The translations under genes and the position numbers were made by a program. From NCBI RefSeq assembly GCF_010983895.1, contig NZ_CP048836.1:496001-560000 (forward strand): DNA of 64,000 nt. The letters run 5' to 3'. Source of the stretch: Nitrogeniibacter mangrovi. GTDB lineage: Bacteria > Pseudomonadota > Gammaproteobacteria > Burkholderiales > Rhodocyclaceae. Below are positions 1 to 64,000 of the stretch, in pieces (the first letter of the stretch is position 1; each line of letters begins with the position of its first letter). The notes beneath the pieces were generated by a model. That model saw only the letters and a list, made by a program, of their open reading frames with translations. It was not told where the DNA came from and searched no databases.

Positions 1-98
1 TGGGGGTGGTCGCCCGTGTGCTCGGCTGGATGCCCGGCGCGCTCTTCGATCGGGTGTTTGCCCGCGCCGGGCGCAAGCCGCGAAATATTCCACTGTAA
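1..98 (+). CDS. C-terminal end of a protein cut by the window edge (SDR-like?)
   Basis: An open frame enters from the left edge and stops at a TAA, giving 31 residues ending in RNIPL. The tail has the pattern WMPGALFDRVFARAGRKPR. A hydrophobic stretch followed by a basic ARxGRKPR end is common at the C-terminus of short-chain dehydrogenases, but no catalytic region is visible. The identity is therefore only a guess. The gap of about 85 bases before the next start suggests a separate transcription unit. Confidence 0.45.
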   Translation, partial: GVVARVLGWMPGALFDRVFARAGRKPRNIPL

Positions 99-184
99 AT
101 GGGCGCGACGCCACGCAGACTGTCAAGTGAAGGCGCCAGCGGTCGTTGACGCCAGTGTCAGGACGCATCACAAGGAGGTGGGCC

Positions 185-592
185 ATGGATGAAATCAACG
201 AGCGTCGCCAGCGCCAGCGGGTGATCGTCGACCAGGACAGCGCGACCGTCTTCCGTCTGAGTTGCGACGGCGCCCCGATGCATGTGCGCGACGTCTCGCT
301 CGACGGCTTCGCGATGCAGGCGGCGACGGCCCCGGACGCCCGTCACGAATTCGCCTTCCGGCTCGAGCATTCGCGTCTGCCCGGCGTCATCACCGGCCGT
401 GCCCAGGTGGTCAATTACGCGCGTGGGGTCACGGCCGACAGCGGCGTCGCCGGCTGTCGCATCCTCAGCGTCGACGGCGACGGCGGCGAGATGCTGGCGC
501 AGTGGCTGTCGGAGCATGTGACCCGTGTCGCCAGCCTGCCGCTTACCGCGGACGAGGCACGCCACATCGTCGCCGGGCCGTCGCTGGTCTGA
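185..592 (+). CDS. PilZ domain protein
   Basis: This is a small cytoplasmic protein of 135 residues that probably binds cyclic di-GMP. The N-terminus carries an arginine-rich RRQRQR segment (residues 7-12), followed about 30 residues later by VRDVSLDGFAM, whose DxSxxG is the second half of the PilZ binding signature. The rest reads as a short beta-barrel domain. An upstream in-frame start exists, but the ATG used here has an AAGGAGGTG ribosome site 5 bases before it. The output partner is unknown. Nothing nearby is a diguanylate cyclase or motility gene, so its target cannot be inferred from context. Confidence 0.8.
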   Translation: MDEINERRQRQRVIVDQDSATVFRLSCDGAPMHVRDVSLDGFAMQAATAPDARHEFAFRLEHSRLPGVITGRAQVVNYARGVTADSGVAGCRILSVDGDGGEMLAQWLSEHVTRVASLPLTADEARHIVAGPSLV

Positions 593-705
593 GCGATGGG
601 GCGCCCGAGGGGCGCCACGGGCGGAGGATTACGCTAGACTGGGACGCTGAGATCGCCCCGAGCTTCGATCTCGGGGGATCGTCCTTGCCATAAGGAGGCC
701 CAGTG

Positions 706-1671
706 ATGAACAAGCTAGTAACCGCCCTTGCCGCGTCGGCACTGCTGATGTCCGCGGCGCCCACCGTGAGTGCGGCGCAGCAGTTCGTGTCGATCGGTAC
801 CGGTGGCGTGACCGGGGTCTACTACCCCACCGGCGGCGCCATCTGTCGTCTGGTCAACAAGCACCGCAAGGAACACGGCATCCGCTGTTCGGCCGAATCC
901 ACCGGGGGTTCGGTGTACAACATCAACTCCGTGCGTGCCGGCGAGCTGGAATTCGGTGTCGCCCAGTCCGACTGGCAGTACCACGCCTATCACGGCACCT
1001 CCAAGTTTGCCGAACAGGGCCCATTCGAGAAGCTGCGTTCGGTGTTCTCGATCCATCCCGAGCCTTTCACCGTGCTTGCCCGCAAGGACAGTGGCATCAC
1101 CAAGTTCGAGGATATCAAGGGCAAGAAGGTCAATGTGGGCAATCCGGGCTCCGGCCAGCGGGCGACCATGGAAGTGGTGATGAAGGCCTTCGGCATGACC
1201 ATGGACGACTTCGCCGTGGCCGCCGAGCTCAAGGGCTCTGAGATGGCGCAGGCGGTGTGCGACGGCAAGATCGACGTCATGGTCTACACCGTGGGCCATC
1301 CGGCCGCGGCGATCACCGAGGCGACCACCACCTGCGACCTGAACCTGGTGAACGTGGTCGGCCCGCAGATCGACAAGCTCGTCGCCGACAATCCCTTCTA
1401 TCGCAAGGCGGTCATCCCGGGCGGCATGTACGCCGGCAATCCCGAGGACACCACCACCTTCGGGGTGGGGGCGACGCTGATCACCTCGGCCGACGTCCCG
1501 GACGAGGTGGTCTATACCGTGGTCAAGGCGGTGTTCGACAACTTCGCCGACTTCAAGAAGCTGCACCCGGCCTTCGCTAACCTGAAGGAGGCGGAGATGA
1601 TCAAGGACGGCCTGTCGGCGCCGCTGCACCCGGGCGCGATCAAGTACTACAAGGAACGCGGCTGGATGTGA
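706..1671 (+). CDS. TAXI-family TRAP transporter periplasmic binding protein
   Basis: This is a solute receptor of 321 residues for a TRAP transporter. A signal peptide ([19 protein letters not shown], cleavage near VSAAQQ) is followed by [23 protein letters not shown], the hallmark start of TAXI receptors, and then [22 protein letters not shown]. The family binds small organic anions such as glutamate, and the substrate here is unknown. A GTG directly before the ATG is a possible start, but the AAGGAGG site is best spaced for the ATG. It is followed by a hairpin-T run and then the cognate fused permease, so the hairpin may allow excess receptor over permease. Confidence 0.92.
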
Positions 1672-1692
1672 TGGCCTGAGCCATCGAGACAA

Positions 1693-1726
1693 GGGGCGCG
1701 GCCGGCGGTCGACGCCCCCGTTTTTT
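1693..1726 (+). terminator. Intrinsic terminator/attenuator between TRAP receptor and permease
   Basis: Arms GGGGCG and CGCCCC flank a 14-base GC-rich loop and are followed directly by six T residues. It sits between the receptor stop and the permease ribosome site. Partial termination here would make receptor transcript more abundant than permease transcript, which is a common arrangement in binding-protein transporters. Confidence 0.7.
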
Positions 1727-1745
1727 CCCCAGGGGAGCACAGCGG

Positions 1746-4376
1746 ATGGACGCGCACGCCCGGAGCAAGACCGAAGCGCTCGAGGAGATGGTCGCCGAGA
1801 TCGAGTCGGGATCGCGCCACCCGGCGGGCCCGGTGGGCCTGTTCCTCTCGGCGCTGGCCCTGCTGTGGTCGCTGTTCCAGCTCTACGTGGCCTCCGGTGT
1901 GCCGTTCTGGCTGTCGGAGACCGTCGGCCTCAATGTGGTGTTCAACAACCAGGAGGTGCGCCAGGTGCACCTGGCCTTTGCCATGGCCCTGTGTGCGCTG
2001 GCCTATCCGCTGTTCAAGGGCTCGCCCCATGACCGGATCCCCTGGTACGACTGGCTGCTGGCCGCAGTCGGTGTGGGCTGCTGCCTGTATTTGCTGATCT
2101 TCAAGAACGACATCGCCGATCGCGCCGGGCTGCCGACGGTGGCGGACATGACCATCTCGGCGCTGGGGCTGATCTCGCTCGGCATCGCCGTGCTGCGCTC
2201 GCTCGGCTTGCCGCTGCTGCTCGTGGCCACGGTGTTCCTGTGCTACGTCTTCTTCGGTGACCTGCCGTGGCTGCCCGAGGTCGTCCAGTGGAAGGGGGCC
2301 TCCTTCGGCAAGGCCATGTGGCATTTCTGGATGCAGACCGAAGGGGTGTTCGGGGTGGCGCTGGGGGTGTCGGCGACCATGATCTTCCTGTTCGTGTTGT
2401 TCGGCGCCCTGCTCGAGCGCGCCGGGGCCGGCAACTACTTCATCCAGCTGGCCCTGTCCCTGCTCGGCCACCTGCGCGGCGGGCCGGCCAAGGCGGCGGT
2501 GGTGGCCTCGGGACTGAGCGGGCTGTATTCCGGCTCGTCGATCGCCAACGTGGTCACCACCGGCACCTTCACCATCCCGCTGATGGTCAAGACCGGCTTC
2601 ACCCGGGAGAAGGCGGGCGCGGTGGAAGTGGCCTCCAGCACCAACGGCCAGCTCACCCCGCCGGTGATGGGCGCGGCCGCCTTCCTGATCGCGGAGTTCA
2701 CCGGCGAGGCCTACACCGACGTGATCCGCCATGCGGTGGTGCCGGCGCTGGCCTCCTACATCGCCCTGTTCTACATCGTCCATCTCGAGGCGATGAAGCT
2801 CGGCCTCGAGGGCATGCCACGCCCGAGCGCGCGCTTCACCGCCATGCAGAAACTCATGGGTTTTCTCGGCGGCTTCGTCGCCATGGGCGTGCTCGGGGTG
2901 CTCGTGTATTACGTGCTCGGCGCCGTGGCCCGGGCGTTGCCGGGCATGACCCCCTGGGCCGGCGCGTTCATTTTCCTGCTCGCCTATCTGGTGCTGGTAC
3001 GCATCGCCGCCGCGCGCCCCGATCTCGAGCACAAGGAGCCCGAGCACTTCGACGTGCTGCCGCGGGTCGACGAGGTCGCGCCCACCGGGCTGTACTACGT
3101 GCTGCCGATCCTGGTGCTGCTGTGGTGCATCCTGGTCGACCGCCTGTCGCCGGCCCTGTCCGCCTTCTGGGCCTCGCTGGCCATGCTGTTCGTGGTGCTC
3201 ACCCAGGATTTCCTCAAGGCCCTGTTCCGGCGCGAGCACGCCCACCTCGGCCACTTTCGCGAGGGGGTCGTGGGCATGGTGGAGGGCATGATCGCCGGGG
3301 CGCGCAACATGGTGCCCATCGGGGTCGCCACGGGCGTGGCCGGCGTTGTCATCGGCACCGTGTCGCTCACCGGCGCCCATCAGGTGGTGGGCGAGTTCGT
3401 GGAGATGCTCGCCGGCGGCAACGTAATGGTGATGCTCCTGCTGGTCGCGGTCATGAGCCTGATCCTCGGCATGGGGCTGCCGACCACGGCCAACTACATC
3501 GTGGTGTCCTCGCTGATGGCGCCGGTGATCGTCTCGGTGGGGGCGCAGACCGGGCTGGTGGTGCCGCTCATCGCGGTGCACATGTTCGTGTTCTATTTCG
3601 GCATCCTCGCCGACGACACCCCGCCGGTGGGCGTGGCGGCGTTCGCGGCGGCGGCCATTTCCGGCGGCGACCCGATCCGCACCGGCCTGCAGGGCTTCGG
3701 CTACGACATCCGCACCGCGCTGCTGCCCTTCCTGTTCATCTTCAACACCGAGCTGCTGCTGATCGACGTGACCCCGCTGCATGCGGTGTTCGTCTTCGTC
3801 ATCGCGGTGGTCGCCATGTTGCTGTTCGCCGCGGCCACCCAGGGCTATTTCATCACCCGCAGCCGCGGGTGGGAGTCGGCCGCGCTGTTGCTGGTGGCCT
3901 TCACCCTGTTCCGGCCCGGGTTCTGGCTCGATCAGGTCGAGGACCCCTTCGTGCATCTGCCCGGGGCCTCGGTCGCCAAGGTCGCCGCGGCCTTGCCCGA
4001 GGGTGACTTTCTGCGCATGGTGGTGAGCGGCCCCGACTTCGACAAGCCGGACCGGCAGGTCGCCCTGACCCTGGTGGTGCCCATGGGGGCGCCCGGCGCC
4101 GGGGCGGCACGCCTGCAGGCGGCCGGGCTCGTGCTCGGCGACAATCCGGACGCGCCGACCGGCACGGTGGCGCTCGACGAACCCCTGGCCGGTACCCCGT
4201 ATTTCGCCAAGCTGCAGGGCTTCGACTTCTACGCCGATACCCCGGTGGTGATCGAGCGCGTCGAACAGGACGCCGAGCGCCTGCCCAAGGAGGTGTTCTA
4301 TGCGCCGGCGCTGGTGCTGCTGGCCTTCATCGTCCTGCGCCAGCGCGCCCGGCGGCGACGCGAGGCGGCGGCTTGA
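1746..4376 (+). CDS. TRAP transporter fused permease (4TM/12TM, TAXI type)
   Basis: This integral membrane protein of 876 residues joins the small DctQ-like and large DctM-like subunits, as is usual for TAXI systems. Many hydrophobic segments are visible. The large-subunit part contains SGLSGLYSGSSIANVVTTGTFT and, further on, LILGMGLPTTANYIVV and LADDTPPVGVAAFAAA, all typical of the family. The last 150 residues (from about RPGFWLDQVEDPF) form a soluble tail resembling DUF3394, often fused to these permeases. An AGGGGAG ribosome site precedes the ATG. It works with the receptor encoded just upstream as a sodium- or proton-coupled importer. The substrate is not predictable. Confidence 0.93.
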   Translation: MDAHARSKTEALEEMVAEIESGSRHPAGPVGLFLSALALLWSLFQLYVASGVPFWLSETVGLNVVFNNQEVRQVHLAFAMALCALAYPLFKGSPHDRIPWYDWLLAAVGVGCCLYLLIFKNDIADRAGLPTVADMTISALGLISLGIAVLRSLGLPLLLVATVFLCYVFFGDLPWLPEVVQWKGASFGKAMWHFWMQTEGVFGVALGVSATMIFLFVLFGALLERAGAGNYFIQLALSLLGHLRGGPAKAAVVASGLSGLYSGSSIANVVTTGTFTIPLMVKTGFTREKAGAVEVASSTNGQLTPPVMGAAAFLIAEFTGEAYTDVIRHAVVPALASYIALFYIVHLEAMKLGLEGMPRPSARFTAMQKLMGFLGGFVAMGVLGVLVYYVLGAVARALPGMTPWAGAFIFLLAYLVLVRIAAARPDLEHKEPEHFDVLPRVDEVAPTGLYYVLPILVLLWCILVDRLSPALSAFWASLAMLFVVLTQDFLKALFRREHAHLGHFREGVVGMVEGMIAGARNMVPIGVATGVAGVVIGTVSLTGAHQVVGEFVEMLAGGNVMVMLLLVAVMSLILGMGLPTTANYIVVSSLMAPVIVSVGAQTGLVVPLIAVHMFVFYFGILADDTPPVGVAAFAAAAISGGDPIRTGLQGFGYDIRTALLPFLFIFNTELLLIDVTPLHAVFVFVIAVVAMLLFAAATQGYFITRSRGWESAALLLVAFTLFRPGFWLDQVEDPFVHLPGASVAKVAAALPEGDFLRMVVSGPDFDKPDRQVALTLVVPMGAPGAGAARLQAAGLVLGDNPDAPTGTVALDEPLAGTPYFAKLQGFDFYADTPVVIERVEQDAERLPKEVFYAPALVLLAFIVLRQRARRRREAAA

Positions 4377-4450
4377 CCGGGCCCGGACACGCCGGTCGTG
4401 GCCCCGATGAAGACGCCCTCGGGCAGCGCCATCGCCCGGCGAGCGGCGCG

Positions 4451-5200
4451 ATGCGCATCGTCTCGCTGGTGCCCTCGATCACCGAACTGCTGTGGGACCT
4501 GGGCCTCGGCGCGGCGCTGGTGGGGCGGACCGGCTTCTGCATCCATCCGCGCGAGGCCTTGCGCGGCGTTGCCAAGGTGGGCGGCACCAAGGACGTGAAA
4601 CTGGACCGGCTGCGTGCGCTGGCGCCGACCCATGTCATCGTCAATATCGACGAGAACCCGCGCGCCGTCGCCGAGGCGCTGGCCGGTTTCGTTCCCCATG
4701 TCATCGTGACCCATCCGTGCCGCCCCGAGGACAACCGTCACCTGTACCGCCTGCTCGGCCATGTGTTCGGGCGCGAGGCCGACGCCGACAGGCTGGTAGC
4801 GCGCTTCGACGCGGCGCTCGAAGCGGCCCGGGGCGTCGCCGCGGCGCGGCCCGCCGAGCGGGTGTTGTATCTCATCTGGCGCGACCCGTGGATGACCATC
4901 GCGCCCTCGACCTATGTGTCCGCCACGCTCGCGACGGTGGGCTGGCAGAGCCTGCCGCCGGACCCGGCGACGCGTTACCCCGCGTTCGAAACGAATGCCG
5001 ACTGGCTCGACGACGTCGACCGGGTGCTGCTCTCGTCGGAGCCCTACCGGTTCGGCGACAAGCACCTGGCCGAGGTGGCCGCGTGGGCGCAGCGCCCGGT
5101 GCATCTGATCGACGGCGAGTGGGCGTCGTGGTACGGCTCGCGGGCAATCACGGGCCAGCAGGCGCTGGCCGCGTTTCGCCGCGCGCTGGATCAGGCCTGA
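4451..5200 (+). CDS. Cobalamin-binding-like helical-backbone metal receptor, no signal peptide
   Basis: The N-terminus MRIVSLVPSITELLWDLGLG and the following VGRTGFCIHP match the BtuF/periplasmic-binding fold (PF01497 type), as do VGGTKDVKLDRLRALAPTHVI and WASWYGSRA near the end. The family binds corrinoids or iron chelates. At 249 residues it is a complete single-domain receptor, yet no export signal precedes the fold. A longer in-frame version from a TTG overlapping the permease stop would add only a hydrophilic, non-signal extension. No BtuC/BtuD genes are adjacent. The start is chosen by fold homology because the ribosome site is weak. It may be a cytoplasmic corrinoid-binding protein. 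Confidence 0.75.
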   Translation: MRIVSLVPSITELLWDLGLGAALVGRTGFCIHPREALRGVAKVGGTKDVKLDRLRALAPTHVIVNIDENPRAVAEALAGFVPHVIVTHPCRPEDNRHLYRLLGHVFGREADADRLVARFDAALEAARGVAAARPAERVLYLIWRDPWMTIAPSTYVSATLATVGWQSLPPDPATRYPAFETNADWLDDVDRVLLSSEPYRFGDKHLAEVAAWAQRPVHLIDGEWASWYGSRAITGQQALAAFRRALDQA

Positions 5201-5637
5201 GCGGCCAGCGTCGGCAGCACCTCGGTCTGCCAGCGCTCCGGCGTGAGGATGGCGAAGCGCTCGCGCACCAGGCGGTGGCGCCCGCAGCGCAGCAGCGCCT
5301 TGTCACGGGTGAGCAGGCCGGCGGCGTCGCCGTCGCGGGCGATTTCGAGAAACTTCTGGTCGTCCGCATCTCGGCATTTGGGCAGCGGATCGCCGTCGGT
5401 GCCCATGGCGACGAGCGCGACCCGATCGCGATAGGCCTGCCACAGCTGTCCCTGATGCGCCGGCGTGCAGGCGAACTGCCGGTAACCGAGGACGCGGCGC
5501 AGCTCCTCGAGGGCGTCGTCGCGGGCGAGGAGGGTGGCGTCGCCAGCGTCGATGAAGCGGCGCAGCGGCGCAAGCGCCGGGTCCTCGAAGAACCACAGCG
5601 CCATCACCGTGTTGGTGTCCAGAACGAGACGGGTCAT
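5191..5637 (-). CDS. PIN-domain protein, putative toxin component
   Basis: This 148-residue protein begins MTRLVLDTNTVMALWFFED, where the DTN gives the first acidic residue of a PIN ribonuclease site. LEELRRVL (E) and KCRDADDQKFLEIA (D) supply the later acidic residues, and LLTRDKALL follows. It resembles the COG1569 'putative toxin-antitoxin system toxin component' family. No small antitoxin ORF lies directly up- or downstream, so it may be an orphan or not a toxin at all. Its end overlaps the end of the convergent cobalamin-binding-like gene by 10 bases. It lies downstream of phaC on the same strand, beyond the phaC terminator. Confidence 0.75.
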   Translation of the reverse strand: MTRLVLDTNTVMALWFFEDPALAPLRRFIDAGDATLLARDDALEELRRVLGYRQFACTPAHQGQLWQAYRDRVALVAMGTDGDPLPKCRDADDQKFLEIARDGDAAGLLTRDKALLRCGRHRLVRERFAILTPERWQTEVLPTLAAQA

Positions 5638-5655
5638 GGGATTGGCCAGGCTACG

Positions 5656-5681
5656 AAAAAGGGGCCGTCCGGCCCCTTTTT
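5656..5681 (-). terminator. Intrinsic terminator downstream of phaC (bidirectional form)
   Basis: AAAAAGGGGCC and GGCCCCTTTTT form a perfect stem with a four-base loop. In the minus direction the hairpin follows the phaC stop codon and ends in a T run, so it should terminate phaC before the PIN gene. The A run on the other side makes it able to act in both directions. Confidence 0.85.
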
Positions 5682-5699
5682 CCGAGATGGCGCTCAGGC

Positions 5700-7520
5700 T
5701 CACGCGGCCGGCGTGTCGATGCGCGCCTTCACGTAGCTGCCCGGGGCATCCTCGATCACCGAGAGCTTGCCCTTGGCCGGATCGCGGGCGGGCACCTGGG
5801 TGCCGTTGTGTCCGGTGACCCAGGCCTGCCAGTCGGTCCACCACGAGCCTTCATGCTGCTCGCTGGCCTCGAACCATGCCTCGGCGCTCTCCGGCATCTC
5901 GCCGGTGGGATTGATCCAGAAGCCGTACTTGTTGGCCACCGGCGGGTTCACGATGCCGGCGATGTGGCCGGAGCCGCCCAGCACGAAGCGCACGTCGCCG
6001 CCGAAGTTGCGCGCACCGGTGTAGGTGCTCTTCCACGGGGCGATGTGATCCTCGATGGTGGAGATGAAATAGCACGGGATCTTGATCTTGCCCAGATCGA
6101 TCTTGGTGCCGTCGATCTCGATGCCGCCGGGCTGGGCGAGGCGGTTCTCCATGTACATGTTGCGCAGGTAGAAGCTGTGCATGGTGGCCGGCATGCGCGT
6201 GGAGTCGGAGTTCCAGTACAGCAGGTCGAACGGGAACGGGTCCTTGCCCAGCAGGTAGTTGTTGACCACGAAGGACCAGATCAGGTCGTTGGCGCGCAGC
6301 ATGTTGAAGGTGCCGGCCATCTCGGAGCCTTCCAGGTAGCCGCGCTCGAACATCTTCTTCTCGAGGCTGGTCACCTGACCCTCGTCGATGAACACCCCCA
6401 GCTCGCCCGGCTCGGAGAAGTCGGTCATGGTGGTGAAGAAGGTGGCGCTGGCGATGCGCTTGCGCCGTTTGGCGGCCAGATAGGCGCAGGTGGTGGCCAG
6501 CAGGGTGCCGCCCAGGCAGTAGCCGGCGGCGTTCACTTCCTTCTCGCCGGTCTGTTCCTCGATGGCATCGAGCGCGGCGAGCACGCCGTCCTGCACATAG
6601 GCATCGAAGCTCTTCTCGGCCAGCTTCTCGTCCGGGTTCACCCAGGAGATCACGAACACCGTGTGGCCCTGGTCCACGCACCACTTGATGTAGGAGTTCT
6701 TCTCGCGCAGGTCGAGGATGTAGAACTTGTTGATCCAGGGCGGCACGATCAGCATCGGCCGCTTGAGCACCTTGTCGGTCGAGGGCGTGTACTGGAGCAA
6801 CTGCATCATCTCGGTCTCGAACACCACCTTGCCCGGCGTGGTGGCGACGTTCTTGCCCAGCTCGAAGGCCGTGGTGTCGGTCATCTTCACGCGCAGGTTG
6901 CCGCCGCCGTCCTCGACGTCGCGCAGCAGGTTGTTCAGACCCTTGAGCAGGTTGCCGCCATGGCTCTTGACCGTCTCGCGGAACACCTCCGGGTTGGTCA
7001 GGGCGAAGTTGGACGGGGACAGGGCGTCCACGTACTGGCGGGTGTAGAAGTTGACCTTCTTCTGGGTCTGCTCGTCGAGGCCCTCGACGCAGCACACGGT
7101 GTCATGGATGTGGCGCGCGGTGATCAGGTAGGACTGCTTGATGAAGTCGAACAGGAAGTGTTCCTGCCACTGGTCGTCGCGGAAGCGCTTGTCGTCCTTG
7201 GCCGGCGCCGCCACCGGGGGCGCGTGCATGCCGGCGAAGCGCAGCATGGAGTGCTGCCACAGGGAGAAGTAGTCCCACACCAGGTTCATCTGGGCCTGGG
7301 CGAGCTTGTACGGGTTGGCCAGCAGCTTGGCCATCATGTCCATGAAGGCCTGGGCGATGCCCAGCTCGTCGGCCGGCGCGCTCACGCCCTTCTTCATCTG
7401 GCGCTGCACATGTTCGCTGATCAGCGACGACGCGCGCTGAGCGACCTCGGCGTAGGTCGTGGCGATCTCACTCGGATCGGGCAGTTCTCGGGTGCTGTCT
7501 TCGGTCTTCGGTGGTGCCAT
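5700..7520 (-). CDS. phaC: Class I polyhydroxyalkanoate synthase
   Basis: It polymerises (R)-3-hydroxyacyl-CoA into PHA at the granule surface. The 606 residues fit class I PhaC. The lipase-like box GYCLGG carries the catalytic cysteine at about residue 335. STIEDHIAPW supplies the aspartate and LGGSGHIAGIVNPP the histidine. The N-terminal helical domain (QMNLVWDYFSLWQHSMLR) is also present. A GAGG ribosome site overlaps the end of the upstream MBL-fold gene, so the two are probably cotranscribed. No phaA or phaB lies nearby. The thiolase of the leucine cluster across the divergent region could supply acetoacetyl-CoA chemistry, but that is inference. Confidence 0.95.
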   Translation of the reverse strand: MAPPKTEDSTRELPDPSEIATTYAEVAQRASSLISEHVQRQMKKGVSAPADELGIAQAFMDMMAKLLANPYKLAQAQMNLVWDYFSLWQHSMLRFAGMHAPPVAAPAKDDKRFRDDQWQEHFLFDFIKQSYLITARHIHDTVCCVEGLDEQTQKKVNFYTRQYVDALSPSNFALTNPEVFRETVKSHGGNLLKGLNNLLRDVEDGGGNLRVKMTDTTAFELGKNVATTPGKVVFETEMMQLLQYTPSTDKVLKRPMLIVPPWINKFYILDLREKNSYIKWCVDQGHTVFVISWVNPDEKLAEKSFDAYVQDGVLAALDAIEEQTGEKEVNAAGYCLGGTLLATTCAYLAAKRRKRIASATFFTTMTDFSEPGELGVFIDEGQVTSLEKKMFERGYLEGSEMAGTFNMLRANDLIWSFVVNNYLLGKDPFPFDLLYWNSDSTRMPATMHSFYLRNMYMENRLAQPGGIEIDGTKIDLGKIKIPCYFISTIEDHIAPWKSTYTGARNFGGDVRFVLGGSGHIAGIVNPPVANKYGFWINPTGEMPESAEAWFEASEQHEGSWWTDWQAWVTGHNGTQVPARDPAKGKLSVIEDAPGSYVKARIDTPAA

Positions 7521-7532
7521 TGTTCGGATTCC

Positions 7533-8570
7533 TCATTCGGGTAGAGCGTTGGATACGTAGCGGGCCACACCACTGCCGTCGCCGACCCCGCGCAGTTCCC
7601 TCCCGCGCACGAGGTAATTGACATGGGCAATGGCCTCTCCCATCGCGAACATCACCTGGTGGGTATCGAGTTCACGCGGAAACAGGGTTTCGAGCAGGTC
7701 GCCGGCACACTTGGGTGTGGTGCAGGCGGCCAATAGTGCATCGCAGCGTTCGCGGTGGTGCTCGTGAAGCTGATCGACGCGCGCATGAATCCCCTTGAAA
7801 GGCCTGCCATGCGATGGTAGCACGAGCGTAGAGTCGGGCAAGCGCTTGAAACGCTTGATTGAATCGAGGAATCGGGCCAGCGAATCGTCGTGCGGCGTTG
7901 CAGCAAAAACGCTGATGTTGGTGCTGATGGTGGGCAGCAGCATGTCGCCCGAGATGAGTATGCCCAGATCGGCGCAGTACAGTGCCGCGTGCTCGGGCGA
8001 GTGGCCGGTGCCGACGATGACCGCCCACTCATGGCCGCCGATGGACAGGGTCGTGCCGTCCACCAGGCGCTCGTAATGTCCCGGCAGCGCCGGAATGCCT
8101 TTGCGGTAGGCGTTGCCGCGGCGGCTCAGGGCGTCGAGGCGGGCGTCGTCGAGCCCGTGATGGCGGAACTGCGCCACCATGTCGTCCACGCAGAAGCCGG
8201 GCAGCTGGTGCCACAGGGCCTGGGCGCCGAGGAACTCGCCCTGGGTCATGTGCACCTCGGCGCCGGTCTGCGCCGACAGCCAGGCGGCCAGGCCCAGATG
8301 GTCCGGATGGCAATGGGTGACCACGATGCGCGCGACCGGTCGGCCCAGCGTCTCGAGGATGTGCGTCCACGCCGCCTGCACCTCCGGCAGGCCGAAGCCG
8401 GTGTCCACCAGGGTCACCGCGCCGCCATCGTCGAGCAGCCACAGGTTGATGTGGTCGAGGGCAAAGGGCAGGGGCATGCGCACCCAGTGCACGCCGGGCG
8501 CGACGGTGAGCCACTGGCCCGTTTCGGGCAGCGTGTCGAAGGGATACTGCAGTCGAGGCTGCGCAGTCAT
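7533..8570 (-). CDS. MBL-fold metallo-hydrolase
   Basis: This is a 345-residue metallo-beta-lactamase-fold enzyme. The metal site THCHPDHLG (HxHxDH) is followed by GTGHSPEHAALYC and by an ISGDMLLP segment that gives the bridging aspartate. The last third is a helical C-terminal domain (GDLLETLFPRELDTHQVMFAMGEAIAHVNYL) as in the broad LACTB2-like/thioesterase-like group. The start at MTAQPRLQYPF is chosen because GGAGAAG precedes it, and the longer in-frame version has no such site. It is transcribed divergently from the MerR-type regulator and ends 12 bases before phaC. The substrate could be a thioester or lactone and is not determined. Confidence 0.85.
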   Translation of the reverse strand: MTAQPRLQYPFDTLPETGQWLTVAPGVHWVRMPLPFALDHINLWLLDDGGAVTLVDTGFGLPEVQAAWTHILETLGRPVARIVVTHCHPDHLGLAAWLSAQTGAEVHMTQGEFLGAQALWHQLPGFCVDDMVAQFRHHGLDDARLDALSRRGNAYRKGIPALPGHYERLVDGTTLSIGGHEWAVIVGTGHSPEHAALYCADLGILISGDMLLPTISTNISVFAATPHDDSLARFLDSIKRFKRLPDSTLVLPSHGRPFKGIHARVDQLHEHHRERCDALLAACTTPKCAGDLLETLFPRELDTHQVMFAMGEAIAHVNYLVRGRELRGVGDGSGVARYVSNALPE

Positions 8571-8659
8571 GTCGGTCTTCTCCAGAGCCGGTGCATTGCG
8601 GCGCGGGGGCAAATCTGATTTACTCGCCGCGCACCACACCAAAATCACAGGCGTCCCCC

Positions 8660-8676
8660 GGTGCCTCCGAGGCACC
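8660..8676 (+). promoter_or_regulatory. Small hairpin just before the MerR-family start codon
   Basis: GGTGCC and GGCACC pair across a five-base loop, and the structure ends eight bases before the ATG. There is no strong ribosome site in this stretch, so the hairpin may limit translation of the regulator. This is a structural reading only. Confidence 0.4.
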
Positions 8677-8683
8677 CGAGCGA

Positions 8684-9082
8684 ATGAACAAAGACACCAC
8701 CTATACCATTTCCGAGCTGGCGCGCGAGTTCGACATCACGCCGCGCACCATCCGCTTCTACGAGGACCAGGGCCTGCTGACGCCTGCGCGGGCGGGACGC
8801 AACCGCATCTACTCCCGCGCCGACCGTACCCGCCTCAAGCTCGCCCTGCGCGGCAAGCGCCTGGGGCTGTCGCTGGCGGAGATCAAGGAGATCCTCGAGA
8901 TGTACGGTGCGGCCGACAACGCGCCGCAGCTCGCGCATTTCCTCAAGGTGCTCGCCGACCGGCGCCGGGCGCTGGCCCAGCAACTCGAGGACATCGAGGT
9001 CGTGCTCGGGGAGATCGACCTGCTCGAGCGTCAATGTACCGAACTGCTCGATGCCCATCGCGCCGGTCAGGGAAAATCCTGA
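8684..9082 (+). CDS. liuR: MerR-family regulator of the leucine/isovalerate cluster (LiuR-like)
   Basis: This is a 132-residue DNA-binding protein. The winged helix-turn-helix YTISELAREFDITPRTIRFYEDQGLL is followed by the wing region RIYSRADRTRL and a long dimerisation helix (AHFLKVLADRRRALAQQLED). No metal-binding cysteine pair is present, as expected for regulators sensing acyl-CoA-type ligands. The position directly before isovaleryl-CoA dehydrogenase and MCCase genes matches LiuR, which in proteobacteria controls leucine and branched-chain acyl-CoA degradation. The gene ends in its own terminator, and a palindromic operator lies between it and the catabolic genes, so it probably controls their separate promoter. 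Confidence 0.88.
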   Translation: MNKDTTYTISELAREFDITPRTIRFYEDQGLLTPARAGRNRIYSRADRTRLKLALRGKRLGLSLAEIKEILEMYGAADNAPQLAHFLKVLADRRRALAQQLEDIEVVLGEIDLLERQCTELLDAHRAGQGKS

Positions 9083-9094
9083 CCCTCTTTTTTT
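9065..9094 (+). terminator. Intrinsic terminator overlapping the liuR stop codon
   Basis: GGTCAGG and CCTGACC pair perfectly across the loop GAAAAT and are followed by CTC and seven T residues. The TGA stop of the regulator lies inside the second arm. The regulator transcript should therefore end here, making the downstream catabolic operon dependent on its own promoter. Confidence 0.88.
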
Positions 9095-9098
9095 CGGA

Positions 9099-9124
9099 TA
9101 TGATTTACGTTAACGTAAACGTAA
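9099..9124 (+). promoter_or_regulatory. Palindromic operator (probable LiuR site) and candidate -10 box
   Basis: TTTACGTTAACGTAAA is a perfect 16-base palindrome at 9104-9119. A further ACGTAA follows, so three ACGT cores recur at 6-base steps (9107, 9113, 9119). TATGAT at 9099-9104 is a possible -10 element, but no good -35 was found. The site lies between the terminator of the MerR-type gene and the ribosome site of the first catabolic gene, which is where a LiuR-type regulator should act. I recall LiuR sites as short palindromes of this type, but assignment to this protein is inference. Confidence 0.75.
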
Positions 9125-9145
9125 TTTAACGGGAGGAGGCTGATC

Positions 9146-9595
9146 GTGTCCAGTATCGACGAGTCGCTCGAAGCGGTCGTGCCGGGGCTTGCCAAGGTCC
9201 GCCGCAGTTTCGACGAGCAGCCGCTGATGGGCTTCGTCGGGGCGGTCATGACGCATCTGGCGCCGGGCGAATGCACCATCGAGCTGCCCTATCGGGAGGA
9301 GCTGTCGCAGCACCATGGCTACTTCCATGGCGGGGTGATCGGCATGCTGGCCGACAACGCCGCCGGCTTTGCCGGCTACACCCTGATGCCCGACGCGGCC
9401 AGCGTCCTGACCGTCGAATACAAGATCAACCTGTTGGCGCCGGCCGCCGGCGAGCGGATGATTGCCGAAGGCAGTGTGGTGCGCGCCGGGCGCAATCTGG
9501 TGATCACGCGCGCCGAGGTGTTCGTGGCCCGCGGCGACGAGCGCATCCACTGCGCCACCATGCAGCAGACCCTGATGACCATGCACCCGGCCTGA
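9146..9595 (+). CDS. PaaI-family hotdog thioesterase
   Basis: This 149-residue hotdog-fold protein probably hydrolyses acyl-CoA thioesters in the cytoplasm. The active-site region HHGYFHGGVIGMLADNAAGFAG fits the HGG...D pattern of PaaI-like enzymes, and VEYKINLLAPAAGERMIAEG is the usual central strand. The start is a GTG with a strong GGGAGGAGG site 6 bases upstream. It is the first gene of the catabolic operon, 22 bases past the palindromic operator. A housekeeping role in clearing dead-end acyl-CoAs and freeing CoA is likely. Confidence 0.85.
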   Translation: MSSIDESLEAVVPGLAKVRRSFDEQPLMGFVGAVMTHLAPGECTIELPYREELSQHHGYFHGGVIGMLADNAAGFAGYTLMPDAASVLTVEYKINLLAPAAGERMIAEGSVVRAGRNLVITRAEVFVARGDERIHCATMQQTLMTMHPA

Positions 9596-9625
9596 GACCG
9601 GGGCACTGATGAGGAGGAGCGGGGC

Positions 9626-10798
9626 ATGACGATCCCGAGCATGAATTTCAACCTGGGCGAAACCATCGACATGCTGCGCGACGCGGTGTGGGACTTTGCC
9701 CGCAACGAGATCGCGCCACGCGCGGCACAGATCGACCAGGAGAACCTGTTTCCCGCCGATCTGTGGAAGAAGCTGGGTGACCTGGGCCTGCACGGCATGA
9801 CCGTGCCCGAGGCCTACGGCGGCACCGCCATGGGCTATCTGGCGCATATCGTGGCGCTGGAGGAAGTGTCCCGGGCCTCGGCCTCGGTGGGCCTGTCCTA
9901 CGGCGCCCACTCCAACCTGTGCGTGAACCAGATCTACCGCAACGGCACCGAGGCGCAGCGGCGCAAGTACCTGCCCGGCCTGGTCGCCGGCGACACGGTT
10001 GGCGCTCTGGCCATGAGCGAGCCCAACGCCGGCTCCGACGTGGTGAGCATGAAGCTGCGCGCCGAGAAGAAGGGCGAGCGCTACGTGCTCAACGGCGCCA
10101 AGATGTGGATCACCAACGGCGGCGACGCCGACGTGCTGGTGGTCTATGCCAAGACCGACATCGACGCCGGCCCGAAGGGCATCACCGCCTTCATCATCGA
10201 GAAGGGCATGGCCGGCTTCAGCCACGGCAGCCATCTGGACAAGCTGGGCATGCGCGGCTCGAACACCTATCCGCTGTTCTTCGACGACGTCGAGGTGCCC
10301 GAGGAGAATGTGCTCGGTGGCGAGGGCAACGGCGTCAGGGTGCTCATGAGCGGGCTGGACTACGAGCGCGCGGTGCTGTGCGGCGGCCCGCTGGGCATCA
10401 TGGCCGCGTGCATGGACACGGTGGTGCCCTATCTGCACGAGCGCCGCCAGTTCGGCCAGGCCATCGGCGAGTTCCAGCTCATGCAGGGCAAGCTCGCCGA
10501 CATGTATTCCACCTGGATGGCCACCCGGGCCTATGTGTATGCGGTCGGTCAGGCCTGCGACCGCACCGACCACGCCCGCAGCCTGCGCAAGGATGCGGCC
10601 GGCGCCATCCTGTATTCGGCCGAAAAGGCCACCTGGATGGCGGGCGAGGCCATCCAGGCGCTCGGCGGCGTGGGCTATACCAATGAGTATCCCGTGGGCC
10701 GCCTGTGGCGCGACGCCAAGCTCTACGAGATCGGTGCCGGCACCAGCGAAATCCGCCGCATGCTCATCGGTCGCGAGCTGTTCGCGGAAACGCAGTGA
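9626..10798 (+). CDS. liuA: Isovaleryl-CoA dehydrogenase
   Basis: It oxidises isovaleryl-CoA to 3-methylcrotonyl-CoA, passing electrons to ETF. The 390 residues have the normal acyl-CoA dehydrogenase order: an N-terminal helical domain, [11 protein letters not shown] and [11 protein letters not shown] in the middle beta domain, and a C-terminal helical domain with [20 protein letters not shown]. The catalytic glutamate lies in GLDYERAVL (about residue 247), the position specific to isovaleryl-CoA dehydrogenases, whereas most relatives carry it near the C-terminus. That part of the C-terminus here reads [12 protein letters not shown], with G instead of E at the usual catalytic site. GAGGAGG precedes the ATG. 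Confidence 0.95.
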
Positions 10799-10878
10799 GG
10801 CTTGTTGCAACGCCACGCAAGAAGGGCCGGCCTCGGGTATCGTCTGGCCTGACCTGATTGTGTAGAGCGAGAAAAACC

Positions 10879-12018
10879 ATGGCAAGCATCCTGCGCGTCC
10901 TGACCGAGTCCGACACCAACGAACTGGAGCATGTGCGCCAGTTCTTCCGCAACTATGCGGGCTGGCTCGGCGTGGATCTGGGCTTCCAGAACTTCGACGC
11001 GGAAATGGCCTCCCTGCCCGGCGCCTACAGTGCGCCGGAGGGGCGCCTGTTCTATGCCGAACTCGACGGCAAGCCCGCCGGCTGCGTGGGGGTGCGCAAG
11101 TTCTCCGAAGGCGTGTGCGAGATGAAGCGCCTGTATGTGGAACCCGATTCCCGCGGCCAGGGCGTGGGGCGCGAACTGGCGCTGGCGGCCATCCGCGCGG
11201 CCAGCGCGCTGGGCTACAAGCGCATCATGATCGACACCCAGCCGGCCATGCGTATCGCGGTGAAACTCTATCGCGAGCTCGGCTTCCAGGAGGCGCCCGC
11301 CTATTACCCCACGCCGGTCGAGGGGGCCATCTTCCTGTCCCTCGATCTGGAGCGCTGGGACGAGTCGCAGGTCAACAACGAGCATCTAGCCCATCTGTTC
11401 GACTACAACCGCGCCTGGGCGCGGCAGATGAACCAGGTCGATCCGGAGTTCTTCTCCAAGCTGGCCCAGCTGCAGTCGCCTGAATACCTGTGGATCGGCT
11501 GCTCCGATTCGCGCGTGCCCGCCAACCAGATCGTCGGCCTGCTGCCGGGCGAGGTGTTCGTCCATCGCAACGTCGCCAACGTGGTGGTGCACACCGACCT
11601 GAACTGCCAGTCGGTGGTGCAGTTCGCCGTCGACGTGCTCAAGGTCAAGCACATCATGGTCGTCGGCCACTACGGCTGTGGCGGCGTCGGCGCCGCGCTG
11701 CGGCGCGAGCGCGTGGGCCTGGTGGACATGTGGCTGCGCCATGTCCAGGACGTGCACACCAAACACATCGCCCGGGTGAGCGCGCTGCCGCCCGAGATGC
11801 GCCATGACCGCCTGTGCGAGCTCAACGTGCTCGAACAGGTGGTGAACCTGTGTCAGACGCTGGTCGTCCAGGACGCCTGGGCGCGCGGCCAGCAACTGAC
11901 GGTCCATGGCTGGGCCTACGGTCTCAAGGACGGTCTCGTGTCCGACCTGGGGCTGACGGTCAGCCACCCCGAACAACTCGTGCCGCGCTATGCCGCGGCG
12001 CTCGACGCCCTCGACTGA
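10879..12018 (+). CDS. Fused GNAT acetyltransferase / beta-carbonic anhydrase
   Basis: This is one frame of 379 residues with two complete domains. Residues 1-160 are a GNAT fold: CEMKRLYVEPDSRGQGVGRE holds the acetyl-CoA loop RGQGVGR, and LYRELGF closes the fold. From about 170 the protein matches full-length Can-type beta-carbonic anhydrase. CSDSR gives zinc ligand C208 with the D210/R212 dyad, GHYGCGG gives H264 and C267, and HRNVANVV and HGWAYGLKDG follow. The enzyme half makes bicarbonate from CO2. Its place between isovaleryl-CoA dehydrogenase and MCCase genes suggests bicarbonate supply to MCCase. The acetyltransferase target is unknown. The linker shows no stop or ribosome site, so it looks like a true fusion. 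Confidence 0.93.
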   Translation: MASILRVLTESDTNELEHVRQFFRNYAGWLGVDLGFQNFDAEMASLPGAYSAPEGRLFYAELDGKPAGCVGVRKFSEGVCEMKRLYVEPDSRGQGVGRELALAAIRAASALGYKRIMIDTQPAMRIAVKLYRELGFQEAPAYYPTPVEGAIFLSLDLERWDESQVNNEHLAHLFDYNRAWARQMNQVDPEFFSKLAQLQSPEYLWIGCSDSRVPANQIVGLLPGEVFVHRNVANVVVHTDLNCQSVVQFAVDVLKVKHIMVVGHYGCGGVGAALRRERVGLVDMWLRHVQDVHTKHIARVSALPPEMRHDRLCELNVLEQVVNLCQTLVVQDAWARGQQLTVHGWAYGLKDGLVSDLGLTVSHPEQLVPRYAAALDALD

Positions 12019-12051
12019 GCGGGGGCGCCCATCATGTACTAGGAGCTCGCC

Positions 12052-13242
12052 ATGTCCGACCCCGTTGTCATCGTTTCCGCCGCCCGCACCCCCATGGGTG
12101 GCTTTCAGGGAGACCTGGCGAGCCTCACGGCGCCCCGACTCGGGAGCGTCGCGATCGCCGCTGCGCTCGAGCGCGCCGGTCTGTCGGCCGAGCGGATTGA
12201 GGAAGTCATCATGGGCTGCGTGCTGCCGGCCGGCGTCGGCCAGGCGCCCGCCCGCCAGGCGGCCCTCGGCGCCGGCCTGCCGCTGTCCGCCGGGTGCACC
12301 ACGGTCAACAAGGTGTGCGGCTCGGGCATGAAGGCCACCATGCTCGCCCACGACCTGCTCCGGGTCGGCACCAACGACATCATGGTCGCCGGCGGCATGG
12401 AGTCCATGAGCAACGCGCCCTACCTGCTGCCCAAGGCGCGCGGCGGCTATCGCCTCGGTCATGGTCAGGTGATCGACCACATGTTCTTCGACGGCCTCGA
12501 AGACCGCTACGGCAAGGACACCGCCGGGCGTCTCATGGGCACCTTCGCCGAGGACTGCGCCCGTCACTACGACTTCACCCGCACCGCCCAGGACGAATTC
12601 GCCATCGCCTCCACCACCCGTGCCCAGGCGGCCATCACGAGCGGCGCCTTCGACTGGGAGGTGGCCCCGGTGACCGTCGCCGGCCGCGGCGGCGACACCG
12701 TGGTGGCTCAGGACGAGCAGCCCCTCAAGGCGCGCCTGGACAAGATCGCCTCGCTCAAGCCGGCCTTCGCCAAGGACGGCACCGTGACCCCGGCCAACTC
12801 CAGTTCCATCTCCGACGGCGCCGCCGCGCTCGTCCTGATGCGCCGGTCCACCGCCGACCAGCTCGGGCTCGCCCCGCTGGCCACCATCCTCGGCCACACC
12901 ACCCATGCCCAGGCGCCGGCCTGGTTCACCACCGCCCCGGTGGGGGCCATGCAGGCGCTGCTCGCCAAGGTGGGCTGGGGCGTGGCCGACGTGGATCTGT
13001 GGGAGATCAACGAAGCCTTCGCGGTGGTCACCATGGCGGCGATGCACGAGATGCAGCTCGATCACGACAAGGTGAACGTGAATGGCGGCGCCTGCGCGCT
13101 GGGTCATCCGATCGGCGCCTCGGGCGCGCGCATCCTGGTGACCCTGCTTGGCGCCCTGCGCCATCGTGGCCTCAAGCGCGGCGTGGCCAGCCTGTGCATC
13201 GGCGGCGGCGAGGCCACTGCCATGGCGGTGGAAGTGGTTTGA
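12052..13242 (+). CDS. Acetyl-CoA C-acyltransferase (thiolase)
   Basis: This 396-residue thiolase cleaves or forms beta-ketoacyl-CoA, here most likely acetoacetyl-CoA to two acetyl-CoA at the end of leucine breakdown. The nucleophilic cysteine is C89 in [31 protein letters not shown] and the second cysteine in [10 protein letters not shown] complete the active site. The start [15 protein letters not shown] is canonical, and an AGGAG site precedes the ATG. It follows the GNAT-carbonic anhydrase fusion by 33 bases. It could also feed acetoacetyl-CoA toward PHA synthesis, which is inference. Confidence 0.93.
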
Positions 13243-13282
13243 CCCGCAGCCCGGGTTCCGCCTTCGGCTGCATCCGGGCGAT
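13243..13282 (+). repeat. Short palindromic intergenic repeat
   Basis: CCCGGGTTCCGCC and a matching GCATCCGGGC half form an imperfect palindrome just after the thiolase stop. It resembles the CCCGG...TGCAGC...CCGGG intergenic repeats common in betaproteobacteria. The copy after the hydratase gene near 19.2 kb is of the same general type. Confidence 0.5.
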
Positions 13283-13331
13283 GAGAGAAGACATCGGCGG
13301 GACAAGGACCCACCAGACAGAGGAGAGACCC

Positions 13332-14465
13332 ATGATCCTGACCGAAGAGCAGGAAATGATTCGCGACACCCTGCGCGCCTTTGCGCAGGAGCAACTGGCG
13401 CCGCACGCGGCCGACTGGGACCGCAACCACACCTTCCCGCGCGAGGCCCTGAACGGGCTCGCCGAGCTGGGCGCCCTGGGCATGGTGGTGCCCGAGGACT
13501 GGGGCGGCGCCGGCATGGACTACCTGAGCCTGGTGCTGGCGCTGGAGGAGATCGCCGCCGGTGACGGCGCCACCTCCACCATTGTCAGCGTGCAGAACTC
13601 GCTGGCCTGCGGCATCACCCTGCGCTACGGCACCGATGCGCAAAAAGACCAATGGCTGCGCCCGCTGGCGCAGGGCAAGAAGCTCGGCTGCTTCTGCCTG
13701 ACCGAGCCGCATGTGGGCTCCGACGCGGCCGCCATCCGCACCACCGCGGTGAGGGACGGCGACGGCTGGATCCTCAACGGCGTCAAGCAGTTCATCACCA
13801 CCGGGCGCGAGGCCGACGTGGCGATCGTGTTCGCGGTCACCGACAAGGCCGCCGGCAAGAAGGGCATCTCCGCCTTCCTGGTGCCCACCGACAACCCCGG
13901 CTACGTGGTCGCGCGCATCGAGGAGAAGATGGGCCAGAAGGCCTCGGACACCGCGCAGATCCTGTTCGAGCACTGCCGGGTCGGCGCCGACGCGCTGCTC
14001 GGGGCCGAGGGCGAGGGCTACCGGATCGCCCTGTCGAATCTCGAGGCCGGGCGCATCGGCATCGCCGCCCAGAGCCTCGGCATGGCGCGCGCGGCGCTGG
14101 AGGCGGCGGTGCACTACGCCCACGAGCGCGAGAGCTTCGGCAAGCCCATCTTCGAGCACCAGGCGGTGAACTTCCGCCTCGCCGACATGGCCACCCGGCT
14201 GGAGGCGGCGCGCCAGCTCGTGTGGCATGCCGCCAGCCTCAAGGACGCGGGTCGGCCCTGCCTGAAGGAGGCCTCCATGGCCAAGCTGTTCGCCTCCGAG
14301 ATGGCCGAGCAGGTGTGCTCCGATGCGATCCAGATTCATGGCGGCTATGGTTACGTGAGCGACTTCCCGGTCGAGCGCATCTATCGCGACGTGCGGGTGT
14401 GCCAGATCTACGAAGGCGCCTCCGACATCCAGCGCCTGGTCATCGGCCGCGCGCTGGCCGCCTGA
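13332..14465 (+). CDS. Acyl-CoA dehydrogenase (short/branched-chain type)
   Basis: This 377-residue flavoprotein dehydrogenates acyl-Co[13 protein letters not shown] and [15 protein letters not shown] are the FAD-binding signatures. [22 protein letters not shown] precedes the catalytic glutamate in [10 protein letters not shown] (about residue 361), the standard position and unlike the isovaleryl enzyme upstream. This suggests butyryl- or 2-methyl-branched substrates such as intermediates of isoleucine, valine or straight-chain oxidation. A strong AGGAG site precedes the ATG. The exact chain preference cannot be read from sequence alone. Confidence 0.92.
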
Positions 14466-14474
14466 GGAGGGACG

Positions 14475-14909
14475 ATGGTGCACACCCTGCACCCGGACGC
14501 ATCGGTGGATCGGCTCAACGCGCGCCTGCCCGGCACGCTGCCGGGCTGGTACGGCATGGGCATCAGCGAATTGGCGCCGGGGCGGCTGGTGCTCGGCATG
14601 AGCATCCGCCCCGAGATGCTCGCGCCCAACGGCTTCCTGCATGCTGCCTCGGTCATCGCCCTGGCCGACACCGGCGCCGGCATGGCCACCTTCGCCCATC
14701 TGCCGGACGGGGCCAGCGGCTTCACCACCATCGAGCTGAAGAGCAACTTCCTCGCCACCCAGACCGAGGGCGCGCTGCGCTGCGAGGTGAGCGCGGTGCA
14801 CACCGGGCGTACCACCCAGATCTGGGACGCCGAGGTGATCGGCGAGGGCGGCCGCCGGCTGGCCCTGTTCCGATGCACCCAGATGATCCTGTGGCCCAAG
14901 GGGGCCTGA
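14475..14909 (+). CDS. PaaI-family hotdog thioesterase (second copy)
   Basis: This 144-residue hotdog protein has NGFLHAASVIALADTGAGMATFAHLP as its active-site helix and TTIELKSNFLATQTEGALRCEV as the central strands. It is distinct from the thioesterase at the head of the operon and probably prefers another acyl-CoA. It starts 9 bases after the dehydrogenase stop with a GAGGAGG site, so the two are translated from one transcript. Confidence 0.83.
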   Translation: MVHTLHPDASVDRLNARLPGTLPGWYGMGISELAPGRLVLGMSIRPEMLAPNGFLHAASVIALADTGAGMATFAHLPDGASGFTTIELKSNFLATQTEGALRCEVSAVHTGRTTQIWDAEVIGEGGRRLALFRCTQMILWPKGA

Positions 14910-14937
14910 CGCCAGCGTGCCAACGACGGGAGACCCC

Positions 14938-15540
14938 ATGCGCGAACCGATCGACTTCTACTTCGACTTCACCTCGCCCTACGGCTACTTCATGAGCGAG
15001 AAGATCGACGCCCTGGCCGCCCGCTTCGGGCGCCAGGTGCGCTGGCATCCGGTGCTGCTCGGGATGGTGTTCAAGACCACGCGCACCGAACCGCCGGTGA
15101 GCGTGCCGCTCAAGGGCGACTACGTGAAGCGCGACTTCGCCCGCATGGCGCGCTGGCTGGAAGTTCCTTTCGAGCTGCCGGCCACTTTTCCGATCGCCAC
15201 CCAGGCGGCGGCGCGCACCTACTACTGGCTGCACGATCAGGACTGTGCCCTGGCGCGGCGCTTCGCCCATGCCGCGTTCCAAGCCCTGTTCCGCGACGGG
15301 CGCGATATCTCCGCGCCGGCGACGGTGGTCGACATCGCCGCCGGCCTTGGCGTCGATGCGCAGGCACTGAGCGCGGCGCTGCAGACCGACGCGGTCAAGG
15401 CCCGCCTCAAGGCCGAGAACGAGGCGGCCATGGCGCGCGGCGTGTTCGGCGCGCCCTACGTGATCGTCGACGGCGAGCCCTTCTGGGGGGTGGACCGTCT
15501 GGCGCAGATCGAGCGCTGGCTCGAGACCGGCGGGTTCTGA
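14938..15540 (+). CDS. 2-Hydroxychromene-2-carboxylate isomerase-like (DsbA fold)
   Basis: This 200-residue protein has a DsbA/kappa-glutathione-transferase-like fold. It begins IDFYFDFTSPYGYFMSEKID, where a TSPYGY serine replaces the CxxC of true DsbA, as in 2-hydroxychromene-2-carboxylate isomerases. GVFGAPYVIVDGEPFWGVDRLAQIERWL is the conserved cis-proline end. No aromatic degradation genes are adjacent. In this cluster it may act on an enoyl or glutathione intermediate, but the substrate is unknown. The start is chosen at the ATG after GACGGGAGA, in preference to an upstream GTG. Confidence 0.82.
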   Translation: MREPIDFYFDFTSPYGYFMSEKIDALAARFGRQVRWHPVLLGMVFKTTRTEPPVSVPLKGDYVKRDFARMARWLEVPFELPATFPIATQAAARTYYWLHDQDCALARRFAHAAFQALFRDGRDISAPATVVDIAAGLGVDAQALSAALQTDAVKARLKAENEAAMARGVFGAPYVIVDGEPFWGVDRLAQIERWLETGGF

Positions 15541-15543
15541 GCC

Positions 15544-16143
15544 ATGGCGACGCTCCCGTTCAAGCGCATCTGCGTGTTCTGCGGCTCGCGTCACGGCGCC
15601 CGTCCGGACTACGCCGCGGCCGCCGAGGCCCTGGGCCGCACCCTCGCCGCCGACGGGATCGAGCTCGTCTATGGCGGCGGCAACGTCGGTCTCATGGGCG
15701 TGGTGGCCGACGCCTGCCTGGCCGCCGGCGGCAGCGTGACCGGCGTGATCCCGCAGGCCCTCAAGGACTGGGAGGTGGCCCACGAGGGGCTCACCCGTCT
15801 GGAGGTGGTCGACTCCATGCACACCCGCAAGGCGCGCATGGCCGAGCTGGCCGACGGCTTCATTGCCCTGCCCGGCGGGCTGGGCACCTTCGAGGAGCTG
15901 TTCGAGATCCTCACCTGGGCGCAGCTCGGCTTCCACCGCAAACCGGTGGCCCTGCTCGACGTGGCCGGTTACTACGCCCCCATGCGGCAGATGATGGCGG
16001 CCGGGGTGAGCGAGGGCTTCATGAAGCCGCAGAACGCCGAGCGCCTCCTCATCGAGGCGTCGATTCCGGCCCTGCTGCGGGCCATGGCGGCCTATGTGGC
16101 GCCGCACACCGATGCGCGCATCGACAACACCGATCAACTCTGA
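15544..16143 (+). CDS. LOG-family phosphoribohydrolase (TIGR00730)
   Basis: This 199-residue Rossmann-fold enzyme hydrolyses nucleoside 5'-monophosphates such as cytokinin-type riboside monophosphates to base plus ribose phosphate. [25 protein letters not shown] and the catalytic [18 protein letters not shown] are all present. It starts 4 bases after the isomerase stop and lies inside the leucine cluster without an obvious pathway link. Confidence 0.88.
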
Positions 16144-16156
16144 GCCGAGAGCCTCC

Positions 16157-17764
<1,608 letters not shown>

Positions 17765-17767
17765 GCC

Positions 17768-18403
17768 ATGTACTGTCCGCGCCATTTTTCCATTGAAGAT
17801 CCGGCCTGCCTGCATGAGTTCATGCGCGCGCATCCGCTGGCCACGCTCGTCACCCACGGGGCGGACGGACTGGACGCCAACCATGTGCCCCTGATGGTGC
17901 GCGGCGCCGAAGGCGCCGAGCGCCTGGCCGGCCATGTCGCCCGCGCCAATCCGCTCTGGGAGGACCATGACGGCGAGCATGTGCTGTGTGTCTTCCAGGG
18001 GCCGGATCACTACATCAGCCCCTCCGCCTACCCGACCAAGGCCGAGACCGGCAAGGTGGTGCCCACCTGGAATTACGCGGTCGTCCATGCGCGCGGCATC
18101 CTGCGCGTGATCGAGGAGCGCGACTGGCTGCATGCGCTGGTCACCGATCTGACCCGTACCCACGAGGCCGGCCTGCCCACCCCGTGGCAGGTGAGCGACG
18201 CGCCGGACGACTATGTCGAGCGCATGCTGGGCGCCATCGTCGGCATCGAGATCGAAGTGACCCGACTGGTCGGCAAATGGAAGGTCAGCCAGAACCAGCC
18301 GGAGAACAACCGCGCCGGGGTCGTCCAGGCCCTGTCGACCGGCGACGAGGCCGCACGGGCCATGGCCGGTCTGGTCGAGCGCTTTGCAAAGGATCGCCCA
18401 TGA
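17768..18403 (+). CDS. PaiB-like FMN-binding protein
   Basis: This 211-residue split-barrel flavin-binding protein belongs to the PaiB 'negative transcriptional regulator' family. MYCPRHFSIEDPACLHEFM, LDANHVPLMV, FQGPDHYISPSAYPTKAETGKVVPTWNY and GKWKVSQNQPENNR are the conserved blocks. The biochemical role of the family is poorly defined, and either FMN-dependent chemistry or heme/FMN binding is possible. It starts 4 bases after MCCase beta and overlaps the next start by 4 bases, so it is translationally coupled into the leucine operon. Confidence 0.88.
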   Translation: MYCPRHFSIEDPACLHEFMRAHPLATLVTHGADGLDANHVPLMVRGAEGAERLAGHVARANPLWEDHDGEHVLCVFQGPDHYISPSAYPTKAETGKVVPTWNYAVVHARGILRVIEERDWLHALVTDLTRTHEAGLPTPWQVSDAPDDYVERMLGAIVGIEIEVTRLVGKWKVSQNQPENNRAGVVQALSTGDEAARAMAGLVERFAKDRP

Positions 18404-19206
18404 GCACCGAGTTCGAGACCCTGACGATCGAGTGTGACGGCGGCGTCGCCACCGTGTGGATGAACCGCCCGGACAAGCACAACGCTTTCAACGCAACCCT
18501 CATCGCCGAGCTGGACGCGGCCTTTGCTGCGCTGGAGGCGGACGACACGGTGCGGGTGGTGGTGCTCGCCGGCCGCGGCAGGAGCTTCTCCGCCGGGGCG
18601 GACCTGAACTGGATGAAGGCGCAGGGCGAGGCCGGCGAGGCGGCCAACGTGGCCGACGCGCGCCGGCTCGCCGACATGCTCGCGCGCCTGGCGACGCTCT
18701 CCAAGCCGACCATCGCGCGGGTGCATGGCGCGGCGCTGGGCGGGGGCATGGGGCTGGCCTCGGCCTGCGACATCTGCATCGCCTCGGCGCGGGCGGTGTT
18801 CGCCACCTCGGAGGTGAAGTTCGGCCTCACGCCCGCCACCATCAGCCCCTACGTGCTGCGCGCCATCGGCGCGCGTCAGGCGCATCGCTACTTCCTCAGT
18901 GCCGAGCGCATCGATGCGACCCGCGCCGCCGCGCTGGGGCTGGTGCATGAGCTCGTGGAGGACGATGCGGCGCTCGATGCCAAGGTGGCCGAACTGGTCG
19001 CCGCGATCCTGCAAGGCGGACCGCAGGCGCAGGCGGCAGCCAAGGACCTGATTCGTGCCGTGGCCCATCAGCCGGTGACCGAGGCGGTACTCGACGACAC
19101 CGCCCGGCGCATCGCCGCGCTGCGTGCGACGCCGGAGGCGAAGGAAGGCCTGGCCGCGTTTCTGGAAAAACGGCCGGCGGCGTGGGTGCCCGGACGTGGG
19201 GCGTAG
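18400..19206 (+). CDS. liuC: Enoyl-CoA hydratase, probable methylglutaconyl-CoA hydratase
   Basis: This 268-residue crotonase-fold enzyme probably hydrates 3-methylglutaconyl-CoA to HMG-CoA. MNRPDKHNAFNATLIAEL, SFSAGADLNWM (oxyanion hole), HGAALGGGMGLASACDICIAS and TSEVKFGLTPATISPYVLRAIG are present. SPYV at the active-site tip is typical of gamma-carboxygeranoyl/methylglutaconyl-CoA hydratases. Its ATGA start overlaps the PaiB-like stop. Specificity is inferred from its place between the two MCCase subunits. Confidence 0.9.
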   Translation: MSTEFETLTIECDGGVATVWMNRPDKHNAFNATLIAELDAAFAALEADDTVRVVVLAGRGRSFSAGADLNWMKAQGEAGEAANVADARRLADMLARLATLSKPTIARVHGAALGGGMGLASACDICIASARAVFATSEVKFGLTPATISPYVLRAIGARQAHRYFLSAERIDATRAAALGLVHELVEDDAALDAKVAELVAAILQGGPQAQAAAKDLIRAVAHQPVTEAVLDDTARRIAALRATPEAKEGLAAFLEKRPAAWVPGRGA

Positions 19207-19290
19207 CCCGGCCGAGCGCAGCGACGCCGGGAACGCGGTGCCATCGAGGCGCGGTGGCCCCGGCGTCGGGCCTGCGGCCCTGGGCCGGGC
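19204..19290. repeat. Paired palindromic intergenic repeat (BIME-like)
   Basis: GTAGCCCGGCCGAGCG and the near-inverse CCTGGGCCGGGC bracket a GC-rich stretch in which GACGCCGGG is also mirrored by CCCCGGCGTC. The two halves can fold on each other. It begins inside the hydratase stop codon and separates the hydratase from the duplicated MCCase alpha start region, so it may attenuate or stabilise the operon mRNA. Confidence 0.6.
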
Positions 19291-19314
19291 GACGTGAGAA
19301 TGAGAGGGGGAGAC

Positions 19315-19440
19315 ATGTTTGAAAACATCCTGATCGCCAACTGCGGTGACCCGCCGCGAAGCGGCGCAGCGACGCAGTCACATCGCCATGTCCGCATCGC
19401 GGACTCAGGCGATTTTGCCGCGGAGGGGCACCATGTTTGA
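19315..19440 (+). CDS. Mini-ORF 1 from the duplicated MCCase alpha start (41 codons)
   Basis: ATG follows a good AGAGGGGG site. The first ten residues MFENILIANC copy the start of MCCase alpha ([10 protein letters not shown]), then the frame runs into an unrelated tail GDPPRSGAATQSHR and stops. Its TGA overlaps the next ATG in ATGTTTGA, so translation could be coupled to the second copy. The peptide is probably a by-product of tandem duplication, although a leader-peptide role cannot be excluded. Confidence 0.4.
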   Translation: MFENILIANCGDPPRSGAATQSHRHVRIADSGDFAAEGHHV

Positions 19441-19551
19441 AAAAATCCTGATCGCCAACCGCGGTGACCCGCCGCGAAGCGGCGCAGCGACGCAGTCACA
19501 TCGCCTTGTCCGCATCGCGGACTCAGGCGATTTCGCCGCGGAGGGGCACCA
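19315..19551 (+). repeat. 118-bp tandem repeat: two full units before the intact MCCase alpha start
   Basis: The segment starting at ATGTTTGAAAA recurs at 19315, 19433 and 19551 with an exact 118-base period. The third copy runs into the real gene. Each full unit contains the first 11 codons of MCCase alpha, a hairpin-prone insert (CGCCGC/GCGGCG arms, GTGAC/GTCAC ends) and a new GGAGGGG ribosome site. Copies 1 and 2 differ at only a few bases, so the duplication is recent or maintained. The period is not a multiple of three, so each unit shifts the reading frame. Confidence 0.95.
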
Positions 19552-19558
19552 TGTTTGA
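19433..19558 (+). CDS. Mini-ORF 2 from the duplicated MCCase alpha start (41 codons)
   Basis: This second copy begins [12 protein letters not shown], identical to the true MCCase alpha start through residue 11, then diverges into PPRSGAATQSHR and stops at a TGA inside the ATGTTTGA that starts the real gene. A GGAGGGG site precedes it. Because its stop overlaps the MCCase alpha start, ribosomes finishing this peptide could reinitiate on the enzyme gene. Function as a leader is speculative. Confidence 0.4.
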   Translation: MFEKILIANRGDPPRSGAATQSHRLVRIADSGDFAAEGHHV

Positions 19559-19594
19559 AAAAATCCTGATCGCCAACCGCGGCGAAATCGCCTG
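19524..19594 (+). promoter_or_regulatory. 18-bp inverted repeat flanking the MCCase alpha start codon
   Basis: CAGGCGATTTCGCCGCGG upstream is the exact reverse complement of CCGCGGCGAAATCGCCTG within codons 9-15 of the enzyme gene. The 35-base loop holds the rest of the ribosome site and the ATG, and the arm covers the first two G residues of GGAGGGG. In mRNA this hairpin could hide the start from ribosomes unless the upstream mini-ORF is being translated. Confidence 0.6.
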
Positions 19595-21566
19595 CCGGGT
19601 CATCAAGACCGCGCGGCGGATGGGCATCAAGACCGTGGCGGTGTATTCCGAGGCCGACGCCAGCGCCCGCCATGTGCGCCTGGCCGACGAGGCGGTGCTG
19701 CTCGGGCCGGCGGCGGCCCGGGAGAGCTATCTGGTGATCGAGCGGATCATCGCCGCGGCGAAGGAAACCGGTGCCCAGGCCATCCACCCGGGCTACGGCT
19801 TCCTGTCCGAGAACGAGGCCTTCTGCCATGCCTGCGAGGCGGCCGGCATCGTCTTCATCGGCCCGCCGGTGAGCGCCATCCATGCCATGGGCTCCAAGTC
19901 CGAGGCCAAGAAGCTGATGGAAGCGGCCGGTGTGCCGCTCACGCCGGGCTATCACGGCGACGACCAGGACCCGGCGCTGCTGGCGAGCGAGGCCGAGGCC
20001 ATCGGCTACCCGGTGCTCATCAAGGCCGCGGCCGGCGGGGGCGGCAAGGGCATGCGCCTGGTCGAGCGCGCCGAGGACTTCGCCGACGCGCTCGCCTCCT
20101 GCAAGCGTGAGGCGGCCAGCAGCTTCGGTGACGACCATGTGCTGGTGGAAAAGTACGTGCTCAAGCCGCGCCACATCGAGATCCAGGTGTTCGGCGACCG
20201 CCACGGCAACTGCGTCTATCTGTTCGAACGCGACTGCTCGGTGCAGCGCCGCCACCAGAAGGTGCTCGAAGAGGCGCCGGCCCCCGGCATGACCCCGGAG
20301 CGGCGCGCCGCCATGGGGCAGGCCGCGGTCGATGCGGCCCGTGCGGTGGGCTACGTGGGCGCCGGCACGGTGGAGTTCATCGCCAGCCCGGACGGCAGCT
20401 TCTATTTCATGGAAATGAACACCCGCCTGCAGGTGGAGCATCCGGTCACCGAGATGATCACCGGGCTCGACCTGGTCGAATGGCAGCTGCGGGTGGCCGC
20501 CGGCGAACCGCTGCCGCTGGCGCAGGAGCAGCTGCAGATCCGCGGCCATGCCATCGAGGCGCGCATCTACGCCGAGGATCCGGACAAGGGCTTCCTGCCC
20601 TCCACCGGCACCCTGGTGCACCTGTCGCCGCCGGTCGAGGGCCTGCATGTGCGGGTCGACACCGGGGTGGAGGAGGGCGATGCCATCAGCCCCCACTACG
20701 ACCCCATGATCGCCAAGCTGATCGTGTGGGACGAAGGCGAGGGCTGCCGTGACCGGGCGCGCTCGCGCCTGCTGCAGGCGCTGGCCGAGTACCGCATCGT
20801 CGGCGTCGCCAACAACGTCGGCTTCCTCTCGCGTCTGGTGGCCTGCCCGGCGTTTGCCAGTGCCGATCTCGACACCGGCCTGATCGAACGGGAGAAGGCC
20901 TATCTGTTCCCCGAATCACGGCCCACGCCCGACGAGGTGTGGCAGGTGGCGGCGCTGGCGGAACTGCTGCGCGAGAGCGCCCGCGGCCGGGCCAGGGCGC
21001 GCCGCGACGAAGATCCGGGCTCGCCCTGGCATGCACGCGATGGCTGGCGGCTCAACGCCACGGCGCGGCGCGACCTGATCTTCCGCCTCGGTGAGACCGA
21101 GCAGGTGGTGACGGTGGCCTACCGCCCCGACGGCTACACCCTCAGCCTAAACGGCCGGCGCGCCGAGGCGCGCGGGCAGATGGACGAACGCGGGGTGATG
21201 CGCATCGACCTGGACGGGCGGCGCATGGACGCCACCGTGGTGGTCGCTAGCGAGAAGCGCCATGTGTTCGTCAATGGCCGTGCCTGGCAGCTCACCCGGG
21301 TCGATCCGCTGCACCACAGCGGCGAGGGCGGCGGCGCCGAAGGGGCGCTGGTGGCGCCCATGCCGGGCAAGGTGATCGCGCTGGTGGCCGCCGCCGGGGC
21401 GACGGTGGCCAAGGGCGCGCCGCTGCTCATCCTCGAGGCCATGAAGATGGAGCACACCATCGCCGCGCCGGCGGCCGGCACCCTCAAGGCGCACCGCTTC
21501 GCCGTGGGCGACCAGGTGGGCGATGGGGAGGAACTGGTGGAATTCGAGATCACGCCGTCGGTCTGA
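19551..21566 (+). CDS. liuD: Methylcrotonoyl-CoA carboxylase, biotin carboxylase/BCCP (alpha) subunit
   Basis: It carboxylates its own biotin with bicarbonate and ATP for transfer to 3-methylcrotonyl-CoA. In its 671 residues, [24 protein letters not shown] starts the biotin carboxylase domain, and [13 protein letters not shown] is the ATP-binding glycine loop. FLEMN-type residues are seen in [19 protein letters not shown]. The C-terminal biotinyl domain ends with EAMKMEH, the lysine (about residue 632) being the biotin site. The third copy of a 118-bp repeat supplies the start. An upstream in-frame GTG would add 29 junk residues from the repeat and is rejected because GGAGGGG precedes this ATG. 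Confidence 0.95.
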
Positions 21567-21622
21567 CGGAACAGCCACGGCCGGCGGCAGGCACGGGCGA
21601 GGATACGCCCGGCCGGCGCCGG

Positions 21623-21658
21623 CCCCCACCCCCACCCCCACCCCCACCCCCACCCCCA
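21623..21658 (+). repeat. CCCCCA hexanucleotide repeat, six copies
   Basis: Six perfect CCCCCA units lie between MCCase alpha and the acyl-CoA synthetase gene, just before its CCGGAGGAG ribosome site. The opposite (template) strand reads TGGGGG six times, so it could form a G-quadruplex. Such a simple repeat is prone to copy-number slippage. It is outside both reading frames. Confidence 0.95.
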
Positions 21659-21676
21659 CACAACCGGAGGAGATTC

Positions 21677-23365
21677 ATGAACGCATCGAGTTACGTGCAT
21701 GGCGCATCGCAGACGCCGCTGATCGGCGAGACCATCGGCCGCTTCTTCGACGCGGCCTGCGCCCGGCACGGCGCGCGCGATGCGCTGGTGGTGCGTCATC
21801 AGGGCGTGCGCCTCAGCTACGCGGAACTGAAGCAGAAGGTGGACGCGCTGGCCTGCGCGCTGATGCGCCTGGGCCTCGCGCCCGGCGAGCGCATCGGCAT
21901 CTGGGCGCAGAACCGCATGGAATGGACGCTCACCCAGTTCGCCACCGCCAAGGCGGGGCTGGTGCTGGTGAACATCAACCCGGCCTATCGCCGCGCCGAG
22001 CTCGAGTATGCGCTCAACAAGGTCGGCTGCCGGGCGCTGATCCTGTCGCCCGCGTTCAAGACCAGCAACTACCTGGAGATGATCGCCGACCTGGCGCCGG
22101 AGCTGGCGCACTGCGCCCCGGGGCAGCTGGTCAGCGAACGCCTGCCGGCGCTGCAGATGGTGATCCGCATGGGCGCGGAACGCAGCCCCGGCATGTTCGG
22201 CTTCGACGCGCTGCTCAAGGCTCCGACCCGGGACGAGCTGCAGGCGCTCGACGCGCTGGGCGAGACGCTGCAGTTCGACGAGCCGATCAACATCCAGTTC
22301 ACCTCCGGCACCACCGGCCATCCCAAGGGAGCGACGCTGTCGCACCACAACATCCTCAACAACGGCTTCTTCGTGGGCGAGGCGATCGGCCTGACGGCGG
22401 AAGACCGGCTGTGCATTCCGGTGCCGCTGTACCACTGCTTCGGCATGGTGATGGGCAACCTGGGCTGCCTCACCCACGGCGCGGCGATGGTCTATCCGGC
22501 CGAGGCCTTCGAGCCCCTGGCGTGCCTGCAGACCGTGGCCGAGGAGCGCTGCACCGGGCTCTACGGCGTGCCCACCATGTTCATCGCCATGCTCGACCAC
22601 CCCGAATTCGCCGGCTTCGACCTGTCCACCCTGCGCACCGGCATCATGGCCGGCAGCCCGTGCCCGACCGAGGTCATGAAACGGGTGGTGGACAAGATGC
22701 ACATGGGGCAGGTGACCATCGCCTACGGCATGACCGAAACCTCGCCGGTGAGCTTCCAGAGCGGCATGGACGACCCGCTCGAGCGGCGCGTGTCCACCGT
22801 CGGCCGCATCCAGCCCCACTGCGAGGTGAAGATCGTCGACACCGATGGGCGCATCGTGCCGCGCGGCACGCCCGGCGAGCTGTGCACCCGGGGCTACTCG
22901 GTGATGCTCGGCTACTGGGGCGACGAGGCCAGGACCGCGGAGGCCATCGACCGGGCTGGCTGGATGCACACCGGCGACCTGGCCACCGTCGACGCGGACG
23001 GCTACTGCAACATCGTCGGCCGCATCAAGGACATGGTCATCCGCGGCGGCGAGAACCTCTACCCGCGCGAGATCGAGGAATTCCTCTACCGCCACCCGCA
23101 GGTGCTCGACGTGCAGGTGGTGGGCGTGCCCGACGAAAAATACGGCGAGGAGCTGTGTGCCTGGATCATCGTGCGCGAGGGCGAAGCACTCACCGAAGAG
23201 GCGGTGCGCGCCTTCTGCCAGGGGCAGATCGCCCATCACAAGATCCCGCGCTACATCCGCTTCGTCGACAGCTTTCCGATGACGGTCACCGGCAAGATCC
23301 AGAAATTCCAGATCCGCGAGCAGATGAAGCGTGAGCTCGGCCTGGACGACGCCCGCACCGCCTGA
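21677..23365 (+). CDS. AMP-binding acyl-CoA synthetase
   Basis: This 562-residue adenylate-forming enzyme activates a carboxylic acid to its CoA thioester. [17 protein letters not shown] is the phosphate loop, [12 protein letters not shown] and [13 protein letters not shown] the core motifs, [19 protein letters not shown] the hinge, and [17 protein letters not shown] carries the catalytic lysine. In leucine/isovalerate clusters such a ligase can activate isovalerate, acetoacetate or related acids. The substrate is not fixed by sequence. A GGAGGAG site precedes the ATG. Confidence 0.92.
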
Positions 23366-23386
23366 GCACCACAAGGACGCGAATCC

Positions 23387-24316
23387 ATGAGCCTGCCCAC
23401 CACCGTCACCCTGCTCGATGTCGGCCCCCGCGACGGCCTGCAGAACGAAAAGCAGATCATCGCCACCGACATCAAGGTGGACCTCATCGCCCGCCTCGGC
23501 GCCGCCGGCCTCAGGCACATCGAGGCCACCTCCTTCGTGTCGCCCAAGTGGGTGCCGCAGATGGCCGATGCCGCCGAAGTGATGGCCCGCATCGTGCGCC
23601 TGCCCGGCGTGAGCTACCCGGTGCTCACCCCCAACCTCAAGGGTTTCGAGGCCGCCATGGCCGCCGGCGCAACCTCGGTGGCCGTGTTCGCCGCCGCCTC
23701 CGAAACCTTCAGCCAGAAGAACATCAACTGCGCCATCGCCGAGTCGCTGCAGCGCTTCGAACCGGTGATGGCGGCCGCACGGGCCGCGGGCGTCCCGGTG
23801 CGCGGCTACGTCTCCTGCGTGCTCGGCTGCCCCTACGAGGGCGAGATCGCGCCGCAGGCGGTGGCCGATGTGTCGGCGGCGCTGTTCGACATGGGCTGTG
23901 ACGACATCGGCCTGGGCGATACCATCGGCACCGGTACCCCGGGCAAGGCCCAGGCCATGATCGCGGCGGTGGCGCGGCGGGTGCCGGTGGACCGGCTCGT
24001 GGGGCATTACCATGACACCTACGGGCAGGCGCTGGCCAACATCTACGCCTCGCTCGAGATGGGGCTGAGCCACTTCGACACCTCGGTCGGCGGGCTCGGC
24101 GGCTGCCCCTACGCCAAGGGCGCGACCGGCAACGTGGCCACCGAGGACGTGGTCTACCTGCTCGACGGCCTCGGCATCGCCACCGGCATCGACCTGGAGG
24201 CGCTGGTGGACACCGCCGCCTGGATCAGCGAACAACTGGGCCGCCCGCCGGCCTCGCGCGTGGCGCGGGCGCTGCTGGCCAAACGCGGTGCCTGTGCACC
24301 CGCCAACGGAGAGTGA
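23387..24316 (+). CDS. liuE: Hydroxymethylglutaryl-CoA lyase
   Basis: This 309-residue TIM-barrel lyase splits HMG-CoA to acetyl-CoA and acetoacetate, the last step of leucine breakdown. LLDVGPRDGLQNEKQII carries the metal-binding aspartate and substrate arginine, IEATSFVSPKWVPQM follows, and SVGGLGGCPYAKGATGNVATEDV holds the active-site cysteine signature. It is followed directly by a DUF1289 gene with no spacing. Confidence 0.96.
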   Translation: MSLPTTVTLLDVGPRDGLQNEKQIIATDIKVDLIARLGAAGLRHIEATSFVSPKWVPQMADAAEVMARIVRLPGVSYPVLTPNLKGFEAAMAAGATSVAVFAAASETFSQKNINCAIAESLQRFEPVMAAARAAGVPVRGYVSCVLGCPYEGEIAPQAVADVSAALFDMGCDDIGLGDTIGTGTPGKAQAMIAAVARRVPVDRLVGHYHDTYGQALANIYASLEMGLSHFDTSVGGLGGCPYAKGATGNVATEDVVYLLDGLGIATGIDLEALVDTAAWISEQLGRPPASRVARALLAKRGACAPANGE

Positions 24317-24523
24317 ATGAGCATCGAATCGCCCTGCATCAACATCTGCAAGCTGGACGAAGCCACCGGCTACTGCATCGGCTGCTTTCGCAGCGTCCAC
24401 GAGATCACCGTGTGGAGCCGGCTCGACGAGGCCGGCAAGCGGGCGGTGCTGGACGCGGTCGCCGAGCGCGAGGCGGCGCACGATCTGTTCGAGAATGACC
24501 TGCGCGGTGAGTGCGAGCGGTAA
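24317..24523 (+). CDS. DUF1289 small cysteine-rich protein
   Basis: This 68-residue protein has SPCINICKLDEATGYCIGCFRSVHEITVWSRL. The four cysteines (CxxxC...CxxC) and WSRL are the DUF1289 signature, suggesting a small metal-binding module. The ATG follows the HMG-CoA lyase stop immediately, so it is coupled to the leucine operon. The function is unknown. Confidence 0.85.
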   Translation: MSIESPCINICKLDEATGYCIGCFRSVHEITVWSRLDEAGKRAVLDAVAEREAAHDLFENDLRGECER

Positions 24524-24556
24524 AATGCCGCTTTTGCTTCACCGGAACCGCCCCCC

Positions 24557-24742
24557 ATGTCCGAATGCATCGGCATCTGTGAAATCGACCCCGACTCCGA
24601 GACCTGCATCGGCTGCGGGCGCTCGGCCGACGAGATCTTCGGCAACGACCACAGCGACGACCCCACCGACGGCGCCGCGCAGCCGCCCGCGGCCGACCAC
24701 GTGCCCATCACCCCGGACGACACCCCGCCCGTCGCCGGCTGA
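24557..24742 (+). CDS. Second DUF1289-like cysteine-rich small protein
   Basis: This 61-residue protein starts SECIGICEIDPDSETCIGCGRSADEIF, repeating the CxxxC...CxxC spacing of the previous gene. The W-rich end is replaced by an acidic, proline-rich tail (NDHSDDPTDGAAQPP). It is probably a diverged DUF1289 paralogue. A short 5-bp hairpin and a TAAAAT box lie just upstream, so it may have its own promoter as well. Confidence 0.7.
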   Translation: MSECIGICEIDPDSETCIGCGRSADEIFGNDHSDDPTDGAAQPPAADHVPITPDDTPPVAG

Positions 24743-24763
24743 GCCCGCGCGCCGGGAGCGCCC

Positions 24764-25678
24764 ATGAGCACGCCGCTGCCCGACGACATCCTCGTCTTCG
24801 AACGCGGCTGGCTGTCGGCCAACAACATCCTGCTGTTCGACGGCGGCGAAGCCACGCTGGTCGACACCGGCTACCTGAGCCACGCCGAGCAGACCGTCGC
24901 CCTGGTGCGCGAAGGGCTCGCCGGGCGCACCCTCACCGACATCGTCAACACCCACTCCCACTCCGACCACATCGGCGGCAATGCCGCCGTGCAGCGGGCC
25001 TTCGGCGCGCGCATCACCATCCCCGAAGGCATGCACGCGGCGGTGGACCAGTGGGACGAATCCGCGCTCCTGCTCACCCTCGCCGACCAGCGCGGCGAGC
25101 GCTTCCGCGCCGACCATCTCGCCCATGCCGGCGAGACCGTCGCCATGGGCGCGCGCCCCTGGCAGGCGCTGGCCGCGCCTGGCCACGACATGGACGCGCT
25201 CATGTACTGGAATCCGGAGACCGGCATCCTCATCTCCGGTGACGCCCTGTGGCGCGACGGCTTCGGCATCCTGTTCGCCGAAGTGCTCGGCACCGGCGAC
25301 GGCATCGGCACCGCGCGCACCACCCTCGACGCCATCGCCCGCCTGCCGGTGCGCACCGTCATCCCCGGCCACGGCGCCCCCTTCGTCGAAGTGGACGAGG
25401 CCCTGGCCACCGCCTACGCCCGGCTCGCGGCCTTCGAGGAAGACGGCGCCCGCATGGCCCGCAACGCCATCCGCGCCTGCACCACCTTCGCCCTGCTCGA
25501 CCTGCGCCGCATGTCCATTGACGCACTGCCCGGCTGGCTGGAGCGGACACCCCTGTTCGCCGAGGCCAACCGGCGCTTCCTCAACGAAACGCCGGAGCGG
25601 CTCGCGGACTGGTTGATCGACGGCCTGGAGAAGGCGGGCGTGGCGAAGCGGGAGGGCGGGTGGTTGGTGGCCGCGTAG
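24764..25678 (+). CDS. MBL-fold metallo-hydrolase (end of leucine cluster)
   Basis: This 304-residue metallo-beta-lactamase-fold enzyme has NTHSHSDHIGGNAAV (HxHxDH), GHDMDALMYWNPETGILISGDALW and VIPGHGAPFVEVDEA as the metal ligands. A helical C-terminal domain follows, as in the hydroxyacylglutathione-hydrolase-like subgroup. It lies 21 bases after the DUF1289-like gene, and the short spacing suggests cotranscription. The substrate is unknown and could be a thioester in CoA recycling. The stop codon lies in a conserved intergenic repeat that marks the edge of the insert region. Confidence 0.85.
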   Translation: MSTPLPDDILVFERGWLSANNILLFDGGEATLVDTGYLSHAEQTVALVREGLAGRTLTDIVNTHSHSDHIGGNAAVQRAFGARITIPEGMHAAVDQWDESALLLTLADQRGERFRADHLAHAGETVAMGARPWQALAAPGHDMDALMYWNPETGILISGDALWRDGFGILFAEVLGTGDGIGTARTTLDAIARLPVRTVIPGHGAPFVEVDEALATAYARLAAFEEDGARMARNAIRACTTFALLDLRRMSIDALPGWLERTPLFAEANRRFLNETPERLADWLIDGLEKAGVAKREGGWLVAA

Positions 25679-25708
25679 GGCGGAAGCGTCGACGGCGTCA
25701 TCCACCGC
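25675..25708 (+). repeat. Left copy of inverted intergenic repeat flanking the insert
   Basis: GTAGGGCGGAAGCGTCGACG and GCGTCATCCACCGC form an imperfect palindrome that begins at the MBL-gene stop. An inverted, similar copy lies at 29221-29247 on the far side of the low-GC insert. Such GGGCGGA...GTCATCCGCC units are widespread intergenic repeats and may simply be preferred insertion targets. Confidence 0.6.
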
Positions 25709-25746
25709 TTGGGATGATGACATACGCAAGTAACTTCTTACGCAGA

Positions 25747-27567
25747 CTAATGCGCTCGTAGTGGAAGACCAAACAGGCGTCGCAAGAAGTCTTCGAGGTC
25801 AACCAAGGCAGATGGTTGATTTGCTAACAACCAATCAATCAAACTGGGCGTATCGCGAGTTTTTCTAAACTCTAGCCTCGCCTCAGATAACTTTGAAAAG
25901 ATATTTGAAAGCACCTCAGATCCATTTGCAGAAGCCAAATTTTCATACGAATATGAATCCAATTCGGCCCTGACCGTGTCGCTTGCGATCGGCTCCCCTA
26001 ATTCCGTCAAAACCGCTGATATTGCGTCAGGATGCAAGACATAGTTTTCAAGCATCTTACGCTCCAGAAAATGAATTGCGCCTGACGATTCTTGGCAGAT
26101 TTTCTTGCATTCACTGCTCTTTCGATTTTCCTTGTCCAATAGAATGGCGACCATAGGCGGCACTAGTGCGGATGACGCGGTTAGCCTTTGATAGATTTTG
26201 GCGACTTCCGTTGGCGAAAGGCCTTTCTTTTCAAACGCTCCCGTGTGCTCAACTCTTAATACTGCAGTGCCTGCCGCCACTTCTGGGCAGAAATGACGCA
26301 GCAGCACAGGTATTACAATTTCTTCAGTCTGCCCCTCCACCCAAAGCACCCTATCCTGCCCATGCAAATCCGTCATGCGAATTCCGAGATGCGCCAAATC
26401 AGTTCGCAGCGATGGAAGGTCTTTTCCTGAAACTTGTTTGGTTACTGAGTATGTCTCATTGAGTGAGAACATTGTGATTGTCGCCGGAGAAACAGCAGTC
26501 AATACGTCTGGAGAATGAGCTGTGAGAATGTATTGATGTTGTTTCCCTTCCTGTGAAAGTATTCCCAATAGCTCTCGAAGAGCTTTGGGGTGAAGGAATG
26601 AGTTGGGCTCATCGATCGCAATGACTTGCGGAAATCTAGAGGTGAGAACGACGTACAGTATCGCGATGACGTTGCCAATTCCGCTTCCCATTTTGTCCAG
26701 CGATACTGCAAGATCGTGCCGCCGCTTGGAGGGGGCTTCTGGTAGGCATTGGAGTTGGAATGCTTGATTTCCTGGAATGGGAGGAGCCTGAATCCATTTC
26801 ACCGACGGAAATATTCGATGTACCCAGTTGCACAGTATGCGATGGCCTTCGGCATCGTTGGAATGAAGATGGTTGATGCAATAGGGAAGATTTCCCGCGT
26901 TGCGCTGAAGTACGGGATCGCCTGCTGTGGAAGAAGTATCTGCCGGCAGCCTTTGTGCAGAAAACCTGTATATTCTTGATCGATATTTTTCTCGAATTGA
27001 TGCTAAGTGGCGTTCAATTCCACCGGAATTGGCTACTTGTGCGTTTTGAAGCGTCCCGTCCGAAGGGTTAAAGTCCATATAGATCGAGCATATTGTGTCG
27101 TTGTTTGATTTTGAATTGACGATTTTAGAAAATCCGTGGCATGTTTTATATGCGGTCCTTATATTCCCGCCATGGATTTCTATGAAGATGACTATCTCTG
27201 GGGATTCGCAGATTCCATCGTAGAGTTGTCGGGCAGCAACATTCCCATGGCTAGAAATATTTTTGAGAATCTCATTTGGAATAGGAATCTGAATATTTGT
27301 TGTAGAAATTCCTCGATATTCATTCAGAGTTGTTGTAAGTGATAATTTAAGCCGGGAGTGGGGTGAGGGAGATGCGCCGTACTCAGGCAAGTTTGCAACG
27401 GATCGGTGGGGCGATGAAATAGTCGAATCTAGGTCGAGTGCTTCAAGGGCCGTTGTCTTTCCCGAGTTGTTTGCCCCTACAAACAAGTTAAATCCTGGCG
27501 CCAAAAGAATCTCTTGTGGCTTCAAAAAACACTTGTAATTCTCCATTTCTATGGAATTAACGTACAT
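25747..27567 (-). CDS. OLD-family ATPase/TOPRIM nuclease (AAA ATPase)
   Basis: This is a 606-residue protein. The N-terminus YVNSIEMENYKCFLKPQEI leads into the Walker A GANNSGKTT. LDKMGSGIGNVIAILYV lies in the signature region, IAIDEPNSFLHPKAL is Walker B, and ILTAHSPDVL a switch. From about residue 415, VLWVEGQTEEIVIPVLLRHF and VAILLDKENR resemble the TOPRIM of class 1 OLD nucleases, and FLERKMLENYVL follows. Such proteins cleave DNA and often act in phage defence. A GTG 42 bases upstream is possible, but the ATG with AGGAAG upstream fits the domain start. The AT-rich codon use differs sharply from all neighbours, indicating transfer. Confidence 0.85.
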   Translation of the reverse strand: MYVNSIEMENYKCFLKPQEILLAPGFNLFVGANNSGKTTALEALDLDSTISSPHRSVANLPEYGASPSPHSRLKLSLTTTLNEYRGISTTNIQIPIPNEILKNISSHGNVAARQLYDGICESPEIVIFIEIHGGNIRTAYKTCHGFSKIVNSKSNNDTICSIYMDFNPSDGTLQNAQVANSGGIERHLASIREKYRSRIYRFSAQRLPADTSSTAGDPVLQRNAGNLPYCINHLHSNDAEGHRILCNWVHRIFPSVKWIQAPPIPGNQAFQLQCLPEAPSKRRHDLAVSLDKMGSGIGNVIAILYVVLTSRFPQVIAIDEPNSFLHPKALRELLGILSQEGKQHQYILTAHSPDVLTAVSPATITMFSLNETYSVTKQVSGKDLPSLRTDLAHLGIRMTDLHGQDRVLWVEGQTEEIVIPVLLRHFCPEVAAGTAVLRVEHTGAFEKKGLSPTEVAKIYQRLTASSALVPPMVAILLDKENRKSSECKKICQESSGAIHFLERKMLENYVLHPDAISAVLTELGEPIASDTVRAELDSYSYENLASANGSEVLSNIFSKLSEARLEFRKTRDTPSLIDWLLANQPSALVDLEDFLRRLFGLPLRAH

Positions 27568-27961
27568 GGCGGCTATTCTTCCTAGTCGAACACTGATGGC
27601 GTTTCCCACAAATATCGCTATGCATAGTACATTCGTTTCATGCGAATTTGCAGTGAATTCAGCTTTCCGAAGAGGTTGCCGCTTGCGGTCTGTCTTTTTC
27701 TAACAGTTCCCATGACCACTTCGATCAAATGGTGGTTTAGGTTGCCAAGCGGGTGTCTGAGCGACTTCGCCAGTCGAACGGTGCCTGTTCCCGATGAGCA
27801 ATGGGCCTATCTTTTCGCATAGGCGCCCGCAGCCTACGGGTTAGGACCAATCTCAACTCACAAAACCAGCATCCCGCCGTCACTCCCGGGTCACGGGCAG
27901 CCGCTAGCTTCGGTCCTTTCCCGACGTCCCGATTCAGGTCCCGTAGATACTGTTATCCGCG
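27568..27961. other. Low-GC spacer between OLD gene and transposase
   Basis: No gene is recognised here. The part nearest the OLD gene is AT-rich and should hold its promoter on the minus strand. A hairpin with GCCTAT/ATAGGC arms lies near 27806-27826. The end next to the transposase carries AGATACTGT, which recurs on the other side of the transposase gene. A 60-codon plus-strand frame here shows no family features. Confidence 0.5.
27945..27953 (+). repeat. 9-bp direct repeat, transposase side 1 (AGATACTGT)
   Basis: AGATACTGT occurs 9 bases beyond the 3' end of the transposase gene and again about 58 bases beyond its 5' end (near 28988). Short direct repeats around an IS110 element could be the recombined core, or a donor sequence echoed in the element's guide RNA. 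Nine bases can also match by chance, so this is a candidate boundary only. Confidence 0.35.
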
Positions 27962-29220
<1,259 letters not shown>

Positions 29221-29460
29221 GGCGGATGACGCTACGCTTGTCCGCCCGACCCACCTTCGGAAACGCCGTCGGCGGCCACACGCTTCCCAGGGTGTTCATT
29301 CCGGGCCCGCCGGACCAACCACACGACCCACCCCGGCGACCCCGCCCCGGCGCCGAACGGCGCATGCCCCGTTCGCCAAACCGTCATTCCCGCTTCACCG
29401 CCAGGTCACGCCGCCTCGTTAGCGTTCGGGTCATTGCCCCTATCGCTTGTGGAGTGCGTC

Positions 29461-31158
29461 ATGGCCTTCGATTCGCAGATGTCCCGTCGTCGTTTCATCC
29501 GGACCCTCGGGGCCGGCGCTGTGGCCGGTGCGGCGCTCTCGAGCGTGCCGGCGCTGGCGTCGCATCGGCGTGCGCCGGTGTCGCTGCGCAATTTCACCCA
29601 TGGCGTCGCCAGCGGAGATCCGCTGCCGCATGCGGTGATCTTGTGGACGCGCCTGAGCCCGGTCGGGCGGCGCGGGCAGGTGCCGGTGTTCTGGGAGGTG
29701 GCGGCCGATCGGGCGTTTCGCCATGTGCTGCGCCGGGGGGTGGCGCGCACCGATGCGGGGCGCGATTTCACCGTCAAGGTGGATGTGGACGGGCTGCCCG
29801 CGGGGCGGCGTTTCTTCTACCGCTTCCGCTCCGGCCGGGCGGTGTCGCCGGTGGGTGTGACCCGGACGCTGCCGCGCGGGGCGGTCGACGAGGTGCGTCT
29901 GGCGGTGTTTTCCTGTGCCAACTATCCGGCCGGATTCTTCCATGCCTATGGCGAGGCGGCGCGCCGGCGCGATCTGTTCGCCTCGGTGCATCTGGGCGAC
30001 TACCTCTATGAATACGGCCGCGGCGGCTACGCGTCGGAAGATGCGGCGCTGCTCGACCGCGAGGTCGATCCGGAAGGCGAGCTGCTCGCTCTCGACGATT
30101 ACCGCAGGCGCTACGCCCAGTACCGCAGCGATCCGGACTGCCAGGCCCTGCATGCGGCGATGCCAATGATCGCGGTGTGGGACGATCACGAGATCGCCAA
30201 CGACACCTGGAAGGGCGGGGCCGAGAACCACAATCCGGGCGAGGGCGACTTCGCCGTGCGCCGGGCCGCGGCGATCCGGGCCTATCACGAGTGGATGCCG
30301 ATCCGGGTGAGCGATCCGCGCCGGCCGGAGCGCATCTACCGCAGCTTCCGCTTCGGCAATCTGCTCTCGCTGCACATGCTCGACACCCGCGTCATCGCCC
30401 GCGACAGGCAGCTGGACTATGCCGGCTACCTGGGCAACGGCGGTTTCGACGCCGCCGCCTTCGCGGCCGACATGGCCGACCCGGCCCGCCAGCTGATGGG
30501 CACCGAGCAGCGCGCCTGGCTGCAGGGGCAGATGGCGGCGTCGTCGGCCACCTGGCAGGTGCTCGGCCAGCAGGTGCTGATGGGGCGCATGCACATCCCC
30601 GCGCCAGTGGCGCTGCAGTCGATCAGCTTCGGCGACTATTCGGCGTTGCTGTACAAGGCGCAGACTGCGCCGGGCACGCTCACCCCGGCCGAGCAGGCCG
30701 TCCTCGCGCAGCCGGCCATTCCCTACAACCTGGACGCCTGGGACGGCTACGCGGTGGCGCGCGAGGTGGTGCTGGGCATGGCGCGGGCGCTGGACAAGAA
30801 CCTGGTGGTGCTCGCCGGTGACACCCACAACGCCTGGGCCAGCGACCTGGCCGATGCGCAGGGCAACGCGGTGGGGGTGGAGTTCGCCACCGCGTCGGTT
30901 TCGTCGCCGGGCCTGGAGGCTTATTTCCCCAACGAGGATCCGGCGGCGGTGGCGGCCGGGCTGACCCGGCTCATCGGGCCCCTGCGCTACGCCAACACGG
31001 CCGATCGCGGCTACATGGTGCTCACCGCCACCGCCGAGGCGTGCACGGCCCAGTGGCACTATGTGAGCACCATCAAGTCGGCCGACTATGCGGCCATCGA
31101 CGGGCCGGTGTGGGCGACCCTGCCGGGCGCCGGCAACCGGCGCCTGTTCGCGGTCTGA
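29461..31158 (+). CDS. phoD: PhoD-type alkaline phosphatase/phosphodiesterase, Tat-exported
   Basis: This 565-residue secreted enzyme releases phosphate from organic esters. A Tat signal (MSRRRFIRTLGAGAVAGAAL) is followed by FTHGVASGDPLPHAVILWTRL, the PhoD N-terminal domain. The metal site shows FSCANYPAGFFHAY, SVHLGDYLYEYG, VWDDHEIANDTWKGGAENH and VVLAGDTHNAWASDL. An upstream in-frame start adds nine residues, but the ATG chosen has a GGAG site and puts the twin arginines near the N-terminus. It stands alone, and no Pho box was identified. Confidence 0.94.
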   Translation: MAFDSQMSRRRFIRTLGAGAVAGAALSSVPALASHRRAPVSLRNFTHGVASGDPLPHAVILWTRLSPVGRRGQVPVFWEVAADRAFRHVLRRGVARTDAGRDFTVKVDVDGLPAGRRFFYRFRSGRAVSPVGVTRTLPRGAVDEVRLAVFSCANYPAGFFHAYGEAARRRDLFASVHLGDYLYEYGRGGYASEDAALLDREVDPEGELLALDDYRRRYAQYRSDPDCQALHAAMPMIAVWDDHEIANDTWKGGAENHNPGEGDFAVRRAAAIRAYHEWMPIRVSDPRRPERIYRSFRFGNLLSLHMLDTRVIARDRQLDYAGYLGNGGFDAAAFAADMADPARQLMGTEQRAWLQGQMAASSATWQVLGQQVLMGRMHIPAPVALQSISFGDYSALLYKAQTAPGTLTPAEQAVLAQPAIPYNLDAWDGYAVAREVVLGMARALDKNLVVLAGDTHNAWASDLADAQGNAVGVEFATASVSSPGLEAYFPNEDPAAVAAGLTRLIGPLRYANTADRGYMVLTATAEACTAQWHYVSTIKSADYAAIDGPVWATLPGAGNRRLFAV

Positions 31159-31229
31159 GCGTTTCGACCGGGCGATGCGATTCCGGCGGCCATCGGCCGC
31201 CGGAATCTTGCGTGTCCCCGCTCAGGGGA

Positions 31230-32762
31230 TCAGTTGTACACCAGGCTGGGCAGCCAGGTGACGATGCCCGGAATCAGGATGCACAGCAGCAGCCCCAGCG
31301 CCTGCAGGCCGAGGAACACCAGCGAGGACTTGAAGATGGTGGCCATGCTGATCGACTCGGGGGCCACGCCGCGGATGTAGAACAGGGCGTAGCCGAACGG
31401 CGGGCTCAGGAAGCTCATCTGCATGTTCACCAGGTAGATCACCCCGAACCACAGGGCCACCTTGTCGCCGGGCACCGGGGGCATGCCGAACAGGCCGTCG
31501 AAGGTGAGCGACTTGATGATGGGCACGAAGATCGGCACCGCCAGCAGGAGGATGCCGACCCAGTCCAGGAACATGCCCAGGATCACCAGCAGCACCATCA
31601 TCAGGAACAGGATGCCGTAGGGCGAAAGACCCGTGCCGAGGATGGCGTCGCTGATGAATTCCTGCCCGCCCTGGAGGATGTAGAAGCCCACGAAGATGGA
31701 GGCGCCGAAGATGATCCACAGCACCATGGCCGAGGCCTTGACCGTGCTCACCGAGGCTTCCTTGAGGGCCACCAGGTCGAAGCGCCCGTGCATGATGGCG
31801 ACGATGATGGCGCCGAAGGAGCCGATGCCGGCCGCTTCCACCGGGGTGGCGATGCCGGCGAACAGCAGGCCGAGCACCAGCACCACCAGGATCAGCGGCG
31901 CGATCAGCTTGAGCAGCAGGCGGAACTTGGCTCCCAGGGTGATGCGCTCCTCCACCGGCACCGCCGGCCCCATGGAGGGCCGCAGCCAGGTGCGGATCAG
32001 CACGTAGGCCACGTACATGCCCGAGAGCATCAGGCCCGGCACCAGCGACCCGAGGTAGAGCTCGCCCACCGATTGCTGCGCCACCACCGCGTAGAGGATG
32101 GCGAGGATCGACGGTGGGATCAGGATGCCCAGGGTGCCGCCGGCCATGATCGAACCGATGGCGATCTGCGGGTCGTAGTTGCGCTTGAGCATGGCGGGCA
32201 GGGCGATGATGCCCATGGTCACCACCGCCGCGCCGATCACCCCCACCATGGCGGCGAGGATGGTCGAGGCGATGATGGTGGCCGCCGCCAGGCCGCCGCG
32301 CAGGCCGCCCATCCACTGGTAGATGACGTCGAACATCTCCTCGATGAGCCCCGCCCGTTCGAGCATCGAAGCCATGAAGATGAACAGCGGGATGGCCGCG
32401 AGGTCGGAGTTGGTCATCATCGGGAAGATGCGCGAGGGGATGATGTTGACCATCACCTGCCCGCCGATGAGGTAGACGAACACCACCCCGAGGCCGCCGG
32501 TCACGAAGGCCAGCGGCAGGCCCAGCATGAGCAGCACCAGCAGCGAGCCGAACATGATGTAGGTGAGCTCTTCGATGTTCATGTCGCCGAGCATGCCGGC
32601 GGTGGTGAACAGGAAGTGCTCGTCGCCGTAGGGGTCGTAGAAGAGCACGTTGATCAGTTCCACGGCGCACACGAAGAGCATGGCGGCGCAGGTCAGGATC
32701 AGCAGGATGGTGCCGGCCTTGCCCATGGCGCCGGACGGATGGCGGGTCGCAGCGGCATTCAT
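31230..32762 (-). CDS. dctM: TRAP transporter large permease (DctM-like)
   Basis: This 510-residue membrane protein is the large subunit of a tripartite TRAP importer. FGSLLVLLMLGLPLAFVTGG, IPLFIFMASMLERAGLIEEMFD, GTLGILIPPSILAILYAVVAQQS, GMFLDWVGILLLAVPIFVPI and LSPPFGYALFYIRGVAP are conserved. It is longer than the usual 430 residues because of an N-terminal extension with an additional hydrophobic segment. Its start lies 2 bases after the small-permease stop. Function depends on the adjacent dctQ, which carries a frameshift in this sequence. Confidence 0.93.
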   Translation of the reverse strand: MNAAATRHPSGAMGKAGTILLILTCAAMLFVCAVELINVLFYDPYGDEHFLFTTAGMLGDMNIEELTYIMFGSLLVLLMLGLPLAFVTGGLGVVFVYLIGGQVMVNIIPSRIFPMMTNSDLAAIPLFIFMASMLERAGLIEEMFDVIYQWMGGLRGGLAAATIIASTILAAMVGVIGAAVVTMGIIALPAMLKRNYDPQIAIGSIMAGGTLGILIPPSILAILYAVVAQQSVGELYLGSLVPGLMLSGMYVAYVLIRTWLRPSMGPAVPVEERITLGAKFRLLLKLIAPLILVVLVLGLLFAGIATPVEAAGIGSFGAIIVAIMHGRFDLVALKEASVSTVKASAMVLWIIFGASIFVGFYILQGGQEFISDAILGTGLSPYGILFLMMVLLVILGMFLDWVGILLLAVPIFVPIIKSLTFDGLFGMPPVPGDKVALWFGVIYLVNMQMSFLSPPFGYALFYIRGVAPESISMATIFKSSLVFLGLQALGLLLCILIPGIVTWLPSLVYN

Positions 32763-32764
32763 GG

Positions 32765-33453
32765 TCAGCCCTCCTGGCCCATGCGGTGGAACAGCACGAT
32801 GTCCTTCACCAGCTTGGAGATCCCCGCCAGCAGCAGGAGGACGGCGCCGAGCACCATCATGCCCTTGACCGGCCAGTACTGGATGCCCCAGGTCTCCACC
32901 GTGGTTTCATGCATGTGGTAGGAGTCGACGAAGAAGCCCCACGAGGTGCCGAGCAGGGCGATGGCGAAGATGAAGAAGAAGATCGAGGTGAAGATGTCCA
33001 TGCCCACCCGGCCGCGCGGGGCAGCTTGATGTAGAGCACGTCCACCCGCACATGGCCACCGGTGAGCAGGGTGTAGGCGCCCGCGAGCAGGTATTGCATG
33101 CCGAACAGCAGGAAGCAGGACTCGTGCACCCAGATGGTCGGCTGGTTGAAGAGGTAGCGCATGACCACTTCGTAGAAGTAGGCGCACACGGCGTTGACGG
33201 TCCAGAACGCGACGAAGATGCCCGACCACTTGCTCAGGGCGTCGATGATGCGGGTGAAACCGTTCTCGACGTGCAGTGCCGGATCCTCCTCGGCGAGCAG
33301 ATCGGCGGCGAGTTCTTCGTCGGGGGTGGGGGTGTGGGGCTGGCGCTGCTCCTGCCACCGGCTCAGGAAGATGAAGACGATCGGCATGATCGCCAGCCAC
33401 CCCCAGTAGACCATGTGCGGCAGCACAAAGCCGAAATCGGGTTCGTTGTTCAT
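32765..33453 (-). pseudogene. dctQ: TRAP transporter small permease (DctQ-like), one-base frameshift
   Basis: The first part (MNNEPDFGFVLPHMVYWGWL ... YLLAGAYTLLTGGHVRVDVLY) is a DctQ small subunit. Its frame then turns into low-complexity serine and proline near 33015-33030. The proper ending (DIFTSIFFFIFAIALLGTSW ... GISKLVKDIVLFHRMGQEG) continues in another frame up to a stop next to the large permease start. One missing base in the GC-rich CCGCGCGGGG area explains it. The repaired product would be 229 residues. This is either a sequencing error in a GC run or a real mutation that would disable the transporter. Confidence 0.85.
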
Positions 33454-33543
33454 AGCGTGAGTCCTCGCGCAGGCGTGACCTGCACGCTGCCGGCCATGGC
33501 GGGCCGGCAGCGTGCAGGGCGTCGATGGTGTGGCGAAAGCGGG

Positions 33544-34680
33544 TTAGAGGCTCAGCCCCTTGATGTCGGCCGCATCCACGTAGCCCATGATGGGGTTCAT
33601 CATGTAGTCGAGTTGCAGCTTGAACACCGCGGTCGCGTCCGCGTCCTTCTTGGCCCACTTGAACCAGATCGGGATGGCCGCCTTGCGGAAGGCCTGCAGG
33701 TCCGCCTCGCTCAGGCGGTTGATGACGCTGCCGGCCTTCTCGAACTTGACCAGCGCTTCCACGTTGCGCTTCTGGATCGACACGTAGTGCTTGACCGAGT
33801 AGGTCTTCACCCGGTCCTCGACCAGCCGCTGCATCTGCGGCGACAGGCCCTTCCACGCACGCATGTTCACGGTCAGGTCCATGAGGTCCACCGGCTGGTA
33901 CACCGACATCAGGCCCGGGGGGCCGAACAGGATGTACTTGGTCACCTGAGCGAAACCCAGATCCCAGTTCACCGCCGGGCCCACGTAGTCGGCCGCGTCG
34001 ATGGTGCCCTTCTCCAGCGCCGGGAAGATGTCCGAGCCGGGCAGGCTCACCGTGGAGGCGCCGAACTCCTGGAACACTTCCGAGACCATGCCGCCGGGCA
34101 CGCGCAGCTTCAGGCCCTTGAAGTCGGCCACGCTGGTCACCGGCTTCTTGGAGTGGATGATGTTGGCGTCGTGCTGGATCGGGCCCACGTACACCAGACC
34201 GAATTTCGCGTAGATCTTGCGCGTCATCTCCAGCAGGCCGAGGCCGTAGAACATGGTGTCCCACTGCGCCGGCTGGTCCGGCCCCACCGGGTAGGAGGAC
34301 AGGAACACCGAGGCCGGCATCTTGCCCGACCAGTAAAGGGTGAAGGGATTCATGCCGTCGAGCACGCCGGTGCGCACCGACTCGAACAGGGCGTTGTTGT
34401 CCGCGGCCACCGCCTTGGCGCCGAAGGGTTGAATCGACAGCTCGCCGCCCGAGGCCTCCTTGAAGCCGTGGCACCATTCCTCGAACAGGGCGTAGCCGGT
34501 GGTGCCGGCGTCCCAGGTGGACTGCACTTTCCAGGTCTTGCCTTTGGCCGCCTCGGCGTTGCCGATGAACGGGGCGCCGGTGATCGCGGCGCCGCCGATG
34601 ATCGCGGTTTTCTTGAGGAAGCCTCGCCGGTTGCCGGCTGTGTCTACAGACTGCGCGTGTTGCGTGGTTGTCTTGCTCAC
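33544..34680 (-). CDS. dctP: TRAP transporter periplasmic binding protein (DctP-like, Tat signal)
   Basis: This 378-residue substrate receptor has a twin-arginine signal (NRRGFLKKTAIIGGAAITG) in place of a Sec signal, as in the TakP-like subgroup that binds 2-oxo acids and related compounds. KVQSTWDAGTTGYALFEEWC, VAADNNALFESVRTGVLDGM, LKLRVPGGMVSEVFQEFGAS and DAADYVGPAVNWDLGF are family blocks. The start is a GTG with a strong GGAGGAG site. The order dctP-dctQ-dctM on the minus strand is the normal operon order. Confidence 0.92.
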   Translation of the reverse strand: MSKTTTQHAQSVDTAGNRRGFLKKTAIIGGAAITGAPFIGNAEAAKGKTWKVQSTWDAGTTGYALFEEWCHGFKEASGGELSIQPFGAKAVAADNNALFESVRTGVLDGMNPFTLYWSGKMPASVFLSSYPVGPDQPAQWDTMFYGLGLLEMTRKIYAKFGLVYVGPIQHDANIIHSKKPVTSVADFKGLKLRVPGGMVSEVFQEFGASTVSLPGSDIFPALEKGTIDAADYVGPAVNWDLGFAQVTKYILFGPPGLMSVYQPVDLMDLTVNMRAWKGLSPQMQRLVEDRVKTYSVKHYVSIQKRNVEALVKFEKAGSVINRLSEADLQAFRKAAIPIWFKWAKKDADATAVFKLQLDYMMNPIMGYVDAADIKGLSL

Positions 34681-34926
34681 AGGTGTCTCCTCCGGTTGTG
34701 CTTTTTGAGCGGGCTGTCGACCCGCATTTGCGTATGCGTCCCGCCGCGGCAGGGTACCGATCGGCCGACCTTGAACCGACGGTGAGACCGAAGAAGTAAA
34801 TCAGACTGTAGGAATTTTCTGAACTAGGGTCGACACGTATACCCGCCCGGCCGGGCAGGGCTGTCGCAAGGATGAAATGAGGGGCGGTTACCTATACACT
34901 CGTTTCATTCCCCCGAGAGCCCGCCC

Positions 34927-35814
34927 ATGCAAATCGTCCTCATCAGTGGCCTGTCCGGTTCGGGCAAGAGTATTGCCCTGAACGTGCTGGAGGATGCCGG
35001 CTACTACGTGGTGGACAACCTGCCCGCCACGCTGCTGCCGCAACTCATCTCCACCCTGCGCGGCGCCGGTTACCAGCGCCTGGCGGTGGCGGCGGACGTG
35101 CGTGCCGGGGCCTCCATCTCGGCCCTGCCGGGGCAGATCGAGCGCCTCCACGACATGGTCGACGACCTGCGCTTCATCTTCCTCGAGGCGCGCGACGAGA
35201 CCCTGATCCAGCGTTTCTCCGAGACCCGGCGGCGCCACCCCCTGGCCGAGGAGAACCTCACCCTGGGCGAGGCCATCGCGCGCGAGCGCGACCTGCTCGA
35301 GCCGATCTCGCACCTGGGCCACCGCATCGACACCAGCGATACCCAGGCCAACACCCTGCGCGCCTGGGTCAAGGATTTCATGCAGCTGGAGCAGACCGCG
35401 GGCCTGACCCTGCTGTTCCAGTCCTTCGGCTTCAAGTACGGCATCCCGGTGGATGCCGACCTGGTGTTCGATGTGCGCTGCCTGCCCAATCCGCACTACG
35501 ACCTGAACCTGCGCCCGCTCACCGGGCGCGACCAGCCGGTGATCGACTTCCTCGAGAAGATCCCCGAGGTCGGCCGCATGTTCGACGACATCCGCGGCTT
35601 CGTCGCCAACTGGCTGCCCGCCTACATCCGCGACAATCGCAGCTACCTCACCGTGGCGGTGGGCTGCACCGGCGGCCAGCATCGCTCGGTGTACTTCGCC
35701 GAGCGCCTGGCGAACCACTTTCGTGACACCGTGCGCGTGATGGTGCGCCACCGGGCCGGCGCCCGCCGCGCCCACGACGGCCGCACCGGCAACGGGAGTG
35801 GCGCGGCCAGATGA
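34927..35814 (+). CDS. rapZ: RapZ RNase adapter / nucleotide-binding protein
   Basis: This 295-residue P-loop protein has IVLISGLSGSGKSIALNVLED as Walker A, YYVVDNLP next, FSETRRRHPL, and the C-terminal VAVGCTGGQHRSVYFAERLA with MVRHRAG. In enterics RapZ guides RNase E to GlmZ and controls GlmS. In other proteobacteria the role is less clear. The gene usually sits near hprK and PTS genes, but here it is upstream of a NusG-II gene it overlaps by 4 bases. The C-terminal tail rich in glycine and arginine is variable. Confidence 0.94.
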   Translation: MQIVLISGLSGSGKSIALNVLEDAGYYVVDNLPATLLPQLISTLRGAGYQRLAVAADVRAGASISALPGQIERLHDMVDDLRFIFLEARDETLIQRFSETRRRHPLAEENLTLGEAIARERDLLEPISHLGHRIDTSDTQANTLRAWVKDFMQLEQTAGLTLLFQSFGFKYGIPVDADLVFDVRCLPNPHYDLNLRPLTGRDQPVIDFLEKIPEVGRMFDDIRGFVANWLPAYIRDNRSYLTVAVGCTGGQHRSVYFAERLANHFRDTVRVMVRHRAGARRAHDGRTGNGSGAAR

Positions 35815-36203
35815 GGAGTGCGAAGTGGCGCGAGTGGCTGGGCGAACTGCGGCCCGGTGACGGGCTCGTGGTGCTCGGCGGTCTGGCGTTCGCCGCGCTG
35901 GCGGCCTGGCATCTGTGGCAGGGCGGCGCGGCGCGCTGGGCGGAGGTGCGCGCCCATGGCAAGGTGGTGGCGCGCCTGCCCATCGACCGGCCCGGTACGG
36001 TGACCGTGGACGGCCCGCTGGGCAAGACCCTGATCGAAGTGGCGCCCGGACGCGCCCGGGTCAAGAGCGATCCGGGGCCGCGCCAGTACTGCGTACGCCA
36101 GGGCTGGCTGACCCATGCCGGCGCGGTGGCCATCTGCGCGCCCAACCAGGTCAGCCTGCACGTGCTGGGCGACTCGCCCGCCTATGACACGCTCAACTAT
36201 TGA
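35811..36203 (+). CDS. NusG domain II-containing membrane-anchored protein
   Basis: This 130-residue protein has one N-terminal membrane segment (GLVVLGGLAFAALAAWHLW) followed by a NusG-II-like beta domain, with TVTVDGPLGKTLIEVAPGRARVKSDPGPRQYCVRQGWLTHAGAVAICAPNQV typical of the family. Such proteins often sit with Gx transporter genes and ApbE flavin transferases. Its start overlaps rapZ and its end overlaps the next gene by 20 bases, so the three genes are one unit. Confidence 0.85.
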   Translation: MRSAKWREWLGELRPGDGLVVLGGLAFAALAAWHLWQGGAARWAEVRAHGKVVARLPIDRPGTVTVDGPLGKTLIEVAPGRARVKSDPGPRQYCVRQGWLTHAGAVAICAPNQVSLHVLGDSPAYDTLNY

Positions 36204-36711
36204 ACTGCCGGTCACGGCCGCCGACCAGCGCGTGGCCCGCTACGCGGCGGCCGCCATCGTCCTGTCGGTGGCCGAGGCGGCGATCCCGATGCCGCTGCCG
36301 GGGGTCAAGCCGGGGCTGGGCAACATCATCACCCTGGTGGTGCTGGCGCGCTGGGGCTGGCGCGAGGCGGCCTGGGTGGTGTTGCTGCGGGTGGCGGCGG
36401 CGAGCCTGCTGCTCGGCCAGTTCCTCGCCCCGGGATTCTTCCTCAGCCTGTCCGGTGCCCTCACCAGCCTGCTGGTGCTCGGCGGTGCCATGCACCTGCC
36501 GCGGCGCTGGTTCGGCCCGGTGAGCCAGAGCGTGCTGGCCGCCTTCGGCCATTTCAGCGGGCAGTTGCTGGTGGCGCGTCTGTGGCTGGTGCCGCACGAG
36601 GGCGTGTTCTACCTGGTGCCGGTGTTCGCCCTGGCGGCGGTGGTGTTCGGCACCGTCAATGGCCTGGTGGCGGCGCGACTGCTGCACGAGCTGCCGCCGC
36701 GGGCGGCTTAG
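36184..36711 (+). CDS. Gx transporter family membrane protein
   Basis: This 175-residue membrane protein has several hydrophobic helices. IPMPLPGVKPGLGNIITLVVLARWGWREA is the signature of the family once called heptaprenyl diphosphate synthase component I (Gx transporter). SLSGALTSLLVLGGAMHL and VFGTVNGLVAARLLHEL follow. The ligand is unknown. The start overlaps the NusG-II gene, and the stop overlaps the convergent VOC gene by 4 bases. Confidence 0.88.
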   Translation: MTRSTIELPVTAADQRVARYAAAAIVLSVAEAAIPMPLPGVKPGLGNIITLVVLARWGWREAAWVVLLRVAAASLLLGQFLAPGFFLSLSGALTSLLVLGGAMHLPRRWFGPVSQSVLAAFGHFSGQLLVARLWLVPHEGVFYLVPVFALAAVVFGTVNGLVAARLLHELPPRAA

Positions 36712-37064
36712 TCCACGTCGGACCACACCGCCAGTTCGTTGCCGCTGGGGTCGGTGAAGTGGAAACGCCGGCCACCGGGAAAGTCGAACACCGGGCGGAT
36801 GAGGGTGCCGCCGGCCGCTTCGACCTTGGCCTGGGTCTGCGCCAGGTGCTTGCTGTAGAGCACGATCAGCACGCTGCCCTCGGCGGTGCGCGCGCGCTTG
36901 TCCGACAGGTAGAAGCCACCGTCGATGCCGGCATGGTCGAAGGCGGTGTATTCCGGCCCGTAGTCGGTGAAGCTCCAGCCGAACACGGTCGAGAAGAAGG
37001 CCTTGGTGGCCTCCAGGTCGCAAGCGGGCAGTTCCAGGTAGTTGATCTTCTCGTGGGTGTTCAT
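36708..37064 (-). CDS. VOC-family (glyoxalase-like) protein
   Basis: This 118-residue protein has a single VOC domain. INYLELPACDLEATKAFFSTVFGWSFTDYG opens the fold, and FPGGRRFHFTDPSGNELAVWSD gives the last metal-binding strand with the conserved acid. The family covers glyoxalases, antibiotic-binding proteins and dioxygenases, and the role is not fixed by sequence. A GGAGGAG site precedes the ATG. The gene is convergent with the Gx transporter gene. Confidence 0.85.
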   Translation of the reverse strand: MNTHEKINYLELPACDLEATKAFFSTVFGWSFTDYGPEYTAFDHAGIDGGFYLSDKRARTAEGSVLIVLYSKHLAQTQAKVEAAGGTLIRPVFDFPGGRRFHFTDPSGNELAVWSDVD

Positions 37065-37100
37065 GGGCGTCTCCTCCTCGTCGGTGACGCCCATTATGCC

Positions 37101-37167
37101 CACCCCCGATGCCGTGCGCATGACAGCCGCACCCCCGATGCCGTGCGCATGACAGCCGCACCCCCGC
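37101..37167. repeat. 29-bp tandem duplication with partial third copy
   Basis: The unit beginning CACCCCCGATGCCGTGCGC is present twice in exact tandem (37101-37129, 37130-37158), followed by CACCCCCGC of a third. It lies between the VOC and dienelactone hydrolase genes in non-coding sequence. It contains GATGCCGTGCGCAT, itself close to a palindrome. Confidence 0.85.
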
Positions 37168-37187
37168 CCGGTCGGGCATGGGTCGGC

Positions 37188-38054
37188 TCAGACGCCGTGC
37201 TGCCGGAGCCACGCGAGCATGCGCTTCCAGCCGTCCCGGGCCGGACCTTCGCGGTAGCTGGGGCGGTAGTCGGCATTGAAAGCGTGGCCCGCGTCGGGGT
37301 AGATGATGATGTCGAATGCCTTGTGCGCCTTGGCCATGGCGCTGCGCATGGCTTCCACGTCGTCCACCGGAATGCCCTGATCCTGGGCGCCGTAGAGCCC
37401 GAGCACCGGCGCCTTGATCTCGTCCACCAGGTCGAGCGGATGATGCGGATGCAGGTCCGAGGGCACGCCGTCGAGGCGGCCGTACCAGGCCACGGCCGCC
37501 TTGAGCGCCGGGTTGTGGGCGGCATACAGCCAGGTGATGCGCCCGCCCCAGCAGAAGCCGGTGATCGCCAGGCGCCCGGGGTCGCCGCCCTGGGTGGGGG
37601 CCCAGGCGGCGGTCTTGTCCAGATCGGAGAGCACCTGCGCGTCCGGCACCTTGGCCACCAGGTCGGCGAGCAGGTCGGCGATGTTGTCGTACTTGCGCGC
37701 GTCGCCCTGGCGGAAATACAGCTCCGGCGCGATCGCCAGGTAGCCGGCCTTGGCCAGGCGGCGGCACAGGTCGCGGATGTGCTCGTGCACGCCGAAGATT
37801 TCCTGCACCACCAGCACCGTGGGCAGCGCCTTGCCCTCGGCCGGCGCGGCGAAATACACCGGCAGCTCGCCCGAGCCGGTGTCCACCGTCGCGTCGCCGG
37901 TGCGCAGGCCGAGCTCGTCGGTATGGATCATGGTCTGGGCGCTCACGGGTTGCACCGCGAGGGCAAAGCCCGCCGCCGTGGCGGTGACGATGAAATCCCG
38001 CCGGGTCAGGCGCGCGGCCGGCAGCAAACTCTCAAGCTCTGCAGTCTCGTTCAT
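37188..38054 (-). CDS. Dienelactone hydrolase family protein, Tat-exported
   Basis: This 288-residue alpha/beta hydrolase is probably periplasmic. The twin-arginine signal LTRRDFIVTATAAGFALAV is followed by LPTVLVVQEIFGVHEHIRDLCR. ITGFCWGGRITWLYAAH holds the catalytic cysteine nucleophile typical of dienelactone hydrolases, LYGAQDQGIPVDDV the aspartate, and YPDAGHAFNADYRPSY the histidine. It hydrolyses cyclic esters or similar, and the true substrate is unknown. A GAGGAG site precedes the ATG. Confidence 0.9.
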   Translation of the reverse strand: MNETAELESLLPAARLTRRDFIVTATAAGFALAVQPVSAQTMIHTDELGLRTGDATVDTGSGELPVYFAAPAEGKALPTVLVVQEIFGVHEHIRDLCRRLAKAGYLAIAPELYFRQGDARKYDNIADLLADLVAKVPDAQVLSDLDKTAAWAPTQGGDPGRLAITGFCWGGRITWLYAAHNPALKAAVAWYGRLDGVPSDLHPHHPLDLVDEIKAPVLGLYGAQDQGIPVDDVEAMRSAMAKAHKAFDIIIYPDAGHAFNADYRPSYREGPARDGWKRMLAWLRQHGV

Positions 38055-38178
38055 GGTCCATCTCCTCGTCGTGGATGCGCGGTTGACTCCGCACGGGCAG
38101 GCCCGGTTCCACGGGGCGCTGCTGAGGAGAGCTTAGTCCGTCCTTACGCCGGGGGCCACCCGATGCGCATGGCGCGAT

Positions 38179-39327
38179 TCAGCCCGCCGGGGGCAGGCAC
38201 ACCCAGCCGTCCATGAGCATGCGCGCGCTGCGCCGCATGACCGCCGCTTCGAGCACGCGCCGGCCGTCGTCCGCGCGCACCGTGGCGCCCACCTCGGCAC
38301 GGCCGGAGGGATGGCCGATGCGCAGCGGGCCGGCCGGTTCCGCGCCGAGCTGGCGCGCCACGATGGAGCCCGGAATGGCTGCCGCCGCGGCGATGGCGAT
38401 GGCCGCGGTGCCGGGAATGGCATGGTGGAACACGCCCATGGACAGCACCCGGGTGAGCAGGTCGGTGCTCTCGGCGGCGAAGGCGCGCCCGTCCGCCGCG
38501 ATGAAGTCCGCGCTCGGGGCCATGAAGGCGAGCTTGGGGGTGTGTTGGCGGGCGGCCGCCTCCTCGGGTGTGGCGGCCAGCCCCATGGCCAGCGCACCGA
38601 GGATGCGGATCCGTTCGCAGCGCTCGCGCAGGGCCGCGTCCGCGTTCAGTTGCGCCTGCGGTGCGGTGCAGTCGATGCCCAGGGTGGTGGCGGCGACGAA
38701 CACCATCGGATTGCCGGCATTGACCAGCGAGGCTTCCAGGGTCGTGCCGTCCGCCAGCGTGAGCGTATCGACCCCGCGCCCGGTGGGCAGGATGCCGCCA
38801 TCCGCCGCGCCACCCGGGTCGAGAAAGCTCAGCGTGATCGCCGCGCCCGGATGCGCCACCCCGTCGAGCACGAAGGTGCCGTGCTCCACCGCCCGGTGCC
38901 CGGCCACCGGCACCCGCGCGAGAATGCGCTTGCCCAGGTTGCCCTGCCACAAGCGCACCGTGACCTCGCCCTGTGCCGGCGCCTCGATCAGCCCGCGGTG
39001 CAGGGCGAAGGGCGCCACCGCGGCGGTGAGATTGCCGCAGTTGCCGGACCAGTCGATGGTGGTGCCGTCGACCGGCACCTGGCCGAACCAGTAGTCCACG
39101 TCGCTGTCCTCCCGCGCCGAGCGGGCCACGAGCACCACCTTGCTGGTGCTCGAGGTCGCGCCGCCGAGCCCGTCGATCTGCTTGCCGTAGGGGTCGGGGC
39201 TGCCCATGGCGCGGACCAGCAGCGCATCGCGCGCCGCCGGATCGGTCGGCAGGTCGTCGGCGACCAGGAACAGGCCCTTGCTGGTGCCGCCACGCATCCA
39301 GGTGGCGGGGAAACGAAGCTGTGTCAT
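38179..39327 (-). CDS. PrpF-family isomerase (2-methylaconitate / 4-oxalomesaconate tautomerase-like)
   Basis: This 382-residue protein has a diaminopimelate-epimerase-like double fold. It starts FPATWMRGGTSKGLFLVADDLP, followed by IDGLGGATSSTSKVVLV and WSGNCGNLTAAVAPFAL with the active-site cysteine, VNAGNPMVFVAA and GHPSGRAEVGATVR. Family members isomerise 2-methylaconitate or tautomerise oxalomesaconate. No methylcitrate or gallate genes are adjacent, so the substrate remains open. The longer upstream frame is rejected because homology begins at this ATG. Confidence 0.88.
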   Translation of the reverse strand: MTQLRFPATWMRGGTSKGLFLVADDLPTDPAARDALLVRAMGSPDPYGKQIDGLGGATSSTSKVVLVARSAREDSDVDYWFGQVPVDGTTIDWSGNCGNLTAAVAPFALHRGLIEAPAQGEVTVRLWQGNLGKRILARVPVAGHRAVEHGTFVLDGVAHPGAAITLSFLDPGGAADGGILPTGRGVDTLTLADGTTLEASLVNAGNPMVFVAATTLGIDCTAPQAQLNADAALRERCERIRILGALAMGLAATPEEAAARQHTPKLAFMAPSADFIAADGRAFAAESTDLLTRVLSMGVFHHAIPGTAAIAIAAAAAIPGSIVARQLGAEPAGPLRIGHPSGRAEVGATVRADDGRRVLEAAVMRRSARMLMDGWVCLPPAG

Positions 39328-39478
39328 GGGCGGAGAATAGCCGAGAACGGGGCAGGGGCGTGGCTCGACATGCTTTCGAGCCGGTGGCGCGCTGCCGGCA
39401 AGCGTAGGATGCATCCTATGCCGCCATCGTCCGTGGATCGCCCGGGCGGTGCGTTGGGCTCGTGAAGGTGAAAACGCG

Positions 39479-41989
39479 ATGAACACGGAGTTTCCCACAG
39501 GGCTGTCCGCGGCCGAAGCGGCGCGGCGCCGGGCCCGGGAGGGGCCGAACGAGCTGGGCGTCGAGCGCCGGCGGACCGTGACGCGCATTGCCCTGGAGGT
39601 GGTGCGCGAGCCGATGTTTCTGCTGCTGCTCGGCGCGGGGGCCATCTACCTGGCCATGGGCGACGCCCATGAAGCGGTGATCCTGCTCGGCTTCGTGGTC
39701 ATCATCATGGGGGTCTCCATCCTTCAGGAGATGCGCACCGAGCATGCCCTGGAAGCCCTGCGCGATCTGTCCAGCCCGCGGGCCCTGGTGATCCGGGACG
39801 GGAGCCCGAACCGAATCGCGGGGCGCGACGTGGTGCGCGGCGACATCCTGATCCTCGCCGAGGGCGACCGGGTGCCGGCGGACGGTGTCGTGCTTCAGGC
39901 CCACGAACTGGCGGCGGACGAGTCGATGCTCACTGGTGAATCCGAGGCCGTGGACAAACACCCGGAGAGTGACCGGGTGTATGCCGGGACGCTGCTCGTT
40001 CGCGGGCAGGGGCTGATGGAGGTGACCGCGATCGGCACCGACACCGAACTGGGGCGCATCGGCAAATCGCTGGAGCGCATTGACGCCCAGGCCTCGCCCC
40101 TGCATGACGAAGTCGGCCGGCTCACGCAGCGCCTGGCGCTGATCGGGATCGGCGTGTGCGTGGCGCTCGCCCTCCTTTACCGCGCCCTGCGGGGGGGCTG
40201 GATGGACGGCTTGCTGGCGGGCATCACCCTGGCCATGGGCATCCTGCCGCAGGAATTCCCGGTGATCATGATCGTGTTCTTCGCCCTCGGCGCGCGGCGC
40301 ATTGCCCGCCAACGGGTGCTGACCCGGCGCCTGAATGCGATCGAGACCCTGGGCGAGACCACGGTGCTGTGCGTCGACAAGACGGGCACACTGACCCAGA
40401 ACCGGATGGCGGTCGCGGCCCTGGCGGTGGGCGAGCGGATTCTCGAGGTCCGGCAGCTCGGGACGGATGCGCTGCCCGAGCGCTATCACGAGCTGCTCGA
40501 GTATGCGGTGCTCGCCAGCGAGATCGATCCCCACGATCCGATGGAGCAGGCCTTTCACCGCTTCGCCCACGACTATCTGGCGAGCACGGAGCACCTGCAT
40601 CCGGACTGGTCGCTGGCGCGCGAATACGAGATGTCCCCCGAACTGCTCGCCATGTCGCATCTGTGGCAAGGCAAGCCGGCCGATCCGGCGGTGGTGGCGA
40701 GCAAAGGGGCACCGGAGGCCATCGCCGATCTTTGTCATCTCGACGACGCCGGGCGGCGACGGATGGACCGGCAGGCCGAAGCCCTGGCGGACCGTGGCCT
40801 GCGCGTGCTCGCCATCGCCAAGGCGACGTCCGGCCGCGGTGCGCACTGGCCCGAGATCCAGCACGATTTCGATTTCGAGTTCGTCGGCCTGGTGGGCCTG
40901 GCCGACCCGTTGCGGCCCGAGGTGCCCGAGGCCGTGGCCGAATGCCGCCGGGCCGGCATCCGGGTGGTGATGATCACGGGGGATCATCCGCGCACGGCCT
41001 GTGCGATCGCCACCGCGGCCGGCATCGACGGCGACGTCGTCCTCAGCGGTGCCGAACTGGCCGGCCTGGATGCCGGCGAGCGCGCGTCCCGGATCGCGTC
41101 GGTCGGCGTGTTCGCCCGCGTGACCCCGCAGCAGAAGCTCGACATCGTCGAGGCGTTCAAGGCGCGTGGCGACGTGGTGGCGATGACCGGCGATGGGGTG
41201 AACGACGCGCCAGCCCTCAAGTCGGCCCACATCGGGATCGCCATGGGCAAGCGGGGGACCGATGTGGCCCGTGAGGCCGCGTCGCTGGTGCTGCTGGAAG
41301 ACGACTTTTCGGCCATCGTGGCGGCCATCCGGCTGGGGCGGCGCATCTTCGCCAACCTGCGCCAGGCCCTGGTCTACACCCTGGCCGTTCACGTGCCCAT
41401 CGTCGGCCTGGCCGTCCTGCCCCTGATCTTCGGAATGCCGGTGATTCTGGCCCCCATCCATATCGCCTTTCTCGAGCTGGTCATCGATCCGGCCTGTTCG
41501 GTGGTTTTCGAGGCACAACGGGGGCGCGACGACCTGATGGCACAGCCGCCGCGCACGCCGGCCGAACGCCTGCTGCCGACCGTCCAGCTGGTCTTCAGCC
41601 TGATCCTGGGCGCCCTGACCACGATCGTGTGCCTGCTGGCCTACCGGGAGTTCCTGGTGCGCGGCACGGCGCTGGAGGTCGCACGCGCGCTGGTGTTCGT
41701 GGTGATGGTCGTGGCCAACGCGGCGCTCATCTTCTCGTGCCGTTCGCCCGATCCGCTCTGGCGCCGTGCCGGCGGGGGCCTGTCGGGTGCGCGCGCCTGG
41801 GTGGTCGGGAGCACCCTGGTCGCGCTGGCGGGGGTCACGCTGGTGCCGCAGATCGCGGCGGCGTTTGCGTTTCAGGTGCCGTCGCCGGTCCTGTGGGCCG
41901 CGGCCTTCTGCGTCGGGATCGGAACGCTGGCGTTGTTCGAGGTGGCGAAAACGGCGTTGAACGCGATGCACCGCCCGCGGACGGGGTGA
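39479..41989 (+). CDS. Cation-transporting P-type ATPase
   Basis: This 836-residue ion pump has SAAEAARRRAREGPNELG as the N-terminal actuator start, DESMLTGESEAVDKHPESDR (TGES) in the actuator, VLCVDKTGTLTQNRMAV with the phosphorylated aspartate, MITGDHPRTACAIA and AMTGDGVNDAPALKSAHIGIAMG in the catalytic domain. The fourth membrane helix reads AMGILPQEFPVIMIVF, so PQEFP stands where calcium pumps have PEGLP, which leaves the ion unclear (calcium, magnesium or manganese). It stands alone, and no regulator is adjacent. Confidence 0.92.
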   Translation: MNTEFPTGLSAAEAARRRAREGPNELGVERRRTVTRIALEVVREPMFLLLLGAGAIYLAMGDAHEAVILLGFVVIIMGVSILQEMRTEHALEALRDLSSPRALVIRDGSPNRIAGRDVVRGDILILAEGDRVPADGVVLQAHELAADESMLTGESEAVDKHPESDRVYAGTLLVRGQGLMEVTAIGTDTELGRIGKSLERIDAQASPLHDEVGRLTQRLALIGIGVCVALALLYRALRGGWMDGLLAGITLAMGILPQEFPVIMIVFFALGARRIARQRVLTRRLNAIETLGETTVLCVDKTGTLTQNRMAVAALAVGERILEVRQLGTDALPERYHELLEYAVLASEIDPHDPMEQAFHRFAHDYLASTEHLHPDWSLAREYEMSPELLAMSHLWQGKPADPAVVASKGAPEAIADLCHLDDAGRRRMDRQAEALADRGLRVLAIAKATSGRGAHWPEIQHDFDFEFVGLVGLADPLRPEVPEAVAECRRAGIRVVMITGDHPRTACAIATAAGIDGDVVLSGAELAGLDAGERASRIASVGVFARVTPQQKLDIVEAFKARGDVVAMTGDGVNDAPALKSAHIGIAMGKRGTDVAREAASLVLLEDDFSAIVAAIRLGRRIFANLRQALVYTLAVHVPIVGLAVLPLIFGMPVILAPIHIAFLELVIDPACSVVFEAQRGRDDLMAQPPRTPAERLLPTVQLVFSLILGALTTIVCLLAYREFLVRGTALEVARALVFVVMVVANAALIFSCRSPDPLWRRAGGGLSGARAWVVGSTLVALAGVTLVPQIAAAFAFQVPSPVLWAAAFCVGIGTLALFEVAKTALNAMHRPRTG

Positions 41990-42056
41990 CGTGAGCGCCA
42001 GCGCCCGGTGCAACCGCCGGTGAAGGCGGCGGCGCCGGGCATCGTGCGCGGGCGCC

Positions 42057-42497
42057 TCACCAGGCCTTGTAGGGCAGGAACTTGCCGTTCATGGTGATCA
42101 CGACGCGATCGCCCTTGGGGTTCTCTTCCTTGCCCACGTCCAGGGAGAAGTCGATGGCGCTCATGATGCCGTCGCCGAATTGCTCCTGGATCACTTCCTT
42201 GAGCGTTTCGCCATACACGCCGACGATTTCGTAGAGGCGATAGATGAGCGGGTCCTGGGGGACCGCCCGGTCCCAGGTCTTGGTCGGGTATTCCATCAAC
42301 ACCGTCTTCGCCTCGGCGGGCAGACCCAGCACCGAGCACAGCTTGTCGGCCGCGGCCTCGCCCATGCTGTTCATGCCCAGGCAGGCCGAGGTCGTCCAGA
42401 CCGGATTCATGCCCACCTCCGCGGCAATGCCCTCCCAACTCAGGCCCTTGGCCTTCTTGGCCAGGATGATGGCTTCGATGACGTCTTCACGCTTCAT
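42057..42497 (-). CDS. cynS: Cyanate hydratase (cyanase)
   Basis: This 146-residue enzyme breaks cyanate with bicarbonate to ammonia and CO2. An N-terminal helix-turn-helix-like domain (KREDVIEAIILAKKAKGLSWEGIAAEVGM) is followed by the catalytic part DPLIYRLYEIVGVYGETLKEVIQEQFGDGIMSAIDF with the arginine, glutamate and serine of the decameric active site. The start is at MKREDV with a GAGGAGCG site, and a longer frame lacks homology. No cynT or cyanate transporter is beside it. The GNAT-carbonic anhydrase fusion lies 30 kb away. Confidence 0.94.
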   Translation of the reverse strand: MKREDVIEAIILAKKAKGLSWEGIAAEVGMNPVWTTSACLGMNSMGEAAADKLCSVLGLPAEAKTVLMEYPTKTWDRAVPQDPLIYRLYEIVGVYGETLKEVIQEQFGDGIMSAIDFSLDVGKEENPKGDRVVITMNGKFLPYKAW

Positions 42498-42845
42498 GTG
42501 CTCGCTCCTCGATGACGGATTCAGGATGGTTGAAGCCCCAAGCCAGTGCAGTCTCACGCCTCATGCACCAACACAAGGCCCCTGTCTGCCGGCGACCGGC
42601 CGCAAAGGCCGTGCGGAAGCTCAGGTCCACCCCCGTCGACGCAAGGGACATGCCTGTTGCACGCGAGCGCAGGGAAGCCCCGCCCTGTCCGAGACCGGAG
42701 GGGCGCACGGCCGGCCATCCCGCCGAATTGCCCGCGTTGGCGGCAGCCGGTAGTCTGGAGCTTCCCTTCACCTGCCGGACGCCGACATCTCCAAGCGGTT
42801 GCCGGGTTTCGACTGGCGCGCCATTTCACGAGGGCCCGTACGGCC
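42498..42845. other. Intergenic stretch with no recognisable gene
   Basis: Apart from the cynS ribosome site, only overlapping frames without family features are seen. The region should contain the cynS promoter on the minus strand. No terminator, repeat or RNA structure stands out. Confidence 0.5.
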
Positions 42846-42980
42846 ATGCTGAGCATCGACAATCCCTGGTTCGTGCCGCAGTTGTACCTGCTGGTCGGCA
42901 CGACCTGCGCGCTGGCGGCGCTCGCCGGCTTCTGGGCGCAGGCCTGCCCGCCCGCCGACGCGCGGCCGAGCCTTCCCTGA
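42846..42980 (+). CDS. Possible small membrane protein, 44 residues
   Basis: This frame gives MLSIDNPWFVPQLYLLVGTT followed by CALAALAGFWAQAC, one clear membrane-spanning stretch, then a short hydrophilic proline-rich tail. No strong ribosome site is present and no family is recognised. It could be a real small membrane protein or chance. It lies in the spacer between cynS and the GMC oxidoreductase. Confidence 0.3.
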   Translation: MLSIDNPWFVPQLYLLVGTTCALAALAGFWAQACPPADARPSLP

Positions 42981-43022
42981 CGCCGGCCTGGCCGGCATGG
43001 ACACGCGGGCGGCGCCCGCCCC

Positions 43023-44657
43023 TCAGGCGCGCGCGTCGCGCCGGTCTTCGCGAATCATCTGCGCGCCGCGGCTGGCGATCATGATGGTGGGCGAGCTGGT
43101 GTTGCCCGAGGTGATGGTGGGCATGATCGAGGCGTCCACCACCCGCAGGCCGGCGATCCCGCGCACCCGCAATCGGCTGTCGGTCACCGCCGTGTCGTCG
43201 TCGGCCCGGCCCATCCTGCAGGTGCCCACCGGGTGGAAGATGGTGGTGCCGATGTGCCCCGCCGCCACGGCCAGATCCGCGTCGCTGTCATAGCCCGGGC
43301 CGGGCAGATGCTCCTGCGGCCGATAAGGCGCCAGCGCGGCCTGTCCGGCGATGCGCCGGGTCAGGCGGATGGCCTTGGCGGCCTTGATGCGGTCGGCCTC
43401 GTGGGAGAGGTAGTTGGGCGCGATCCTGGGCGCCGTGGCCGGGTCGCGATCGCGGATGTGGATGCTGCCGCGCGACTGCGGGCGCAGGTCGCACACGCTC
43501 GCGGTGAAGGCGGGGAAGGTGTGCAGCGGGTCGCCGAACTTGTCCAGCGACAGCGGCTGCACGTGATATTCCAGGTCGGGGGTGGCGACCGTCTCGTCGG
43601 AGCAGGCGAACAGGCCCAGCTGGCTCGGCGCCATGGTGAGCGGGCCGCGCTTGAACAGGGCGTAGTCCAGCGCCATCTTCATTTTCCCGAACAGGCTGTT
43701 GGCCTGCCGGTTGAGGGTGTGGATGCCCTGCACCTTGTAGATGCTGCGCAGCTGCAGGTGGTCCTGCAGGTTGTTGCCGACGCCGGGCAGGGCGTGCGCC
43801 ACGTCGATGCCGAGCGACTGGAGCAGCGCCGGGTCGCCCACCCCCGAGCGCTGCAGGATGCCGGGCGAGCCCACGGCGCCAGCGGCCAGCACCGTCTCGA
43901 TGCGGCACGTCGCCACGCAGGTCTCGTCGCCGCGGCGAAATGCGATGCCCGTGACCCGCGCACCGTCCATCACCAGCTTGTCCGACAGGGCGCCGGTGAC
44001 GATGTGCAGGTTGGGCCGCTGGCGCACCGGGTCGAGGAAGCCGCGCACCGCGCTCCAGCGCGTGCCCTTCTTCTGGTTCACCTCGAAGGGGCTCACCCCC
44101 AGATTGTTGCCCCGGTTGAAGTCCGGTGTCGCCGGCACGCCGGCCTGCGCGGCGGCCTCGGCAAAGCGGTCGAGGATGTCCCAGCGCAGGCGCTGCTGCT
44201 CCACCCGCCATTCGCCGCCGCTGCCATGGTGTTCGCCTTCGCCGTGCCAGTGGTCTTCCACGCCCTTGAACACCGGCAGCACCTGGTCCCAGGCCCAGCC
44301 GGCATCCCCGGTGAGCGCGGCCCATTCGTCGTAGTCGCGCGCCTGGCCACGCAGGTAGAGCATGGCGTTGATCAGGGTACTGCCGCCCAGGCCCTTGCCG
44401 CGCGCATAGAGGATGCTGCGCCCGTTCAGGCCCGGCTCGGGCTCGGTCCGGTAGCACCAGTCGGTGCGCGGGTTGTTGATGCAGTACAGGTAGCCGACCG
44501 GAATCTTCGTCCAGATCCATTTTTCGTCGTTGCCGGCCTCGAGCAGCAGCACCGAGATGTCCGGATCGGCCGAGAGCCGGTTGGCCAGCACGCAGCCGGC
44601 CGCGCCGCCGCCGGCGATGATGTAGTCGAATTCGCCGAAGTCTTTCATGGTCGCCAT
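43023..44657 (-). CDS. GMC-family FAD-dependent oxidoreductase (choline/alcohol dehydrogenase-like)
   Basis: This 544-residue flavoprotein has DYIIAGGGAAGCVLANRLSAD as the FAD dinucleotide fold, GKGLGGSTLINAMLYLRGQARDYDEW as GMC signature 1, AGAVGSPGILQRSGVG as signature 2, and GTTIFHPVGTCRMG plus DASIMPTITSGNTSSPTIMIASRGA for the catalytic histidine and asparagine region. It oxidises an alcohol, possibly choline or a hydroxy acid. It begins 5 bases after the mmsA stop, so the two are one operon. A second ATG three codons downstream is also possible. Confidence 0.9.
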   Translation of the reverse strand: MATMKDFGEFDYIIAGGGAAGCVLANRLSADPDISVLLLEAGNDEKWIWTKIPVGYLYCINNPRTDWCYRTEPEPGLNGRSILYARGKGLGGSTLINAMLYLRGQARDYDEWAALTGDAGWAWDQVLPVFKGVEDHWHGEGEHHGSGGEWRVEQQRLRWDILDRFAEAAAQAGVPATPDFNRGNNLGVSPFEVNQKKGTRWSAVRGFLDPVRQRPNLHIVTGALSDKLVMDGARVTGIAFRRGDETCVATCRIETVLAAGAVGSPGILQRSGVGDPALLQSLGIDVAHALPGVGNNLQDHLQLRSIYKVQGIHTLNRQANSLFGKMKMALDYALFKRGPLTMAPSQLGLFACSDETVATPDLEYHVQPLSLDKFGDPLHTFPAFTASVCDLRPQSRGSIHIRDRDPATAPRIAPNYLSHEADRIKAAKAIRLTRRIAGQAALAPYRPQEHLPGPGYDSDADLAVAAGHIGTTIFHPVGTCRMGRADDDTAVTDSRLRVRGIAGLRVVDASIMPTITSGNTSSPTIMIASRGAQMIREDRRDARA

Positions 44658-44662
44658 CCCGA

Positions 44663-46177
44663 TCAATTCACGGGCATGACGAATTCGGGGCCTTTCGAGC
44701 CGCTGTCGGGCCAGCGCTGCATGATGCTCTTGTAGCGGGTGTAGAAGCGCACGCCCTCTTCGCCATAGGCGTGGTGGTCGCCGAACAGGCTGGCCTTCCA
44801 GCCGCCGAACGAATGCCAGGCCATGGGCACCGGGATGGGCACGTTGATGCCCACCATGCCGATGTGGATGCGGTTGGCGAATTCCTGCGCGGTGCGCCCG
44901 TCGCGGGTGTAGCAGGCCACGCCGTTGCCGAAGGCGTGGTCGTTGATGAGCGCCACCGCCTCGGCGAAGGTGTCCACCCGCACCACGCACAGCACCGGCC
45001 CGAAGATCTCTTCCTCATAGATCTTCATGCCCGGCTTCACCTGGTCGAACAGGGTGGCACCGGTGAAGAAGCCGTGCTCGCGGCCCGGCACGGTGAGGCC
45101 GCGCCCGTCCATCACCAGGGTGGCGCCTTCCTTGACCCCGGTGTCGATATAGCCCTCGATGCGCGCCTTGGCCTCGGCGGTGACGATGGGGCCCATGTCG
45201 GCGCCCTCGGCCTCGCCGTCGTTGATGGTGAGCGCGGCGGCGCGGGTCTGGATCTTGTCGATCAGCTCGTCGGCAATGTGGCCCACGGCCACCGCCACCG
45301 AGATCGCCATGCAGCGCTCGCCGGCCGAGCCATACGCAGCGCCGATGAGGGCGTCGGCGGCCTGGTCCAGGTCGGCATCGGGCATCACCACCATGTGGTT
45401 CTTGGCGCCGCCCAGGGCCTGGGCGCGCTTGCCGTGGTGGGCCGCGGTCTCGTAGATGTAGCGGGCGATCGGGGTGGAGCCCACGAAGCTCACCGCCTGC
45501 ACGTCCGGGTGGGCGAGCAGAGTGTCCACCGCCCGCTTGTCGCCCTGCACCACGTTGAAGATACCGTCGGGCAGGCCCGCGTCCTGGAACAGCTCGGCGG
45601 TCAGCAGCGAGGGCGACGGGTCGCGCTCGGAGGGCTTGAGGATGAAGGCGTTGCCGCAGGCAATGGCGACGGGCGCCATCCACATGGGCACCATGAAGGG
45701 GAAGTTGAACGGGGTGATGCCGGCGGTGACGCCCAGCGGGTGGCGCTGCGACCAGTTGGCGATGCCGCCGCCGACGTTGTCCGAATACTGGCCCTTGAGC
45801 AGCTGCGGGATGCCGCAGGCGAATTCGATTACCTCCAGCCCGCGCTGCACTTCGCCCTGCGCATCGGGCAAGGTCTTGCCGTGCTCGCGGGTGATCAGGC
45901 GGGCGAGGTCCTTCGAGTGGCGTTCCACCAGCGCCTTCATCCTGAACATCACCCGCGCGCGGCGCTGGGCGGCCATCTCGCCCCAGGCCACCTGGGCCCT
46001 GGCGGCGCTGGCCACGGCGGCGTTCACATCGGCCTCGGAAGCCAGGCCGACCTGGCGTGCCACTTCGCCCAGGGCCGGGTCGAACACCGGTTTGTGCGCA
46101 TCGCCGGTCGCCTCGACGGGTTTGCCGTCGATCCAGTGGGGGATCGTGTCCGGGGCCTTGATGTAAGTGAAACTCAT
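44663..46177 (-). CDS. mmsA: CoA-acylating methylmalonate-semialdehyde dehydrogenase
   Basis: It converts methylmalonate semialdehyde (or malonate semialdehyde) plus CoA and NAD to propionyl- or acetyl-CoA in valine or inositol breakdown. In its 504 residues, [59 protein letters not shown] and [17 protein letters not shown] carry the active-site cysteine and the CoA-acylating subgroup features. [15 protein letters not shown] follows. It is divergent from a LysR regulator and cotranscribed with the GMC enzyme. Confidence 0.95.
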
Positions 46178-46220
46178 GGATGTCTCTCCGCGCTCGTGAA
46201 GGGGTTCGGGTGTGGCATGT

Positions 46221-46290
46221 ATTGAAGCCCTGATTCTTCAGGGCGTCCAATGACTTCTGCTTGATTGAGATATATCGATCGCTTATAACG
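46221..46290. promoter_or_regulatory. Divergent control region between mmsA and lysR genes
   Basis: GCCCTGA and TCAGGGC form a perfect inverted repeat with a 4-base spacer (46227-46244). An AT-rich ATATATCGATCGCTTATAA segment lies closer to the LysR start. LysR regulators bind such imperfect dyads between divergent genes. Which dyad is the operator is not decided. Confidence 0.5.
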
Positions 46291-46294
46291 TGGC

Positions 46295-47185
46295 ATGGAT
46301 ATCCAGTGGCTCAAGGCCTTCGTCACCGTCGCCCGGGAGGGCAACCTCACCCGCGCCGCCGAGCGCCTGTTCGTCACCCAGCCGGCCCTGAGCCTGCAGA
46401 TCAAGAAGCTGCAGGCGGGGCTCGAGCTCACTTTGTTCGAGCGCACCCCGCGCGGCATGCGCCTGACCGAGGCGGGCCAGCGCCTGCTGCCGGTGGCCGA
46501 GCGCGCGCTCGGCGGGGTGGCGGAGTTTCGCGCCGCCGCTGCCGGCCTCAAGGACACGGTCAGCGGCCGCCTGCGCCTGGGCACCATCGTCGATCCGGAG
46601 TTCCTGCGTCTGGGCGCCTTCCTGAGTGCGCTGGCGGAGCGCCATCCGGCGCTGTCCTTCGAGCTCTCCCACGGCATGTCGGGCACCGTGACCCGGCGGG
46701 TGGAGCAGGGCGAGCTGGACGTGGCCTATACCCTCGGGCCACCGGGTTTCCCGGATCTGGCCGGGCGCTTTCAGGTCGTGGGCCTCACCGATTTCAGCTA
46801 CCGCGTGGTCGCCCCGCCCGGCTGGGCCGGGCAGGTGCGGGGCAAGGGCTGGCGCGAGCTGGCCGCGCTGCCCTGGATCGAGACCCCGCCGGACTCGGTC
46901 CATAACCGCCTGCTCACCAAGGTGTTCGCCGCCGAGGGCGTGCATCCGCATGTGGTCGCCCGGGTCGACCTGGAGCCTTCCATGCTCGATCTGGTCCGTT
47001 CCGGCGTCGCCCTGGCGCTGGCGCGCGACAGCCTCGCCCTGCGCGCCGCCCATGCCGAGGGGGTGGTGATCGCCGATGCGGTGTCCCTGGCGGCGGAGCT
47101 GGGACTCGTCTGCCGGGCGGACCGGAGCACCGAGGCGCCGATCAAGGCGGCGCTGGCGGTGGTCGAAGGGGTGTGGCGGGGCTGA
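46295..47185 (+). CDS. LysR-family transcriptional regulator
   Basis: This 296-residue protein has MDIQWLKAFVTVAREGNLTRAAERLFVTQPALSLQIKKLQ as the winged helix and RLRLGTIVDPEFLRLGAFLSAL opening the effector-binding domain. It is divergent from mmsA and probably controls mmsA and the GMC oxidoreductase gene in response to a valine- or alcohol-derived compound. The ribosome site is weak. Confidence 0.9.
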   Translation: MDIQWLKAFVTVAREGNLTRAAERLFVTQPALSLQIKKLQAGLELTLFERTPRGMRLTEAGQRLLPVAERALGGVAEFRAAAAGLKDTVSGRLRLGTIVDPEFLRLGAFLSALAERHPALSFELSHGMSGTVTRRVEQGELDVAYTLGPPGFPDLAGRFQVVGLTDFSYRVVAPPGWAGQVRGKGWRELAALPWIETPPDSVHNRLLTKVFAAEGVHPHVVARVDLEPSMLDLVRSGVALALARDSLALRAAHAEGVVIADAVSLAAELGLVCRADRSTEAPIKAALAVVEGVWRG

Positions 47186-47389
47186 GCCGGTCGCGCGGGC
47201 ACTGCCGCGACGCCCGGCACTGCGCGTCCGCGGGTGTGCGCCGCTGCCTCAAGATGCGGGGCCATCTGGCCGTAAATACCGGTTGAGTGAATTCCATGGT
47301 TCGGCCACGGATTTCGCGCGCGAAGTTCGCTCCGGGAGATCGTGCTGTCGACGACACCGGCGCGACGCCACGCCTTTTGCCCGGAAACC

Positions 47390-49201
47390 ATGGACCCCAC
47401 GATCGAACCGGACGGCGACCTCGAGGCCGAAGTGCAGCGACGGCTCACCGAGCTGCTCTACCGCAACGCGCGTGTGGCGTTGGTCACCAACGTCGTCACC
47501 GGTGCGCTGCTGGCCTATGTCAACGTGTCGACCCATGTCAGCCCGGCGCTGGCGCTGACCTGGTGGCTCGGTGTCTGTCTGGTGTCCGGCGGACGCTTCA
47601 TGCTCTCGGTGCGCTTTCGCGCGGCCCGGCCCTCGACCGCGCAGGCGGGCCGGTGGCGTCGTCGCTATGTCATCGCCACCGGGATCCTCGGGGCGCTGTG
47701 GGGCGTGGGTGCGGCGGCCTTCATGTGGGCCGCCCCGGATGCCGTGCGCCTGTTCACGGGTTTGCTCGCGGCCGGGCTGGTGGCCGGTGCGGCCACGGTG
47801 CTCGCGCCGGTGCCGCGGGCGCTGCACGCGTTCACGCTCCTGATCAGCCTGCCGATGCTGGCCGTCATCATCTGGCAGGCCGAGGCACCGCTCGATGTGG
47901 GCTTCGCCGTGATCATCGTGGTGATGGTCGTGGCGATGTTTTCCGGGACCCGCTACCTCCATGCCACCATCGCCTCGTCCATCCGCCTGGGGCTGGAAAA
48001 CGGCCGCATGGTGCGCGTGCTCGAGAAGGCGACGGCCGCCGCCGAGGCCGCGAACGAGGCCAAGAGCGCCTTTCTGGCGACCATGTCGCACGAGATCCGC
48101 ACGCCGCTCAACGGCATCCTCGGCATGGCGCAGCTGCTCCTGATCCGGGACCGTCTGACCGACGAGCAACGCACCGACTATGCGCGCACGATCAACAGCT
48201 CCGGGCAGCTCCTGCTGACGATTCTCAATGACATCCTGGATATCTCGCGCATCGAGGCGGGCAGAATGGAACTGGTGCCCACGCGCGTCGATCTCGCGCG
48301 GCTGCTCGAGGAGACCACCGAGTCGTTCCACTCCATGGCCACGGCCAAGGGGCTCGAACTGACGGTCGACCGGACATGCGCGTCGGCGGACGCTTACACC
48401 GGCGATGTCACCCGCCTGCGCCAGATGCTGTCGAACCTGCTCGGCAACGCCATCAAGTTCACACGGACCGGGTTCGTCCGTGTCGAGGTCTCGGAAGTGG
48501 AGGCCACGGCGCACGAGGCGGTGCTCGAGTTCGCGGTGACCGACAGCGGCATCGGCATCGCCCCGGAGGTCCAGGCGAGGCTGTTCCAGCCGTTCACGCA
48601 GGCCGACAGCTCGACGACGCGCGAGTACGGTGGCAGCGGTCTGGGGTTGTCGATCGTGCGCCGGCTGGCGGAACTCATGGAGGGGACGGTCGGGGTGGAC
48701 AGTGACGTGGGCCGGGGCTCCCGGTTCTGGTTTCGCGTCCGCCTCGAGCGCGCGGAAGACGCCGGGGATGAACAGATGACTTTGGCCGATGGGGGCTTGA
48801 TGGTGCAAGGGGACAGCAAGGCGCGGGACGGTGTGGTGCTCGTGGTCGACGACAACGCGATCAATCGCAAGGTGGCGCAGATGGTCCTCAAGCGGATGGG
48901 CTTGCAGACCGTGAGTGCGGAAAACGGTGAGGAATGCCTCGCCGCACTCGAGGACGGCCTCGACCCGGCACTCATCCTCATGGATGTGCAGATGCCGGTC
49001 ATGGACGGGCTGACGGCCGCCCGCCGGATCCGCGCCCGGGAGCACGCATCGGGGCGCCCGCCGACGCCGATCATTGCCTTGACCGGCGGCGTGTTCGAGG
49101 AAGATACGGCGCGCTGCCTGGAGGCGGGCATGAACGACTTCCTGGCCAAGCCGCTCGACATGAAAGCACTCGACGCTGCGATCACCCGCTGGCGCAGCTG
49201 A
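47390..49201 (+). CDS. Hybrid sensor histidine kinase/response regulator
   Basis: This 603-residue membrane sensor has five or six hydrophobic segments up to about residue 190. A linker helix then leads to [24 protein letters not shown] with the phosphorylated histidine (about H234). [41 protein letters not shown] and [16 protein letters not shown] are the ATP-binding boxes. The receiver carries D532 in [22 protein letters not shown]. No output domain or partner gene is adjacent. The signal is unknown. Confidence 0.9.
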
Positions 49202-49313
49202 GCGGCGGCTCACTGGCCGTCGGTGCTCGGCCGCCGATGGTTTCACTGGCGTCATGCGCATGTCTGCCGGATGGACTAGGCTTCTTGCAGAAGTCATTTC
49301 ACCGGAGCGCCCC

Positions 49314-50231
49314 ATGAGCATTGCCGAACCCCGGGTGGTCGAATCCGACTGCCGCTTCGAGGCGGGTTGCGACGCCGTCGACCTGATCATCACGCCGCGA
49401 GACAAGGATCTGGGCGGATTCTCGGTGCGCCGGGTGCTGCCGACGGCGCAGCGCCAGATGGTGGGGCCGTGGATCTTCTTCGATCACATGGGGCCGGCCG
49501 ACTTCCCCGCCGGCTCGGGCATCAACGTGCGTCCCCACCCGCACATCAATCTGGCCACCGTCACCTATCTGTTCGAGGGCGAGATCCTGCATCGGGACTC
49601 GCTCGGCAGCCTGCAGGCCATCCGGCCCGGCGACATCAACCTCATGGTCGCGGGCAGCGGCATCGTCCATTCCGAACGGGAGCGCCCGGAGGTGACGGCC
49701 GCGCCGCACCGCCTGCACGGCCTGCAGCTGTGGCTTGCCCTGCCCGAAGCGGACGAGGAGATCGCCCCGGCCTTCATTCACTATCCCGGCGCGGACATCC
49801 CGGCGCGCGAGGTCGGCGGCGTGCGCGTGCGGGTGATGATGGGGCAGGCCTACGGGGTGCGCTCGCCGGTGAAGACCTTCGCCGAGACGTTGTATGTCGA
49901 AGCGGATCTGAAGGCCGGCCAGACCCTCGCCCTGCCCGACGCCCCGGAGCGCGCGGTGTACCTGGCGAGCGGTCGCGTGCACGTCGGCGCGACGGCGCTG
50001 GCGCCACATGCCATGGCGGTGCTCAAGGAGGCGACCGGGGTGAGCGTGCGCGCCGACACCGATGCCCGCATCGCCCTCATCGGCGGCGAGCCGCTGGGGC
50101 GGCGCTTCATTGAGTGGAACTTCGTCTCCAGCCGCCAGGCGCGCATCGACCAGGCCAAGGCGGACTGGCGCGGTGGGCGTTTCGCCACGGTGCCGGGCGA
50201 CGAGACCGAGTTCATTCCCTTGCCGGAATGA
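49314..50231 (+). CDS. Pirin-family protein
   Basis: This 305-residue bicupin has FSVRRVLPTAQRQMVGPWIFFDHMGPADF and RPHPHINLATVTYLFEGEILHRDSLGS, giving the metal-binding histidines, and MVAGSGIVHSERERPE the glutamate. Pirins oxidise flavonoids in some bacteria or act as redox-linked regulators. The start with GGAGCG upstream is preferred over a more distant in-frame codon. It appears monocistronic. Confidence 0.9.
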   Translation: MSIAEPRVVESDCRFEAGCDAVDLIITPRDKDLGGFSVRRVLPTAQRQMVGPWIFFDHMGPADFPAGSGINVRPHPHINLATVTYLFEGEILHRDSLGSLQAIRPGDINLMVAGSGIVHSERERPEVTAAPHRLHGLQLWLALPEADEEIAPAFIHYPGADIPAREVGGVRVRVMMGQAYGVRSPVKTFAETLYVEADLKAGQTLALPDAPERAVYLASGRVHVGATALAPHAMAVLKEATGVSVRADTDARIALIGGEPLGRRFIEWNFVSSRQARIDQAKADWRGGRFATVPGDETEFIPLPE

Positions 50232-52599
<2,368 letters not shown>

Positions 52600-52719
52600 G
52601 GGGCGACGGACCTCCCCGCGTCATGCCTGTTCCTCGGCGTGGTGATCCACCTCGCCGGGGCCGCCGTCCTGACCGCTCACCTCTGAGGCGCATCCGCGCG
52701 CCCACGGGCGGGCGCCGTC

Positions 52720-53295
52720 TCAATATCCCAGCGCCTCAGCGGCGCCCATCAGGGTCGCCACGCCGAGAACCGCGAAGATGCCTGCGGCGATCGTGTGGAC
52801 CAGTTTGACAGGCACCGCGTGCGCGATCCGGTCGCCCAGCAGCACGGCAGGAACGTTGGCGATCATCATGCCGATCGTGGTCCCGGCGACCACGGGCACG
52901 AACGCGTGAAACTGCGCTGCCAGCGCCACGGTGGCCACCTGGGTCTTGTCCCCCATCTCCGCCAGGAAGAAGGCCACCAGCGTGGTACCGAACACCCCGT
53001 ACTGGGTCAGGCGGGCTTCATCCTCATCGAATTTGTCCGGAATCAGGGTCCACAGGGCCATGCCCAGAAACGACAGCCCGAGGATCCAGCGCATGATCCC
53101 GGGCGCCACCTGGGCGGTGATCCAGGCGCCGAGCGCCCCTGCGAACGCGTGGTTGGCGATGGTCGCCGCCAGGATGCCGAGAATGATGGGCACCGGCTTG
53201 CGAAACTTGGCGGCGAGGATGAAGGCGAGCAGTTGGGTCTTGTCGCCGATTTCGGCCAGGGCGACGATGCCCGTCGAGACGAGGAAGGCTTCCAT
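52720..53295 (-). CDS. GDT1/TMEM165-family manganese/calcium exporter
   Basis: This 191-residue membrane protein has the two mirrored family motifs, ALAEIGDKTQLLAFILAAKF and FFLAEMGDKTQVATVALAAQF, each within a membrane bundle, as expected for UPF0016 cation exchangers (MneA-type Mn export in bacteria). A yybP-ykoY riboswitch in the leader supports manganese as substrate. The ribosome site (GGAA) is weak and lies past the riboswitch expression region. Confidence 0.92.
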   Translation of the reverse strand: MEAFLVSTGIVALAEIGDKTQLLAFILAAKFRKPVPIILGILAATIANHAFAGALGAWITAQVAPGIMRWILGLSFLGMALWTLIPDKFDEDEARLTQYGVFGTTLVAFFLAEMGDKTQVATVALAAQFHAFVPVVAGTTIGMMIANVPAVLLGDRIAHAVPVKLVHTIAAGIFAVLGVATLMGAAEALGY

Positions 53296-53378
53296 GAACA
53301 GATTCCGGGCCGGACATGACGAATGACCACGCCCCCTCGCCGGCCTCGGAAGGTAGGGTGGTCAAAGGTCTTGCCAAG
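53296..53378 (-). promoter_or_regulatory. Expression platform between riboswitch and exporter gene
   Basis: TGACCAC and GTGGTCA can pair over a GC-rich loop, directly before the GTCCGGCCCGGAA segment next to the ATG. CTTGGCAAG just upstream could alternatively pair with CTTGCC in the aptamer. A switch between these pairings would control start access or termination. No clear T run is present, so translational control is more likely. Confidence 0.5.
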
Positions 53379-53471
53379 TCGTGGAACCGCTTGCGCCATG
53401 TCGGGTCGGCAAGTGTGTTGACGCAAGCCTCTTCGTGGTGAAGAGAGGCTACTCCCCAATGACGGGCACGA
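53379..53471 (-). ncRNA. yybP-ykoY manganese riboswitch aptamer
   Basis: Read on the minus strand, GGGGAGTAGCC is followed by a stem (AGCCTC/GAGGCT) and then GTCAACACACTTGCC with a second stem (CTTGCG/CGCAAG). These are the two conserved loops of the yybP-ykoY aptamer that bind Mn2+. TCGTG/CACGA closes the domain. It lies in the leader of a GDT1/TMEM165 cation exporter, one of the usual targets. Manganese should turn the exporter on. Confidence 0.85.
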
Positions 53472-53600
53472 GTATGCCACATTGGCCCCGGGGCGAGCGC
53501 CGGGCGTGATCGGACACTGCGCCATCATGCTTGCGTGACGTCGTGCCCGGGCGGGCGCCGGCGCCGCGAGCGACGCCGACGGGCGGGCCGGACGTTGCCA

Positions 53601-53648
53601 TTGCAGCGCACAGGCACCAGGCGTATAAATGACTTGTTGGTCATTTAT
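53601..53648 (+). promoter_or_regulatory. Promoter and TetR-type operator of the efflux operon
   Basis: TTGCAG and TATAAA lie 17 bases apart and fit a sigma-70 promoter. ATAAATGAC-TTGTTG-GTCATTTAT is a perfect 9-base-arm palindrome (53625-53648) overlapping the -10 box and ending 11 bases before the regulator start. This is a classic self-repression site for the TetR-family protein encoded next. Confidence 0.8.
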
Positions 53649-53659
53649 GTCCGAAGCCC

Positions 53660-54313
53660 GTGCTGAACCGAAAGAAACCCTCGCGCTGGCAACGCCGCGC
53701 GGACGCCCGTCCGCAGGAGCTGCTCGACGCCGCGCTGGCGGAATTCGTCGAGCGCGGTTATGCCGCGACCCGGCTCGACGCCGTGGCCCGGCGCGCCGGC
53801 GTGGCCAAGGGCACGCTCTACCGCTACTACGAAAACAAGTTCGAGCTGTTCAAGGCGGTGGTGCGCCATGCCCTCGTCCCGGGCTTCGACGAGGTGGCGC
53901 AGCGGCAGCACGAACAGCCCTCCGGTGCGCGTGCGCGCCTGGTGCTGATGCTCACCACCTTCATGGAGCGGGTCGCCGGCTCGGCGCTGTCGGGCATCCC
54001 GAAGCTGGTGATCGCCGAGGCCGGCAACTTTCCCGAGGTGGCGCGCTTCTATTACGAAGAAGTGATCTCGCGGGCCCGCGACATGGTGGCGGGCACGTTG
54101 CGTGAAGGCGTCGCGACGGGCGAATTCCGGGCCATCGACGCGGACTACGCGTGGCGCATCGTGGTCGCGCCGCTGCTGATGTCCATCCTCTGGCGCCACA
54201 GCTTTGCCGCCTTCGAGGCCGAGCCGCTCGACCTGCGGCATCACCTCGAGGTGCATCTCGATCTGCTGTTCGACGGGCTGGCCGCCGACGGCACCGACAC
54301 GGAACGAACATGA
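53660..54313 (+). CDS. TetR-family regulator of the efflux operon (CecR-like)
   Basis: This 217-residue repressor has LLDAALAEFVERGYAATRLDAVARRAGVAKGTLYRYYENKFELFKAVV as the HTH, followed by a helical ligand domain. The start is a GTG. The operon order TetR-HlyD-ATPase-permease-permease matches E. coli cecR-ybhGFSR, whose repressor responds to antibiotics such as cefoperazone or chloramphenicol. An ATGA overlap links it to the next gene, so it is co-expressed with the pump it controls. Confidence 0.9.
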   Translation: MLNRKKPSRWQRRADARPQELLDAALAEFVERGYAATRLDAVARRAGVAKGTLYRYYENKFELFKAVVRHALVPGFDEVAQRQHEQPSGARARLVLMLTTFMERVAGSALSGIPKLVIAEAGNFPEVARFYYEEVISRARDMVAGTLREGVATGEFRAIDADYAWRIVVAPLLMSILWRHSFAAFEAEPLDLRHHLEVHLDLLFDGLAADGTDTERT

Positions 54314-55332
54314 ACAAGAAACTGCTGGCCATTCCCGTCGTGCTGGTGGCGGCCGCGGCCGCCGCCTGGATGGCGACCCGCGACCATGCCGAGACCGCCA
54401 ACGCCCTGGTGCTCCAGGGCAACATGGACATCCGCGAGGTGGACCTGGCCTTCAACGCCAGCGGCCGGGTGGCCGAGGTGCTCGTGCGCGAGGGCGATCC
54501 GGTGCGCAAGGGGCAGGTGCTGGCCCGGCTCGACACCACCCGTCTGGCCTTGAGCCTGCAGCAGGCACAGGCCCAGGCCCAGGCGCAGCGCAGCCAGGTG
54601 GCCAAGCTCAAGGCCGGCTCGCGGCCCGAGGAGATCCGGCAGGCGGCGGCAGAGCGCGACGCCGCGCAGGTGGCGGTGCGCGAGGCGCGCCAGGTGTATG
54701 AGCGCCAGCGCGGCCTGCTCGCGAAGCACTTCATCGCCCAACAGCAGGTGGACAGCGCCAGAAACGTGCTGGCGGCCGCGCAGCAACGCCTCAAGGCCGC
54801 CGACGAAAGCTACCGGCTGGCGCAACTCGGTCCGCGGGCCGAGGATGTGGCCGCCGCCGAGGCCGGTCTTGCCGCGCAGACGGCCGCCGTGGCCGGGCTC
54901 GAGCATGATCTGACCGAAGGCACGCTCGTGGCGCCCGAGCCCGGCGTGATCGAGAACCGGGTGCTGGAGCCGGGCGACATGGCCTCGCCGCAGAAGACCG
55001 TGCTCACCCTGGCGCTCACCGAGCCGGTGTGGGCGCGGGTGTATCTGCCCGAAGCGGCGCTCGGCCGGGTGCCGCCGGGCGCGCGGGCGGAGATCACCAC
55101 CGACAGCCATCCGGATCGCAAGGTCGCCGGCTGGGTCGGCTACGTGTCGCCGAGCGCCGAGTTCACCCCGAAGTCGGTGGAGACGCCGGAGCTGCGCACC
55201 AGTCTGGTCTACCAGGCGCGGGTGTTTGCCTGCGAGGGGCAGGCGGCGCTGCGCCAGGGCATGCCGGTGACGGTCACCATCGACTACGACCAGCCCGCCG
55301 GCCAGCACTCGCCCTGCGCGGGAGCGCGGTGA
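54310..55332 (+). CDS. ybhG: HlyD-family membrane fusion protein (YbhG-like)
   Basis: This 340-residue periplasmic adaptor has an N-terminal membrane anchor (LLAIPVVLVAAAAAAWMA), LQGNMDIREVDLAFNASGRVAEVLVREGDPVRKGQVLARLD as the lipoyl-like domain, a long Q/A/R coiled hairpin, and TEGTLVAPEPGVIENRVLEPGD after it. It connects the inner-membrane ABC pump to an outer-membrane channel, no gene for which is seen here. Its stop overlaps the next ATG. Confidence 0.9.
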   Translation: MNKKLLAIPVVLVAAAAAAWMATRDHAETANALVLQGNMDIREVDLAFNASGRVAEVLVREGDPVRKGQVLARLDTTRLALSLQQAQAQAQAQRSQVAKLKAGSRPEEIRQAAAERDAAQVAVREARQVYERQRGLLAKHFIAQQQVDSARNVLAAAQQRLKAADESYRLAQLGPRAEDVAAAEAGLAAQTAAVAGLEHDLTEGTLVAPEPGVIENRVLEPGDMASPQKTVLTLALTEPVWARVYLPEAALGRVPPGARAEITTDSHPDRKVAGWVGYVSPSAEFTPKSVETPELRTSLVYQARVFACEGQAALRQGMPVTVTIDYDQPAGQHSPCAGAR

Positions 55333-57086
55333 TGGCCGAGGCGCCGGTCCTGGTCGCCGAGGGGCTGCGCAAGGCCTTCGCAAGCGGCACCCGGCGCGTG
55401 ACCGCGCTCGACGGTATCGACCTGCAGGTGCGTGCCGGTACGGTCACCGGGCTGATCGGTCCGGACGGGGCCGGCAAGACCACCTTCATGCGTCTGGCCG
55501 CCGGCCTGCTCGGGCCCGATGAAGGCCGGGTCTCGGTGCTCGGGCGCGATGCCACCGGCGAGGCGGCGGCGGTGCAGCGGGCGCTGGGCTACATGCCCCA
55601 GCGCTTCGGCCTCTACGAAGACCTGAGCGTGCAGGAGAACCTCGATCTGTACGCCGACCTGCAGGGCGTGCCGCGCGCCGAGCGGGCCGCGCGCTATGAC
55701 GAACTGATGCGCATGACCGGCCTGGCGCCCTTCACCCGACGCCTCGCCGGGCGCCTGTCCGGCGGCATGAAGCAGAAGCTCGGGCTGGCGTGCACCCTGG
55801 TGCGGCCGCCGCGCCTGCTGCTGCTCGACGAGCCGACGGTGGGCGTGGACCCGGTATCGCGGCGGGAGCTGTGGGCCATCGTGGACCGGCTGGTCAAGGG
55901 CGAGGGCATGAGCGTGCTGCTGGCCACCGCCTACCTGGACGAGGCCGAGCGCTGCGCCGACGTGATCCTGCTGCACGAGGGGCGGATGCTCGATCAGGGC
56001 GCCCCGGCCGAACTGAGCGCGCGCCTGGCCGGGCGCACCTGGCGGGTGACGCGCGCGGAGACCCGGCCGCGCGACCTGATCGTGCAGATCGAGGCCATGC
56101 CCGGCATCGTCGACGCGCTGGTGCAGGGCGAGCATGTGCGCGTGGTCACCGCGGGCGACGCGCTGCCGGAGGCGGTGACGACGGTGGCCGGCACCGAGGT
56201 CGAGGCGGTGCCGCCGCGCTTCGAGGACGCCTTCATCGACCGCCTGCATGCGCAGCAGCCCCGTGCGGGCGCCACGGCCGCCATGGCCGACGCGCCGGTG
56301 GCGCAGGTCGATCCGACCGATGTGCCGGTGATCCGCGCGGTGGGCGCGAAGCGTCGCTTCGGCGACTTCTGGGCGGTGGACGGGGTGGATTTCGAGATCC
56401 GCCAGGGCGAGATCTTCGGCCTGCTGGGCGCCAACGGCGCCGGCAAGACCACCACCTTCCGCATGCTGTGCGGCCTGCTGCCGGCCAGTGCCGGGCAGCT
56501 GGAGGTGGCCGGCCTCGACCTGCGCCGCGCCGCCTCGGTGGCGCGCGCGCGCATCGGCTACATGTCGCAGAAGTTCTCGCTCTACGGCAACCTCACGGTG
56601 CGCCAGAACCTGGACTTCTTCGCCCGCGCCTATGGCCTGGCGGGCGACACCCTGGCCGCGCGCATCGCCTGGGCGGTGGACGAATTCGACCTGGGCGCCG
56701 CGGCCGAGCAGCTCAGCGGCGAGCTGCCGTTGGGCTACAAGCAGCGCCTGGCGATGGCCTGCGCGCTCATGCACCGGCCGCGCATCCTGTTCCTCGACGA
56801 ACCCACCTCCGGCGTCGATCCCATGGCGCGGCGCGAGTTCTGGCGGCGCATCAATGCGCTGGCGCGCGAGGGCGTCACCGTACTGGTGACCACCCACTTC
56901 ATGGAAGAGGCGGAGTATTGCGACCGGCTCGCCATCATGGCCGCCGGGCGCATCCTCGCCCAGGACGCGCCGGCCGCCATCAAGGCGCAGGCGCGTCGGC
57001 CCGGCCGGCCCGAGCCGAGTCTGGAGGACGCCTTCATCGGCCTCATCGAGGCGGCCGAGGCCCAGGCCACCGAGGCAGCGGCATGA
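55332..57086 (+). CDS. ybhF: ABC transporter ATP-binding protein, two fused ATPase domains (YbhF-like)
   Basis: This 584-residue protein is a tandem fusion. The first domain has GLIGPDGAGKTTFM, LSGGMKQKLGLACTL and LLLLDEPTVGVDP. The second, after a linker of about 50 residues, has GLLGANGAGKTTTF, the signature-like LSGELPLGYKQRLAMA and ILFLDEPTSGVDP. Each domain thus has Walker A and B. The second signature is altered from LSGG to LSGEL, as in YbhF-type proteins. It drives the two permeases encoded next. Confidence 0.94.
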   Translation: MAEAPVLVAEGLRKAFASGTRRVTALDGIDLQVRAGTVTGLIGPDGAGKTTFMRLAAGLLGPDEGRVSVLGRDATGEAAAVQRALGYMPQRFGLYEDLSVQENLDLYADLQGVPRAERAARYDELMRMTGLAPFTRRLAGRLSGGMKQKLGLACTLVRPPRLLLLDEPTVGVDPVSRRELWAIVDRLVKGEGMSVLLATAYLDEAERCADVILLHEGRMLDQGAPAELSARLAGRTWRVTRAETRPRDLIVQIEAMPGIVDALVQGEHVRVVTAGDALPEAVTTVAGTEVEAVPPRFEDAFIDRLHAQQPRAGATAAMADAPVAQVDPTDVPVIRAVGAKRRFGDFWAVDGVDFEIRQGEIFGLLGANGAGKTTTFRMLCGLLPASAGQLEVAGLDLRRAASVARARIGYMSQKFSLYGNLTVRQNLDFFARAYGLAGDTLAARIAWAVDEFDLGAAAEQLSGELPLGYKQRLAMACALMHRPRILFLDEPTSGVDPMARREFWRRINALAREGVTVLVTTHFMEEAEYCDRLAIMAAGRILAQDAPAAIKAQARRPGRPEPSLEDAFIGLIEAAEAQATEAAA

Positions 57087-58216
57087 GCGCGGCGCGAGGC
57101 GGGCCGGCCATGCGCCTGGGCGGCCTGGTGCGCAAGGAGTTCCTCCAGATCGTGCGCGATCCGAGCAGTATCGCCATCGCCTTCCTGATGCCCATCTTTC
57201 TGCTCGTGCTGTTCGGCTACGGGGTGTCGCTGGACGCGGATCATGTGCCCATCGCCACCGTGGCCGACGCGCCCTCGCAGGACAGCGCCGACTTGTTCGC
57301 CGCGCTGCACGGCTCGCACTATTTCGACGCCCGCCCCATGCCCTCCATGGCGGCCGCCGAGCAGGCGCTGCTGGCGGGCGAGGTGCGCGGCATCGTGCGC
57401 CTGCGGTCCGATTTCTCCCGCCGGCTGCGCCAGGCCGACGGCGCGGCCATCCAGGTGATCGTCGACGGCGTGGATGCCAACACCGCGCGCCTGGTCGAGG
57501 GCTATGTGCAAGGGGCGTGGAGCGTCTGGCTCGCCGCGCAGGCGGCCGACGCCGGGCAGACGCTGCAGATGCCGGTCGATCTGCAGCCGCGCATCTGGTT
57601 CAACAGCGAGCTGCGCAGCCGCAACTACCTGGTGCCGGGGCTGGTGGCGATCATCATGACCCTGATCGGCGCGCTGCTCACCGCGCTGGTGATGGCGCGC
57701 GAGTGGGAGCGCGGCACCATGGAGGCGCTCATGGTCACGCCCGCGAGCATGAGCGAGGTGCTGCTGGGCAAGCTGGCCGCCTATTTCGTGCTCGGCACCG
57801 GTGGCATGCTGCTCACCGTGGGCCTCGCGGTGGGGCTGTTCGCGGTGCCGCTGCGCGGCTCCTTCTGGGTGCTGTGGGGCTGCTCCAGCCTGTTCCTGCT
57901 CGCGGCGCTGGGCATGGGGCTGACCATCTCCACGCTGGCGCGCAGCCAGTTCGTCGCCGGGCAGGTGGCCATCATCGCCACCTTCCTGCCGGCTTTCCTG
58001 CTCTCCGGCTTCATCTTCGACATCGGCAGCATGCCGCCGGTGGTGCAGGCGATCACCCACGCCATCGTCGCGCGCTACTTCGTGGCCATCGTGCAGACCC
58101 TGTTCCTGGCCGGCAACGTGTGGTCGGTGATCGTGCCCAACGCGCTGGCACTGGCGCTCATGGCGGCGCTGTTCCTGGGCATCACCTGGCGCAAGTCGAG
58201 AAAGCGGCTCGACTGA
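57083..58216 (+). CDS. ybhS: ABC-2 type permease (YbhS-like)
   Basis: This 377-residue permease has an N-terminal helix (LVRKEFLQIVRDPSSIAIAFLMPIFLLVLFGYG), a large extracytoplasmic domain (DADHVPIATVADAPSQDSAD), then five helices including LVPGLVAIIMTLIGALLTALVMAREWERGTMEALMVTP, the ABC-2 signature. The overlapping ATGA with the ATPase gene indicates translational coupling. Confidence 0.92.
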   Translation: MSAARGGPAMRLGGLVRKEFLQIVRDPSSIAIAFLMPIFLLVLFGYGVSLDADHVPIATVADAPSQDSADLFAALHGSHYFDARPMPSMAAAEQALLAGEVRGIVRLRSDFSRRLRQADGAAIQVIVDGVDANTARLVEGYVQGAWSVWLAAQAADAGQTLQMPVDLQPRIWFNSELRSRNYLVPGLVAIIMTLIGALLTALVMAREWERGTMEALMVTPASMSEVLLGKLAAYFVLGTGGMLLTVGLAVGLFAVPLRGSFWVLWGCSSLFLLAALGMGLTISTLARSQFVAGQVAIIATFLPAFLLSGFIFDIGSMPPVVQAITHAIVARYFVAIVQTLFLAGNVWSVIVPNALALALMAALFLGITWRKSRKRLD

Positions 58217-58217
58217 C

Positions 58218-59327
58218 ATGCTCCAGCGCATCCTCGCCCTCATCCACAAGGAATTCCTGGCCCTGCTCAAGGACCCGAAGAGCCGCATCGTGCTGATCGT
58301 GCCGCCGCTGATCCAGCTGCTGGTGTTCGGCTACGCGGCCACCTTCGACCTGAAGCAGGTGCCCTACGCGGTCTACAACGAGGACCGTGGCCTCGCCGCC
58401 CGTGAGCTGCTGGCCCATTTCGACGGCTCGCCCAGCTTCCACCGGATCGCGACCCTGCGCAGCGAAGGCCAGGTCGCGTCGCTGGTGGACGCGCGCCGGG
58501 CGATGGTGGTCATCCACATCGGCCCCACCTTCAGCGCCGACCTGCAGCTCGGCCGGCCGGCGCCGGTGCAGGTGATCATCGACGGGCGCAACTCCAACAC
58601 CGCGATGATCGCGCTCAACGACGTGCGCAGCATCATCAACCGTTTCAACGATGCGCAGATCGAGGCCGGCGGCCTGCGCGGCCCGCCGGCGCGGCTGCAC
58701 ATGCGCGCCTGGTTCAACCCCAATCTGGAGAGCCGCTGGTTCTTCATTCCGGGCATCATCGGCATGCTGACGCTGGTGGTGACCATGCTGGTCACGGCGC
58801 TGACCGTGGCGCGCGAACGCGAGCAGGGCACCTTCGACCAGCTGCTGGTCACGCCCCTGCGCCCGGGCGAGATCCTGGTGGGCAAGTGCGTGCCCGGGCT
58901 GGTGATCGGCATCGTCCAGGCGACGGTGATCCTGCTGGTGGCGACCCTGTGGTTCGAGGTGCCCTTCCTCGGCAGCCTGGCGGCCTTCTATGCCGGGCTG
59001 TGCCTGTTCCTGCTCTCCGCGGTGGGCATCGGGCTGCTGGTCTCGGCGCTGTCGGCGACCCAGCAGCAGGGGCTGCTGGGGGCGTTCCTGTTCATGGTAC
59101 CGGCGGTGATCCTCTCCGGTTTCGCCACGCCCATCGCCAACATGCCGCGCGCGGTGCAGCTGTTCACCTATCTGGACCCGCTGCGCTACTTCCTCGTCAT
59201 CCTGCGCAAGACCTTTCTCGAAGGTGCGGGTTTCGCCATCCTCGCCGACCAGTTCTGGCCCATGGCGCTGATCAGTCTGGCCACCATGCTCGCGGCCAGC
59301 TGGCTGTTCCGGCATCGCATGTATTGA
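58218..59327 (+). CDS. ybhR: ABC-2 type permease (YbhR-like)
   Basis: This second permease of 369 residues has the same layout as the previous one. FLALLKDPKSRIVLIVPPLIQLLVFGYAATFDLKQVPYAVYNEDRG begins it, and MLVTALTVAREREQGTFDQLLVTPLRPGEILVGK is the ABC-2 segment. It starts 1 base after the ybhS-like stop. The pair probably forms the membrane channel as a heterodimer. This gene closes the operon. Confidence 0.92.
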   Translation: MLQRILALIHKEFLALLKDPKSRIVLIVPPLIQLLVFGYAATFDLKQVPYAVYNEDRGLAARELLAHFDGSPSFHRIATLRSEGQVASLVDARRAMVVIHIGPTFSADLQLGRPAPVQVIIDGRNSNTAMIALNDVRSIINRFNDAQIEAGGLRGPPARLHMRAWFNPNLESRWFFIPGIIGMLTLVVTMLVTALTVAREREQGTFDQLLVTPLRPGEILVGKCVPGLVIGIVQATVILLVATLWFEVPFLGSLAAFYAGLCLFLLSAVGIGLLVSALSATQQQGLLGAFLFMVPAVILSGFATPIANMPRAVQLFTYLDPLRYFLVILRKTFLEGAGFAILADQFWPMALISLATMLAASWLFRHRMY

Positions 59328-59367
59328 GGGAGGCTTTCCCCCGTCGTCAGGGAGGTGTGTCGGTGTG

Positions 59368-59844
59368 CTAGCGGAGCCGGTAGCCGCTGTGGCACTGCAC
59401 GCAGGCCGCGGTCACCTCGGCGAGGCCCTTGAGTGCGGGCGCCAGATCGCCGGTCACGCCGGCGTCGCGGGCGGCGATGGCGAAGCGGCTGGCGCTGTGG
59501 TGCATCTTCGACCCGGCCGCCTGCATGCCTTCGGGCATGAACTTCGACGACTCGGCGGCGCCGTGGAGGACGAGGGCCGACATGCCGAGGCGCTGTTCGG
59601 CGACCTCTGCGGCGTGGTCGTAGTGGCCCGAAGCCAGCGCGGCCTGGATCTCCTGGAGCGCGGCTAGGTGGTCGCGCATGCTCGCGAGGGTGTGCGCGAC
59701 CATGGCGTCGGGAAAGTGGACCCGTTCGCGCGAATCGGCTGGCGCAGCCATGCCCGGTGTGTGCGCATGCATGGCGGGGTCGTGCTGCTGGGCATGGCCC
59801 GGGAGCGACAGGAGCAGCATCGTCAGGGGCAGGGCGTAGCGCAC
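59368..59844 (-). CDS. Small periplasmic c-type cytochrome (class II-like)
   Basis: This 158-residue exported protein has a Sec signal (MRYALPLTMLLLSLPGHAQQ), helical segments rich in alanine and histidine, and a single haem site CVQCH near the C-terminus. That placement resembles the four-helix class II cytochromes c'. The start is a GTG. It is divergent from a Crp/Fnr regulator and shares a palindromic site with it, so it is probably controlled by oxygen or redox state. The function is unknown. Confidence 0.7.
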   Translation of the reverse strand: MRYALPLTMLLLSLPGHAQQHDPAMHAHTPGMAAPADSRERVHFPDAMVAHTLASMRDHLAALQEIQAALASGHYDHAAEVAEQRLGMSALVLHGAAESSKFMPEGMQAAGSKMHHSASRFAIAARDAGVTGDLAPALKGLAEVTAACVQCHSGYRLR

Positions 59845-59903
59845 GGGGGGCCTCGGGGTCGCGATGGGATCCGGAAAGATAGTCCGAATCGGGGCTCATC
59901 TCG

Positions 59904-59919
59904 TATGATTCAAATCATA
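59904..59919 (+). promoter_or_regulatory. Crp/Fnr-type palindrome abutting the regulator start codon
   Basis: TATGATTCAAATCATA is a perfect palindrome with a two-base centre. ATGAT-N4-ATCAT resembles FNR/CRP half-site spacing. Its last base is the A of the regulator ATG, so binding would hinder transcription or translation of its own gene. It lies 60 bases before the cytochrome start on the other side. Confidence 0.6.
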
Positions 59920-60533
59920 TGAAGGCAAGCGACCCTCCCTCCTGGCCGGCACACCCGGCGTTCGATGCGATGCCCGCCGACCTGCGTGCGGCCGCCGTGT
60001 GGCGGGCGTTCGGGCGTGGCGCGCGCCTGTTCGCCCTCGGCGCGCCGCCGCGCGAGATGTGCTTCATCGCCGAGGGCGAGGTGCATCTGTGCCGTCTCTC
60101 GCCGGACGGCACCGAGCTCGTCCTGCAGCGCGCCCGGGGATCGTTTCTGGCCGAGGCCAGCGTCGAGGCCGATCGCTACCATTGCGATGCGATAGCCGCC
60201 ACGCCGGGGCGGGCGCTGGTGTTTCCCATGCGCGAATTCCGCCGTGGCCTCGCAGGCTGCGCGGTGTTCCGGGACCAGTGGATGTTCCATCTGATGCGTG
60301 AAGTGCGCAAGAGCCGGGCCCAGTGCGAGCGCCTGGGATTGCGCAGTGCGCGGGCGCGCATCCTGCACTATCTGGAGACCGAGTGTCCCGACGGACGGCT
60401 GACGCTGGCCGGGTCGAAGAAGGCCTGGGCGGCCGAACTGGGCCTGACGCACGAGGCCCTCTACCGGGCGCTGGCGCGGCTGGTCCGGGAGGGCGTGATC
60501 GACGTGGACGAGCGGACCGTGTATCGCCGCTAA
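59919..60533 (+). CDS. Crp/Fnr-family transcriptional regulator
   Basis: This 204-residue protein has an N-terminal cyclic-nucleotide-binding-like barrel (LFALGAPPREMCFIAEGEVHLCRLSPDGTELVL) and a C-terminal helix-turn-helix (LAGSKKAWAAELGLTHEALYRALARLVREGVI). No cysteine cluster for an iron-sulfur centre is present, so it is not FNR itself. An autoregulatory palindrome sits at the start. The effector is unknown, and the divergent cytochrome is a likely target. Confidence 0.88.
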   Translation: MKASDPPSWPAHPAFDAMPADLRAAAVWRAFGRGARLFALGAPPREMCFIAEGEVHLCRLSPDGTELVLQRARGSFLAEASVEADRYHCDAIAATPGRALVFPMREFRRGLAGCAVFRDQWMFHLMREVRKSRAQCERLGLRSARARILHYLETECPDGRLTLAGSKKAWAAELGLTHEALYRALARLVREGVIDVDERTVYRR

Positions 60534-60618
60534 ACGATGGCGTATCCGTGTCGGATGACCGCGCGGGCGGTCTGGGTTAAAACTAAAGTGATAGAAATGA
60601 TCAAGCCGGAGTGCGGCC

Positions 60619-61851
60619 ATGTCTGAGCAGAATCCCCAGCGGCTTTCGCAGCCGACGGCCTATGCGGTCACCTTGATGGAACACATGGTGGTTCCGACCT
60701 TCGTTCTCGACGCCGACCGACGGGTCATCGTCTGGAATCGTGCCTGCGAACGGCTGACGGGCATTCCCGCGGACCGGATGATCGGGACCCGGGATCACTG
60801 GCAGGCCTTCTACGAGGCGGAGCGACCCTGCCTGGCGGATCTGGTGGCCACCCAGGACTGGAGCACCATCGACAAGCTCTACACCACTCACGACGACCCG
60901 GGAACGCCGGCCCATGGCGTGCATGCGGAGAACTGGTGCGCCATGCGCCACCGGGGCGAGCGACGCTATCTGGTGGTGGATGCGGGGCCGGTGTTCGACG
61001 AGGCAGGACGTCTGATCGCGGTGGTCGAAACCCTGCGCGACAACACCGAAAACCAGCTGGCCGCCGTCAAGGTCAGAGAACAGGCCAGCAAGCTCAAGGC
61101 CTACTATGACACCCACGAGCGCGAGGCCGATCTGGCGCGGCGCATCCTCGACCATCAGATCCGTAGCGAGCTGACCCGTCAGGCGGGGGTGCGCTACCAG
61201 GTGAATCCGGCAGACAATTTTTCCGGGGATCTGGTGCTCGCCGCGCGCAGCCCCGACGGCCGCCTCTGTGCCCTGCTGGCCGATGCCGTCGGCCATGGCC
61301 TGGCGGCCGCGGTGAGCGTGCTGCCCGTGGTGCAGGAGTTCTACCGGCTGGTGGAGCAGGGCGAGGCGCTTGGGACCCTCGTCGAGTCGATCAATTTCGT
61401 CCTGGCCAACGCCCTGCCGGTCGGCCGCTTCGTGGCGGCGGCCTTCGTGTGTGTCGATCCCCGGTCGCGGCAGGGCGAGATCTGGGTCGGCGGGATCCCC
61501 GACGTGCTCATGGTCGATGAGGGCGGTCGGCTGCTGCGTCGTTTCAGCTCACGCCATCTGCCGCTGGGGGTGAGCGAAACGCTTGAGGCCGGCGAGGCCA
61601 CCGAGCGTTTCGACTGGACCGCGCCCGCCCGGCTGGTCCTCGTGTCGGACGGCGTGATCGAGGCGATGGCGCCCGATGGCGAGGCTTTTGGCGAGACGCG
61701 ACTGCGCGCGGTGCTGGGCGAGGCGCCGGCGTCCACGGAGGTCGATCGGCTTCACGATGCCCTGGCCAGGCATCTGGGCCCGGCGCCCGCGCATGACGAC
61801 ATGTCGGTGCTGGTGGTGCCGTGCGCCGCCGGGCCCGGCGCACCGGACTGA
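60619..61851 (+). CDS. PAS domain SpoIIE-family protein phosphatase
   Basis: This 410-residue protein has an N-terminal PAS domain (VVPTFVLDADRRVIVWNRACERLTGIPADRMIG), a short coiled linker and a PP2C-type phosphatase with FSGDLVLAARSPDGRLCALLADAVGHGLAAAVSVLPV and LVLVSDGVIEA, APAHDDMSVLVV supplying metal-binding aspartates. It probably dephosphorylates an anti-sigma-factor antagonist in response to a PAS-sensed signal. No STAS or anti-sigma gene is adjacent. Confidence 0.9.
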   Translation: MSEQNPQRLSQPTAYAVTLMEHMVVPTFVLDADRRVIVWNRACERLTGIPADRMIGTRDHWQAFYEAERPCLADLVATQDWSTIDKLYTTHDDPGTPAHGVHAENWCAMRHRGERRYLVVDAGPVFDEAGRLIAVVETLRDNTENQLAAVKVREQASKLKAYYDTHEREADLARRILDHQIRSELTRQAGVRYQVNPADNFSGDLVLAARSPDGRLCALLADAVGHGLAAAVSVLPVVQEFYRLVEQGEALGTLVESINFVLANALPVGRFVAAAFVCVDPRSRQGEIWVGGIPDVLMVDEGGRLLRRFSSRHLPLGVSETLEAGEATERFDWTAPARLVLVSDGVIEAMAPDGEAFGETRLRAVLGEAPASTEVDRLHDALARHLGPAPAHDDMSVLVVPCAAGPGAPD

Positions 61852-61891
61852 ACGCGGGCGATTTTCTCGCAAGCGCCCGCGCGGTGTCGCG

Positions 61892-62359
61892 TCAGTGGCG
61901 TGTCTCCAGCTCGGCGATCGACAGGTCGTGCTGGATGAAGTGCCGGTGCCACATGTCGTCCATCAGCTTGCGCAGATCGGCAATCAGGACCACGGTCTGG
62001 GTCGTGCCGATCGCGGTGATGATGCGCAGGATTTCTGCGGTGATGCGGGCGTGGTCCTCGACATGGGCTGCGTAATCCGGATGGGTGGCAGCCGCGCACC
62101 CGCGCGCCTTCATGTAGGCCTCTTCCTCCATGAAGTGGTCGCTCAGAAATTCGAGGAAGCGGCCGAGCGTGTCCTGCAGATGCTCAATGCATTCGAACAC
62201 CAGGTGGGCGCATCCGGCGCAGCTCAAGTGCCATTCGTACTTGTCGCAGAGCGCCTCGACCCTGTGGATGTGCGGGTAGGCCGCTTCGAGTTCGCGTGAC
62301 AGGAGCGGATGATTGGCGACGCGCGCAATCACCGCTGCGGGTAGGGGGGACGGATTCAT
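61892..62359 (-). CDS. Hemerythrin-domain protein
   Basis: This 155-residue protein fits the di-iron oxygen-binding four-helix bundle. Histidines occur at spaced positions, with HPLLSRELEAAYPHIHRVEAL, ECIEHLQDTLGRFLEFLSDHFMEEEAYM, HPDYAAHVEDHARI and HRHFIQHD giving the HxxxE/HxxxH...HxxxxD ligand pattern. An oxygen- or NO-related role is likely. The CDKYEWHLSCAGCAH cysteines in the first third are unusual for the family and may add a second metal or redox site. Confidence 0.75.
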   Translation of the reverse strand: MNPSPLPAAVIARVANHPLLSRELEAAYPHIHRVEALCDKYEWHLSCAGCAHLVFECIEHLQDTLGRFLEFLSDHFMEEEAYMKARGCAAATHPDYAAHVEDHARITAEILRIITAIGTTQTVVLIADLRKLMDDMWHRHFIQHDLSIAELETRH

Positions 62360-62570
62360 CTCTGACCTTGTGTTTTTTTATGTCTTATTGCGTAGACCGG
62401 GGTCTTCGCCGGGTCAGTATTGTCTGTCGTTCATATGACGTCAAGATGTGCTTTCGGCATGGTCCGGCGGCGGCTTGTCGTATGGCCCGCCGCTGCGCTT
62501 CTATGTCGAACGCCCGATGATTTCCGGCGGACGCCATGGCCGCGGCTGCCATCCTCATGGCGCCAGTGAA

Positions 62571-62598
62571 AACGGGGCTGCCGGACGGCAGCCCCGTT
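62571..62598 (-). terminator. Intrinsic terminator downstream of the EthD gene
   Basis: AACGGGGCTGCC and GGCAGCCCCGTT pair perfectly over a GGAC loop just past the EthD stop. The T run on the minus side is short (TTTTC), but the stem is very strong. Confidence 0.75.
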
Positions 62599-62614
62599 AC
62601 CTGATGCGTCCGCT

Positions 62615-62968
62615 TCAGCCGTGGCTGTGCAGTGCGCCGGTCTCACTGCGGCTGGCGTTGACCAGCACTTCGCTGATCTGCAGTTGCGGTGCCAGATCGG
62701 TGTAGTTGGGGATGTCGCCGAGGATGTCGTTGGCGACCGGCCCGAAGGCGTCGTTGAAGGCCTCGACGGACTCGAAGTACAGATGGGCGATGGCGACGTA
62801 CGGTGCCGGCGCGTCCGGCGCGCCACCGGCCAGCCCCTTCTCGGCGGCCACGCCCTTGCAGGCCTCGCCGAGCTTGTCGCGCACCATCGGCAGATGGGAC
62901 TGGGTGTAGTAGTCGAAATCGAAACGCGCGCCCGTCTGGTTCGGGTAGAACACGCTGACCTTGATCAT
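62615..62968 (-). CDS. EthD-family protein
   Basis: This 117-residue ferredoxin-like dimeric alpha-beta-barrel protein has IKVSVFYPNQTGARFDFDYYTQSHLPMVRDKLG, typical of EthD, and AIAHLYFESVEAFNDAFGPVANDILGDIPNYTD. Some relatives support ether degradation or act on small aromatic compounds, and most are uncharacterised. AAGGAGACAG precedes the ATG. It is monocistronic with its own terminator. Confidence 0.88.
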   Translation of the reverse strand: MIKVSVFYPNQTGARFDFDYYTQSHLPMVRDKLGEACKGVAAEKGLAGGAPDAPAPYVAIAHLYFESVEAFNDAFGPVANDILGDIPNYTDLAPQLQISEVLVNASRSETGALHSHG

Positions 62969-63087
62969 GTCTGTCTCCTTGTTGTTGGGGCGGCCGGCCG
63001 GCGTGTCCGGGTTGGCCGTGGACGCATCCTAGCACCGGCCCGGCATGACGGTGACGGCGCGATGTGGAGCGGGGCATGGGCGAAAAA

Positions 63088-63112
63088 AAGCCCGTCACTG
63101 TCGTGACGGGCT
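63088..63112 (-). terminator. Intrinsic terminator of the FKBP gene
   Basis: AAGCCCGTCAC and GTGACGGGCTT form a perfect stem with a four-base loop, followed on the minus strand by seven T residues. It lies 20 bases after the FKBP stop. Confidence 0.9.
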
Positions 63113-63132
63113 TCTGGCAACGTGTTGCCGGT

Positions 63133-63816
63133 TCAGTTCGACGATTCGACCTTGAGCAGCTCGATGTCGAAGATCAGCGTGCTGTTGGGGCCGATGGTGG
63201 TGCCGGCGCCGCGCTCGCCGTAGGCGAGGTTGGCGGGCACGTAGATCTCCCAGTGGTCGCCTTCGTGCATCAGCTGCAGGGCCTCGATCCAGCCGGCGAT
63301 CACGCCGCGCACCGGGAAGGTGGCCGGCGCGCCGCGCTTGCGCGAGCTGTCGAACACGGTGCCGTCGAGCAGCTTGCCGGTGTAGTGGGTGGTGACCCGG
63401 TCGTCCAGCGTCGGCTGCTTGCCGGTGCCGGCCTTGATGACCTTGTACTGGAGGCCGCTGGCGGTGGTCTTCACGCCGGGCTTCTTGGCGTTCTCGGCGA
63501 GGAACTGCTTGCCGGCTTCCTCGTTCTTCGACGCCTCGGTGCCGCGTTTCTTGTCGGCGGCTTCACGCGCGGCCATCATGGCCTTGCGCGCCTCGTCCTG
63601 GCTGATGCGTGGCTCCTTGCCCGCCATGGCGTCGCGGATGCCCAGGAACAGGGCGTCCAGGTCCGGCTCGATGCCTTCGTGCTTGAGCGACATGCCCATC
63701 TGCACACCGACGGCGTAGCCCAGCTTCTGGTCCTGGGTGTCGAGCTTGGGGTCGGCGGCCGTGGCGTTCAGGGTGAAGGCGCCCAGCAGCAGGGCGCACA
63801 GGAGGGTTCGCTTCAT
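63133..63816 (-). CDS. FKBP-type peptidyl-prolyl isomerase (FkpA/Mip-like)
   Basis: This 227-residue exported folding catalyst has a signal peptide (MKRTLLCALLLGAFTLNATAA), an N-terminal helical dimerisation domain (KLGYAVGVQMGMSLKHEGIEPD) and a C-terminal FKBP domain with GLQYKVIKAGTGKQPTLDDRVTTHYTGKLLDGTVFDSS, GWIEALQLMHEGDHWEIYVPANLAYGERGAG and STLIFDIELLKV. It probably assists periplasmic protein folding. Confidence 0.94.
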   Translation of the reverse strand: MKRTLLCALLLGAFTLNATAADPKLDTQDQKLGYAVGVQMGMSLKHEGIEPDLDALFLGIRDAMAGKEPRISQDEARKAMMAAREAADKKRGTEASKNEEAGKQFLAENAKKPGVKTTASGLQYKVIKAGTGKQPTLDDRVTTHYTGKLLDGTVFDSSRKRGAPATFPVRGVIAGWIEALQLMHEGDHWEIYVPANLAYGERGAGTTIGPNSTLIFDIELLKVESSN

Positions 63817-63902
63817 CGGGAGTCCTTTCGGGTGGGTGTGTGTCGCGCATGGTAGCGGAGTTGGCGGCGATGTGATCGCAAAGCGTGCCGATGCGACGCG
63901 AC

Positions 63903-63931
63903 TTTATTTTTGTAGACGACCGGTCTAATAT
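63903..63931 (+). promoter_or_regulatory. Promoter with TetR-type operator between -35 and -10
   Basis: TTTATT and TAATAT stand 17 bases apart before the last gene. TAGAC-GACCG-GTCTA, containing the palindrome GACCGGTC, sits between them (63913-63927). A regulator bound here would block RNA polymerase, which suggests self-repression by the TetR-like protein encoded next. Confidence 0.65.
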
Positions 63932-63937
63932 TCTCCC

Positions 63938-64000
63938 ATGACGACCGACACCCCCGTCGCCCGCCGCCGCGGGCGCCCCCCAAAGCGCATCGAGGCGCAC
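63938..64000 (+). CDS. TetR-family regulator, N-terminal fragment cut by window edge
   Basis: The frame begins MTTDTPVARRRGRPPKRIEAH and runs off the end. A basic ARRRGRPPK start is typical of TetR-family repressors just before the DNA-binding helices. The operator directly upstream supports this. Nothing more can be said without the rest. Confidence 0.6.
   Translation, partial: MTTDTPVARRRGRPPKRIEAH

Follow-up and report, generated by a model that had tools for sequence, protein, structure and literature searches.

The steps that commit carbon to fatty acid synthesis, and to the catabolism of leucine and propionate, are catalysed by biotin carboxylases, and to our knowledge little is understood of how the levels of biotin carboxylase subunits are set post-transcriptionally. 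In translational attenuation of the ErmCL and CatA86 type, a short upstream ORF is combined with an RNA hairpin at the Shine-Dalgarno/start region. The cassette described here likewise consists of a short upstream ORF and a hairpin in that region, but the part that is conserved in it is a copy of the target enzyme's N-terminus, and it was mostly found within operons. The T4 gene 60 bypass and the mobile mitochondrial byp elements comprise a coding start, a structured insert and a matching downstream codon. The cassette carries the same elements; unlike in those systems, its downstream copy has its own start codon and Shine-Dalgarno region and is under stronger selection. Tubulin mRNA is autoregulated through the nascent N-terminus, which acts there by eukaryotic mRNA decay; one explanation considered below would also use a nascent N-terminus as the signal, as an analogy only.

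Translational coupling by termination-reinitiation has been described for overlapping gene pairs (PMC6728339). As in such pairs, the stop of the first ORF of the cassette overlaps or adjoins the second start; unlike in those pairs, the first ORF is a leader of about 41 codons with a beginning copied from the second gene, whose own start is enclosed by a covarying hairpin. The mark of a coupled ORF pair, a stop of ORF1 near the start of ORF2 that is kept in evolution, was found in the sequences of all 100 loci compared here. The GeneTack survey contains a cluster named 'Biotin carboxylase' with 128 genes from 44 genera, which was labelled translational coupling and in which the ATG of ORF2 was at most 10 nt from the stop of ORF1 in 75% (PMC3711429). 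This cluster may or may not include the present loci; the available text of the survey gives neither sequences nor a description of a leader (PMC3711429). Within the open library and the terms searched, no description of the cassette was found.

Organization of the Repeat Upstream of liuD

The window was the whole stretch of 64,000 nucleotides analysed from the genome of Nitrogeniibacter mangrovi. A sequence-only reading of it had claimed a 118-base tandem triplication over the start of liuD, two mini-ORFs of 41 codons with a TGA overlapping the next ATG, and the alpha subunit of methylcrotonyl-CoA carboxylase as the product of the gene, and all of these were borne out. TRF identified a tandem repeat at 19314-19582 with a period of 118, 2.3 copies, 97% matches and zero indels. 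The three tandem starts (19315, 19433 and 19551) followed an exact 118-base period; the first two opened 41-codon frames, each with its stop TGA within the next ATGTTTGA, and the third opened liuD with 671 codons. The liuD protein contained biotin carboxylase domains together with the BT_MCC_alpha and biotin domains. The same reading had described the start of liuD as repeated twice, which holds for codons 1-11 only (ATG ... AAC CGC GG), while the remaining 85 or so bases of each unit form a structured core and a Shine-Dalgarno region. Part of the core was the reverse complement of gene codons 9-15. The order within a unit was start copy, GAC, a core of small hairpins (often with GNA triloops), a complementary strand running into the Shine-Dalgarno site and, after a short spacer, the gene. 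No family was found for mini-ORF 2 in NCBIfam or Pfam. The features are listed in Table 1.

Start sites of such genes are easily annotated wrongly: the longest mechanical ORF of liuD began within the repeat, at 19464, which is 87 bases before the likely start. Other repeats were observed in the window. A GC-rich palindromic sequence (GTAGCCCGGCCGAGCGCAGCGACGCCGGG...) was located between liuC and the repeat (19203-19297), with copies of 78-79% identity elsewhere in the same genome and of 82-87% in several congeners, and a fragment resembling it was found within the cassette of G002 (L065). Between liuD and a gene for an AMP-binding protein of the acyl-CoA synthetase type, CCCCCA was repeated perfectly six times (21623-21659), and a perfect 29-bp tandem repeat of 2.3 copies was present at 37101-37166.

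Table 1. Features of the doubled cassette and of liuD in the window.
Feature	Position	Strand	Evidence or remark
Shine-Dalgarno region of mini-ORF 1 (GAGAGGGGGAGAC)	19302..19314	+	sequence only
Mini-ORF 1 (MFENILIANCGD...HHV-stop), 41 codons	19315..19440	+	stop TGA 19438-19440 within next ATGTTTGA
Mini-ORF 1, start copy departing from liuD at K4N and R10C	19315..19440	+	reading frames
Core 1 and Shine-Dalgarno region of mini-ORF 2	19348..19432	+	model R1, 87.1 bits, 19348-19424
Mini-ORF 2 (...HHV-stop), 41 codons	19433..19558	+	stop within ATGTTTGA of liuD
Start copy of liuD codons 1-11, coding-constrained part of the cassette	19433..19465	+
Core 2 (structured, GAC first, without codon rhythm) and Shine-Dalgarno region of liuD	19466..19550	+
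Model match of core 2	19466-19542	+	R1, 90.8 bits
Hairpin H1, GCCGC-GAA-GCGGC	19471..19483	+	stem mean 5.5 bp vs 3.2 shuffled, 100 loci
Small hairpin H2, GAC-GCA-GTC (weak)	19489..19497	+	3.2 vs 2.7 bp shuffled
Hairpin H3, GTCCGC-ATC-GCGGAC	19508..19522	+	6.5 vs 4.4 bp shuffled
Lock hairpin H4, 5' arm CAGGCGATTTCGCCGCGG	19524..19541	+	overlaps the Shine-Dalgarno site
Shine-Dalgarno site of liuD, GGAGGGG	19540..19546	+	partly within the H4 arm
Lock hairpin H4, 3' arm CCGCGGCGAAATCGCCTG, liuD codons 9-15	19577..19594	+	18/18 pairs with 19524-19541
liuD, methylcrotonyl-CoA carboxylase alpha (biotin-containing) subunit	19551..21566	+

Distribution of the Cassette and Its Target Genes

Among nine congeners, two (G008 and G002) carried one unit at liuD and seven carried none. 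An alignment of six mini-ORFs (A1) was used to search the family. Matches at E ≤ 3.5e-8 were obtained in 66 of the 297 family genomes, that of N. mangrovi included, and the best match in the other genomes was 5.4e-5 or weaker, in the range of ordinary biotin carboxylase (BC) starts, or was absent (five genomes). The number 66 is a lower bound, because a diverged cassette (L080) scored as weakly as ordinary BC starts. The 83 family loci scanned gave 74 distinct pairs of mini-ORF and gene after duplicates (L077 and L131), loci at contig ends (L059, L071, L124 and L129) and loci with diverged mini starts (L080, L117 and L119) were left out; leaving out the last three biases the counts toward conservation, as does the start pattern required for accepting a pair. 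The spacing from start to start in the 74 pairs was 118 in 36, 121 in 22, 115 in 6 and other in 10.

A covariance model (R1) was built from 72 cores beginning with GAC, with the start copy excluded so that the search was not limited to conserved starts. In the order sample, 30 of 399 genomes matched at E ≤ 0.01 and 25, including N. mangrovi, at E ≤ 1.2e-6. In each of the 25, the match was located at the start of a BC gene and followed a start copy; 20 of them were new and five were already among the family loci. The five weaker matches (E up to 0.01) were without a start copy. Nine of 398 genomes in the phylum sample matched, of which four were real (G000, G463, G495 and G735), and N. mangrovi alone of 369 genomes in the class sample matched at E ≤ 0.001. 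Across the order, phylum and class samples, no site outside BC genes was found at E ≤ 1.2e-6. Together with the lack of a second core match better than E 0.09 in the single 4.24-Mb contig of N. mangrovi, this led us to reject a dispersed mobile repeat of the REP or MITE type. At least eight loci in named hosts were confirmed among at least 593 stretches with the pattern, and three of these were left out as duplicates of L053, L103 and L113; the hosts included Azoarcus taiwanensis, Methyloversatilis, Candidatus Propionivibrio, Variovorax, Acidovorax and Paracidovorax. Of the 100 distinct loci, 74 thus came from the family (the window included), and the wider searches and the named hosts contributed 21 and 5, respectively, so that 99 further distinct measurable loci share the arrangement of the window. 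Judged from these genomes, the cassette occurs mainly in a single order, to which betaproteobacteria of the Azoarcus and Variovorax types belong.

In a plasmid collection, the core of L054 gave no match, and the start region of the window gave 417 records, with the 20 matches listed aligning from about the gene start onward. Rfam covariance models run on five loci gave five weak matches, all far under the gathering scores.

Tandem units in series were identified in N. mangrovi, G099, G140, G147, G342 and G571, and in G282 the first of two mini-ORFs continued in frame into the second. The doubling in the window, with two mini-ORFs in place of one, may be a tandem duplication. In G182 (L119, 536-1015), four tandem diverged mini-ORFs (MSDRMLIANRGV-like) with 118-base spacing preceded a BC gene. 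In the cassette of Paracidovorax citrulli (L177, 3001-3123), codon 12 encoded E instead of D and the first hairpin held gene-like codons; this is perhaps an older or re-copied form.

The cassettes preceded liuD-, accC- and pccA-type genes and one urea-carboxylase-like gene. By the best match among three references, which gives a class and not a firm identification, 45, 30 and 25 of the 100 loci were assigned to LiuD, AccC and PccA, respectively. One of the 45 in the LiuD class, L162 from another order, best matched urea carboxylase with a 497-residue piece that scored below the model cutoff, the fetched stretch covering under half of that model. Judged by end motifs of the neighbouring genes, the gene directly upstream ended like accB in 29 of 30 loci of the accC class, like pccB in 24 of 25 of the pccA class, and like liuC or liuB in 29 of 45 of the liuD class.

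Signs of Translation of the Mini-ORF

The first stop in the mini frame lay no more than 20 nt from the gene start in all 100 loci; in the other two frames, this was so in 1 and 10 loci. The core itself contained a stop in the mini frame of 2 loci and in the other frames of 33 and 17 loci, respectively. The spacing fell into the three phases in 91, 5 and 4 loci, and loci of differing phase used another stop, such as a TGA in the arm of L078 or TGATG in L067. A programmed frameshift at GTT TGA was rejected, since that site is lacking in loci with other stops (TGATG, a TGA within the arm, CAC TAA), in which the stop is nevertheless close to the start.

Codon 2 was TTT in 85 of 100 genes and in 43 of 100 mini-ORFs, and TTT at gene codon 2 creates the stop of the mini-ORF. 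In the main phase, 42 loci had TTC in the mini-ORF and TTT in the gene and 2 loci had the reverse (two-sided p 1e-10, with the kinship of loci ignored). Since TTT is also common without the cassette (15 of 24 liuD-type starts, counted by eye), the paired contrast of 42 to 2 is the real evidence. In L148, L151, L152 and L154, gene codon 3 was ACT and mini codon 3 was ACC; ACT alone yields TAA.

In the 36 loci with a spacing of 118, the entropies at the first, second and third codon positions were 0.19, 0.20 and 1.33 for codons 2-11 and 0.87, 0.67 and 0.75 for codons 12-37. When each mini-ORF was compared with its own gene over codons 2-11, 303 synonymous and 53 nonsynonymous differences were counted in 1000 codons, while 55-62% nonsynonymous is the neutral expectation for a mini-ORF beside a gene that changes synonymously only. 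The set found by the core alone (R1) gave 67 synonymous and 14 nonsynonymous differences in 23 pairs, two of which compared mini-ORF with mini-ORF. In 37 nearest same-class pairs, the synonymous and nonsynonymous differences were 121 and 41 for mini-ORFs and 91 and 11 for genes, so that amino-acid variation was greater in mini-ORFs; some of these pairs may hold non-orthologous cassettes because they were matched greedily by gene class and some cores are dissimilar (0.635 for L087/L092 and 0.776 for L050/L104). From 121/41 against 91/11, selection seems to act while the mini-ORF is a mini-ORF and to be weaker than on the gene. A Shine-Dalgarno-like site preceded 92 of 100 genes but only 69 of 100 mini-ORFs. 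By the codon differences, mini codons 2-11 are under purifying selection; this, the position of the stop and the preference at gene codon 2 are indirect signs that the mini-ORF may be translated. Recent copying or gene conversion alone gives no synonymous excess, and therefore the peptide or its making seems to matter.

The Hairpin Around the Gene Start

In the lock hairpin H4, the end of the core pairs with gene codons 9-15 and encloses the gene start. The best stem score between arm and gene had a mean of 15.0, compared with 12.2 when arms were matched with genes of other loci (103 entries, three of them duplicates). Over all 96 distinct segments in one fixed register, 81.5% of cells were paired, compared with 76.1% when shuffled, and 130 cells had changed on both sides, compared with 55.8 when shuffled (maximum 75 in 500 shuffles); slid controls were paired at 38-44%. 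A set of 59 of the 96 segments, hand-picked for clean geometry, was paired at 90.8% with 94 double changes against 35.6, but it omitted some segments of the same register, and the count over all 96 is the figure of choice. With the register fitted per locus, pairing was 0.912 and fell to 0.866 with genes shuffled within class (100 loci). The arm also tracked the paralogue, with AGCGCG against GCGCT in accC and CAGGCG against CGCCTG in liuD and pccA. H4 was weak (stem score ≤ 12) in 16 of the 96 segments, including loci with a TGA in the arm (L078, L094, L101 and L105) as well as L145, L147 and L149. Changes on both sides were also found at 7 of 10 consensus pairs of H3. Six chosen loci folded at -34 to -46 kcal/mol with z from -4.4 to -7.6, and region 19433-19604 of the window folded at -80.5 with z of -4.5. 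The covariation and folding energy of H4 point to a conserved RNA structure at the ribosome site, as expected of a regulatory leader. The arm paired with mini codons 9-12 at 0.812, compared with 0.786 when shuffled, a pairing that hardly exceeds the shuffled value and is weak evidence for the mutually exclusive alternative structure of an attenuator switch.

Discussion

We propose, with a probability of roughly 0.7, that the repeat at liuD consists of a conserved cis-acting leader cassette in duplicate; the cassette would be specific to genes with a biotin carboxylase domain, and its translation would be coupled to the BC start. Comparison of the loci shows a predicted short ORF whose first 11 codons are those of the downstream gene and whose stop is on or next to the start codon of that gene, and shows selection on this ORF and on the first part of its peptide. 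The tail of the mini-ORF holds both the Shine-Dalgarno region of the gene and a strand complementary to codons 9-15, and therefore the gene start lies in the loop of H4. With H4 closed, free ribosomes would initiate the gene poorly; a ribosome translating the mini-ORF would open H4, terminate at ATGTTTGA and reinitiate on the gene, so that BC synthesis would be coupled to translation of the leader. The two leaders in series in N. mangrovi would form a two-step relay. The sequence-only reading had offered a translational relay or an accident of replication. The relay is favoured, indirectly, by the nearness of stop and start, the coding selection, the Shine-Dalgarno-like sites and the covarying hairpin, while the single accident did not stand. 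The absence of the cassette at liuD in seven of nine congeners argues against the coupled leader, because it makes the cassette dispensable there. The smaller number of Shine-Dalgarno-like sites before mini-ORFs, the weak H4 in 16 of the 96 segments and the greater amino-acid variation of mini-ORFs speak against it as well.

The exact 118-bp period and the 97% matches in N. mangrovi are what would be expected of a functionless repeat, produced by simple tandem duplication through replication slippage or by a faulty assembly. As an account of the cassette as such, this is ruled out: independent genomes and several paralogous genes carry it, which refutes both the single accident and the assembly error, and covariation, stop positions and coding selection also stand against a functionless copy. 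We regard it as highly improbable. A similarly slight chance is given to ribosome hopping, in which ribosomes would start at the mini-ORF and jump 118 nt from its Gly11 to that of the gene, so that the mini-ORF would encode the true N-terminus. The coding selection on mini codons 2-11, the nearly invariant GAC and hairpins that follow codon 11, and the third base of codon 11, which agreed in 60 of 100 loci against 37 expected, would suit such a bypass, but agreement of third bases above expectation was also found at other codons, for example 7 and 8, and mini-ORFs carried changes such as R10C and N9K. Bypass in the strict sense was rejected, since it has no independent downstream start, whereas here the downstream copy had ATG or GTG in 100 of 100 loci (a count favoured by the acceptance pattern), its Shine-Dalgarno-like site in 92, and stronger coding selection than the mini-ORF.

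The main rival is a selfish, BC-specific insertion cassette, which would enter BC starts by homologous exchange between BC paralogues or relatives, would be harmless because the start and the Shine-Dalgarno site are restored, and would make its host dependent through H4. Its patchy presence within genera, its several gene classes and several loci per genome (three each in G311 and G305), and its tandem copies (four in G182) would agree with this, and local copying is indicated by residue 3, at which 82 of 100 mini-ORFs agreed with their gene where 34.7 were expected within classes. The pccA- and liuD-class copies of G213 (L068 and L092) have a common unusual H1, but the same H1 stem is carried by L049, the pccA copy of a genus-mate of G213. 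In many nearest pairs, core identity tracked gene identity (0.98/0.98, 0.97/0.97), which argues for vertical descent; the restriction to BC genes at E ≤ 1.2e-6 and the coding selection on the mini start while a mini-ORF also speak against a selfish element. We consider this explanation unlikely.

The coupled leader remains the preferred explanation. Coupling accounts for the position of the stop and not for the match of codons 2-11 to the enzyme. The likeness of the leader peptide to the enzyme N-terminus may matter in itself, perhaps as a signal of nascent-chain feedback. A more specific proposal, tentative and on balance doubtful, is a self-mimic leader, in which the nascent carboxylase N-terminus would be read by the enzyme, a partner subunit or a chaperone, and this would decide the opening of H4. 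If it were true, nascent-chain autoregulation in bacteria would be common to acetyl-CoA, propionyl-CoA, methylcrotonyl-CoA and perhaps urea carboxylases, and the cassette would have spread between the genes of these carboxylases.

Since liuD occurs with none, one or two cassettes inside one genus, the effect of the cassette is directly testable. The cassette, which precedes biotin-dependent carboxylase genes in many betaproteobacteria and looks made to pass ribosomes on to the enzyme start, is seemingly an undescribed kind of gene control. Such a small element, with its copy of an enzyme's start, its own coding selection and a matched hairpin surrounding the true start, would represent a novel mode of wiring gene expression.
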